Position numbers and translations under genes: made by a program. Below the pieces are notes generated by a model. That model was given only the letters and a program-made list of their open reading frames with translations, had not been told where the DNA came from and made no database searches. This document shows, one piece after another, positions 1-38,803 of a stretch of 38,803 nucleotides of DNA (the first letter of the stretch is position 1; the number at the start of each line of letters is the position of its first letter). The stretch is from a virus, in the IMG/VR virus record IMGVR_UViG_3300032893_000161, positions 1 through 38,803 of that record; one strand, 5' to 3'.

Positions 1-126
1 TCAGTGGTTCGACGTCGTCGAGCTCGACACCTTCCTGCAGGTGGCGTCGCGCTGGCTCTCCTCGAGCCCGGACTACACGCAGACGCCTGCCGGCCTAGTC
101 GACGCTCTTCTGAAGTACGCGGCTGG
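1..126. repeat. Left copy of the terminal direct repeat (junction overlap)
   Basis: The first 126 bases are identical to positions 38676-38801. The match breaks at base 127 (C here, A at 38802) and base 128 agrees again. Closing on this overlap gives a 38,675-bp circle and joins the gene split at the two ends in frame. This is what a circularly permuted or circular genome gives after assembly. A 126-127 base overlap is also close to a common assembler k-mer length, so the repeat itself need not be a physical terminal repeat. Confidence 0.9.
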
Positions 127-361
127 CGAGGGGTGCCTAAAGATGGCGATGCGGTGGCGGACCTACGCCTCCCAGGAGTGGAAGGTCGAGGACGCGCCCA
201 AGAACTCGCCCACCTACAACACGAGCGACTTCAAGCAGATGGCCGACCAGTACAAGAAGGACGCCGACGCCTCCCGGAAGTCCTACTACTCGACTCGTCA
301 GGATCGCGCGCTCGCACCGAACTTCGGATTGATCCGGGGCAATGTCCGGGAGATGCCATGA
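2..361 (+). CDS. Head-tail connector-region protein, 3' part (continues from 38368)
   Basis: These are the last 119 codons of a gene whose start is at 38368, across the contig junction. Joined, it encodes 222 residues. The C-terminal part is rich in Lys, Tyr and Asp (KYAAGEG, DQYKKDADASRKSYY) and shows no domain I can name. It lies between a 158-residue protein after the major capsid gene and a Mu G-like morphogenesis protein. That is the usual place of head-completion or neck proteins, so a connector role is inferred from position only. Its stop overlaps the next gene's start by 4 bases (ATGA). Confidence 0.75.
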   Translation, partial: QWFDVVELDTFLQVASRWLSSSPDYTQTPAGLVDALLKYAAGEGCLKMAMRWRTYASQEWKVEDAPKNSPTYNTSDFKQMADQYKKDADASRKSYYSTRQDRALAPNFGLIRGNVREMP

Positions 362-930
362 GTGATCGGGTGGGCATCCGGACGACAAAGGACGGGATCA
401 CGGACTTCCTTCAGGCCATGCTCGGGCGCGCCACGGGGGCCAAGGCTGGGTTTGCTCGAGGGGTCTACCCTCTTTATCAGAAGCTCCAGATGAAGCGCTT
501 CCAGACCAAGAATGCCAGCGAGGGCGCGCCCTGGGATCCACTGAACCCGGAGTACGCGACCTACAAGCTGCGGCGCTACGGCGGAGGCCCACGGCGAAAG
601 AGTGCGAAGCGTCCGGCCGGCACCTGGCAGAGCTACCCGGGCGGCGGAACCAAGATGATGATGGGCACCACCATGCTCGCCGGCGCCGTCATCGGTCCAG
701 GTGGCGGGGTGCTCGAGGGCACCGGCCAGCACCGCGCGCTCTTCACCGACGACTCCATGGTGATCTCAGTCGAGGAGAGCGGAACGAATCCCGATGGAAC
801 CCCCTTCACCTACCCGCACCACGCGGCCGAGCACCGCCCATTCATGACCTTTAGCAATGACTCCATCACCCAGATGAAGGCGGTCCTGAGATCGTACATC
901 CTGGGCCAGGACGTGGAGACTTCCCCATGA
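358..930 (+). CDS. Phage virion morphogenesis protein (Mu gpG / P2 gpS-like tail completion)
   Basis: A 190-residue protein. The pattern fits the phage virion morphogenesis family: a stretch like RFQTKNASEGAPWDPLNPEY near residues 42-60, a Lys/Arg-rich middle, a short beta-rich segment (TMLAGAVIG), and a late segment with YPHHAAEHRPFM. The family's usual signatures are 'G.PW.PL...' and a C-terminal 'RPFLG'. Such proteins act at head-tail joining or tail completion. The reading frame stays open upstream almost to base 1. I chose ATG 358 because it overlaps the preceding stop (ATGA) and because the upstream extension only mirrors the neighbouring gene in another frame. Its own stop overlaps the next ATG in the same way. 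Confidence 0.8.
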   Translation: MSDRVGIRTTKDGITDFLQAMLGRATGAKAGFARGVYPLYQKLQMKRFQTKNASEGAPWDPLNPEYATYKLRRYGGGPRRKSAKRPAGTWQSYPGGGTKMMMGTTMLAGAVIGPGGGVLEGTGQHRALFTDDSMVISVEESGTNPDGTPFTYPHHAAEHRPFMTFSNDSITQMKAVLRSYILGQDVETSP

Positions 931-1487
931 GCGGGCCTGCGGGGATCAGCGGCGCGACTCTCCAGCCGATCGGTACGGGAGCGTATCTCGGGGCCGAGGT
1001 CGCGGTGGATCTGATCCAGTCGCAGATCCGGACCTACATCGCTACCGCCCTTCAGAACGTGAGGACGGCGCGCGCCGACCCTTCGGTGACGACCGAGCCG
1101 CCGCACGAGTACTTCAACTATCCAACGGCGGAGGTCTACCGGGCTCCGGCCATCTTCACGATCATCCAGGGCATGGACATCCGAAACGACGTGAAAAACG
1201 CGAACTTCATCGCCGCTCTCGACGAGATCGTCGTCGCCGCCGTCGTCGAGGACCGTGTGAAGCGCCTCGTGGTCCCGAAAGCCTGGCGCTACCAGGCAGC
1301 GCTCATGCAGTTGCTGCACCTCGTTACTTTGACAACTTCAGACGGCAAACTTAGGCTGTTCTCGCGAGTGCAGAAGTGCACGTTCTCAGGGATCATCAAC
1401 CTGACCGCGGATCAGGCGACGGGAGCCGTGTTCCGGCAGGAAATGAGTCTACAGCTTCAAGTCGAGCATATGGAAAACCTGAGATAG
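927..1487 (+). CDS. Putative tail terminator / minor tail protein
   Basis: A 186-residue protein that starts at ATG 927, overlapping the previous stop by 4 bases, and ends 16 bases before the tail tube gene. It has a mixed alpha/beta composition, with a Val-rich core (EIVVAAVVEDRVKRLVV) and a C-terminal segment ending in beta-strand-like QEMSLQLQVEHME. I see no family-specific motif. In siphophages the gene directly before the tube gene is often the tail terminator (lambda U-like), which caps the tail and binds the head connector. That role is inferred from position and size. Confidence 0.6.
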   Translation: MSGPAGISGATLQPIGTGAYLGAEVAVDLIQSQIRTYIATALQNVRTARADPSVTTEPPHEYFNYPTAEVYRAPAIFTIIQGMDIRNDVKNANFIAALDEIVVAAVVEDRVKRLVVPKAWRYQAALMQLLHLVTLTTSDGKLRLFSRVQKCTFSGIINLTADQATGAVFRQEMSLQLQVEHMENLR

Positions 1488-1503
1488 CCACGGAGGCCCA
1501 CAC

Positions 1504-2343
1504 ATGACACAGAGCTTTTCGACGATCACGCCAGGCAATTTCGAGCTCACCCCTTGTCGCGTGACCTACAAGGGGGTGGACCTCGGGGCGACGCTTGGCA
1601 ACGTCAAGGTCAAGATTACCGAGAAGCTCTCCGACCTGAAATCCGATCAGCTGGGCTCGACGATCATCGACAAGCGCGCGTCGGGCTTCGACGTGCAGAT
1701 CGAGACCTCGCTGGCCGAGACCCAGCTCAAGGCGAACTGGAAGGTCCTCTTCCCGACCCACAAGCTCGTCACCAACGGGCCGAACTCCTCGTTCTACTTC
1801 GACTCAGACGTCGGCGCTTCGATGGCGGGCGTCGCCGGAGCCCTTGTTCTCCACCCGCTGTCCCGCGCGGACTCCGATCTGAGCGGAGACATCAAGATTT
1901 TTCTCGCGACCGCCGAAGGTCAGACCGAATACGACTTCTCCCCTTCCGCGCAGCAGGCGATGAAGATCGTCTGGACAATGTATCCGGACTTCACGACTCA
2001 GCCGCCGCGCTTCATGATCTTCGGCGACCCCTCGATCGGGATCACCGCGGCGTCCGCGGGCTCCGCGGTAGCCGCGACCGGAAACACCGGCGGTGGCTCG
2101 GTGGGATCGATCGCCGTCAACAACACCTACACGAAGACCGAGACGATCACGATGGTCTGCGAGAAGCCGGGCGCGACCGGGACATTCTATGTCTCGGGCT
2201 CCCAGAGCGGACCGCTGGGCCTTGCGGTGGTCGGGTCCACGTTCAATAGCAATCCGATCAGCTTCCTGATCTCCGATGGCAGCCCTGATTTCGCCAGCGG
2301 CGACAGCTTCACGATCGCAACGACCGCGTCGAACGTGAGCTGA
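1504..2343 (+). CDS. Major tail tube protein with C-terminal beta domain
   Basis: A 279-residue protein with a GGAGG ribosome site upstream. Residues 1-150 resemble phage tail tube proteins: a beta hairpin around RVTYKGVDLG, then KVKITEKLSDLKSDQLG, DVQIETSLAE and NWKVLFP. This fold forms the hollow tube of siphovirus tails. From about residue 205 to the end there is a separate beta module (TITMVCEKPGATGTFYVSG, ISFLISDGSPDFASGDSFTI). This 'G..F.V.G...G......F.I.DG..DFA.GD.F' pattern is known as an add-on on phage head and tail proteins, probably displayed on the outer surface. A Gly/Ser/Ala linker near 185-200 separates the two parts. Confidence 0.82.
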   Translation: MTQSFSTITPGNFELTPCRVTYKGVDLGATLGNVKVKITEKLSDLKSDQLGSTIIDKRASGFDVQIETSLAETQLKANWKVLFPTHKLVTNGPNSSFYFDSDVGASMAGVAGALVLHPLSRADSDLSGDIKIFLATAEGQTEYDFSPSAQQAMKIVWTMYPDFTTQPPRFMIFGDPSIGITAASAGSAVAATGNTGGGSVGSIAVNNTYTKTETITMVCEKPGATGTFYVSGSQSGPLGLAVVGSTFNSNPISFLISDGSPDFASGDSFTIATTASNVS

Positions 2344-2355
2344 GGGGCCTGAACG

Positions 2356-2778
2356 ATGGCGGGGATCCTTCATAGACTGCGACCCTCCCGGGATCAGGCC
2401 AAGGAGCCTGTCCGGGTGGTCGCCGACCTCGACGCGCTGATCGCGGAGCCCGTGGGCTTCCGATTTCAGGGGAAGGTCTACCGGTGCGAGCCGGTAGATA
2501 CGAAGACCTTCCTGCAGCTTGCCGAGGTGCTCGAGGAGGTCCGCCAGCTGATCAAGTCCCAGGGCGAGGGTCTTCCGATCAGTAGCGAGCAGATCTACGA
2601 GGCCTACCACCGTTACATCTCCGCTGTGTGTCCGGACTTCACGATCAGTATTCTTAAGGCAATGACACTTCCACAGGTCCATGGGCTGCTCAATCTCGTG
2701 ATCAAGCACGTGACGGGTCAGCCCATGGCCCCTGAGGACACCGAAAAAAAAAAGATGACGGATTCGGGGATCCGGTAA
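2356..2778 (+). CDS. Tail assembly chaperone, short form (gpG-like)
   Basis: A 140-residue mainly helical protein directly upstream of the tape measure gene, where siphophages keep the tail assembly chaperones that coat the tape measure protein during tail building. It begins with a short beta segment (VGFRFQGKVYRCEPV, residues 35-49), then helices with LAEVLEEVRQLI and ISSEQIYEAYHRYISAV. The end reads DTEKKK followed by MTDSGIR and a stop. The Lys codons lie in a run of ten A (2744-2753) followed by G, which contains a -1 slippery heptamer. Function comes from position, size and the frameshift. Confidence 0.78.
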   Translation: MAGILHRLRPSRDQAKEPVRVVADLDALIAEPVGFRFQGKVYRCEPVDTKTFLQLAEVLEEVRQLIKSQGEGLPISSEQIYEAYHRYISAVCPDFTISILKAMTLPQVHGLLNLVIKHVTGQPMAPEDTEKKKMTDSGIR

Positions 2779-3131
2779 TCTGGCACTTCGTGCCGGCGGT
2801 CTCGTTCCTCTGCGAGGTCCATGGTTGGACGGTGGACTACGTTCTGGGGCTTCCGATCCGGACGTTCTTCGCCTTCCACCGGGAGGCCAGACACCGGGAG
2901 ATCCGGCGCTTCTCCGAGTTCGCCGACCTTCTGATGCTGGCGCGAGACGACACCAACCGAAAGGCCTACGAGTGGGTGAAGGATCGCTACCGGGCTCTGA
3001 TTGATCCCGATGGGGCGACGAAGCTCCCGGAAAAACCTGGGGGGCCCGTGATCGAGTCCGGTACCCAGGATGCCACCGACCTGATGAAGCTGGTCATGGG
3101 TAGAAAGCGAGCATTCCTGGGTTATGGCTGA
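2356..3131 (+). CDS. Tail assembly chaperone, long form made by -1 frameshift (gpGT-like)
   Basis: Slipping back one base at 2748-2754 joins 133 residues of the short form to a second reading frame open to 3131, giving a 258-residue fusion. The -1 frame has no stop from the slip site (GAT GAC GGA TTC) through the whole second region. That region is helical and charged (residues like FHREARHREIRRFSEFADLL). A free-standing second protein could start at GTG 2790, but no good ribosome site precedes it, and the frame is open all the way back to the slip. This is the lambda G/GT arrangement. The end overlaps the tape measure start by 8 bases. Confidence 0.75.
2748..2754 (+). promoter_or_regulatory. 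-1 ribosomal frameshift slippery site A AAA AAG
   Basis: In the zero frame the codons are AAA (2749-2751) and AAG (2752-2754), preceded by A 2748. A AAA AAG is one of the most efficient bacterial -1 slip heptamers. It sits at the end of a ten-A run, 24 bases before the zero-frame stop TAA. Whether a downstream pseudoknot or hairpin stimulates it was not determined. Confidence 0.75.
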
Positions 3132-5217
3132 GGGCGGCGATAATCCAACACGCTTCGTACTCGACCTCGACTCGTCTGAGTTCCTGAAGTCGGGCAACGA
3201 GGCCCTGGGCGTCATCCGAGAGATCGGAGAGACCGAAAACCTCTCAGGCCTTCTCCTGATGCTGGGCGAGCTCGGGATTGCCATGGCTGCCGTGAAACTG
3301 GCCGTCTATGCCTTCAAGGAGGCGCTCGATCTTACGACTGAGGGCGAGGAGCTTGCCCGAGTCAATAAGCAGTTCGAGACCCTGGGGCAGCAGGCTGGGA
3401 TATCCACCGAGAAGCTGAAGTCCGGGCTCGAGGAGGCCGCAGGCGGCCTGGTCTCAACCGCGGATCTTCTGAAGGCCGCCAACGCGGCAATCGTTCAGAT
3501 GGGAGCATCGGCATCGAAGCTTCCCGAGATCATGGAGCTTGCCCGGAAGGTCACCGCAGTCATGGGCGGAGACGTTCAGACGAACTTCCAGGAAATCGCC
3601 CGTGCGATCGAGATGGGCAATGCCCGGATGCTCAAGCATCTGGGGATCAACATCGACACCACGAAGGCCATGCAGGCCATGGCCAAACAGATCGGTGTTA
3701 CGACCGAGGAGCTCAGTAAAGAGGGCCAGCAGCAGGCGATCCTGAACGCTGTGCTCGAGCAGGCCCACACGAAGTTCAAGGACGTCTCGGAAGAGAGCGG
3801 CACAGTCAAGACCAACATCATCCAGCTACACGTCGCGTGGAGGGAGTTCACCGAAGGCGTGGCGGCGGCACTCAGCACAACGCTAGGACCCATTTTCAAG
3901 TCCGTATTTCAGGGGATCGCAGAAGCCGCGCACAAGGTTGGGACAGCTCTCAAGGAGCAGTTTGGCTCCGGTGCCGAGAAGGCACAGGCGCACGCCGAGG
4001 GGCTTCGGATCAAGATCAAGGAGCTTCAGGATCAGCTGAACACGATGGAGGAGCGCCAGAAATCGGGCTCTCTTCTGACCAAAATCTTCGGTGGAGGCGA
4101 TGAGAAGATTATCGCCAAGGTGAAGGCCGATCTGGCCGACTACCAGGAACAGCTCCGAAAGCTCGATTCCCAGGCGGCGGAGCACGCCAGAAACGAGGCA
4201 GCAGCCGACGCAGCTAAAGAGAAGCATCATGATCAGATGATGCACAAAGATGTCGTCAACCAGGACATCCTGCGGCGGAATAACGAGAAGTTCCAGAAAG
4301 AGATTCTGAAGCTCGACGAGCAGACCGCGAAAGCCAAGGAGCAGTTCGTCAATTCGGAAGCCGACATCGAGCGCGCCATTCAGGCGCGGCAGATCCAAGC
4401 TGAGCGCCAGCATCAGCAGGCCCTGGAGGCGATCAAGGCACAGTACAACGCGAATGACCATCGCCGAATCGAGCTCATGGCGGCCGAGGACAGGCGCTAT
4501 CAGGCCCAGGTGAGGGCCGATGAGACCCAGACGGAGCAACTCCGCCAGAAGCTGACGCAGACCTACGTCACTCAATCCAAGACCGCGCTTCAGGGCGTCG
4601 AGCGAGCCGCCCACCAGATGAGCCAGAAGGCCAAGGCCGACCTCGCCGACATGGGGGCTTTCGGGACCGCGGTGATGGCGGATTTTCAGAAGAATTCCAT
4701 GGCGGCCTTCGAGCAGATCGGGACCTCGATCGCCCAGGGCCAGAACATCGCCGATAGCGCTGCCCAGGCCATGAAGGGGTTTTTCCTCAACATGCTGGGC
4801 GACCGCGCGGAGGCCGAGGGCGAGCTCCTGCTACTCTCCGGGATCTGGCCGCCGAACCCCCTGGCCATCGCGGCAGGTGGTGGCCTGGTCGCTCTGGGTG
4901 CGGCGCTGAAGTCCATGGCGGGCGCGGCGTCATCCGGCGTCTCGGTCTCGGGATCGATCGCCTCCCCTGGTCAGGCGCAGAGCGCGGGCATCCCGACCGG
5001 GAGCTCTCCGGCCTCGACCCCACCCCAGACGGCGTCCGATGCCACCGACCAGCAGCAGGCAATCGTTGCAGCTCAGCAGCAGACCCCGCAACGAAACGTA
5101 GTGATAAATGTGCAGGGACACCTACTAGATACGCAAGGAGCCCAACGTACACTAATGGAATTGATGAGGGCAGAGACAGACGCAACTAGCTTCACCTATA
5201 ACCAGATAGGCGTGTGA
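3124..5217 (+). CDS. Tail tape measure protein
   Basis: A 697-residue protein that sets tail length and is ejected with the DNA. Evidence is its length, its position after the chaperones, and long helical stretches rich in Gln, Lys, Glu and Ala (residues about 290-500). There is a hydrophobic segment near 42-63 (LLLMLGELGIAMAAVKLAVY) and a second from about 563 to 595 (LLLLSGIWPPNPLAIAAGGG). The tail end is Ser/Gln/Thr-rich (SGSIASPGQAQ, QQQAIVAAQQQ). At about 0.15 nm per residue it predicts a tail near 100 nm. The last 40 codons or so (from about 5095) are AT-richer than the rest, next to the inserted HNH gene. Confidence 0.88.
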   Translation: MAEGGDNPTRFVLDLDSSEFLKSGNEALGVIREIGETENLSGLLLMLGELGIAMAAVKLAVYAFKEALDLTTEGEELARVNKQFETLGQQAGISTEKLKSGLEEAAGGLVSTADLLKAANAAIVQMGASASKLPEIMELARKVTAVMGGDVQTNFQEIARAIEMGNARMLKHLGINIDTTKAMQAMAKQIGVTTEELSKEGQQQAILNAVLEQAHTKFKDVSEESGTVKTNIIQLHVAWREFTEGVAAALSTTLGPIFKSVFQGIAEAAHKVGTALKEQFGSGAEKAQAHAEGLRIKIKELQDQLNTMEERQKSGSLLTKIFGGGDEKIIAKVKADLADYQEQLRKLDSQAAEHARNEAAADAAKEKHHDQMMHKDVVNQDILRRNNEKFQKEILKLDEQTAKAKEQFVNSEADIERAIQARQIQAERQHQQALEAIKAQYNANDHRRIELMAAEDRRYQAQVRADETQTEQLRQKLTQTYVTQSKTALQGVERAAHQMSQKAKADLADMGAFGTAVMADFQKNSMAAFEQIGTSIAQGQNIADSAAQAMKGFFLNMLGDRAEAEGELLLLSGIWPPNPLAIAAGGGLVALGAALKSMAGAASSGVSVSGSIASPGQAQSAGIPTGSSPASTPPQTASDATDQQQAIVAAQQQTPQRNVVINVQGHLLDTQGAQRTLMELMRAETDATSFTYNQIGV

Positions 5218-5224
5218 ACGAAAT

Positions 5225-5686
5225 ATGAGTAAATCACATTTGGAAACTAGAAACAGAAAGCCATCGAAGGAATACGTTGCGTGGGGTGCAATGAAACAAA
5301 GGTGCTGCGACACCAATTATCGGTGGTATTTTCGATATGGAGGCAGAGGAATTACCATATGTGATCGCTGGATCGATTCTTTTGAAAATTTTCTCGATGA
5401 CATGGGCAGGGCGCCGTCGCGGCTGCACAGTCTCGATCGCATTGATAATAACGGCGATTATTCTCCAAATAATTGCAGATGGGCCACTAAAAAGGAGCAA
5501 TGCAACAATCGTCGGTCTAATCGTTTAATTACTATAGATGGTATCACCATGACCTTGTCGCAATGGTGTGACCGCGTTGGAAAAACCCGCCGACTGGTGG
5601 GTGTCCGACTGTGTAAGGGATGGCCAGAGCGTGATGCGCTCATGACTCCGATTTTGCGCAAACACAAGGATAAGCAATGGCGCTAG
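5225..5686 (+). CDS. HNH homing-type endonuclease (inserted selfish gene)
   Basis: A 153-residue protein of the phage HNH family. It has YGGRGITICDRW (residues 38-49), SFENFLDDMG, then the core LDRIDNNGDYSPNNCRWAT (70-88) and EQCNNRRSN. The C-terminal part (TLSQWCDRVGKTRRLVGVRL, then GWPERDAL) looks like the helical DNA-binding segment that often follows the nuclease core. Such enzymes cut specific sites and copy their gene into phages lacking it. The DNA is much more AT-rich than its neighbours, a sign of recent arrival. It lies between tape measure and the next tail gene, where function is not expected. It overlaps the next start by 10 bases. Confidence 0.9.
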   Translation: MSKSHLETRNRKPSKEYVAWGAMKQRCCDTNYRWYFRYGGRGITICDRWIDSFENFLDDMGRAPSRLHSLDRIDNNGDYSPNNCRWATKKEQCNNRRSNRLITIDGITMTLSQWCDRVGKTRRLVGVRLCKGWPERDALMTPILRKHKDKQWR

Positions 5687-6465
5687 GAGCTCAGAGTCTG
5701 TTTTTGTACGGCTATACTATCACTGAAGATAATATGTTCATTGACTTCCAGGCCGTGAACGCTGGGCCCGTTCTGACCGCAACCCTTGAAATCGGGGAGT
5801 ACTCGCTGACCTCGCTTCTCGAAGAGATCGCGTCCGCGATGAACGCCGCGGATCCGGCCAACGTCTACTCGGCAGCCGCGGATCGGACCGTGCTCGGAGG
5901 CCTCCAGAACAGGGTCTCAATTGGAACTACGGGAAGCTATCTCAAGATCCTCTTCGGATCCGGACCAAATGAGGCGGCATCGGTGGCCTCTCTGATTGGA
6001 TTCCTGACGACCGACTACAGCGGGGACACCACCTATACGGGATCGAGCACGACTGGGACCGCGCTGGTGCCGGCCTACATCGGCTACAACTATCTGAACG
6101 ACTACAACCAGGCCAAGGTCTTCGGCAACGTCAACGTCTCGGCGGCCGGGATCAAGGAGGCCGTGGTCTTTCAGATCCAGAAGTTCATCGATGTCGAGTT
6201 CCGCTACGAGTCGCGCAACGTGCTCTCGAGCTGGCAGCAGCTCTTTTACTGGCTGATCCAGCAGAAGCCCTTCGACTTCACGCCGGAGATCAGCTCACCA
6301 GGAACGTTCTACCAGGTCACGCTCGAGAAGACCGCATACGACAGCAAGGGGCTCGGCTACCAAATGAAGGAGATGCTCCCGAACTTCCCGAATCTCTATC
6401 AGACCGGACCGCTCAATTTCCGAATCGTGCCTGACGTCACGGTTCAGCAGTTCATTCCCGGATGA
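5677..6465 (+). CDS. Putative distal tail / tail tip protein
   Basis: A 262-residue protein directly downstream of the tape measure gene once the HNH insertion is ignored. It is rich in aromatic and beta-prone residues (YIGYNYLNDYNQAKVFG, QQLFYWLIQQKPFDF, GPLNFRIVPDVTVQQFIPG). I do not recognise a named domain. In siphophages this slot usually holds the distal tail protein or another tail-tip component that anchors fibres. Its first 25 codons or so (5677 to about 5750) are AT-rich like the HNH gene, unlike the remainder. ATG 5677 lies inside the HNH reading frame. Confidence 0.55.
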   Translation: MALGAQSLFLYGYTITEDNMFIDFQAVNAGPVLTATLEIGEYSLTSLLEEIASAMNAADPANVYSAAADRTVLGGLQNRVSIGTTGSYLKILFGSGPNEAASVASLIGFLTTDYSGDTTYTGSSTTGTALVPAYIGYNYLNDYNQAKVFGNVNVSAAGIKEAVVFQIQKFIDVEFRYESRNVLSSWQQLFYWLIQQKPFDFTPEISSPGTFYQVTLEKTAYDSKGLGYQMKEMLPNFPNLYQTGPLNFRIVPDVTVQQFIPG

Positions 6466-6474
6466 GGTAACCCG

Positions 6475-8931
6475 ATGTCGATCGTCAATGGCCAGCCAGT
6501 CAATCAAGCCGCCTCAAACGCCGCATGGCTCGGTCAGGAGTACTTCAAGGCGGGCTACGTCCGGACGACAACCTCGGGGGCCACCCTGGCGCTCCTCGTG
6601 AGCTCTCCGACCTTCCAGTCCTTCACGGGCGCGGCCACCCAGAAGGTCACGCTCCCCGATGCGACGACCCTCACGGTCGGACGCGCTTTCAAGTTCAACA
6701 ACACCGCGTCGGCAATCGTATCGATCTACGCCGTGGACGGTACGACTCTGATCACCGCGCTCGAGCCCGCGCAGGCGGCCTGGATCGTCTGCCGCGATAA
6801 CTCGACCGCCAATGGCCTCTGGGATGTCGACGCGCAGAGGGTCGACCCCATTGTCTCGGTCAAGGACTACGGCGCGGTGGGTGATGGGGTAACCGATGAC
6901 ACCGCGGCGATCCAGGCCGCGATTGATGAGGGTGGTGCGACCTACTTCCCGAAGGGCACTTACCTAATTAATTCGGGTCCGGTGTCGATCGGCTCGAGCA
7001 CCCGACTCTACGGCGACGGGCAGGGAGTGACGACGATCAAGGCCGGGACCGACGCCTACGGAAGCAAGCCGCTTTTTGATGCCAGTGGCGAGAGCTTTTT
7101 GGGCTTCAAGGACATGACTTGGAATGGATCGGAGTCGAGCGCCATCGGCGCGGGCTTGAATGGCGACCGCTCGCTCGTGCTCTGCGACGGCTGCACCGAC
7201 ATCGAAGTCGAGAACATCGAGATCAAGAACTACTCCCAGCAATTCAGCCCGGGCTGGGTCACGATCGTCTCGGGCAAGGTGACCAGCGGCTCCAACCAGC
7301 TCACCAACGTCTCGGACACCAGCGCGCTTGCAACCGGACAGAAGCTGATTGGGACCAACATCCCGAATGGAACCACGATTTCGGGCATCTCAGGCACGAC
7401 GGTGACCATGAGCGCCAACGCAACGGGTGGGTCTGCAACGAAGATCACCGTCATCGTTTTCGCCTCAACCAACACGAAAACCGATTTCCCCTACACCTAC
7501 GCATATGCGGCGGCGTTCCCGCGCTGCACGCGGCTTAGGATCCGGAATCTCTACATCCACGATTGCTTTGTCGAAGGCCTTGCGATCTACGGATCGAGCT
7601 ACGTCGATGTGGACAACATCCTGAACGACAACGGGATCGGCGACATGTCGACCCCGCTGCACCTCAGCGCGGTCGGAGACCCCTCGTCGGCCAAGTACTT
7701 GAGCGTCCGAAACGGAAAGGTTCGGGGTCAGACCGGGAGTTCGATCAACATCAGCGGCCAGGGGATCTCGATTGCGGACTGGACCGCGCCTGATTGCAAT
7801 GGCTTCGGATTGAATCTCAGCGTCGAGAGCCTCTGGAAGGGGGATCCCGCTGGGATCAATTCGGAAGTTCGAATCGAAGACTGCCTTCTAAAGACCACGA
7901 CTCCGGGCCGGGACAAGCAGGGCGTCAGCGTTATCGCTGACGGGCTGCTGATGAGCGACTGCTTTTTTGATGGCTTCCAAATCCCGAGCTTCTTCGGAGA
8001 TGACGCAGCCTCTGGCTCAAATTACCTGATCTCGGATTGCCAGTTTTTGAACGCGACCGATGTCGGCGGACAGGCCCTCGTGACCACGGGCGCCTACGTC
8101 CGCAACATGACCGATATCGTGTTCAACGGCTGCGTCTTCAAGGGATCCGATGCCTTCAATATGTTCCTGCTGTCGGTGCGCGGCCTAAAGACCCTGGGCT
8201 GCATTTTCAAGACGGCCCAGACGAACAATATCTTCTTCCACGCCTTGAACGACTGGACGATGGGAGATTGCCTCGTCGATAACAGCGCGGTCACCGGATT
8301 CTCAACCGCTCTGATCTCCCACAACGAGACCACCCAGGTCAGTGGAAACTGGTACCTCCACGACAATATTCTCACCGGCACGACCAACAACTACGCCATT
8401 TTTGCGGACAAAGTGGGGACCGTCAAGATCTCGAACAACACTCCGCCGAAGCTCCTGATCTACCAGGACAACCCAGACGCCACGCTGACGCCCTCGGTCG
8501 CAGCAAGCGGAGTGGCCTCCGGAAGCTACAAGACGCCCTTCGCCCTCTCGAATGGATTTCTTTGGGTGGACTCCCGGAATAATCCAAGAATCTCGCGTCT
8601 CACGCCAGGCTCCGATACCGACGGCTACGTTCTCTCGGTTCCGCGTCAGGTCACCAGAACGGTCGCGACCACGGGAGACTACTCGATCAGCGATTACTGG
8701 ATGGACACCACGTCCGGCGCCCTCGATTTCACGTTCCCGGCGGCCTCGAGTTGCTGGCCTGGCTTTGAGATCCTGATCGCCAACGTGGGCTTCGGAGCGA
8801 GCAACGACCTGAATCAGTATCGATCGGTCGGAGATCTTTTCAACAACCAGACTACGATTCCAGCCCTTGGGGCCGGAGATTCCAACCGCTGGCAGACCGA
8901 CGGAATCAGTAAGTGGCTGCAGGTTTTCTGA
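6475..8931 (+). CDS. Tailspike with pectate-lyase-type beta-helix (candidate depolymerase)
   Basis: An 818-residue protein. Residues 127-165 carry the entry signature of the pectate lyase 3 / right-handed beta-helix family (VSVKDYGAVGDGVTDDTAAI, then YFPKGTYLI), followed by long beta-helix sequence to about 690. A separate small module lies at about 267-328 (SGSNQLTNVSDTSAL, NIPNGTTISGISGTTVTMS), a known insertion type in phage spikes. The first 120 residues are probably the virion-attachment and N-terminal domains. Beta-helix spikes commonly bind or cleave host surface polysaccharide. The catalytic residues cannot be assigned by eye, so enzyme activity is inferred. Confidence 0.85.
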   Translation: MSIVNGQPVNQAASNAAWLGQEYFKAGYVRTTTSGATLALLVSSPTFQSFTGAATQKVTLPDATTLTVGRAFKFNNTASAIVSIYAVDGTTLITALEPAQAAWIVCRDNSTANGLWDVDAQRVDPIVSVKDYGAVGDGVTDDTAAIQAAIDEGGATYFPKGTYLINSGPVSIGSSTRLYGDGQGVTTIKAGTDAYGSKPLFDASGESFLGFKDMTWNGSESSAIGAGLNGDRSLVLCDGCTDIEVENIEIKNYSQQFSPGWVTIVSGKVTSGSNQLTNVSDTSALATGQKLIGTNIPNGTTISGISGTTVTMSANATGGSATKITVIVFASTNTKTDFPYTYAYAAAFPRCTRLRIRNLYIHDCFVEGLAIYGSSYVDVDNILNDNGIGDMSTPLHLSAVGDPSSAKYLSVRNGKVRGQTGSSINISGQGISIADWTAPDCNGFGLNLSVESLWKGDPAGINSEVRIEDCLLKTTTPGRDKQGVSVIADGLLMSDCFFDGFQIPSFFGDDAASGSNYLISDCQFLNATDVGGQALVTTGAYVRNMTDIVFNGCVFKGSDAFNMFLLSVRGLKTLGCIFKTAQTNNIFFHALNDWTMGDCLVDNSAVTGFSTALISHNETTQVSGNWYLHDNILTGTTNNYAIFADKVGTVKISNNTPPKLLIYQDNPDATLTPSVAASGVASGSYKTPFALSNGFLWVDSRNNPRISRLTPGSDTDGYVLSVPRQVTRTVATTGDYSISDYWMDTTSGALDFTFPAASSCWPGFEILIANVGFGASNDLNQYRSVGDLFNNQTTIPALGAGDSNRWQTDGISKWLQVF

Positions 8932-8942
8932 GGGAGCACCGC

Positions 8943-10346
8943 ATGAAGAAATGGTTTTTGATCCCCATTCTATTTCTGACCCAGGCGGCTCTGGCTCGCA
9001 CGGCCAATCAGGTCTACTGCATGCCCGGTTCCGGAAACATCGCCGGATGGTGCACGCTGACAAGCGCATATATTCCAGCGCTCTCGAGCCTAAGCGGCAA
9101 CATCTCGAACAGCCAGCTGCCCTCGACGGAGACCTGGCCGAGCTCGGGCACGGTCCAGGCGATCACGCCGAATCAGTACGGACTCCTTGCCAGCGGATCC
9201 GGAGCAACAGCGAGCGTTATCGCGCCAGACTCCTCGACATCCAAGGTGCTTGTCAGTGGAGGCGCCTCCGCGAATCCAGGCTGGAGCCTTCTCAGCAACT
9301 CCAACCTGAGTGGCTCCGCCGGGATCACCAACGCCAACCTTGCTTCGATGGCTGATGGAACCGTGAAGTGCAATCTCAGCGGGGGCGCCTCAACACCGTC
9401 GGATTGCTCAACGACCGGTACGGGCTCGACCGTGGTCAGATCTGCCAGTCCGACCTTCAGCGGAACGGTCACCGCGCCGACCGTTGCGGGAACTAACCTT
9501 TACGTCGGTTCGGCGGATAGCAACAACACGATCATCAACGAAGATACCAGTAAATCGAGCATCTCGTCCGCATTCCGGGCCAATACCTCCTTTGTTGCCT
9601 TCTCGGAAACCAGCGCCAGCAACTCAAATCAGCTGGCGGGATACTACAGTTCGCCCCGCTTCGCGGCCGCAAATACTCAGAACTGGACGAATAGCACTTA
9701 CGGGATGGCTGGATACCATGCCGATGTCCGCGCGCTCTCGAGCTCCACGGGAACGGTTACAAACGGCGTCGGATACTACGGAAAGCTGACCAATTCCGGC
9801 TCGATGACCTGGACGAACTTCTACGGCGTGCTGATCGATAGTCCGACAAATGCCGGGACGATCACGAGCCATGCGGGTCTAGCGGTCAACAATGTCACCA
9901 ACGCGACGAATCGGACTGGACTTCTTCTCAATACGACGACCATTCCCTCCGGGACCTACGCTCTTTATTCAAGCGGAACGAATGCGAGTTACTTCGGTGG
10001 CGCGGTAACCGTGATCGGCAACGCCACGAACAGCGCTGCGGTAGCCACGCCAGGCTATGATACCTCCACCGCCACGGGCGGGACCATTACGGCTTCCGCC
10101 AACACGTCAGGCCTCATGATCAATAGCGCTGGCGGTACGACGCTGACCATCAAGCTCCCCTCTTCGCCCATCGATGGTCAAATCTATTGGGTGGCCTCGG
10201 CTGGAGCCTTCACGTCAGTCACCTGGCAAGACGCCGGCGGTACGGCTGCAAATGTGATCGGTGGACAGTCGGCCATCGGGGGCACGAATCGCGGGCAAAC
10301 CTTCGTGTACAGAGCTTCGACGACCACGTGGTATGCCATTTCATAA
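8943..10346 (+). CDS. Fibre-like protein with an N-terminal Sec signal peptide
   Basis: A 467-residue protein starting at ATG 8943 after a GAGGGAG ribosome site. It begins with MKKWFLIPILFLTQAALA, a textbook signal peptide with a likely cut after ALA. The rest is low-complexity Ser/Thr/Gly/Asn/Ala sequence typical of phage side fibres (NLASMADGTVKCNLSGGAST, VVRSASPTFSGTVTAPTV). Near the end a beta segment (GTTLTIKLPSSPIDGQIYWV) resembles fibre tips. The gene lies between the tailspike and another structural protein. A signal peptide on a virion fibre is odd because tails assemble in the cytoplasm. It may instead be an exported protein or a captured host adhesin. Confidence 0.7.
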   Translation: MKKWFLIPILFLTQAALARTANQVYCMPGSGNIAGWCTLTSAYIPALSSLSGNISNSQLPSTETWPSSGTVQAITPNQYGLLASGSGATASVIAPDSSTSKVLVSGGASANPGWSLLSNSNLSGSAGITNANLASMADGTVKCNLSGGASTPSDCSTTGTGSTVVRSASPTFSGTVTAPTVAGTNLYVGSADSNNTIINEDTSKSSISSAFRANTSFVAFSETSASNSNQLAGYYSSPRFAAANTQNWTNSTYGMAGYHADVRALSSSTGTVTNGVGYYGKLTNSGSMTWTNFYGVLIDSPTNAGTITSHAGLAVNNVTNATNRTGLLLNTTTIPSGTYALYSSGTNASYFGGAVTVIGNATNSAAVATPGYDTSTATGGTITASANTSGLMINSAGGTTLTIKLPSSPIDGQIYWVASAGAFTSVTWQDAGGTAANVIGGQSAIGGTNRGQTFVYRASTTTWYAIS

Positions 10347-10373
10347 CAGCAGAATAGAAGGGAAAATCACGTC

Positions 10374-10748
10374 ATGATTCAAATTGAAAATCCAACCCTG
10401 ATTGCTGGTCTCTCGGGGGATCTCTCGGCAAGCTTCAACTCCAACCCCATGTTCGTCGGCGACCGAACCGCCTATGCCATCCAGGCCGTCTGGACAGGGT
10501 CTGGAGCCCTGGGCACGTTCAAGCTTCAGGTCAGCAACGATCCGACGCAGCCGCAGGGTCAGGCGGGAGCGAGCCAGGTCACGCACTGGAGCGACTACAC
10601 GGACTCGGCGCTTGCCGTCACCGGCGCGGGCGACCACATGTTTGACATCTGGGCCACCGAGGTTGAGTGGGTCCGTCTGGTCTGGACCCCGGCATCGACG
10701 GCATCGACGGGCACCCTGACCGTCTGCAACCTGAACGGAAAGGGGTGA
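10374..10748 (+). CDS. Small beta-sandwich-like tail accessory protein, function unknown
   Basis: A 124-residue protein, beta-rich by sequence (TAYAIQAVWTGSGALGTFKL, EVEWVRLVWTPAS). A segment (FKLQVSNDPTQPQGQAG) resembles surface loops of phage appendage proteins. An AAGGGA ribosome site precedes ATG 10374. It is placed between two adhesin-like genes, which suggests a virion appendage or fibre-associated part. No motif allows a firmer name. Confidence 0.55.
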   Translation: MIQIENPTLIAGLSGDLSASFNSNPMFVGDRTAYAIQAVWTGSGALGTFKLQVSNDPTQPQGQAGASQVTHWSDYTDSALAVTGAGDHMFDIWATEVEWVRLVWTPASTASTGTLTVCNLNGKG

Positions 10749-10752
10749 TCTC

Positions 10753-11634
10753 ATGGCGTCTGGAACAACGATTTTGCCATCGATCAGCGGTGGCGGCAGT
10801 AGCGGAGTCACTGCGGTTTCAGTTGCGACCGCAAACGGGATCTCGGGGAACTCCTCGGGTGGGACGACGCCCGAACTGACGCTTCAGGCGACGACGACTC
10901 CGGGGGCGCTGGGCGCCGCGGTCTCTCGAGACGCCGGGGGCTTCATCGAGGACTTCGAGCCCGCCTACGTGATGAACGTCTTCGAGCATTTTACCGGCTA
11001 TCAGCCCACGTCCTCGAATTCATCTTTCCAGAATTCAGCGCATGGAACTGGAGCAAAAGCGGGCTCCGCCGGCGGGGACACCATGGTCGATACTTCCCAT
11101 CCCGGAATTGTGCGCCTTCAGACGGGAACTGATACCGATGGGAGTGCAATCATTTATACGGGCCAGTCCTTTGTCTGGGGGGCGGGCGAGGCGTTCTACG
11201 AGTCCGAGATTTACATTCCGACCTTGCCTGACGTGACCGATGATGCGGATATCTGGGCGGGCTTCGGAAATACATTTCAGACAAACGACACGCCTCCAGA
11301 TACGGGATTGTGGTTCGAATGGAATCAGGGAGTCAATAGCGGCAACTGGCGCGTGGGCTTCGGCAACGGGACGGCGACGTATCAAAACACGTCGGTTGCC
11401 CCCGTGGGTGGGACCTGGGCAAAACTCGGAATCGTCGTCGCGGCCGACGCGGCGAGCGCGCGTTTTTACATCGACGGGGTTTTGGTCTCGACGGTGACGG
11501 ATTCCCACATTCCGCATGCGATTGCCAATTCGTGCAATATGTTCTTCCGGATCACGAAGCTTGCCGGAACCAATAATCGACAACTGGTGGTCGATTATGT
11601 CAGGTATCGTCAGATTTTCACCACTCCGCACTGA
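10753..11634 (+). CDS. Putative receptor-binding protein with lectin/LamG-like domain
   Basis: A 293-residue protein. The first 65 residues are Gly/Ser/Thr-rich stalk-like sequence (ILPSISGGGSSGVTAVSV). The remainder looks like a concanavalin-A/LamG-type jelly roll: FYESEIYIPTLPDVTDDADI, WAGFGNTFQ, GLWFEWNQG, WRVGFGNG, WAKLGIVVAADAASARFYID and GVLVSTVTDSHIPH follow the usual strand order, with the 'F.I.G' strand near the end. Such domains bind sugars. Its place among spike and fibre genes supports a receptor-binding or fibre role. The ligand is unknown. Confidence 0.6.
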   Translation: MASGTTILPSISGGGSSGVTAVSVATANGISGNSSGGTTPELTLQATTTPGALGAAVSRDAGGFIEDFEPAYVMNVFEHFTGYQPTSSNSSFQNSAHGTGAKAGSAGGDTMVDTSHPGIVRLQTGTDTDGSAIIYTGQSFVWGAGEAFYESEIYIPTLPDVTDDADIWAGFGNTFQTNDTPPDTGLWFEWNQGVNSGNWRVGFGNGTATYQNTSVAPVGGTWAKLGIVVAADAASARFYIDGVLVSTVTDSHIPHAIANSCNMFFRITKLAGTNNRQLVVDYVRYRQIFTTPH

Positions 11635-11640
11635 GGTCTC

Positions 11641-14163
11641 GTGACGACCTTTGGAAACTACCCCAGCGCCTATCTGGCCTGGAACGCTCAGAAGTCCAAA
11701 CAGCTGGCGCTCGTCCTTCAAATCGACGGGATCGACACGCTGTTTGGACTCTCTGACACCTACACGCGGGTCCGCTACGGGGATCCCGGGCTCGTCTACG
11801 GGATGCCCGGGCTTCTCTACGGGAGCCTGCGTGCGACGGGCGCGGTCAAGCCCTTCCTTCAGATCGACTCGGGGCTGACGATTCAGCAGCGGATCGAGCC
11901 CGAGAGCGGAAAGGGGAACATCGGAACCATCACGCTCTCCCTCGTCGATTACAACGGGGAGGTCTCGGCGCTTCTCTCGCCGTCGGCAGCGGTGCCCGAG
12001 ATCATGGGGCGGCTTTGCACGCTCTACCTAGGGTTTGCGCAGACGAGCTACCCCGAGGACTACGTCATCGTCTACCGCGGCAACATCACCCAGATCCAGT
12101 GCCCGCCGGGGCTTGTGAAGCTCCAGATCTCGGACTCCACCAACAAGGCGCGCCAGCCGGTCTTCGCCTTTGGCAGCACGAGCCTGGGGGCTGACATCGC
12201 GGCGACCGCGAGCTCGCCCATCACGGTGACGCTTGCCAATACCGGGGTCCTTCCCCCTCAGATCCTGGGGCCTGATGGCACCTATGACCCCGAGGTGACG
12301 ACCTACTTCACAGTCGACTCCGAGATCTTCCAGTACGGTCCGACCGGGATCCTGAGCGCGACTCAGGTGCTGTGCACGCGCGCGGTGCTCGGGAGCGATG
12401 CCGCCGACCACACGCTCGGCGCGTCAGTCACGCCATCGGTGGGCTTCGGCCAGGCGCCCAATTCCGGGATCGATGGGCTCGAGTTCTCGCTGAAGCTTCT
12501 GCTCTCAGGCTGGGATGGCCCCTGCATCTCGGATGTCGCGCTCTCTTCGATCGGGATCGATGGGCTCGATTCTCTCCCCACCTCTTTCGTTCTGAGCACC
12601 CAGGACGCCTTTTTTAACCTCGGGATCTCGGTCGGCGACTTCTTCTACATCTCGGGCTCCGCGGCATCCGGAAACAATGTCTCCGGCATGGTGACCGGCC
12701 TCTCGACGGGCCCCACGGGCAGAGTCTCGAGGGTTCAGACCAACGTGACCTTCCCGACCGTCGAGAGCTCAACAAGCGCGCTCGTGGCCTTCCGATCGCA
12801 GTACGACACCTTTCCGGTCAGCTGCGGAGCCGGCTGCTCGACTGCGGAGGTCGATGTCGAGACTTATCAGGCGATCGACTCCAACTACTTCGCGACCGCG
12901 GGGAGCTCGTCGCTTCGCCTCTACTACGACTCCCCTTCGATGGCAAAGGACACGATCGACGGCGACGTGAACCTGCCGCTCGGCTGCTATGGCGTGAGCC
13001 GCTACGGCCGGATCTCGCTTGCCATCACGAAGCCGCCGCTGCCGGGCTCGGGCTCGAGGATCGTCCAGCTCGACTACACCAACGTGCTCGACCCCGACAA
13101 GATCGTCACGACTCGAGCGACGAACCAGCGGAGCTTCTACAACGTCATCTCCTACGAGTACGACTACGACATCCTGAATCAGGCTTACCAGTCGATCCAG
13201 TACTTCGTCGACACCGAGAGCGCCGGCAACTTCAACCAGACGACGATCCTGCCGATCCAGGCCCAGGGGATCAAGACCTCCCTCGGCGGGGCCGCGATTG
13301 CAAGCGCGCGCGGGACCGCGCTGCTGAACCGCTTCAAGAATTGCCTGGTCTGGATCGAGCTCACCGTCAACTGGAGCGTGGGCTCGCTGATCGAGGTCTC
13401 CGACGTCGTGGTCCTGGTCGATAACGGCCAGCTTCAGATCATGAACTACGCGACCGGGGAGCGGAACCTCGGGGTCCAGCTCTTCGAGGTCATCGATCGG
13501 ACCTACCAGATCGTGACCGGAAACGTCCGGCTGAAGCTCCTGGGCGGCCTGGGCTTCGACATCTTCTCTCGCTTCGGATTGGTCTCGCCTTCATCAAGCC
13601 TGAACTCGGGCTGCACCACAAGCGCGCTTCGGATCCTGCCCAGCTTTGGCCAGAGCGACAACGCGCACGAGATCGCGAAGTGGACTCCTCTGCTCGGCCA
13701 AGGCATCCAGGTGCACGCTCCAGATTGGTCTGTGACGGGCTCTTCCGTTCTCCAGGGGGTAAGCCCGACCGACCCGACCGCGCTTCTCATATCGCCAGCC
13801 CTGGGCTTTACGCCGGCATCTGGCTACATCCTGGACATCGCCCCCTACCCGGCCTCTACGGCGGCGAGCGTCGACGCGCTGCTCAAGGCTCTCTACTGCC
13901 ACGTGAGTCCGAGCATTCTGATTGCCTCGGGTACTTCGGTCACCCAATTCACGGTGGTGTCCGGGGCCTCCGAGATCGTCCTTGGCACCCGAGGGATCGT
14001 CCGGAACACCGACTACAGCGTGCAGAGCCCGGAGACGATCGTCCAGGCGGTCTCGGGCTCGACCGTCACCATGGCAAGCTCGCTGGGCTTCGTGCCCTCG
14101 GCTGGCCAGTATCTCGAGGGCCTGGGCTATCCCGACGGCACCGGCTACTACAGAATCGACTGA
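11641..14163 (+). CDS. Large tail tip / hub-type minor tail protein
   Basis: An 840-residue protein starting at GTG 11641 with GAGGT seven bases upstream. The N-terminal third has repeated short motifs (YGDPGLVYGMPGLLYGSL near residues 46-63) and a part like DYVIVYRGNITQIQCPPGLV (about 140-159), reminiscent of tail-hub domains that carry baseplate-type folds. Later parts are beta-rich, ending in EGLGYPDGTGYYRID. It is the longest gene in the tail block and follows the adhesins. A role as tail-tip scaffold or central hub linking fibres to the tube is inferred. No catalytic motif was seen. Confidence 0.6.
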   Translation: MTTFGNYPSAYLAWNAQKSKQLALVLQIDGIDTLFGLSDTYTRVRYGDPGLVYGMPGLLYGSLRATGAVKPFLQIDSGLTIQQRIEPESGKGNIGTITLSLVDYNGEVSALLSPSAAVPEIMGRLCTLYLGFAQTSYPEDYVIVYRGNITQIQCPPGLVKLQISDSTNKARQPVFAFGSTSLGADIAATASSPITVTLANTGVLPPQILGPDGTYDPEVTTYFTVDSEIFQYGPTGILSATQVLCTRAVLGSDAADHTLGASVTPSVGFGQAPNSGIDGLEFSLKLLLSGWDGPCISDVALSSIGIDGLDSLPTSFVLSTQDAFFNLGISVGDFFYISGSAASGNNVSGMVTGLSTGPTGRVSRVQTNVTFPTVESSTSALVAFRSQYDTFPVSCGAGCSTAEVDVETYQAIDSNYFATAGSSSLRLYYDSPSMAKDTIDGDVNLPLGCYGVSRYGRISLAITKPPLPGSGSRIVQLDYTNVLDPDKIVTTRATNQRSFYNVISYEYDYDILNQAYQSIQYFVDTESAGNFNQTTILPIQAQGIKTSLGGAAIASARGTALLNRFKNCLVWIELTVNWSVGSLIEVSDVVVLVDNGQLQIMNYATGERNLGVQLFEVIDRTYQIVTGNVRLKLLGGLGFDIFSRFGLVSPSSSLNSGCTTSALRILPSFGQSDNAHEIAKWTPLLGQGIQVHAPDWSVTGSSVLQGVSPTDPTALLISPALGFTPASGYILDIAPYPASTAASVDALLKALYCHVSPSILIASGTSVTQFTVVSGASEIVLGTRGIVRNTDYSVQSPETIVQAVSGSTVTMASSLGFVPSAGQYLEGLGYPDGTGYYRID

Positions 14164-14175
14164 GGTAAATTTTAC

Positions 14176-14853
14176 ATGACAAACGTCCCATCCGCATTCG
14201 TTCCGATCCAGCAACCCGCGGTGACCTTCAACCAGCCGGTCTCTGAAAACATGCTCCAATCGATGGCGGGAGCGGTGAACGGGCTATTGGGCATCCTGCT
14301 CCCGGTGGGCTCGATCATCGCCTCGATGCTCGATGAGCCGACCTTCCAAGACCAGCTCCCGGGGCCGCCCTCTCCGATGACCTGGGTGCTCGCCGACGGC
14401 CGCAACGTCGCGGGATCCACCTACGCCACGGTGACCGGAAGCTCGACGATCCCGGACCTCCGGGGCCAGTTTCTGCGCGCCTCCAATAACGGCGGATCCT
14501 CGGCCGGCACCCGAACGGATGGCAAGCAGAACCCGGACGGAGTGCTCGCTCCCGGCACCTACACCGCTGATAAGCTGGATTCACACTCCCATACCATCAC
14601 TGACCCCGGCCACGACCACGCCTTGGCCTACAATCAGGGGCCACCAATCAGCGATTACGGCGATGACCTGATTTGCCGATACGGGACCGTGGGTGGAAGC
14701 AATATCGGCGCACTCCAACAGGGGATTGCTCTGGACGGCTATGACCCCGACCAGATCACGAGCTCGACGACTGGGATTTCAGTCAATACCACGGGCGGGA
14801 ACGAGACCGCGCCCAAGAACTACACGATCAATTTTTTCATCCGGATCAATTGA
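14176..14853 (+). CDS. Tail collar domain fibre protein
   Basis: A 225-residue protein with the phage tail collar signature: LPVGSIIASMLDEP (residues 42-55), WVLADGRNVAGSTYATV (70-86), IPDLRGQFLRASNNG (92-106) and DSHSHTITDPGHDH further on. Collar domains sit at the tips or hinges of fibres. In this family the His-rich loops bind metal and the protein forms trimers. It closes the tail block, with lysis genes following 88 bases later. It could be the tip partner of the large tail protein upstream. Confidence 0.82.
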   Translation: MTNVPSAFVPIQQPAVTFNQPVSENMLQSMAGAVNGLLGILLPVGSIIASMLDEPTFQDQLPGPPSPMTWVLADGRNVAGSTYATVTGSSTIPDLRGQFLRASNNGGSSAGTRTDGKQNPDGVLAPGTYTADKLDSHSHTITDPGHDHALAYNQGPPISDYGDDLICRYGTVGGSNIGALQQGIALDGYDPDQITSSTTGISVNTTGGNETAPKNYTINFFIRIN

Positions 14854-14941
14854 AAAAGCGCGCTTGCACGCCCGCCGATCGGCCGTAGGATAGGAGCTGG
14901 GGCAACGCGGTATCGAACTCGCCAAGGATGGTGAACGTGTC

Positions 14942-15136
14942 ATGATGTCGACGGATCGACTGATTGGCAGGCTGACAGAGCAGGCCTCGGCACAGGATCG
15001 GAGGATCCGAAAGCTCGAGGAGAGGGTGGAGACACTCCAGCGGTTTCGCTGGACGTTTCTCGGGGCGTGCATCCTGCTCAGCTTCGGCTTCACGCTCTTT
15101 GTGACCCTGGCCGAAATCGCGTTGCATCGGCATTAA
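14942..15136 (+). CDS. Small membrane protein, holin-like (XhlA-type layout)
   Basis: A 64-residue protein. Residues 1-33 form a charged helix with heptad spacing (LTEQASAQDRRIRKLEERVE), followed by one membrane segment (WTFLGACILLSFGFTLFVTLAEI, about 37-59) and a short His/Arg tail. A coiled coil plus one C-terminal span is the layout of XhlA-like lysis accessory proteins. It opens the lysis block ahead of the endolysin. ATG 14942 and ATG 14945 are adjacent and either could start it. A holin role is inferred from topology and place. Confidence 0.62.
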   Translation: MMSTDRLIGRLTEQASAQDRRIRKLEERVETLQRFRWTFLGACILLSFGFTLFVTLAEIALHRH

Positions 15137-15158
15137 CCCGTAACCAAGGAGTGGAAAA

Positions 15159-15383
15159 GTGCAACTATTCAATCAACTGACTGCCGCGATTCCAAGTGGT
15201 GCCGTGCTTGCCGCTGCGTCCGTCGTTGTGGACGGCATTCTCAGGTTCATCCCGTCCCAGAAGCCGCTGTCGCTTCTGTACGTGGTGCGCGATACCGTGA
15301 AAGCGGGCGCCGACTTCGTCGAAAGCGTTGTCGCCGCCGTTGACCAGGTGCTGCCGCAGCGGCTCTCCGCGCCGAAGGCCTGA
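15159..15383 (+). CDS. Small lysis-region protein, possible holin
   Basis: A 74-residue protein from GTG 15159, with AAGGAG well placed upstream. It has a hydrophobic stretch (AIPSGAVLAAASVVVDGILRFI, about 9-30) and an amphipathic helix (DTVKAGADFVESVVAAVDQV), ending LPQRLSAPKA. It sits between the XhlA-like protein and the rest of the lysis block. It may be a second holin component, a membrane-active lysis regulator, or a peripheral membrane protein. No named family was recognised with certainty. Confidence 0.55.
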   Translation: MQLFNQLTAAIPSGAVLAAASVVVDGILRFIPSQKPLSLLYVVRDTVKAGADFVESVVAAVDQVLPQRLSAPKA

Positions 15384-15388
15384 GCGCC

Positions 15389-15565
15389 ATGAAGTGGATC
15401 GCCTTTCTTGAGAACCTTGCGGCATTGGGCGCGGGCATCCAAAAGCTCGCGCAAGCGGTCCGCCAATGGATCTTCAATCGGAAAATTGACGAAGCCGCAA
15501 AACAGGCTCAAGATACCCGTGATACATCAGCATTGGAGAACGCCTTTGACGATCGTCCGAGGTAG
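15389..15565 (+). CDS. Short helical lysis-region protein (58 residues)
   Basis: The ATG at 15389 lies 5 bases after the previous stop. The product is mostly one amphipathic helix (MKWIAFLENLAALGAGIQKL, then AVRQWIFNRKIDEAAKQAQD) with a mildly hydrophobic start and a charged end. Its last 20 bases overlap the start of the lipoprotein gene in another frame, as i-spanin and o-spanin genes overlap. However, there is no clear membrane anchor, so a spanin call is not justified. It is supported by the gene packing and by sense codon use. Confidence 0.5.
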   Translation: MKWIAFLENLAALGAGIQKLAQAVRQWIFNRKIDEAAKQAQDTRDTSALENAFDDRPR

Positions 15566-15785
15566 ACTCTTCACTCTGATAGCCATACCGGTGCTCTCCT
15601 CGTGCACAACCGCGTCAGTCTCTCTCAAGGGCACGCTCTGGCAGGGAAACCACCAAAGCGCGTCCCTTGAGAGAGCACCAGAGAAGCGCTCGATCTCCTG
15701 CACGGATCCCGCCTTCGATCAATACACCTGCGAGCGAACCGAAGATTTGCGTTTACTCATCGAGTCATGCAAGGCTTGGCGGTGA
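15546..15785 (+). CDS. Phage lipoprotein, possible o-spanin-like (Rz1 position)
   Basis: A 79-residue protein from TTG 15546, the start that places a proper signal in front: charged VRGRLF, hydrophobic TLIAIPV, then the lipobox LSSC with Cys at residue 20. Lipidation at that Cys would send it to the outer membrane of a Gram-negative host. The mature part has three further Cys (SISCTDPAFDQYTCERTED and ESCKAWR). It overlaps the 58-residue gene before it by 20 bases and touches the endolysin gene after it. Position fits an outer-membrane spanin, but the sequence is not a recognised Rz1. A 12-bp inverted repeat lies inside it. Confidence 0.62.
   Translation: MTIVRGRLFTLIAIPVLSSCTTASVSLKGTLWQGNHQSASLERAPEKRSISCTDPAFDQYTCERTEDLRLLIESCKAWR
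15620..15675 (+). repeat. 12-bp perfect inverted repeat inside the lipoprotein gene
   Basis: The left arm is CTCTCTCAAGGG (15620-15631) and the right arm is CCCTTGAGAGAG (15664-15675), with 32 bases between them. In RNA this gives a perfect 12-bp stem. It lies in codons 26-44 of the lipoprotein. It may attenuate or pause expression, or be a chance result of codon choice. No poly-T follows. Confidence 0.7.
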
Positions 15786-16213
15786 TGATTCACCACACCG
15801 TTGATCCGGTGGCGGTGTGCCCTCTTTGCTCCGAGAAGATGGCGACTGCTCACCCGATCCTGCAGGACTGGTTCGAGAGGATTCGCGCGGCATTTCCAGG
15901 CGCGCATGTCTCCTGGGCGTTTCGCGACGAGGAGACTCAGGAGCTCTTCTTCCGGGAGGGAAAGAGTCGTGCGCGTTGGCCTAACTCGCGGCATAACCGG
16001 ACTCCGGCGGAAGCCATTGATCTTTTTTTGCTTGGGCCGGACAATGTCGCCCGGTGGCCGAAGCCATGGTTCCTCAAGATCTCCGAGTGGCTGATCGAGA
16101 AGCGAGCTCCGATTATCTGGGGTGGCACTTTCTCGAGCATCTCCGACCAGGACCATTTCAGCCTAAAGGCCAGCCTGTGCACGTCCTTGGGACCGGGCCC
16201 GGTTCATTGCTAG
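15785..16213 (+). CDS. Endolysin, M15-family peptidase (D-Ala / L-Ala-D-Glu type)
   Basis: A 142-residue protein that would cut peptide cross-links in host peptidoglycan. The segment WPNSRHNRTPAEAIDLF gives His70 and Asp79, and SISDQDHFSL gives His124. These match the zinc-binding H...D...H set of M15 peptidases. The lead-in HVSWAFRDEETQELFFREGK is also typical of phage members. I chose ATG 15785 because it shares one base with the lipoprotein stop (TGATG). GTG 15782 or ATG 15767 would add 1 or 6 residues. CPLC near residues 12-15 is an extra Cys pair. It is the last gene of the rightward block. Confidence 0.8.
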   Translation: MIHHTVDPVAVCPLCSEKMATAHPILQDWFERIRAAFPGAHVSWAFRDEETQELFFREGKSRARWPNSRHNRTPAEAIDLFLLGPDNVARWPKPWFLKISEWLIEKRAPIIWGGTFSSISDQDHFSLKASLCTSLGPGPVHC

Positions 16214-16239
16214 GGCCCCGGCCGCAGGACTACCTGCGG
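16192..16239. terminator. GC-rich hairpins between converging late and early operons
   Basis: A 12-bp palindrome ACCGGGCCCGGT (16192-16203) overlaps the end of the endolysin gene. A hairpin with arms CCGCAGG (16222-16228) and CCTGCGG (16233-16239) and a 4-base loop follows. They lie between the stops of the rightward endolysin and leftward RusA genes, where a two-way terminator is expected. Neither is followed by a run of T, so intrinsic termination is uncertain. Confidence 0.45.
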
Positions 16240-16261
16240 GTCCTGGTGCCGCTTCTGATCT

Positions 16262-16639
16262 TCACGGCGTGGCTTCTGACTCGCCGTCGGCCTCGACGGT
16301 GATCACCACGTGGCCGAGCTTGGCCGGGGCCTTCTCCCAGCGGTAGGTCGGGCATCCAATAACCTCCCAGGTGTCGTCCGATAGCACGCCGGCCTCGACC
16401 AGGCCATCCCAGAGCGGCTTAATACTGGCGATCAGGTTGTCGTGATCCCTGGGCCGCGAGGAGTGCAGGACCACATCGCCCGTGGCCTTCAGAAGCGGGC
16501 TCGGGGGCTTCTTGCCAGCCACCAGCATCCCGACCAGGCGCTTCCACTTGAGATTCTCGCGAGCCCTCTCCCGAAAGCCCATTCTGGCGTTCTGGCTCGG
16601 CGGTAGGCCCGGGACATCGATTACAAGAACGTACGCCAT
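16262..16639 (-). CDS. rusA: RusA-type Holliday junction resolvase
   Basis: A 125-residue endonuclease that resolves branched DNA during recombination and before packaging. The metal-binding set is clear: PRDHDNLIASIKPLWDGL gives Asp65, Asp67, Asn68, Lys74 and Asp78, and GVLSDDTWEV gives Asp88 and Asp89, as in RusA ('D.DN..K..LD.L.....DD'). The length matches the usual 120 or so. The frame is open further upstream, but ATG 16639, after GTGGAAATT, gives a normal RusA N-terminus (VLVIDVPGLPPSQN). It is the last gene of the leftward operon. The gene upstream overlaps its start by 19 bases. Confidence 0.85.
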   Translation of the reverse strand: MAYVLVIDVPGLPPSQNARMGFRERARENLKWKRLVGMLVAGKKPPSPLLKATGDVVLHSSRPRDHDNLIASIKPLWDGLVEAGVLSDDTWEVIGCPTYRWEKAPAKLGHVVITVEADGESEATP

Positions 16640-16773
16640 AATTTCCACACGATTATACACACGATCAGGCAAGCCAATAGAATGACATACGTCTCTGGTT
16701 TGCTCTCCAGCTTTGCCGGGCATGGGTGGCTCCAAACAAATGCGCAGCGATATCCGTCCATTATTGAATTCAT
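16621..16773 (-). CDS. Membrane microprotein (50 residues) overlapping RusA
   Basis: An ATG at 16773 opens a 50-codon frame that ends with TAA at 16621, after the RusA start. The C-terminal half is one membrane span (TYVILLACLIVCIIVWKLW, about residues 28-46) with a short basic end. The first half has three Cys. It fills what would otherwise be a 140-base gap in a packed operon, and other one-span microproteins neighbour it. The ribosome site is weak, so the start may be the Met at codon 5. Confidence 0.5.
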   Translation of the reverse strand: MNSIMDGYRCAFVWSHPCPAKLESKPETYVILLACLIVCIIVWKLWRTFL

Positions 16774-16780
16774 CTTGGGA

Positions 16781-16945
16781 TCAGGGAGGAGAAAGCGGCC
16801 ATTTCTGTTTCCTGGCGAAACGGTTCATCTTCTTGCTGAGCTCCCGGATCTCGCGCTCCTGCTTGACCAGCACAAGAGCGAATCCGCAGGTCAGCAGGAG
16901 CACGAAGATCAGGATGACGAAGAGGACCGTCGCCGCTGAGCTCAT
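16781..16945 (-). CDS. Membrane microprotein (54 residues)
   Basis: ATG 16945 overlaps the stop of the gene before it by one base (TGATG), which suggests translational coupling. Residues 5-28 form one membrane span (ATVLFVILIFVLLLTCGFALV), followed by a basic helix (KQEREIRELSKKMNRFARKQ) that would face the cytoplasm. The function is unknown. Layouts like this occur in small phage proteins that act on host membrane complexes or in lysis control, but nothing here decides it. Confidence 0.65.
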   Translation of the reverse strand: MSSAATVLFVILIFVLLLTCGFALVLVKQEREIRELSKKMNRFARKQKWPLSPP

Positions 16946-17169
16946 CAGATCTGAGCGAAGTCCCCGACCACCTGATTGTCCTTGGTCAGCACCGCAGTAG
17001 CGTTCTGAACCGCGGCGAGGGCGCTCTGCAGGTCCGCCAGGATCACGCTGGAGTTGTAGGACTGGAAGTCGGCGATCACGTGCTCGAGCTGTTGCACGCA
17101 GTCCTGGAGCTTGGTTACGGTGGCGCCGAGATCGGTCTGAGCTTGTTGCTGGTTGGCATCATTCGACAT
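16945..17169 (-). CDS. Small coiled-coil protein (74 residues)
   Basis: ATG 17169 has AAAGGA 8 bases upstream. The product is helical with heptad-like Leu/Val spacing (LGATVTKLQDCVQQLEHVIA, LADLQSALAAVQNATAVL) and a Gln/Asn/Asp-rich start. It has no membrane span. It is coupled to the membrane microprotein downstream by a one-base overlap, so the two may work as a pair. I do not recognise the family. Confidence 0.65.
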   Translation of the reverse strand: MSNDANQQQAQTDLGATVTKLQDCVQQLEHVIADFQSYNSSVILADLQSALAAVQNATAVLTKDNQVVGDFAQI

Positions 17170-17237
17170 GGGGCATTCCTTTCTTATCCAGGTTCGATAA
17201 ATGGTTGCACAGCCATCTGAAAAGATCGAATCAGAAC

Positions 17238-17351
17238 TCAGTCATCAAGACTGAGCCAGAGCACGAAGGCAGCAACAAGTATGACTCCGAGAAGAATGAG
17301 TCGGATTTCGAGGTCTTTCAGGGCCCAATCCCAATATTGCTGCCAGGTCAT
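17238..17351 (-). CDS. Membrane microprotein (37 residues)
   Basis: ATG 17351 overlaps the upstream gene's stop by 4 bases (ATGA). The protein is a short aromatic and charged head (MTWQQYWDWALKDLEIR) followed by one span (LILLGVILVAAFVLWLSL) and DD at the end. The function is unknown. It is short, but the coupled start, open frame and clear amphipathic-then-membrane pattern argue for a real gene. Confidence 0.55.
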   Translation of the reverse strand: MTWQQYWDWALKDLEIRLILLGVILVAAFVLWLSLDD

Positions 17352-17722
17352 GACGAATCCTTGAGGGCGCGGATAGCAAGCATAGCATCGTAACGTCCCT
17401 GCGAGTAGCCCTCATCAAAGCGATTGCCCAGTTGAGTCGTCAGGTCGCTGGTATCGCCGGCCTTCGCCGCCGCCCTCTCCAGCCCCGCGTCGTGGGCGGC
17501 CTGGAGCGCGGAGGCGATAGTTCCTACATCGCGCAGAGCAAGCTCTGGAGTCAGCATCTTCGCGACGAGAGTTTCGTAAACCTGTCTTGCCTCCCTCTCC
17601 CAGCGGTTTTCGGGATAGTTTACACTGGATGGTTTACTGTAAACGTCGTCGGGTGGGGTGGAAGCGCGCCCTGGCTTGAGATGGCACATGCATGGATCGC
17701 ATGCGCAACAGCTTCGACTCAT
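17348..17722 (-). CDS. Hypothetical protein with Cys-rich start (124 residues)
   Basis: Coupled to the gene before it by an ATGA overlap at 17719-17722. The first 13 residues hold five Cys (SCCACDPCMCHLK), a likely metal-binding knuckle. The remainder is helical (NRWEREARQVYETLVAKML, then IASALQAAHDAGLERAAAKA). I do not recognise the family. Such short early phage proteins often bind host factors, but no function can be stated. Confidence 0.65.
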   Translation of the reverse strand: MSRSCCACDPCMCHLKPGRASTPPDDVYSKPSSVNYPENRWEREARQVYETLVAKMLTPELALRDVGTIASALQAAHDAGLERAAAKAGDTSDLTTQLGNRFDEGYSQGRYDAMLAIRALKDSS

Positions 17723-17934
17723 TTCCCCTCCCTCTTCCGGGCCGCGAGGCAGCGGTTATGGGCGGTGCATGCGTCTGCAGCCCTAAGTAACCACTTAGCC
17801 AGCTTGCGGGCGTCCGCAGGAGACAGGTCCACGCCGCAAGAGATAGCTACGCGCATTTCCCCGCCAGATTCGTGCATATGAGTTAAGTCAGCGACTTCTT
17901 CATCGTCGATTATGAAGGCTTTAACTTTCGCCAT
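17719..17934 (-). CDS. Hypothetical protein (71 residues)
   Basis: ATG 17934 is preceded by AAGGGG at a six-base spacing. ATG 17940 would add two residues but sits directly on that site. The protein starts MAKVKAFIIDDEEVADLTHM and ends with a helical Lys/Arg-rich part (PADARKLAKWLLRAADACTA). It overlaps the upstream 174-residue gene by 14 bases. No family is recognised. Confidence 0.6.
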   Translation of the reverse strand: MAKVKAFIIDDEEVADLTHMHESGGEMRVAISCGVDLSPADARKLAKWLLRAADACTAHNRCLAARKREGK

Positions 17935-18445
17935 CCCCATCCCCTTTCCCCGTGGCGAGCGCAATCCCGAGCAACGCCTCGTCAGCGGCATCATAGCCAA
18001 GATTTTCGTCTGATCCGTCGTGGAATTCCCTGCGACCGTTTGGGAGAAGGTCATACCAATTAGAGCGGTTCGCATAGACTTCAAGAGAATCTTTGCACGC
18101 CTCTATAAGTTCAATCAGGCGTGCGTTCTCGGCGCGGAGCCGAATAATCTCCGGAAGCATTTCATGCAGCGATTTTACAGTTGAGCGAGAGAAGCCGTGA
18201 TGCTCCAAACAGCGACAGCCGCCATTGGTCCGCATTCCGCCCTTTTTCGTCGCGAACATGCACGAATTGTCGCCGCAATCTATTTCCAACTCCCGCTCCA
18301 GCGCCGATGGGGCGTCGGGCTGGGCGGGCCTGGGATCGCATTCCTGCCAGCGAACCATGGAGTCGGGCAGGCCGGATGTACAGATGCAAAGTGAGGTAGG
18401 CTCATTGCATCTGGAGCAGAACCTTGGTGGAGTGTACCCGCTCAT
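17921..18445 (-). CDS. Hypothetical protein with zinc-finger-like start (174 residues)
   Basis: It begins with CSRCNEPTSLCIC (residues 10-22), a C-x2-C-x5-C-x-C cluster likely to bind zinc, with two further Cys pairs later (DCGDNSCMF and CRCLEHHGF). The middle is a helix (LHEMLPEIIRLRAENARLIE) and the end is acidic (DGSDENLGYDAADEALLG). Its start overlaps the upstream stop by 4 bases (ATGA). The family is unrecognised. The layout resembles phage early proteins with an Ea22-like helical core. Confidence 0.65.
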   Translation of the reverse strand: MSGYTPPRFCSRCNEPTSLCICTSGLPDSMVRWQECDPRPAQPDAPSALERELEIDCGDNSCMFATKKGGMRTNGGCRCLEHHGFSRSTVKSLHEMLPEIIRLRAENARLIELIEACKDSLEVYANRSNWYDLLPNGRREFHDGSDENLGYDAADEALLGIALATGKGDGDGES

Positions 18446-18801
18446 TCCCCGGCTCCTTCCGCGACTCGCGCCAGCTGGGCGAGAGCCGCACTCAGCTTAC
18501 AGTACGAATCTACGGCCGGAGTTTTTCCGCCTGCGAATTCGGCTGCCGCCGCCGCCACAGCGACCAGGGCCCGGACCGTCTCGGGAGGGATGGCGGCGAG
18601 GTAGGCGCTGTCGCGTTTAGCCTTATCGTGCGCATCGCCGTCAGGCGGATTGCCTTCTTCGTCGTCCTCTCCGTGGTGGTGAGGTCCGACGGCGCACCAG
18701 CCTCCATCCTCGGCGCCATACCATTCATGAGCTTCCCAAGGCCCGCGCGTCGCCTCCGAAGCCAGCCGCTCCAGTCGGTCGAGCCATGCTGAGAGGGTCA
18801 T
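18442..18801 (-). CDS. Ea22-like early protein (119 residues)
   Basis: ATG 18801 follows GAGGA at a good distance. The N-terminus WLDRLERLASEATRGPW and the later KAKRDSAYLAAIPPETVRAL resemble the 'ATPGPW ... RDAAYIAAANP..V..LL' pattern of Ea22-like and related phage early proteins, whose role is unsettled. The centre is acidic with a His triplet (HHHGEDDEEGNPP). Both ends overlap neighbours by 4 bases. The frame is open further upstream, but that part lacks a ribosome site and covers the next gene. Confidence 0.65.
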   Translation of the reverse strand: MTLSAWLDRLERLASEATRGPWEAHEWYGAEDGGWCAVGPHHHGEDDEEGNPPDGDAHDKAKRDSAYLAAIPPETVRALVAVAAAAAEFAGGKTPAVDSYCKLSAALAQLARVAEGAGE

Positions 18802-19016
18802 GGAGCATCCTCCACGCACATCATCGCTTTTTTGTAATTGTAAGTTCCCTTCGTTTCGCCCTTGAGCAGTAGAAAATCCAGGAAGCAGGGGACGCAAGCC
18901 CATTTCGTTCCGAGTTTGTATTTCGGAGAGAGCTGAATCAGGACTTGCGACTTCACCAGGCATGCGCGCTGGCAGCCGCAACTGTAGCACCGCTGTAGTT
19001 TTCTCTTTCTCATCAT
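18798..19016 (-). CDS. Small zinc-ribbon-like protein (72 residues)
   Basis: Starts MMRKRKLQRCYSCGCQRACL. The early Cys cluster (CYSCGCQRAC) and the later CVPC form two knuckles about 25 residues apart, as in zinc ribbons. GGAGGA lies immediately before the paired ATG codons, so the second ATG (19013) may be the true start. It overlaps the next gene by 4 bases (ATGA). The function is unknown. About 120 bases upstream of it (19017-19136) hold no gene, only GC-rich sequence. Confidence 0.62.
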   Translation of the reverse strand: MMRKRKLQRCYSCGCQRACLVKSQVLIQLSPKYKLGTKWACVPCFLDFLLLKGETKGTYNYKKAMMCVEDAP

Positions 19017-19136
19017 TCCTCCAAAATCAGGGCCCCGGGCCGGCGGCCACCGCTTACGGCCCGCCTACGTTGACTCGCGGCCTGGCGCCCGAGGCCCCGC
19101 TGCCCCTCGCGGGTGCGAGAGGGCAAGTTATGCGGG

Positions 19137-19358
19137 CTATTTCCCGTCCCACGCCTCGTCGTATCTCCTGAGCATCTGATAGGCCAGCCGCTGAACCATG
19201 CCGATAAGCGGAAGGGCCTTGCCATGAAAATGGATGGTGTGGTGCGGGCCGTGGTCGATCACGATAGCGAAACCATCGCAGGTTTTCAGGTATTCCGTTA
19301 CCTTCTTCCGCATCAGTTCCTCTTCGCTCAGCTTCGCAGGCTTCTTCTTCGCTTTCAT
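19137..19358 (-). CDS. Hypothetical protein (73 residues)
   Basis: The protein has a basic start (MKAKKKPAKLSEEELMRKKV), then a compact domain with DGFAIVIDHGPHHTIHFHG, rich in His, and a C-terminal helix (MVQRLAYQMLRRYDEAWD). ATG 19358 is preceded by GGAGTGAGGAG. The His pattern could bind metal, but I do not recognise a family. It sits in the leftward operon 4 bases after the previous stop. Confidence 0.65.
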   Translation of the reverse strand: MKAKKKPAKLSEEELMRKKVTEYLKTCDGFAIVIDHGPHHTIHFHGKALPLIGMVQRLAYQMLRRYDEAWDGK

Positions 19359-19362
19359 CTCC

Positions 19363-19764
19363 TCACTCCTTCTCCGGGCGCGGCCCGGGGTTCATGGCTT
19401 TGGTGCGGGCTTCGACGAGGATCGCGCGCTTGCCAATCCGCAAGATATCGTAGGGCGCGACAAATTTCATGGTACAGAACGAATCCCGCTCCCACTCACC
19501 CTCCCATACCTGGGCCTTACGCTTCACGAGACGGCGGCAGCCGAGAAGGGCTACCACGTGCAGCCCGCTTTCACACTCGACAAGCGCGACGCCTTGATTC
19601 AAGTCGCGGATGGTTCCGCGATCTCGAACCGCGATTGTCGACGGATGGAGCTTGCGGTCTTTCGGATAGAACGCCGAGCCGCCACTCACTCGGCTGAACG
19701 CGACCCGATCACCCGCCTTCCACGCCTTCCCCTCCCCACCGGCTTCTCGGTTACGCTGGGTCAT
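19363..19764 (-). CDS. Hypothetical beta-rich protein (133 residues)
   Basis: ATG 19764 overlaps the stop of the methyltransferase gene by 4 bases. The sequence is beta-prone and basic (WKAGDRVAFSRVSGGSAFYP, GTIRDLNQGVALVECESGLH, VVALLGCRRLVKRK), which suggests a small barrel such as a KOW/SH3-like fold. The family is unrecognised. Because it is coupled to the Dam-like and glycosyltransferase genes it may share their task, but that is inference from order only. Confidence 0.62.
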   Translation of the reverse strand: MTQRNREAGGEGKAWKAGDRVAFSRVSGGSAFYPKDRKLHPSTIAVRDRGTIRDLNQGVALVECESGLHVVALLGCRRLVKRKAQVWEGEWERDSFCTMKFVAPYDILRIGKRAILVEARTKAMNPGPRPEKE

Positions 19765-20630
19765 GGGATTACCTCCTGAAAAAGTTTCATCTGCCGCATG
19801 GCCTTCACGGCCGAAGGGTTGAGCCAAAGTCGCTCCGTTCGAGGCGAACCGACGTTTCCTCGGTGAAAGGTCATCGCCCGCGTTTCCCGATATTCCCAGC
19901 CAAGGCGATCGTAGATCGGCGTAGGATACCCGCTCAGAACAACCATCCCCTTAAGCCCGGCTAGGAAGTCGATCAGCTTCAAGTGGTCCTGATCGGTCAT
20001 CTCGTGCCGATAGCCATGGCCATTCGTCTTCAGCCCACGCGTACGGATGTCCGAGCGGGTCGCGTGCACATATGGGGGATCGCAGTAGTGCAGAGTTTCG
20101 TCGGAGTCCTGCGAGAGCATGACCTCGAGAGCATCGCGATTCTCGATGACCACTCCCCGAAGCCGTTCGTGGAAGGCTTCGATATGGACGGGCCAGCTCG
20201 CCCAATCGTGCGCTGGCGTCGTGCCTGCGCGGCTGGAGTTGGAGCGAAAGCCAGTGCGCCATTTTCGAGTCACGCTGTCAGCGCCGAAACCCATGAACGA
20301 TCGAATGATCGTCCGTCTTGCGCGCTCGACCGGATCCTTCACGAAACGCCGGTTCTGGGCAAGCTCGAGCTCGTCACGAGCGAAGGGGGTTGCCTCGAGC
20401 AGCCGACGAAGTCGCCGATGCCTGTCCCGGAGCACGCGGAACACGTTGACGACCTCGCCATCCAGATCGTTGTAGATCTCGCCGTAGGTCCTCGGCTTCA
20501 ACATAAGAACGCTTGCTCCTCCTCCGAATGGCTCCGTGTAAATCCGATGCTCGGGGAAGTTCTCGATGATCCAAGGGGCAATCCGCCACTTGCCGCCGAA
20601 GTACCTGAGCACGGGCCGCCCGACGGTCAT
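19761..20630 (-). CDS. dam: D12-class (Dam-type) adenine-N6 DNA methyltransferase
   Basis: A 289-residue enzyme that methylates adenine in DNA with S-adenosylmethionine. Visible motifs in family order: LRYFGGKWRIAPWI (residues 8-21), TEPFGGGASVL (32-42, cofactor loop), YNDLDGEVVNVFRVLRD (53-69) and YCDPPY (182-187, catalytic motif). This order and length match Dam-type enzymes, whose site is usually GATC, though the target here is not proved. ATG 20630 overlaps the glycosyltransferase stop by 4 bases. The frame is open much further upstream, but that mirrors the neighbouring gene. GATC is strikingly frequent throughout the genome. Confidence 0.9.
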   Translation of the reverse strand: MTVGRPVLRYFGGKWRIAPWIIENFPEHRIYTEPFGGGASVLMLKPRTYGEIYNDLDGEVVNVFRVLRDRHRRLRRLLEATPFARDELELAQNRRFVKDPVERARRTIIRSFMGFGADSVTRKWRTGFRSNSSRAGTTPAHDWASWPVHIEAFHERLRGVVIENRDALEVMLSQDSDETLHYCDPPYVHATRSDIRTRGLKTNGHGYRHEMTDQDHLKLIDFLAGLKGMVVLSGYPTPIYDRLGWEYRETRAMTFHRGNVGSPRTERLWLNPSAVKAMRQMKLFQEVIP

Positions 20631-21385
20631 ACGGCTCCCGACAGCGGCATCTTGTCCCGGACGTACTCCTCGAAGCTCCCGAAGTAGCGGCCGTCGGCGT
20701 GCTCGCGCTTGTACTGCGAGTAGATCGGGTGATGCGGCACCGGGTGCTTGGTCTCCCGGAAGTCGTAGAGATAGCACCACCGCATGCCGATCTCCCGCAT
20801 GTGGGCCTCCATCGCGATCTCGACCTTGCCGTAGTAGAGCGTGGGGGCAAGCATCCCCTTGTCGAGCGCGCGGCCCCGGAACAGGGTCGCGGCCCACATG
20901 TCGGTCGAGTCGGTGACCGCGCATCGGTGGCCAGCGATCGTCTCAAAGCGCCAGCGCCGATTATTTACACAGCGCTCGTCGAGGAGCGCAACATAGCCCA
21001 GGCTCGGGTCGGCACGCATGACGTCCACCATGGCCTTTCCCCAGCCCGGGGTCAGCGGCCAGATGTCGAGGTCGTAGTTGAGCACCAGAGTCTCCGCGGT
21101 GAACGAGGTGAGCGCCTTCAGCTTCTCGAGGCCGAAGTTGAAGCCGCCGTGCCCGCCGCGGTTTCTCTCCGGGCGCTCGAGGATCGGGTTGGCGCAGGCA
21201 AGCGCGCTTTTGAAATTCGACACCGCGGCGATCCACTCGGGCTCGGTGCTCAGCGGCCAGCGGTTGTCGACGAGCATCCAGGGCGAGGGGTTGCAAGCGA
21301 AACCGGCGGTCGCCCACATCTGGGTGATCGTCTGCAGAATGATCGCGGGATCCATGTACAGAATACTGATTGCAGTCAGGTCCAT
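20627..21385 (-). CDS. GT-A-type glycosyltransferase, coupled to the methyltransferase
   Basis: A 252-residue protein. The central VLNYDLDIWPLTPGW (about residues 101-115) has the D-x-D motif that binds the metal and nucleotide sugar in GT-A enzymes. Around it are GHGGFNFGLEKLKALTSFTAE and, later, DMWAATLFRGRALDKGML, which look like the acceptor side. AAGGAG lies 8 bases before ATG 21385. Transferred sugar and acceptor cannot be read from the sequence. The coupled stop/start with the DNA methyltransferase raises DNA as an acceptor. A host surface glycan is the other option. Confidence 0.7.
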   Translation of the reverse strand: MDLTAISILYMDPAIILQTITQMWATAGFACNPSPWMLVDNRWPLSTEPEWIAAVSNFKSALACANPILERPERNRGGHGGFNFGLEKLKALTSFTAETLVLNYDLDIWPLTPGWGKAMVDVMRADPSLGYVALLDERCVNNRRWRFETIAGHRCAVTDSTDMWAATLFRGRALDKGMLAPTLYYGKVEIAMEAHMREIGMRWCYLYDFRETKHPVPHHPIYSQYKREHADGRYFGSFEEYVRDKMPLSGAV

Positions 21386-21442
21386 TGGAGGGCTCCTTGC
21401 AGAGAAAGGCCCGGACGCTCGAGGCGCCCGGGGAAGATTCGT

Positions 21443-21688
21443 TTATCCGGAGCCGTCGCCGTAGCCGGAGCCGGAGCCGTCGCCGTCGCCGTCGCCGTAG
21501 CCGTAGCCGGAGCCGGAGCCGTCGCCGTCGCCGTCGCCGTAGCCGTAGCCGGAGCCGGAGCCGTCGCCGTCGCCGGAGCCGTCGCCGTAGCCGTCGCCGT
21601 AGCCGGTGCCGTCGCCGTCGCCGTAGCCGTAGCCGGAGCCGGAGCCGTAGCCGGAGCCGGAGCCGTCGCCGTAGCCTTTAGGACTCAC
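21443..21688 (-). CDS. Gly-Asp/Ser/Tyr dipeptide-repeat protein (81 residues)
   Basis: After MSPK the whole protein is made of X-Gly pairs with X = Asp, Ser, Tyr or once Thr. A 14-residue block (YGYGDGDGDGSGSG) occurs twice in tandem, with decayed copies before it. Every second residue is Gly, so no stable fold is expected. GTG 21688 overlaps the stop of the upstream gene (GTGA), which supports translation. DGDGDG stretches mimic the D-x-D-x-D-G calcium loop but lack the usual Glu at position 12. The repeats make the gene prone to length change. The function is unknown. Confidence 0.55.
   Translation of the reverse strand: MSPKGYGDGSGSGYGSGSGYGYGDGDGTGYGDGYGDGSGDGDGSGSGYGYGDGDGDGSGSGYGYGDGDGDGSGSGYGDGSG
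21447..21676. repeat. Hexanucleotide-based tandem repeat array
   Basis: On the plus strand this is a run of hexamers GCCGTC, GCCGTA and GCCGGA. They combine into a 42-bp unit that is repeated perfectly at least twice in the left half of the array, with diverged units to its right. Codon use is almost fixed per residue (GGC, GAC, TCC, TAC), as expected from recent slippage. Assembly of such a run from short reads can misjudge its length. Confidence 0.85.
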
Positions 21689-21981
21689 TTGTGCTGGCTC
21701 CAGGCGGGAACGGAATTGATCGACTCGCGAGCGGCGTCGGTCACGTCCAGGAGCTCAAAGCCCCGCGGTGACGTGAGTTCAACGCGCGGAACGGGCGCCG
21801 GAAATTTGCAATTCTGTGGCTTCGACGTGCCCTTCGTCGCGAGCTCGCTCAGGCTCGAAGCACCATCCCAATACCAAATCCGCCTGGCATTTTGCAGGAT
21901 CTTGCAGGTCTCGGTGCTTGCGGGGTCAAGCTCGCCCGCGAATACTCCCATGGCGTAAGTTCGGACAATCACGTATTTCAT
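21685..21981 (-). CDS. DUF6948-like phage protein (98 residues)
   Basis: The sequence MKYVIVRTYAMGVFAGELDP, then LQNARRIWYWDGASSLSELA, GTSKPQNCKFP and SINSVPAW resembles a small conserved phage protein family that I know as DUF6948 ('VRTYSAGVFAG ... NARRIWYWAGA.SL..LA..G'). Its function is not established. It starts at ATG 21981, three bases after the previous stop, with GGAAAA upstream, and overlaps the repeat-protein gene by 4 bases. Confidence 0.72.
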   Translation of the reverse strand: MKYVIVRTYAMGVFAGELDPASTETCKILQNARRIWYWDGASSLSELATKGTSKPQNCKFPAPVPRVELTSPRGFELLDVTDAARESINSVPAWSQHK

Positions 21982-21985
21982 CGAC

Positions 21986-22183
21986 TCATTTTCCTTTCGT
22001 TGGTTGAGTTCTCTTCAGCCGCAGTTGAACCACCAGAAACAGGAGCGCGGCAGCTCCTTGCAAAAGTTGCTCCTCTTCGTCCTTGGACTCCGGGAGATCG
22101 ACGCCGTCGAGGAGGTCGTAGAGCGCGGAACGAAGCTCCTCGAGCAGGGGGCGGATGACGTTCAGCGGGAGGGGTTTTGTCAT
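21986..22183 (-). CDS. Hypothetical small protein (65 residues)
   Basis: ATG 22183 overlaps the upstream stop by 4 bases. The protein is two helices, an acidic one (VIRPLLEELRSALYDLLDGV) and, after ESKDEEEQLLQ, a hydrophobic one (GAAALLFLVVQLRLK) with a basic end. The second helix could be membrane-associated. No family was recognised. Confidence 0.58.
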   Translation of the reverse strand: MTKPLPLNVIRPLLEELRSALYDLLDGVDLPESKDEEEQLLQGAAALLFLVVQLRLKRTQPTKGK

Positions 22184-22395
22184 TGCCGGGCCTCCCCGCT
22201 GTGTCCGGTGCCCATACACCTTCCGCACTCCCGGATCACCCAAGATTCCTGATGGGTCACCACGCGCTGGATCTCGTCGTGGTCGTCGTGCTCGAAGAGA
22301 TCGGAGCTGACCTCCGCGAGGACTTTGCGGGCAACCAGCGTTTCTTTCTTCCCCCTGCCGCCGCAGTTCGGGCACGGGCCAAATCTTTCTGACAA
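22180..22395 (-). CDS. DnaJ-type zinc-knuckle protein (71 residues)
   Basis: Two CxxCxGxG-like knuckles face each other: CPNCGGRG (residues 8-15) and CGRCMGTG (57-64), as in the zinc domain of DnaJ and many small phage proteins. Between them is a charged helix (LAEVSSDLFEHDDHDEIQRV). The start is TTG 22395, with GGGAGG a few bases upstream. It leaves a single base after the previous stop. The zinc module alone does not reveal the function. Confidence 0.68.
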   Translation of the reverse strand: MSERFGPCPNCGGRGKKETLVARKVLAEVSSDLFEHDDHDEIQRVVTHQESWVIRECGRCMGTGHSGEARQ

Positions 22396-22396
22396 G

Positions 22397-22789
22397 CTAG
22401 CCTCCCTCCTTCGGCAGACGCATCCGCTCGATAAGCCGATAGAGCGCGTCCCATGCCGACTCGTCCTGGCGATCCAGGCAATCGCGGATCATCGGGCAGA
22501 TCGTCTGGTACTCTTCGAGCGAGGCCCAGAATTCCTGCGCCTGCGCCTGATGCTCTCGCTTTTTAAATTGCCAACTCCGCTCTCGCTCTCGACTCACAGC
22601 CTCCCGGATCTCGGGCATCATCGGGGGCTGCCGGCTATCGCCGATCAGATAGTCGACGACTTTCGCCCAAACCTGTGCGGGCAGCTGGTAGACCTCGCGC
22701 CAGATCAGCTTTCGCCGCTCGTCGCGGTACGCGTTCGGGAAGGTCTCGGCGAGGCGACTCATCTCGCGATCGAATTCTTCGGTGGTCAA
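22397..22789 (-). CDS. Helicase-loader-like replication protein (130 residues)
   Basis: The segment ETFPNAYRDERRKLIWREVY, then AKVVDYLIGDSRQPPMMPEI and REAVSRERERSW, follows the pattern of phage loader proteins of the SPP1 G39P type ('AYPN....E....W...L.....V...L..........P.I.EI'), which deliver the helicase to the origin. It lies directly after the O-like initiator, where a lambda P-like loader belongs. TTG 22789 overlaps the upstream stop (TTGA). ATG 22762 would be an alternative start. No phage helicase is present, so the partner would be the host DnaB. Confidence 0.6.
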   Translation of the reverse strand: MTTEEFDREMSRLAETFPNAYRDERRKLIWREVYQLPAQVWAKVVDYLIGDSRQPPMMPEIREAVSRERERSWQFKKREHQAQAQEFWASLEEYQTICPMIRDCLDRQDESAWDALYRLIERMRLPKEGG

Positions 22790-23580
22790 GGCGGCCCCTC
22801 CTCGCCGAGGAGCTCGGCGATCCCGCGGTAAGCGCCATTGCCGCCGCCATCGTCGTACTGACCCTCAAGCACCTTGTGCTGGGTCTCCGGCCGGCACAGG
22901 AAGTCGAAGTTGGCTCGCCACCCGCGGTTGTTGGTGCCGCGACAGAACGGAGAACGGTTGATCCGCCCGATGACCTCCGCCCAGTACTCGGCATCGGGCT
23001 TCTCCCGCCAGCGCGCCTCGGCTTGCCTCCGACGCGTTCCGCCACAGCCCCGGATCTTGGGCAACGTGCCGCAGTGTTGATTCCAGATTTCAGCCAGCGG
23101 GGGGAGCGCGCTAGCGCGGATGACTCTCTTATTATCGGTAACGGTAACGGTAACGGTAGAGGAAGAGGTAGGGTTGTCTGACGGAGTGTCGTCGGTTGAC
23201 CGGGCAGGTTCCGCCGGTTCATCGGCTGCTCCACAAAGGGGTTTACCGGCGGACTCGCGCCGGTTGGCCATTCTGGCCCTAACCCCCGCTTTAGACGCCC
23301 GGCACTTTTGCAGGTACCAGGCGAATCGCCCCTCTGCTCCCTTGGCATAAACTCCGGTCTCCCGAGTTTCGGCAAGTCCGCATTCTAGGATCGGGTCGAA
23401 CCCCTCGGCGTCGAATTCCTCCCGGGGCATGAGTGCCATCTCGTCGCCCCAGTAGTCCTGGGCGATTCGCCAGAAGCGATAGAGCATCCCGACCGCGCGA
23501 TCCTCGTCGCCGAGCTTTCGGACTAGCCGCTTGAAGCCCTTCTCGGCGTGGAGTTCGTCATCCACGTTGATTCTAGCCAT
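22786..23580 (-). CDS. Phage replication initiator / replisome organiser (lambda O-like)
   Basis: A 264-residue protein. Residues 1-110 form a winged-helix-like basic domain (GFKRLVRKLGDEDRAVGMLY). Residues 115-160 are a Pro/Ser/Thr linker. The C-terminal 100 residues match the conserved tail of phage organiser proteins: EIWNQHCGTLPKI, ARWREKPDAEYWAEVIGRI, W-ANFDFLCRPE and KVLEGQYDD. It would bind the origin and recruit the loader encoded next. ATG 23580 was chosen because it gives a normal domain start after GGGGGTGG. The linker codons include a four-copy CGGTAA-type repeat, as lambda has iterons inside its O gene. Confidence 0.78.
   Translation of the reverse strand: MARINVDDELHAEKGFKRLVRKLGDEDRAVGMLYRFWRIAQDYWGDEMALMPREEFDAEGFDPILECGLAETRETGVYAKGAEGRFAWYLQKCRASKAGVRARMANRRESAGKPLCGAADEPAEPARSTDDTPSDNPTSSSTVTVTVTDNKRVIRASALPPLAEIWNQHCGTLPKIRGCGGTRRRQAEARWREKPDAEYWAEVIGRINRSPFCRGTNNRGWRANFDFLCRPETQHKVLEGQYDDGGGNGAYRGIAELLGEEGPP
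23136..23159. repeat. Four tandem CGGTAA-type hexamers in the initiator gene
   Basis: Three copies of CGGTAA are followed by CGGTAG, inside the linker of the O-like gene, where they encode alternating Val and Thr on the minus strand. Next to them are purine-rich GAGGAAGAGG on one side and TTATTAT on the other. This could be the core of the replication origin, or simply a codon-level repeat. Confidence 0.6.
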
Positions 23581-23636
23581 GACCACCCCCCCGGGCGAGG
23601 AGGGCGGCAACGAATCGAACCTGGCTTGGCACTGCG

Positions 23637-24434
23637 TTAGTCCTCCGAGCCCGGCTCCCGATCCCAGTCGGGCGGGCTCTCGGGCGCGATCGCGGCGGCG
23701 TTCTTGGCCGCGCGTTCTTCTTTCGTCACGTAGTTGTCGAGCGCGACACGCTGGGCCTCGCTGAGCTTGTCGACGTCGGCGACGCCGAACTGGGTCTCGA
23801 GCCAGGCGGCGAGCACCTTCATGTCGATCTGGGCGGCCTGACAGCGCTTGGCGAGCTGAGCGCGGTAGCTCTTGGGATCGACTTTAGGGGCCCCAGCCTG
23901 CCCCTGGGCGGGCGGAGAGCTCGGGGGGGTTATCTGGGCCCCTGGACCTTTGCCCGGAGCGCCTGGAGCGCCAGCGGACTTACCCTGACCAGCGCGAGCC
24001 TGCGCCTTCCCTTTTTGAGGCGGCGCCGCCGCGCCGTCGCCATCCGTGTCGTCATCAGCAGCAATCCCAAGGATGCCGCAATAAGAGTACCTGCGATAGA
24101 ACGTGAGGGTCGCACCGAAGTCCTGCGCTCTCCCGGACGGTGGTGGGAGTCGGATCGTGCTCGCGCACCACTGTCCGGAGCTATGCGCAAGGATCGTGAT
24201 CAGCACCAGGAAGTCGTCCTGGTACTCGAGCTGTTGGCTGACCGAGAGCCCGTTCGCCGCCAGCGGCTTCCGAACCGTCGTGATGATCGTCGCCAGATCG
24301 GCGTAGGAATACTGGTAGGTCTTGCCATCCCGGGTCAGAATGTTGGCCGTCTTGTCCTTCGGGGGGGACGTCATCTCTCCCTGGGCTTTCGCGAGAGCCG
24401 CAAAAAGCTCGTTGATCTGATCACTCTTCTGCAT
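23637..24434 (-). CDS. erf: ERF-family single-strand annealing recombinase
   Basis: A 265-residue protein that pairs complementary single strands during phage recombination and genome circularisation. Family features: SDQINELFAALAKAQGEM (residues 4-21), YQYSYADLATIITTVRKPLA (40-59), NGLSVSQQ (61-68), then GATLTFYRRYSYCGILGI (about 112-129). A Gly/Ala/Pro-rich linker (about 140-190) leads to a helical acidic end. ATG 24434 follows GGGGGAG. It stands early in the leftward operon, with RusA at its far end, together a small recombination kit. Confidence 0.88.
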   Translation of the reverse strand: MQKSDQINELFAALAKAQGEMTSPPKDKTANILTRDGKTYQYSYADLATIITTVRKPLAANGLSVSQQLEYQDDFLVLITILAHSSGQWCASTIRLPPPSGRAQDFGATLTFYRRYSYCGILGIAADDDTDGDGAAAPPQKGKAQARAGQGKSAGAPGAPGKGPGAQITPPSSPPAQGQAGAPKVDPKSYRAQLAKRCQAAQIDMKVLAAWLETQFGVADVDKLSEAQRVALDNYVTKEERAAKNAAAIAPESPPDWDREPGSED

Positions 24435-24666
24435 CGTGTACTCCCCCACCCTGCTCCGCCGCCATCCGTCGCAGACAGCGCTGGCAGTTCACCTGCTCGA
24501 GCTCGTAGCAACCCGCCTGGCTCCAGCCCAGCGAGTGCGGCTTCGGAAGCCTGCTGCAGAACGCGCGCTCCCGCATCTCCTTGTCGCGTCGGATCGCGTG
24601 GATCACGGTGTCCTCCCGCGACCGGTAGCCAGGCTTCCCCACGAGCTTGGCCGCGCGAACCCTCAT
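24421..24666 (-). CDS. Small Cys-containing basic protein (81 residues)
   Basis: ATG 24666 overlaps the stop of the gene before it. The product is basic (MRVRAAKLVGKPGYRSRED, AIRRDKEMRERAF) with Cys at four points, including CYELEQVNCQRC, a likely zinc site. It overlaps the ERF start by 14 bases. The family is unrecognised. Small basic zinc proteins in this position often serve DNA metabolism, but that is only inference. Confidence 0.6.
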   Translation of the reverse strand: MRVRAAKLVGKPGYRSREDTVIHAIRRDKEMRERAFCSRLPKPHSLGWSQAGCYELEQVNCQRCLRRMAAEQGGGVHDAEE

Positions 24667-24776
24667 CGGCCGACCCCGAGGGCGAAGGCTTGATGAGTCA
24701 GCATGTACCAGGTGCAGAGCACCCAGATCAGAGCGGGGATCGCCGCGGCGAGCATGTTGCGAGTATCGTCACTCAT
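24663..24776 (-). CDS. Membrane microprotein (37 residues)
   Basis: Starts at ATG 24776, overlapping the upstream stop by 8 bases, and its own stop overlaps the next ATG by 3 bases. One membrane span (MLAAAIPALIWVLCTWYMLT) follows a short polar head (MSDDTRN), with a short neutral tail. The function is unknown. It fills a 100-base gap between two coupled genes. Confidence 0.55.
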   Translation of the reverse strand: MSDDTRNMLAAAIPALIWVLCTWYMLTHQAFALGVGR

Positions 24777-24972
24777 CGGCCTTGCCCTCCTTGGCCTCGA
24801 TGGTGATCCGAACCCTGCGCTGGCGCTCGATGTACGCGAAGAATGCCGACATCACGCCGCTGTCCAGGGCGACCCAGTTCTCGCCGTTCTCGCGCTCGCA
24901 GAAGAGCAGGAAATGGTAGCCGTCGTCGGCCGCGTAAAGACCATCGCCCAAATAGACGCGATTCGGCCTCAT
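24769..24972 (-). CDS. Conserved small phage protein (67 residues)
   Basis: The start MRPNRVYLGDGLYAADDGYH and the middle FCERENGENWVALDSGVMSA resemble a short protein common in phage early operons ('VYLGDGVYA.FDGY.I.L......VALEPEV...L..Y'). Its role is not established. ATG 24972 overlaps the stop of the first operon gene by 4 bases (ATGA). The C-terminus is a charged strand and helix (RRVRITIEAKEGKADE). Confidence 0.65.
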   Translation of the reverse strand: MRPNRVYLGDGLYAADDGYHFLLFCERENGENWVALDSGVMSAFFAYIERQRRVRITIEAKEGKADE

Positions 24973-25103
24973 CGGGTGCCCCTCTCGAGAAAGAGGAAAA
25001 ACACGCCCACCGCAAGGGTAGCGAAAAACCAAAGGGCCCAGATGGAAGCGGGGATCTCGCGGAACGTCTCGCCCAGGTGGGCGTGGATGAATTGAAGAGT
25101 CAC
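24969..25103 (-). CDS. Membrane microprotein (44 residues), first gene of the leftward operon
   Basis: GTG 25103 has AAAGGAG six bases upstream, one of the best ribosome sites in the region. A polar head (TLQFIHAHLGETFREIPASI) precedes one membrane span (WALWFFATLAVGVFFLFL) and a basic end (ERGTR). It is the promoter-proximal gene, so it should be made first and in high amount after infection. The function is unknown. Host takeover or membrane-linked exclusion are possible. Confidence 0.6.
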   Translation of the reverse strand: MTLQFIHAHLGETFREIPASIWALWFFATLAVGVFFLFLERGTR

Positions 25104-25117
25104 GTTCTACTCCTTTC

Positions 25118-25134
25118 GTCAGGGTACGCCTGAC
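25118..25134. promoter_or_regulatory. Palindromic operator candidate in the early leader
   Basis: The arms GTCAGG (25118-25123) and CCTGAC (25129-25134) are inverted around GTACG. The site lies 15 bases upstream of the first leftward start codon, in the transcribed leader. It may bind a repressor (the RHH or XRE protein nearby) or act as an RNA hairpin near the ribosome site. Confidence 0.5.
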
Positions 25135-25200
25135 CAGCCCCCGGGGCCTCAGCGCCACCGATGGCAACGAAGAGGATCCGGAGGCCGGAGTAAGCGTACG

Positions 25201-25224
25201 ACTATAGAATAGCGTGGCTAGCCA
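25201..25224 (-). promoter_or_regulatory. Early leftward promoter/operator candidate
   Basis: Read leftward, TATAGT (25206-25201) is a near-consensus -10 box. The perfect 10-bp palindrome TGGCTAGCCA (25215-25224) lies just upstream, within the promoter spacer, where a repressor would block transcription. The -35 box is poor, which could mean the promoter needs an activator. The leader to the first gene would be about 90 bases. Confidence 0.4.
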
Positions 25225-25260
25225 TAAAATGCGACATATTTCTCCCATAAAATCTGTAAT

Positions 25261-25290
25261 TTTACCCTTAAATAACCTATAGTATATATT
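25261..25290 (+). promoter_or_regulatory. Rightward promoter candidate for the RHH gene
   Basis: TTTACC (25261-25266), an 18-base spacer and TATATT (25285-25290) resemble a sigma-70 promoter, 27 bases ahead of ATG 25317. The stretch is AT-rich in a GC-rich genome. Nearby, CCATAAAAT occurs twice (25222 and 25245), a possible direct-repeat binding site. Confidence 0.45.
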
Positions 25291-25316
25291 AGGCTTTTTG
25301 GTAGACTTAATACTTA

Positions 25317-25646
25317 ATGACAATTGATCCGCACAAATACGCGAAAAAAAAGCGGACCATGGGCCAGAGGTCGATCTACGTCGACGTCAACGTGTTCGAC
25401 GAATTTAGTAGACTCTGCGACCGCATGTATGGAGGTCGCGCAGCCGGGGATGTCCTCTCGGACATCTTGACGGACTTCCTGGAGGCCGCGAAAGAAACGC
25501 CGGCCGAATCAGGCGCCGCTATCCGGCCCCTTATCGAGCTCCTCGGCCGAGTCAATGAGAGAGACCTTCCCGCGGCGGAGGCGTTTCTCCGCAAGCTCGC
25601 GGGCGAGCCGGCAGAGGTCCGCGCTAAGGCTCACAAGCTGAAATGA
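25317..25646 (+). CDS. Ribbon-helix-helix (CopG/Arc-like) DNA-binding regulator
   Basis: A 109-residue protein. After a Lys-rich start (KYAKKKRTMG), the segment QRSIYVDVNVFDEF (residues 17-30) gives the beta ribbon and first helix. CDRMYGGRAAGDVLSDILTDF (34-54) completes the second helix in the usual RHH order. A C-terminal helical part could mediate multimer formation or bind partners. RHH proteins bind paired operators as dimers. It lies between the leftward early promoter and the XRE gene, so control of the early operon and itself is the natural reading. Confidence 0.7.
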   Translation: MTIDPHKYAKKKRTMGQRSIYVDVNVFDEFSRLCDRMYGGRAAGDVLSDILTDFLEAAKETPAESGAAIRPLIELLGRVNERDLPAAEAFLRKLAGEPAEVRAKAHKLK

Positions 25647-25753
25647 TAGGAACTCAAGTTGCTCCAACTCGCCACGGGTGTCCTGGTGCATGTGGAAATT
25701 TTGCAGCACAAAAATAGATAATGTTTAATGTCATTTTGAATAAGGCCCGTTGA

Positions 25754-26014
25754 CTATTTCCGCTTATCACACCGACTTCGGAGTTCGGCGCGGGAGAGGA
25801 TGCCTGCGCGCAGCAGAATCTCCAGGACCGGGACTCCCAGGAGCCTGGCGTATTGCCGGATCTCGGAGACCTGAAACTGGCGCTGGCCCGCGAGCGTCCG
25901 CGACACAGCTGACTGGCTGATTGGTTTTCCGTTCGGCCCCCGGAGACGGCGAGCGAAAGCACGCTGATTTCCATGGGTTTCTACGATCTTCTTTTTGAAC
26001 CAGGGGGCATCCAT
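25754..26014 (-). CDS. XRE/Cro-C1-type helix-turn-helix repressor
   Basis: An 86-residue protein with one HTH domain: GNQRAFARRL (residues 15-24), a short insertion (GPNGKPI), then ISQSAVSRTLAGQR as turn and recognition helix, and VSEIRQYARLLGVPVLEILL. There is no C-terminal protease or dimer domain like that of CI, so it is Cro-like in size. It diverges from the oxygenase cassette and converges on the RHH gene. It probably controls the rightward promoter region at 26015-26083. No integrase was found, so lysogeny is not shown. Confidence 0.78.
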   Translation of the reverse strand: MDAPWFKKKIVETHGNQRAFARRLRGPNGKPISQSAVSRTLAGQRQFQVSEIRQYARLLGVPVLEILLRAGILSRAELRSRCDKRK

Positions 26015-26083
26015 TTCGTCTAACTCAGTGTATCATCATTTGCGCGCTTGTCAGTCTGATGTTTTTATCGCATCAAAAAATGC
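26015..26083. promoter_or_regulatory. Divergent control region of XRE and oxygenase genes
   Basis: This short AT-rich stretch separates the leftward XRE gene from the rightward oxygenase gene. It holds TGATG (26057-26061) and CATCA (26071-26075), inverted about a T-rich core and flanked by runs of five to six T and A. Repressor-type operators look like this. No clean -10/-35 pair could be set with confidence. Confidence 0.35.
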
Positions 26084-26878
26084 GTGTTCAGCAATTACTT
26101 CATGAATCGATTCGAGCTCGAGGAGGGACCGCTGAAGCGGTATTACCGAAACGCCCGGCCCTTCCCTCACTTCGTCTCGGACTCGATCTTCAACCTCCGC
26201 GATGTCCGGGCGCTCGCCGCATCGGTACCGCCCCTCGACGATTCTTGGTATCGCTACAACAACTGCTTTGAAGTCAAACGCGCGATGGATCGGATCCACG
26301 GCCTCTCGCCGACCATCGATCGGTGGATCGAGTTTTTCGCAAGCCGCTACTTCCTGAACTTCGCCGAGAAGATCACCGGGATCGATGGCCTCCTCCCGGA
26401 CCCAGACCTCCGGGGCGGCGGCTTCCATCTGATCGAGCGCGGCGGAAAGCTCGACATCCACGCCGACTACAACATCCACCCGAAGCTTGGCCTCGAGCGC
26501 AGGCTGAACGGGATCCTGTTCCTGAACGAGGACTGGGAGGAGAAGTGGGGCGGCGAGCTCGAGCTCTGGGATCAGGAGATGCGGGAGTGCCAGGCCAGGA
26601 TCAAGCCCAGCTTAGGGACTTTCGTACTCTTCAACGTGGACGATCAGAGCTTCCACGGCCACCCCGATCCGCTCTCCTGCCCGGCCGGGATCTCTCGGAA
26701 AAGTTTTGCGGTGTATTACTATACCAAACCACGCAGTCAGGACATGCGGCCCCACTCGACTCTGTATCAGAAGCGGCCGAATGAACCCCTGGATCTGCAG
26801 AAAGAGGAGCTTCGACGGCTCCGCGCGAAAGGAAGACTACCTGATGGAGCAACAAGCCCAAACCCCCGCCCTGCCTGA
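26084..26878 (+). CDS. 2-oxoglutarate/Fe(II)-dependent oxygenase (prolyl-4-hydroxylase-like)
   Basis: A 264-residue enzyme that hydroxylates an unknown substrate using iron, oxygen and 2-oxoglutarate. Iron ligands are His126 and Asp128 in KLDIHADYNIH and His191 in DQSFHGHPDPL. Arg205 in ISRKSFAVYYYT would bind 2-oxoglutarate. The surrounding ERRLNGILFLNEDWEEKWGG and LELWDQEM are typical of the 2OG-FeII_Oxy_3 family. GTG 26084 has no clear ribosome site, so ATG 26102 is a fair alternative start. It leads a set ending in a glycosyltransferase. Targets could be a nucleotide, virion protein or sugar. Confidence 0.85.
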   Translation: MFSNYFMNRFELEEGPLKRYYRNARPFPHFVSDSIFNLRDVRALAASVPPLDDSWYRYNNCFEVKRAMDRIHGLSPTIDRWIEFFASRYFLNFAEKITGIDGLLPDPDLRGGGFHLIERGGKLDIHADYNIHPKLGLERRLNGILFLNEDWEEKWGGELELWDQEMRECQARIKPSLGTFVLFNVDDQSFHGHPDPLSCPAGISRKSFAVYYYTKPRSQDMRPHSTLYQKRPNEPLDLQKEELRRLRAKGRLPDGATSPNPRPA

Positions 26879-27242
26879 GAGCCAGGCAGAACTGAAGAAG
26901 CCCGAGCAGAATCAGAAGGAGGCGGAGGTTCATGATCTCAACGCCGTCCGGGCGAAGCTCAGGGAGCAGATGACGGCGGTCCTCGATCGCCACCGGTCCA
27001 TGGAGCCCGACGGCCTCATCATCCTGAGCCTGAAGAACGGCCAGTACATGTATGACACAACCCACTTTCCCTCGCTCGGCGATCTGAGCTTCGCGCAGAA
27101 ACTTCTGAATCTCAATATCGACCGGCTGTTTTCGGATTCCCTTCAGGAGCAGGCCCGGATGGCCCAGAAGTTTGACGCAGCGAAGGCAAAGCTCGACGCC
27201 ACCCAGGCCGAGCTCGAGCGCGTGAGGAAAGAGAATTCATGA
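26844..27242 (+). CDS. Coiled-coil protein between oxygenase and glycosyltransferase (132 residues)
   Basis: ATG 26844 follows AAAGGAAG and overlaps the oxygenase end by 35 bases. The first 35 residues are Gln/Glu/Pro/Lys-rich and likely disordered. The middle (GLIILSLKNGQYMYDTTHFP) is a short beta segment, and the end is a coiled coil (QARMAQKFDAAKAKLDATQA). Its stop overlaps the next start by 4 bases (ATGA). It may tether the two enzymes to each other or to a substrate. No family is recognised. Confidence 0.68.
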   Translation: MEQQAQTPALPESQAELKKPEQNQKEAEVHDLNAVRAKLREQMTAVLDRHRSMEPDGLIILSLKNGQYMYDTTHFPSLGDLSFAQKLLNLNIDRLFSDSLQEQARMAQKFDAAKAKLDATQAELERVRKENS

Positions 27243-28375
27243 TCCAGATCCTCGTTGTTTCCCCGTGGGCGAAGGACGCCAACTCTTTCTACCGGTGCAT
27301 GGGCCCCTGGAGCTACCTGGCCAAGCAATCCAGAAAGCGCGGCGATGTCGTCCAGATCCGGCTCGCCCAGGATGACATCGGTAACCAGGGCGTGGCCTGG
27401 GACACCGTGGATCAGTGCGATCTGGTTTTCATGCATCGGCCCTGCCGCGACGGCGACATGACGATCCTGAAGGTCGCCAAGAACATGAACGTGCCGGTCT
27501 GGGTGGACTACGACGACTGGCTCTTCGATGTCCCGCTCTGGAACCCGACCGCGGGCAACTACAACGCGCAGGCGACCCAGAATGTCGTGGCCACCATGAT
27601 GGCGGCGGCCGATGTCGTCTCGGTCACCACCGACGCCCTTTACCAGAGGGTCAAGCTCGTCAACCCGAACGTGGTGATCATCCCGAACTGCTACCGCAGC
27701 GATATCTACCCGTACCGCGCGGCAAAGCCTTTGGCGAGGACCCCTATCTTCGCCTGGCGGGGAACCCGGACCCACGACGCCGATCTGCTCTCGGTGGCGG
27801 AGGGCTTCCGGGATCTCCCGGCCAAGACCCTCTTCTACGGCGACGCGCCCTGGGCGCTGTTTGCCCAGATGAAGCCCGGCTCCTACCAGCCGATCGCGAT
27901 GCAGGATCCCTTTCTGTACATGAAGACGCTCTACGTGAACGCGCCCAAGGTCCTGCTCTTCCCCCTGATGGACTGCTTTTTCAATCGGGTAAAATCCAAC
28001 ATCGCTTATCAAGAAGCCCTGCACGCGGGGGCGATCTGCGTGGGCCCCGATCTTCCGGAGTGGCGCAGAGCGGGCGTCTTAACCTACGAGCCCGGCAACG
28101 CCGAGAGCTTCGCCGCCAGAGCGCGCGAGGCCTTCGCGCTCCCCGCCGACGAGCACGAGGCGATCGTCTCGCAGGCCTACGAGGCGATGATCGGTCAGTA
28201 CGGGGCACCAGAGATCAACCGGATCCGGCAAAACACGCTCGATCAGGTGATGCGCGCTGGCTTCCGCCGCTCGGAGAGAGATCCTTTCGATCCACTTCTC
28301 GGGATGTGGGCGATGGGCAAGATCAAGGAGGTGTCGCGGCCAGAAGCGCTTGACAGCGCGAAGGCCTCGGCATGA
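27239..28375 (+). CDS. GT4-like (GT-B fold) glycosyltransferase
   Basis: A 378-residue protein with a two-domain GT-B layout. The N-terminal half includes SPWAKDANSFYRCMGPWSYL and VDYDDWLFDVP (residues 89-99). The C-terminal half has the donor-binding stretch SNIAYQEALHAGAICVGPDL (about 252-271), then PEWRRAGVLTYEPGN, as in group 1 transferases ('.E...G...V..D'). This type is known in phages, often with unassigned targets. It is coupled by ATGA overlaps on both sides. Sugar donor and acceptor are unknown. A modified virion protein, DNA or host glycan are all possible. Confidence 0.8.
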   Translation: MIQILVVSPWAKDANSFYRCMGPWSYLAKQSRKRGDVVQIRLAQDDIGNQGVAWDTVDQCDLVFMHRPCRDGDMTILKVAKNMNVPVWVDYDDWLFDVPLWNPTAGNYNAQATQNVVATMMAAADVVSVTTDALYQRVKLVNPNVVIIPNCYRSDIYPYRAAKPLARTPIFAWRGTRTHDADLLSVAEGFRDLPAKTLFYGDAPWALFAQMKPGSYQPIAMQDPFLYMKTLYVNAPKVLLFPLMDCFFNRVKSNIAYQEALHAGAICVGPDLPEWRRAGVLTYEPGNAESFAARAREAFALPADEHEAIVSQAYEAMIGQYGAPEINRIRQNTLDQVMRAGFRRSERDPFDPLLGMWAMGKIKEVSRPEALDSAKASA

Positions 28376-28617
28376 AGATTTCTCAGATGGAGAAGTTCCG
28401 GGAATCCTCTCTGGGCGCGCTTGGGCGGCAGCTGCACAGCCCCTGCATGACCTACGGATGCGAGAACCCGACCCAGCACAAGACAGGCTATTGCGAGGCC
28501 TGTCGAACCGCGAGTTGCTCCTTCTGCTCAACCGTGTTTGTCTCCACGACGGCACCGGCCCCGAACCTTTGCTCGAAGTGTCGATGCTACAAGAACCGGA
28601 AGAAGGGCGGCGGATGA
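28372..28617 (+). CDS. Cys-rich small protein (81 residues)
   Basis: Coupled to the glycosyltransferase by ATGA. It holds eight Cys in pairs: CMTYGC, CEAC, CSFC and CSKC, enough for two zinc sites. The ends are basic (KCRCYKNRKKGGG). Zinc proteins of this size near terminase genes may act in DNA packaging or transcription of late genes, but no family match was recognised. The 51 bases after it hold TTTACA (28634-28639), a possible -35 box without a good -10. Confidence 0.65.
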   Translation: MKISQMEKFRESSLGALGRQLHSPCMTYGCENPTQHKTGYCEACRTASCSFCSTVFVSTTAPAPNLCSKCRCYKNRKKGGG

Positions 28618-28668
28618 CGGGTCTCCTAAACTTTTTACATGGCCTAAAGTAGGTCAAAATAGGCGGGC

Positions 28669-29085
28669 ATGGGAGCGTCAAGACCAAAGGGAGCACCAAA
28701 AACGCCGGGATCCGGAAGGAAGAAGGGCGTCAAGAACAAGCGAAGCCAGCTTGCCGAAGATAAGGCGAAAGAGCTCGGCGTGGATCCATTTGAGATCCTA
28801 CTCTTGTTTGCGGCCGGCGATTGGAAACGGCTTGGTTATTCCAGTGCGACCCGAGAAGTGCCAGCCGGCCGCGGAACGGTCGTGATAGACACGATCGAGC
28901 CTCACGAAAGGCGAGCCGCCGCAAGCGATGCATGCAAGTACCTGCATCCGACCCTGAAATCGGTTGATTTTAAATCGAGTTCGCCAGGAGCCATTGAACC
29001 CAGGATCGTTTACATCGCCGAATGGGGATCCAAAGTGGAGGCCGGTACGAACGGCGGCGCCGACGAGGATGGAAACGCAGACTAA
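28669..29085 (+). CDS. terS: Terminase small subunit (DNA-binding packaging protein)
   Basis: A 138-residue protein directly before the large terminase. The basic N-terminus (PKTPGSGRKKGVKNKRSQLA) is followed by a helix set (DKAKELGVDPFEILLLFAAG, then ERRAAASDACKYLHPTLKSV) seen in small terminases of many siphophages. It would recognise the packaging start site and load DNA into the motor. The C-terminal tail is acidic and flexible. It overlaps the large subunit gene by 17 bases. Confidence 0.75.
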   Translation: MGASRPKGAPKTPGSGRKKGVKNKRSQLAEDKAKELGVDPFEILLLFAAGDWKRLGYSSATREVPAGRGTVVIDTIEPHERRAAASDACKYLHPTLKSVDFKSSSPGAIEPRIVYIAEWGSKVEAGTNGGADEDGNAD

Positions 29086-30388
29086 AATTCTGCGTCTTTA
29101 CGAGCCGCACGCGAAGCAGATGGAATTCCATAGGCTTCAGAAGCGCTACCGCGTCGCTGCTTGGGGACGGCAGAGCGGAAAGTCATCCGCCTGTTTGAAT
29201 GATCTTCTGAAGCGAGCGTGGGAGATTCCTGGACAAAATTTCTGGTTCTGTTCACCCACCTACGACCAAGCGACTGTTCAATATCGCAGACTTGTCTCTA
29301 TGCTCTGGTCAGTCTCGAGCATCCTGCTTAAAAAGAACCAGACCGAGCTCAGGGTCAAGCTCATCAATATGAGCGCGATCCGCTTCGTCTCGGGCGACAA
29401 CTACGAGAACCTTCGCGGCGAGACGCTTCATGGCGCGATCATCGACGAGATGCGAGAGCAGCACCGAGACCTCTGGCCCATGGTTATCCGGCCTATGCTG
29501 GCAACAACGAGGGGCTGGGCGGCCTTCGTCTCAACGCCCTCGGGCTTTGATAGCTTCTACGAGCTCTTCAAAAAAGGCGAGTCAGGCCGCGATCCGAACT
29601 GGGGATCGATCCAGGCGCCCTCGACAGCGAATCCGCACTTCACCCAGGAGGAGTTCGAGGCCGCCCGGGCAGACATGAGCGAGGAGCAATTCGCCCAGGA
29701 GATCCTGGCCGAGTTCCGTGAGCTCGGCGTCGGCAAAGTTTACGTCTCGCACGGCGCGCATAATCAGCGCATAAATCACCCGTTCGCAATTCGCGGACAA
29801 AAAATCTCGCCCCATCTCCCGATCGTCGTCGGCCTCGACTTCAACGTTGGCAAGATGTGCTGGGTGCTGGGCCAGTTCAAGGGCCAGGCCGTCCATTGGC
29901 ATGACGAGCTCGTGATCCGGAATACGAACACGCAGGAGGCCGCCCCAGCCCTGATCCCGAAGCTCCAGGGCCACAAGCCCGGCGTGATCCTGATCGGCGA
30001 CGCGAGCGGCAAGGCCAGGCGCTCGAGCGCGTCTGCGACCGATTACCAGATTATCCTGGAGACCCTGCGTGCAGCCGGCATCTCCGTCAAAAACCTAACG
30101 CCCGAGGCCAACCCGCCCGTGAAGGACCGCGTCAACGTCGTCAACTCCGCCCTGCGCGCAGCCGATGGCTCGATTAATTTCACCTACAACCCGGAGACCT
30201 GCCCGGAGCTTAGGCTCGACCTCGAGCGCACCATTTGGAAGCAGGGCGCCGAGGGCGCGGTGATCGATAAGTCGGACCCGGAGCGCACCCACGCCTCGGA
30301 TGCTGCCGGCTACCCGGTGGCCTACTACTCGACTCAGCTCAGGCCGAAGCCTGGGAAGCTTTACGTGATCGAGCACGCATACCTTTAG
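29069..30388 (+). CDS. terL: Terminase large subunit (packaging ATPase and nuclease)
   Basis: A 439-residue motor. The ATPase half has Walker A GRQSGKS (residues 33-39), Walker B GAIIDE (122-127) and the coupling motif VSTPSG (154-159). The nuclease half has the three acidic sites GLDFN (Asp257), IGDAS (Asp311) and HASDAAG (Asp411) of the RNase H-like fold. ATG 29069 gives a standard N-terminus (RLYEPHAKQMEFH). The upstream extension of the frame lies within terS. The packaging type cannot be read from the sequence, but the permuted genome ends favour headful packaging. Confidence 0.92.
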   Translation: METQTKILRLYEPHAKQMEFHRLQKRYRVAAWGRQSGKSSACLNDLLKRAWEIPGQNFWFCSPTYDQATVQYRRLVSMLWSVSSILLKKNQTELRVKLINMSAIRFVSGDNYENLRGETLHGAIIDEMREQHRDLWPMVIRPMLATTRGWAAFVSTPSGFDSFYELFKKGESGRDPNWGSIQAPSTANPHFTQEEFEAARADMSEEQFAQEILAEFRELGVGKVYVSHGAHNQRINHPFAIRGQKISPHLPIVVGLDFNVGKMCWVLGQFKGQAVHWHDELVIRNTNTQEAAPALIPKLQGHKPGVILIGDASGKARRSSASATDYQIILETLRAAGISVKNLTPEANPPVKDRVNVVNSALRAADGSINFTYNPETCPELRLDLERTIWKQGAEGAVIDKSDPERTHASDAAGYPVAYYSTQLRPKPGKLYVIEHAYL

Positions 30389-30398
30389 CCAAAGCGCT

Positions 30399-30425
30399 GT
30401 CCGATTCGTAATTGCGAAATCGGAC
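30399..30425. terminator. Stem-loop just after the large terminase gene
   Basis: The arms GTCCGATT (30399-30406) and AATCGGAC (30418-30425) pair perfectly around an 11-base loop, 11 bases after the stop. No T run follows, so it may be a transcript-stabilising or attenuating hairpin rather than a terminator. Confidence 0.45.
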
Positions 30426-30489
30426 AATCGAAAGAACGGGTCAACCTGTGACATGACACGGTGGTCCGCTCGTTTTGCCGGATATTATT

Positions 30490-30520
30490 CCCTCACCGAA
30501 AGTGCCAGTTCCGGTGAGGG
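30490..30520. repeat. Paired hairpin element, copy 1
   Basis: Nine-base arms CCCTCACCG and CGGTGAGGG enclose 13 bases. A near-identical element lies 81 bases downstream with the same arms and a loop differing at three positions. The region between terminase and the next gene (30389-30679, about 290 bases) has no convincing gene. Short open frames there run through both hairpins and look like by-products. Confidence 0.8.
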
Positions 30521-30570
30521 GAGGGATGATAGCGCCTGAGGTCATCGCGCTAAATGTCCCGCCCCCCTCT

Positions 30571-30601
30571 CCCTCACCGAGAGTGCCCATTCCGGTGAGG
30601 G
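30571..30601. repeat. Paired hairpin element, copy 2
   Basis: Same 9-base arms and 13-base loop as the element at 30490-30520. Conserved arms with a slightly changed loop suggest that the structure, not the loop sequence, is kept. It resembles REP-type elements or a packaging/regulatory site more than a coding feature. Confidence 0.8.
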
Positions 30602-30679
30602 ATATCCGTCCCAGATCTGTGCTAAGCGCGGCCGCCAGCATTTGCAGATTTCAGATGACTTTCGGACACTCGTGGGCCG

Positions 30680-31771
30680 ATGCCGGAGAGCTGTCTGGAT
30701 TCGTCGCGATACCGTGACTTCGTTGCCGAGCGGGATCGCGCTCTCGAGCGGATCCACCAGCACGCACAGATCGATCTGTCGCGCCTGCTCCATCAGGCGT
30801 TGACGGAGATCGAGCGGCTGGCCGCCCAGTTGGCACTGAAGTCCGGGCGCGCCACTCCGATTGTCCATCAGACGACTCTTCACTTCGATCTCGGAGTCCG
30901 CGAGATCATGGCTCAGCTGATCCCGAACCTATACCGGCGGATCCTGAACATGAGGCGCGCGGTCTTCGTGTTGACCTACGCTTCGGAGCGGGAGGCGATT
31001 GGCCGCGCGACCCAAAGGCGGAAACCGCTGTCCCGAGCCGAGTTCAAGCACCGCATGGACCAAGCGGTCAAGGCGCCAACCCTGGAGGGCCCGCTTGATC
31101 AACGGATCTGGCGCGCTCTGATGGCGCTCCGGCACCGACTCGTCAAGCCCTTCGAGCTCGCCATCATCATGGGGAAGGATCCCACGGAGATCGTCGAGGC
31201 CGTGCGGGATGCGTTCCCCTCGATTGCAGTTTTCAAGCGCCCGAAGCGCGCGCTGACCCGCGTGAAGGAAGCGCGCTATCCGCTCGATGACGAGCCCGGG
31301 GCCTGGTTCGACTCGGACTTCATCGACGACGACGACTGGAACCTCGCCGTCCAGGCCTACAAGGACACCGAGCTTCCCCCTACCCGGTTCGATAACGCCG
31401 CGGCTTGGGATCCCGAGACCGGGATGATGCGCTACAACTGGGAGGTCGAGCAGGAGGCCACCGAGGACTTCGTCAAGCAGGTGCGCGACGGCCAGGTCGC
31501 TGCGGCCAACGATCTCGGGGTCCAGGACTTCGTCTGGATCGCGATTCTCGATCAGAAGACCTGCGAGGACTGCTGCGTGCCGAGGGCCGGCAAGACCTCG
31601 AAGGAGATCGAGGCGATGCTGGCAAGTGGTCAGCTCGATAGCGACGAATGCGACGCCATCACGCCGCCCGCGCACTTCAAGTGCCGCTGTCAGGCCTCGC
31701 CCGTCGCCACGGTGGACCAGGTCGAGGGTCCGGACTGGCAATCCTTCAACGACTGGCTGGAGGCATCGTGA
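30680..31771 (+). CDS. Minor head protein, Mu F-like head morphogenesis domain
   Basis: A 363-residue protein. The C-terminal part has the family signature: VWIAILDQKTCEDCCVPRAG (about residues 285-304), then ITPPAHFKCRCQA (about 336-348), with the paired Cys sets typical of the SPP1 gp7 / Mu F head morphogenesis domain. The middle is helical and contains GKDPTEIVEAV and an acidic run (FDSDFIDDDDW). Such proteins sit in the procapsid near the portal and may be co-injected. It precedes portal here, opposite to the usual portal-then-MuF order. Confidence 0.82.
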   Translation: MPESCLDSSRYRDFVAERDRALERIHQHAQIDLSRLLHQALTEIERLAAQLALKSGRATPIVHQTTLHFDLGVREIMAQLIPNLYRRILNMRRAVFVLTYASEREAIGRATQRRKPLSRAEFKHRMDQAVKAPTLEGPLDQRIWRALMALRHRLVKPFELAIIMGKDPTEIVEAVRDAFPSIAVFKRPKRALTRVKEARYPLDDEPGAWFDSDFIDDDDWNLAVQAYKDTELPPTRFDNAAAWDPETGMMRYNWEVEQEATEDFVKQVRDGQVAAANDLGVQDFVWIAILDQKTCEDCCVPRAGKTSKEIEAMLASGQLDSDECDAITPPAHFKCRCQASPVATVDQVEGPDWQSFNDWLEAS

Positions 31772-31974
31772 TCTTTTGGCTGATCGGACTTAAAGTGCAG
31801 GTCCTGGTTCTGGTGGCGTGGTACGAGTTCCAAAGGCGCGACCACGTGGCGGCGATCCGAGGCCTGATCCGATGGCTGCAGCAGACCGAGTCCGGCGTCC
31901 GACATGACCGGGTGACAAATGCCCTCCTTCTGGAAGCGACCAGAGATCGGGCGAAACCAAAGGCGGTTTCCTGA
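31768..31974 (+). CDS. Small membrane protein between minor head and portal genes (68 residues)
   Basis: GTG 31768 overlaps the previous stop by 4 bases (GTGA), and its own stop shares one base with the portal start (TGATG). The first 20 residues are a membrane span (VIFWLIGLKVQVLVLVAWYE). The remainder is a basic helix (RRDHVAAIRGLIRWLQQTES). A membrane protein in the head operon is unusual. It may be a minor virion or membrane-docking protein. No family recognised. Confidence 0.6.
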   Translation: MIFWLIGLKVQVLVLVAWYEFQRRDHVAAIRGLIRWLQQTESGVRHDRVTNALLLEATRDRAKPKAVS

Positions 31975-33854
31975 TGTGGCCCTTTAAAAGGCGTGCACCG
32001 CAATCCGTGATTCTACCCGCCCACGAGCCGACCCGAGAGAGGCGACCTGGCGAGTACCGCGCAGTCGTCCTGACCCGGGACTGCTACGACCCCAAGACCT
32101 ACCAGTTCGACTCGGGCTTCCGCGCCTGGGACGGCGAGGACCCGATGGGAGTCCACACGACGGTTGAGATGCTCGAGGCGCTCCGAAAGCGTCCGGACAT
32201 CGCTCTCGATGCCCGGGTGATCTGCGCGGAGCTCGGAGGAGACCAGAAGCCCGTCCGGTTCGGGATGAAGCAGCTCGACCGCGCGCAGTTCATGGAGGCC
32301 TACCAGCAGAACGCCGGCCAGGGGATCCGGATGCGCGAGGGCTGGTACGGCGGCGGATCGACCCTGGGCCACGACTTCACCCCCCTGCTCGGCGGACCCT
32401 TCTACAAGAATCTCTATTTCTACAACGATTACATCCGGATGCACGCGGAGGCATTTTTTGCCTACCACAACGATCCGTTCGCCCACGCGATCACCCAGAT
32501 CACCCGCGACTTCGTGCTGGGCACCGGCTTCGAGGTCCAATGCGACACCACGACGCCAGAAGGCAAGCTTGCCATGGCGACCTGGAAGGCCTTCGAGGAG
32601 GCCAACAACCTGCAGCAGCAGATCGACGATTGCTGTAACGAGCTCTCGATCTACGGCGAGGTGATGTTCTGGAAGCTCCCGAATAACCAGAGCAAGATCA
32701 CCTACCGACTGCAGTCCGGCGAGACGGCTCCGAAGGGGCTGATCCCGCGGGTCAGGCTCATCGATCCATCCAACATCGTCGAGATCGTCACCTATCCCGA
32801 GGACATCACGCGTCCGCTCTTCTATGTCTGGCTCCAGCCGACGCAGTACCAGATCTTTACGGCGGTCAACTCCTCGGCAGTCGGAGGCAACGAGCTCGCC
32901 GGCACCCCGACGCAGCCGTCGCTGAAGTTCATCTACCAGCAGATCCCGGCCGAGCAGATGTTGCACTTCAAGATCAACTCGGTCTCCAACGAAAAGCGCG
33001 GCAGGACCGATTACTTCCCGATCCTCGAGTACCTGAAGCGGCTCCGGGATTCGGTCGCCTACGCCATGGTCAGCCTCCAGAAGGTCTCGGCGTGGTCGAT
33101 CGACACCGAGGTCAACGGCGATATCGCCGACATCCAGGCCTACATGCAGAGCGTGAAGGCGCTCGGCACGATCCCCGACGCGGGCTCGGAGTTCGTCCAC
33201 AGCGCGGCGATCAAGCGTCAGTATCTGGGCAACCAGCACTCGAGCGCGCATTCGAGCGACGTCTTCAACTGGTGCCTCTCCTGCATCTCGGCGGGATCCG
33301 GGATCCCGAGTTCGTACTTCGGCACCCATCTCTCGGGCGGACAGACCCGGGCATCGGCTCTCGTGGCAACTGAGCCCGTGGCCAAGCGCATGGAGAAGCG
33401 CCGCGAGGTGATGAAGCGGATCCTGCGCAGCCTCTGGAGCTTCTGCATGACGGAGGCCGGGCTCGAGAACATGGTTGTCAACGTGATCTTCCCCGAGATC
33501 ATCACTCAGGACCGAAGTCAGAAGCTCAAGGACCTGCTGCTCTCCGAGCAGAGCCGGTGGATCAAGCCCGAGCGCGCGGCGACGATGGCCGCCAAGGAGC
33601 TCGGGATCACCAACTACTCCTACGCCGACGAGCTCGAGGACATGAAGACCGAGCTCCCCGAGATCCCGATGCCTCTCGTCGACCCAGGAGTCATCAATCC
33701 ACCCGCGAGCATGACCCCTGGCGAGCAGCCATCGCAATCAGGCGGCGGCGGAGAACTCAGCAGCGGAGGCAGCTTCGGGATCAACTCCCCGAAGCAGACC
33801 TCGCTGACCAGCACCCAAAAGAGGGGGATCAAACAGAATGACGCAACTCTCTGA
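31974..33854 (+). CDS. Portal protein
   Basis: A 626-residue protein of the size and composition of phage portals, which form the ring at the head vertex through which DNA passes. Support: position after the minor head gene and before the protease, long helical segments such as LEYLKRLRDSVAYAMVSLQK (about residues 347-366), and SAGSGIPSSYFGTHLSGGQT (about 441-460). The latter is close to the conserved 'G.P....G' stretch of portals, followed by helices. The Ser/Gly-rich end (QSGGGGELSSGGSFG) is a flexible tail. The next gene overlaps it by 17 bases. Confidence 0.85.
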   Translation: MWPFKRRAPQSVILPAHEPTRERRPGEYRAVVLTRDCYDPKTYQFDSGFRAWDGEDPMGVHTTVEMLEALRKRPDIALDARVICAELGGDQKPVRFGMKQLDRAQFMEAYQQNAGQGIRMREGWYGGGSTLGHDFTPLLGGPFYKNLYFYNDYIRMHAEAFFAYHNDPFAHAITQITRDFVLGTGFEVQCDTTTPEGKLAMATWKAFEEANNLQQQIDDCCNELSIYGEVMFWKLPNNQSKITYRLQSGETAPKGLIPRVRLIDPSNIVEIVTYPEDITRPLFYVWLQPTQYQIFTAVNSSAVGGNELAGTPTQPSLKFIYQQIPAEQMLHFKINSVSNEKRGRTDYFPILEYLKRLRDSVAYAMVSLQKVSAWSIDTEVNGDIADIQAYMQSVKALGTIPDAGSEFVHSAAIKRQYLGNQHSSAHSSDVFNWCLSCISAGSGIPSSYFGTHLSGGQTRASALVATEPVAKRMEKRREVMKRILRSLWSFCMTEAGLENMVVNVIFPEIITQDRSQKLKDLLLSEQSRWIKPERAATMAAKELGITNYSYADELEDMKTELPEIPMPLVDPGVINPPASMTPGEQPSQSGGGGELSSGGSFGINSPKQTSLTSTQKRGIKQNDATL

Positions 33855-34257
33855 GACCGCGGCTCCAGACCTCAAGGACATCTCGCTCGAGGACATCCTG
33901 GCCTTCTTGATCCCGCGTGGGTTTCCGACATTTGACGAATTCAGAAGGAACCCCGACAAATATCGTACGCGCCCCGAGGAGATCCTGGAGCATGCCGATG
34001 GCTCCACGGACATCTTCCGGAAAGCGCTACTCACCCAGAAGTACTTCTGGCGCGATCAGGTCGATTGCGGAAAGAGCCTCGAGAAGATCGAGCGCATCTG
34101 CAAGGAGGAAGGTTTCAGCCTCATGGATCTCGAGATGCAACCCATCGTCAAGCCGCAGAACGGCACCTCCAAGGACGGCGATGTCGTGATCGAGGTCCAC
34201 TTCTGGCCGAAGAGCGAGTTCCGGGCACGGGGAGGCGTCGTCGCCAACGATGGATGA
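33838..34257 (+). CDS. Hypothetical head-region protein (139 residues)
   Basis: ATG 33838 lies in the end of the portal gene and the stop lies 8 bases inside the next gene. It is mostly helical (SLEDILAFLIPRGFPTFDEF, CGKSLEKIERICKEEGFSLM) with a beta end (VVIEVHFWPKSEFRARGG). No domain is recognised. Genes in this slot often encode small head accessory or assembly proteins. Confidence 0.62.
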   Translation: MTQLSETAAPDLKDISLEDILAFLIPRGFPTFDEFRRNPDKYRTRPEEILEHADGSTDIFRKALLTQKYFWRDQVDCGKSLEKIERICKEEGFSLMDLEMQPIVKPQNGTSKDGDVVIEVHFWPKSEFRARGGVVANDG

Positions 34258-35914
34258 AACCGCACTCCCCTCTCAGGTCCTGACTGTCGTCCACACCGGG
34301 GGAACCTTCCAATGGCCGAAGCGCGCCAAGAAGGGCAAGGAGGCCGACTCCGGCACCTCCAATGCCCAGGCGCTCCGAGCCGCGCCGCCAGCGCGCAAAC
34401 GGGAGAGCGTCCGAATCCGCTCGAGAACCCACCTCTCGGAGTCCGACTCTCCGCCGGCCAAGGCGCCGGGTTCGAAGTACGAGGTCGTCCTGATCGAGGA
34501 GGGCCTGGGAAACTTCAATGATCGGTTTTTCTACACCAAGGAATGCCTGCAGGCCTCGGCCGCGATCTTCGAGGGCCGGAAGTGCTTCGCCGACCACGCC
34601 ACCGAGTTCGAGGAGCAGGTGCAGCCGGAGCGCTCGACCCGGGACATCCTGGGACACTTCGAGGGCGTCCACTACGTCGAGGAGGGCGGCCGCGGCAAGC
34701 TAAAGGGCACCCTCGTACTCTGCGAGGGCGCGCACTTCGAGTGGGCGCAGTCGTTGATCCAGAACTCCATGGCCTACGCGCAGAAGTACCCGAGCTCGGA
34801 CTTCGTCGGACTCTCGATCAACGCGCAGGGAGAGGCGCTGACGGTCGGGCTCGATGACTTCCTGAAGGTCTACGATGGCCCGCGGGAAGTCGTCGCCAAG
34901 CTCATGGAAGCCCAGGCGCAGCAGATCGACGAGATCCGGCCGGTCGGCGTGCTCCGGGACGCGCAGAGCTGTGATCTTGTGACCGAGGCCGGAGCGGGCG
35001 GAAAAATTCTCTCCATGATCGAAAGGAACAAACGACCCATGAAAGCTACTCAGACAGGCAAGGCAGGCAAGGCGTCCAAGCACACCGAGACCACGGGCAA
35101 GAAGAAGGTCCGCGAGTCCGAGGATGCTCCTCCACCCAAGAAAACGGAAGCCGAGGGCGAGGCCGCCGGCGGCGGTGATGACGGGCACGCGGATGCCGAC
35201 CAGGACGCCGCGCTCTTCAAGAAGATGATCTCGCAGTACATGGGAGACGACCACGGCGTCGACCAGGAAGAGGCCGAGGGCATGGCCAGGGTCGCCCACG
35301 AGCACTTCATGAAGCAGGGCATGGAGTCCCACGAGGCCTACGAGGCCGCGGGCATGCACCTCAAGAACTCGCTCGCCATCGGAAAGTCGATGAAGCAGAA
35401 GCAGGCCGAGGCCGAAGGCGAGTCCCATAAGTCGGAGTCCGAAAGTGAAAGCGAGTCGCACCACGAGGCCGAGGGCGAGTCGCATTGTGAATCTGAGGAT
35501 CCGTCGACGATGAGCGCGGGCAAGAAAACCAAGGCCACGGAATCGGCCGGGCGAAATCCGGTCAGGGAGGATGACAGTTTTATGAAAGAGGAACTGGTTC
35601 GGCTGCGCGCCGATAACACGAAGCTTCGGGAGTCCGTTGGTCGTCTCGAGGTGCAGACCTATCTCGACAAGAAGCTGGCCGCCGCCGGCGAGGAGCGCTC
35701 TCCGGAGTTCCTGAAGGCGTTCCGGGAGTCGCTGGGCAAGCCCAAGTCGATCGCCGAGATCGAACATCACTGGGGGGTCTTCGTGAAGGCCTACGACACC
35801 GGCCGCGAGGATCAGGGCTCCGATGACGAGGCCATTTTCACCGAAAAGGGCGCGGGCTTTCGTGAGTCAAGCGGCTCAAAGGCAGTGGACTTCACGGACT
35901 GCCTCGACAGCTAA
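34250..35914 (+). CDS. Prohead protease-scaffold fusion protein
   Basis: A 554-residue protein. Residues 75-250 look like a prohead serine protease: KCFADHATEFEEQVQPERST, DILGHFEGVHYV, KLKGTLVLCE, SMAYAQKYPSSDFVGLSINA, with His and Ser placed as in the S78-like group (roughly His108 and Ser188 or Ser197). From about residue 265 on it is charged, repetitive and helical (GESHKSESESESESHH, EELVRLRADNTKLRESVGRL), as in scaffolding proteins that guide capsid assembly and are then digested. An internal in-frame start at 35039 may give the scaffold alone, as in lambda C/Nu3. Confidence 0.78.
   Translation: MDETALPSQVLTVVHTGGTFQWPKRAKKGKEADSGTSNAQALRAAPPARKRESVRIRSRTHLSESDSPPAKAPGSKYEVVLIEEGLGNFNDRFFYTKECLQASAAIFEGRKCFADHATEFEEQVQPERSTRDILGHFEGVHYVEEGGRGKLKGTLVLCEGAHFEWAQSLIQNSMAYAQKYPSSDFVGLSINAQGEALTVGLDDFLKVYDGPREVVAKLMEAQAQQIDEIRPVGVLRDAQSCDLVTEAGAGGKILSMIERNKRPMKATQTGKAGKASKHTETTGKKKVRESEDAPPPKKTEAEGEAAGGGDDGHADADQDAALFKKMISQYMGDDHGVDQEEAEGMARVAHEHFMKQGMESHEAYEAAGMHLKNSLAIGKSMKQKQAEAEGESHKSESESESESHHEAEGESHCESEDPSTMSAGKKTKATESAGRNPVREDDSFMKEELVRLRADNTKLRESVGRLEVQTYLDKKLAAAGEERSPEFLKAFRESLGKPKSIAEIEHHWGVFVKAYDTGREDQGSDDEAIFTEKGAGFRESSGSKAVDFTDCLDS
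35039..35914 (+). CDS. Scaffold domain alone from an internal start (candidate)
   Basis: ATG 35039 is in frame with the fusion gene and is preceded by GAAAGGAA about 9 bases away. From here only the scaffold-like part (291 residues) would be made: Lys/Thr-rich start, acidic Glu/Ser/His repeats in the middle and a C-terminal coiled coil. Nested scaffold genes are known in lambdoid phages. This start is predicted from its ribosome site only. Confidence 0.5.
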   Translation: MKATQTGKAGKASKHTETTGKKKVRESEDAPPPKKTEAEGEAAGGGDDGHADADQDAALFKKMISQYMGDDHGVDQEEAEGMARVAHEHFMKQGMESHEAYEAAGMHLKNSLAIGKSMKQKQAEAEGESHKSESESESESHHEAEGESHCESEDPSTMSAGKKTKATESAGRNPVREDDSFMKEELVRLRADNTKLRESVGRLEVQTYLDKKLAAAGEERSPEFLKAFRESLGKPKSIAEIEHHWGVFVKAYDTGREDQGSDDEAIFTEKGAGFRESSGSKAVDFTDCLDS

Positions 35915-35945
35915 CCCACCACGGAACAGGAAAGGATAAAAGCAA

Positions 35946-36461
35946 ATGGCAGCGTCCACCGCACAAAATAACATCGTCAGGGGTGAAAACCAGGCGAAGT
36001 CGATCTTCGAGAGCCTGAAGCCAGTGCTTGCCGCTTCGGCGGCCTGCACGTGGAACCAGGGGGATCTCCTCTGCTTCGACAACACCAACAAGATCGTGGT
36101 TCCGGTCACCGGATCGGGCTCGGGCGCCCAGATCCTGGGCGTTGCCAGGAACACGGTCTCGAGCGGTCTGCCGGTCTCGCCCTACCAGGGCACGGCCGTC
36201 GATGCATCGGAGGCGATCTCCGACATGGCGGGCCCGGCCTTCGGTGTCGTCGCGTTCTTCACCCTGAAGACGGGCGACGCGTTCAACCCGGGCGATCCGG
36301 TCTACCTGACCACGACGAACCCGCAGACCGTGACCTCGGGTGCCGCAGGCAGCGCGGTTGGCGTCTACGTCGGCGCGGTGGTCGCTTCGGCGGCGGCTGG
36401 CCAGCAGGGCAATGTCCTGGTCGGGGCCTACCAGCCTGGCGGAACCACGCTTCTGTTCTGA
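35946..36461 (+). CDS. Capsid decoration protein (DUF2190-like)
   Basis: A 171-residue beta-rich protein with an AGGAAAGGA ribosome site. The layout LAASAACTWNQGDLLCFDNT (residues 30-49), IVVPVTGSGSGAQILGVARN, DAFNPGDPVYLTTTNPQTVT and AVGVYVGAVV matches the trimeric spike or cement proteins that stud capsids of siphophages. It directly precedes the major capsid gene, as usual for that class, and no catalytic motif is present. Confidence 0.78.
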   Translation: MAASTAQNNIVRGENQAKSIFESLKPVLAASAACTWNQGDLLCFDNTNKIVVPVTGSGSGAQILGVARNTVSSGLPVSPYQGTAVDASEAISDMAGPAFGVVAFFTLKTGDAFNPGDPVYLTTTNPQTVTSGAAGSAVGVYVGAVVASAAAGQQGNVLVGAYQPGGTTLLF

Positions 36462-36492
36462 ACTCTTCGGATAAGGAAAGGACTGAGAAAAT

Positions 36493-37800
36493 ATGTTTTT
36501 GACCGAAAAAAGGCATAGCGGAGGACCCCTTCTGAATCTCGAGCAGATTCAGAAGATGTCCGAGAGCGACACCTGGACCAATGGCAAGGGCCAGACGATC
36601 CGGGTCAACGAGGCCAAAACGCCCAATGTCAAGGCCATCCAGAGGAACGTCTGGGAGAACAAGGAAGTCCGCCACATGCGGGAGGCCTTCCGCCGCAAGT
36701 TCGGCTTCGACTTCGCGGACACCAAGAAGTTCCCGGTCGCCGAGGCCGGCTTCAGCTGGAACAAGGTCTGCCAGAAGCTGGGCCTGGGCCCATCGGTTCA
36801 GGCGGCGATGTCGGAAGCCGACTCCGCGACGACCTTCGTTCAGGTCCTGCGGGCCGGCATCCAGCAGATGGTCAACAACAGCTACCAGACGGTCCCGACG
36901 ACCTTTGAGAGCTGGGTCTCCACGGTGAACTCCAATAAGGACACCGAGCTCTACGCTCCGCTCCACGGGATCGCCTTCTTGTCCGAGGTGGGCAAGCAGG
37001 AGCTCTACCCGGAGAGCAGGGCGGCTGGCCTCGACATCAAGCTGATCAACCGCAAGTACGGCACGCAGTTCGCCGTCGAGCGGGAGCTTCTCGAGGACGA
37101 CCAGACCGGCCAATTCGCCAAGCAGGCGGGCCTCCTGGGCGAGTACGCGAAGCTCGCCATCGAGGCGATCGTCTACGCGAAGCTCGCGGGCGTCGGGGGC
37201 ACCTACTCGACCCTGACGATTCCGGCCACCGAGACGAAGCCCAGCTACGAGTCGAGCTACCCGTTCTCGAGCACGGGCCTCCGGGGCGGCGGCAAGAACA
37301 GGCCGTCGAGCTTCGGGATCCTGACGCTTGCCAACATCCAGGCCGGCAACATCGGCCTGATGAACATGGTCAACCTGCTCGGTCTCAAGATGAACGTCGA
37401 TCCTCGGCGGCTCATCGTGAGTCCGCAGGACCGCTTCAACGCCGCGGTGCTGCTCAACTCGAGCTTCTACCCGGCTGGAGCGCAGGCCGCCGGAGTCACG
37501 GGCGGAGCGTTCGCGGTCAACCCGATCGAGTCGATCGCGGCCCTGACGGTGACCCGGTTCATGTTCAAGAACGATGGCACGGTCGATGGCACCTCGCGTG
37601 CCTGGTACTACATGGACGATTCGAAGCCCTTCTTCGTCGCCCAGCTCAGGACCGCGGCCGAAGTCACTCAGGAGGCCCCGAACGCCGGCGAGAGCTTCAA
37701 CCGGGACATCATCCGGTACAAGCTCACCCTGCGTTGCAACGCGGATTACATCGATCCTCGTTTCGTCTGGCAGGGCAACGACGGATCGGTGACCAGCTGA
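36493..37800 (+). CDS. Major capsid protein (HK97 fold expected)
   Basis: A 435-residue protein with a strong ribosome site (AAGGAAAGGA). It follows the decoration gene and precedes the connector genes, the standard slot. Segments such as SATTFVQVLRAGIQQMVNNS (residues 113-132), LYAPLHGIAFLSEVGKQELY and LLGLKMNVDPRRLIVSPQDR fit a capsid subunit (an N-arm, P domain, then A domain). Late parts (FMFKNDGTVDGTSRAWYYMD) are typical of capsid A domains. The N-terminal part may be removed by the protease encoded upstream. Confidence 0.82.
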   Translation: MFLTEKRHSGGPLLNLEQIQKMSESDTWTNGKGQTIRVNEAKTPNVKAIQRNVWENKEVRHMREAFRRKFGFDFADTKKFPVAEAGFSWNKVCQKLGLGPSVQAAMSEADSATTFVQVLRAGIQQMVNNSYQTVPTTFESWVSTVNSNKDTELYAPLHGIAFLSEVGKQELYPESRAAGLDIKLINRKYGTQFAVERELLEDDQTGQFAKQAGLLGEYAKLAIEAIVYAKLAGVGGTYSTLTIPATETKPSYESSYPFSSTGLRGGGKNRPSSFGILTLANIQAGNIGLMNMVNLLGLKMNVDPRRLIVSPQDRFNAAVLLNSSFYPAGAQAAGVTGGAFAVNPIESIAALTVTRFMFKNDGTVDGTSRAWYYMDDSKPFFVAQLRTAAEVTQEAPNAGESFNRDIIRYKLTLRCNADYIDPRFVWQGNDGSVTS

Positions 37801-37829
37801 TCTTGCCTTGATTTCTCCTTGGCAGGGTT

Positions 37830-37860
37830 GATCCCCCGGGGCTCCACACCCCGGGGGATC
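37830..37860. terminator. Strong hairpin after the capsid gene
   Basis: The arms GATCCCCCGGGG (37830-37841) and CCCCGGGGGATC (37849-37860) pair over 12 bases around a 7-base loop, 30 bases after the capsid stop. A gene-end hairpin there could terminate part of the transcripts or protect the abundant capsid mRNA. The following bases (GGATAATCGG) are not a T run. Confidence 0.6.
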
Positions 37861-37894
37861 GGATAATCGGGCCCGAGTGGAGGGGTCCAAGACC

Positions 37895-38371
37895 ATGGCA
37901 AAACGCAGCGTTGTGGCGCCCGAGGCGCTAAAAGAGAGTGATCGCAGGCAGGACATCGGGCCTGTGCCATCGGATGCCGACCCTTGGATCGAGCGTCCGA
38001 CCACGGATTCCCCCGAGCATCAGGAGAGGATCCGCCGGGTCGAGCTCCGGCAGAAGTTCGTCACGATCAGCGACCAGATCGCCAACGAAACCCTCTTCGT
38101 CAGGACCCACAAATGGCCGCATGCTGACGAGATCTTTCCCGAGGCGATCGACGCCGATTGGCGGTATGTGGCGAAGTTCTACCCTTACACGAAGGACGGA
38201 AAGCCGCTCTACGTCGATGAGCCACGGACGAAGCGGGAGGTCGAGCGCTCCTACAAGAAGCAGGAGCTTTTCCGAAACCACCCGAAGCTCAAGAAGCTCG
38301 GGATCCGGTTCGTCGTCATCGAGGCCGACGCAACGCTTGACACCTGTCTGGAACAACTAGGAGAGCTGTGA
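37895..38371 (+). CDS. Hypothetical head-tail region protein (158 residues)
   Basis: ATG 37895 has GGAGGGG about 10 bases upstream. GTG 37877 would add six residues but overlaps that site. The protein is charged and helical, with aromatic patches (DADWRYVAKFYPYTKDGKPL, KREVERSYKKQELFRNHPKL) and a beta end (RFVVIEADATLDTCLEQL). It lies between capsid and the connector gene, with a GTGA overlap to the next. A head-completion or accessory role is inferred from place. No family recognised. Confidence 0.65.
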   Translation: MAKRSVVAPEALKESDRRQDIGPVPSDADPWIERPTTDSPEHQERIRRVELRQKFVTISDQIANETLFVRTHKWPHADEIFPEAIDADWRYVAKFYPYTKDGKPLYVDEPRTKREVERSYKKQELFRNHPKLKKLGIRFVVIEADATLDTCLEQLGEL

Positions 38372-38803
38372 TCAACGGATCAGGATCCTATCAGAGCGGA
38401 ATTTCGGACCTCCAGACCCTGCTTTCGGATGAGCCGAACGACCGCTACGCGTACCTCCATCGTTGCTTTGGGCCATCCAATGGAGTCAACCTTAATTTCA
38501 AGACTTTTTACCGCAGGCGATCTACCGATTTTACCACCGGAGTCTCCGGTGGAGTATACGTCAATTCAGTCCTGGTCCCAGCTTCTGGAATTACTTCTGA
38601 CAATGTTGAGACAGGCGAATTCGTCCTAGGCACGGCTCCCGCGGATGGCGATGTCGTCGAGGCCTCCTACTTCCATCAGTGGTTCGACGTCGTCGAGCTC
38701 GACACCTTCCTGCAGGTGGCGTCGCGCTGGCTCTCCTCGAGCCCGGACTACACGCAGACGCCTGCCGGCCTAGTCGACGCTCTTCTGAAGTACGCGGCTG
38801 GAG
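38368..38803 (+). CDS. Head-tail connector-region protein, 5' part (continues at 2)
   Basis: GTG 38368 overlaps the previous stop (GTGA). The frame is open to the window end and continues at base 2 on closing the circle, giving 222 residues. The N-terminal half (SGISDLQTLLSDEPNDRYAY) is polar, then FYRRRSTDFTTGVSGGVYVN and VETGEFVLGTAPADGD are beta-rich. Alone this part ends without a stop, so the split is an artefact of where the contig was opened. A connector or neck role is inferred from position. Confidence 0.75.
   Translation, partial: MINGSGSYQSGISDLQTLLSDEPNDRYAYLHRCFGPSNGVNLNFKTFYRRRSTDFTTGVSGGVYVNSVLVPASGITSDNVETGEFVLGTAPADGDVVEASYFHQWFDVVELDTFLQVASRWLSSSPDYTQTPAGLVDALLKYAAG
38676..38801. 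repeat. Right copy of the terminal direct repeat (junction overlap)
   Basis: Identical to bases 1-126. The next base differs (A at 38802 against C at 127) and the last base agrees. The difference falls in the third position of a Gly codon (GGA against GGC), so it does not change the protein. Confidence 0.9.

Follow-up and report, generated by a model that had tools for sequence, protein, structure and literature searches.

A conserved oxygenase and glycosyltransferase cassette ahead of the terminase genes of a tailed phage: a candidate glycan-building module

The tailed-phage record analysed here (38.8 kb; 38,803 nucleotides, the whole of which is called the window) carries four overlapping genes immediately ahead of its terminase genes, and the question raised by this locus is what their products modify. 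The original prediction was that a hydroxyl group is first introduced and then receives a sugar, with a coiled-coil protein serving as tether and a small zinc protein as the fourth member of the pathway. All four genes were confirmed as real at the predicted positions (26084-28617), with overlaps of 35, 4 and 4 bases between consecutive genes (Table 1). Their predicted place, first in the late block and behind an XRE-type control gene, was also borne out: the regulator is on the minus strand and the late genes are all on the plus strand. The minus strand carries the early block, including the ERF recombinase and a D12 DNA methylase. Promoter- and terminator-like signals around the cassette were at chance level in our scans. 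Elsewhere, the window encodes a tail-spike-like protein (6475-8931, plus strand) matching polysaccharide-degrading spikes.

Table 1. Features of the oxygenase-glycosyltransferase locus in the window
Feature	Position	Strand	Remarks
GT-A/GT2-type glycosyltransferase homologue	20627-21385	-	homology to L089 GT2; probable second sugar enzyme
XRE-type regulator	25754-26014	-	borders cassette on upstream side
P4H-like 2OG-Fe(II) oxygenase	26084-26878	+	264 aa; PF13640; HxD 126/128, H191, R205; Tpa1/OGFOD1-like modelled fold
Small protein, conserved core (~aa 46-95) and coiled-coil C-terminal extension	26844-27242	+	132 aa
GT4-like GT-B glycosyltransferase	27239-28375	+	378 aa; full-length, soluble
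Cys-rich zinc-knuckle small protein (Zn protein)	28372-28617	+	81 aa; lineage gene
TerS-like gene	28669-29085	+	phrog_15261; directly 3' of Zn gene
TerL, terminase large subunit	29069-30388	+	marks conserved position of cassette

The first gene encodes a P4H-like 2OG-Fe(II) oxygenase with an intact active site, as predicted. Its product matches PF13640 (E 5e-18) and PF13661 (E 1e-10), and H126, D128, H191 and R205 are invariant across 62 homologues. The AlphaFold model (pLDDT 90) has the DSBH fold, the HxD...H iron site and the basic 2OG residue of P4H-like enzymes. The nearest folds to the predicted model were Tpa1 (Z 22.9) and OGFOD1 (Z 21.9), followed by PolD, P. putida P4H, PasI and PHD2; PolD and PasI are presumably small-molecule enzymes.

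The GT4-like glycosyltransferase (GT) was likewise upheld. It gave no match in Pfam, and a sequence search of solved structures returned chance matches only, but it matches PHROG 7162 'glycosyltransferase' (E 6e-22) and its confident model (pLDDT 90) shows the two-domain GT-B fold of BshA and PimA; BshA and other GT4 enzymes were aligned at Z 26.8 and rmsd 2.7 over ∼310 residues. E259, which we infer to belong to the EX7E motif, is kept in at least 90% of the A7 alignment, and the first position of the motif is apparently not Glu. No transmembrane segment was detected by hydropathy. Searches of plasmids and bacterial genomes with the GT gave no match. Neither the GT nor the oxygenase found anything when used as a single-protein query against viral and bacterial contigs; alignment-based searches were required to find the relatives of both enzymes described below.

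A GT2-type gene on the early strand of the window is probably a second sugar enzyme of the system. It has no Pfam or PHROG match of its own, and the assignment rests on homology to the GT2 of the related contig L089. Of the 10 GT4-carrying relatives, 7 have GT2 genes, compared with 0 of 3 TerL relatives without the cassette. An 81-aa protein (21443-21688, minus strand), encoded immediately ahead of the window's GT2-type gene, consists almost wholly of GYGDGSG-like repeats from a 42-bp tandem repeat and is possibly a substrate.

The order oxygenase, GT4, Zn gene and TerL was found in eight other contigs (L088, L089, L163, L164, L184, L185, L186 and L189) representing seven lineages; the enzymes of L184 and L185 are identical. 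Because the unit recurs in this way, the grouping of the genes is not a chance arrangement, and the predicted co-occurrence of oxygenase, GT and Zn protein ahead of TerL holds. The fuller unit in these contigs runs oxygenase - (methyltransferase / small protein) - GT4 - Zn - TerS - TerL. In these contigs, the L184/L185 pair aside, the GT has diverged to 39-54% identity and the oxygenase to 40-74%, and the pairwise identities of the two enzymes were weakly correlated (r 0.29), so that strict co-inheritance is not established. Two contigs, L090 and L091, have GT4, Zn and TerL, and no oxygenase was found in these fragment records of 12.6 and 13.4 kb. In the wider GT family (80 loci), TerL was found at 38 loci; at 37 of these it follows the GT on the same strand, usually 0.5-3.5 kb away. 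Many of these loci belong to one clade and hence are not independent. TerL is also preceded by a distant GT-B gene in one viral-contig clade (L115-L141), two of whose members, L116 and L119, have an LpxA-like acetyltransferase and a GT2-like gene in the interval.

Further genes accompany the cassette in the relatives. All six of the longer cassette-bearing relatives carry a SAM methyltransferase, either between oxygenase and GT or after TerL, and two (L089 and L164) carry a nucleotide-sugar epimerase; the window has no methyltransferase or epimerase of this kind. A ParB-like gene and an N6/N4 DNA methylase are located between the Zn gene and TerS/TerL in L088 (4330-5730) and L164 (9325-10551), called by ParB homology in the former and by Pfam in the latter; the window has none between its Zn gene and TerS. 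In L152, a cassette-less TerL relative, a TET-associated glycosyltransferase (PF20691; 2642-3445) stands between a ParB-like gene and TerS, indicating that DNA-modifying genes also visit the pre-terminase site.

The two small proteins fared differently from the enzymes. The core of the second gene product is shared with L089 (E 3e-6) and L163 (36% over 50 aa), and L164 has a probable homologue; homology to the small proteins of L091 and L184 was not established. In relatives, these homologues lie ahead of the GT, either next to it or separated from it by a methyltransferase. The predicted coiled coil is present, but only as a C-terminal extension outside the conserved core of this small-protein family. 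It is not conserved, and a role as tether finds no support. The Cys-rich zinc protein is as described, with eight Cys conserved across eight homologues, and every close relative that carries the GT has kept its gene. L087 and L159 have the gene too, and the available stretches of their records showed neither oxygenase nor GT, so membership in the pathway is not supported. It looks more like a gene of the lineage that opens the late block and has no strict link to the enzymes.

We examined the genes next to the oxygenase family, which is common in viral contigs. The neighbours of the viral oxygenases included GT2 (18/104), a second GT2 family (12) and cytidylyltransferase-like proteins (11), as well as methyltransferases and epimerases. 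In a control of 104 distant ORFs from the same loci, only two GT9 matches appeared among the 25 commonest families. Cellular relatives of the oxygenase lie in (surface-)polysaccharide loci; on bacterial plasmids, relatives adjoin genes for GT, methyltransferase, polysaccharide deacetylase, KpsF, epimerase, sulfotransferase and flippase. Pairing with other GTs is seen for oxygenase relatives of marine viruses, of Streptomyces phages and of bacterial loci for polysaccharides.

A related arrangement is present in the cultured Streptomyces phages Zuko and KimJongPhill (Zukovirus). The left end of both genomes reads UDP-glucose dehydrogenase - (MTase, in KimJongPhill) - GT4 - TerS-position gene - TerL, and the KimJongPhill GT belongs to the same family as that of the window (hhalign probability 99.7). 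In both phages, a GT of this family (gp6 in KimJongPhill, gp5 in Zuko) is directly ahead of TerS/TerL; it is only ∼26% identical to the L089 GT (tblastn). Unlike in the window, the oxygenase relative, encoded by gp110 in KimJongPhill and gp109 in Zuko, is not beside the pre-terminase GT; it lies in an oxygenase-GT-methyltransferase-GT operon at the right end of both phages. No paper testing the function of these GTs was found in the open-access literature.

The explanation that we favor, and hold to be somewhat probable, is a late-expressed glycan-building module in which GT4 and GT2-type enzymes decorate the virion. Working in the cytoplasm during late gene expression, the two GTs would take sugars from nucleotide sugars and attach them to something that the phage makes, most likely a virion protein. 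These donors would be derived from the host and, in some relatives, also made by the phage. The oxygenase would tailor the product by hydroxylating the sugar or glycan (a protein residue is the less probable target), a step that is optional, like that of the methyltransferase in relatives. We infer the late expression, the virion target and the order of these steps. The analysis establishes the enzyme families, the intact oxygenase site, the co-conservation and fixed pre-terminase place of the genes, and the absence of a membrane anchor by hydropathy. GT genes in the late/structural region, a hallmark of phage virion glycosylation modules, were found here. In mycobacteriophages (Che8 and others), phage GTs place sugars on capsid and tail subunits (Freeman et al. 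2023, cited in PMC11256854 and PMC12619734). Both systems have phage-encoded GTs; in the window phage the virion glycan is a prediction, and no 2OG oxygenase is reported for the mycobacteriophages as far as these citing papers go. The late position, the soluble enzymes, the glycosylated mycobacteriophage virions, and the fact that no integrase, resolvase or GtrA was found all fit the virion-glycan reading. The richness of viral oxygenase neighbours in GT2, epimerase and methyltransferase relative to distant ORFs also counts for it; counting against it are the lack of the relatives' methyltransferase and epimerase in the window, the TET-associated GT in the L152 pre-terminase spot, and the GT2-type gene, located on the early strand here and elsewhere in relatives.

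Alternatively, the oxygenase could hydroxylate a virion residue (e.g., proline) and GT4 could glycosylate the new hydroxyl. The two genes do form a neighbouring, overlapping cassette, together in eight contigs, and the oxygenase model is nearest to ribosomal prolyl hydroxylases (Tpa1/OGFOD1), with P. putida P4H also near. However, PolD and PasI are among the fold neighbours too, and the window ORFs have no collagen-like repeats. The occurrence of the GT without oxygenase in L090/L091 and of oxygenase relatives with unrelated GTs argues against the predicted hydroxylation that makes the GT acceptor, and we consider this kind of protein glycosylation unlikely. The broader proposal, Tpa1-like hydroxylation of the phage's own virion protein followed by GT4 O-glycosylation, occurring in several lineages and in related form in the cultured Streptomyces phages, appears quite unlikely. 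A collagen-like substrate was rejected on the basis that no Gly-X-Y runs exist in the window ORFs. Taken as a whole, the original prediction held for the enzyme families, the active site, the position and the co-occurrence, and found no support for the acceptor-making hydroxylation, the tether and the zinc protein's membership.

Modification of the cell's own glycan, for receptor masking or superinfection exclusion, would agree with the cellular oxygenase relatives in surface-polysaccharide loci and with the window tail spike, which suggests a polysaccharide receptor. Yet the GT lacks a transmembrane segment by hydropathy, there is no GtrA flippase, integrase or resolvase, and the cassette accompanies late packaging genes, when a surface change is of little use just before lysis; such a role is distinctly improbable. 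A Gtr serotype-conversion cluster was discarded (no GtrA flippase and no membrane GT). DNA as the target, with the GT glycosylating hydroxylated bases and thereby protecting the phage genome, is very unlikely. TET/JBP-GT systems occur in phages and share the logic of 2OG oxygenase plus GT, and ParB-DNA methylase genes lie near the cassette in relatives. The window oxygenase is of another subfamily, PF13640, with no Tet_JBP match at E≤1, and its relatives cluster with glycan genes; a separate six-frame search for the Tet_JBP domain, run without a positive control, likewise gave none. No C5-methylase or thymidylate-synthase-like hydroxymethylase was found in the window record or in L089 with working controls. 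The oxygenase subfamily and the lack of base-modifying partners disfavor a DNA target; the L152 gene, a TET-associated GT in the same position, counts for it.

Virion glycosylation has so far been reported for only a few phages, and no role has been tested for the many 2OG oxygenases that environmental phages encode. Cyanophages encode PF13640/PF13661 P4H-like oxygenases similar to that of the window (PMC9602691, PMC12774648), and their viral functions are described as not specifically investigated (PMC9602691); within what these two reports cover, no fixed GT4 cassette ahead of the terminase is described. Our search of the open-access literature found no paper on an oxygenase-GT4 pre-terminase cassette. 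A fixed cassette of this type provides phage oxygenases with a concrete setting in glycan making, and its relatives in cultured Streptomyces phages make the function testable. Among the tail genes of the window, an HNH endonuclease gene (5225-5686, plus strand) follows the tape measure gene and perhaps encodes a homing endonuclease.
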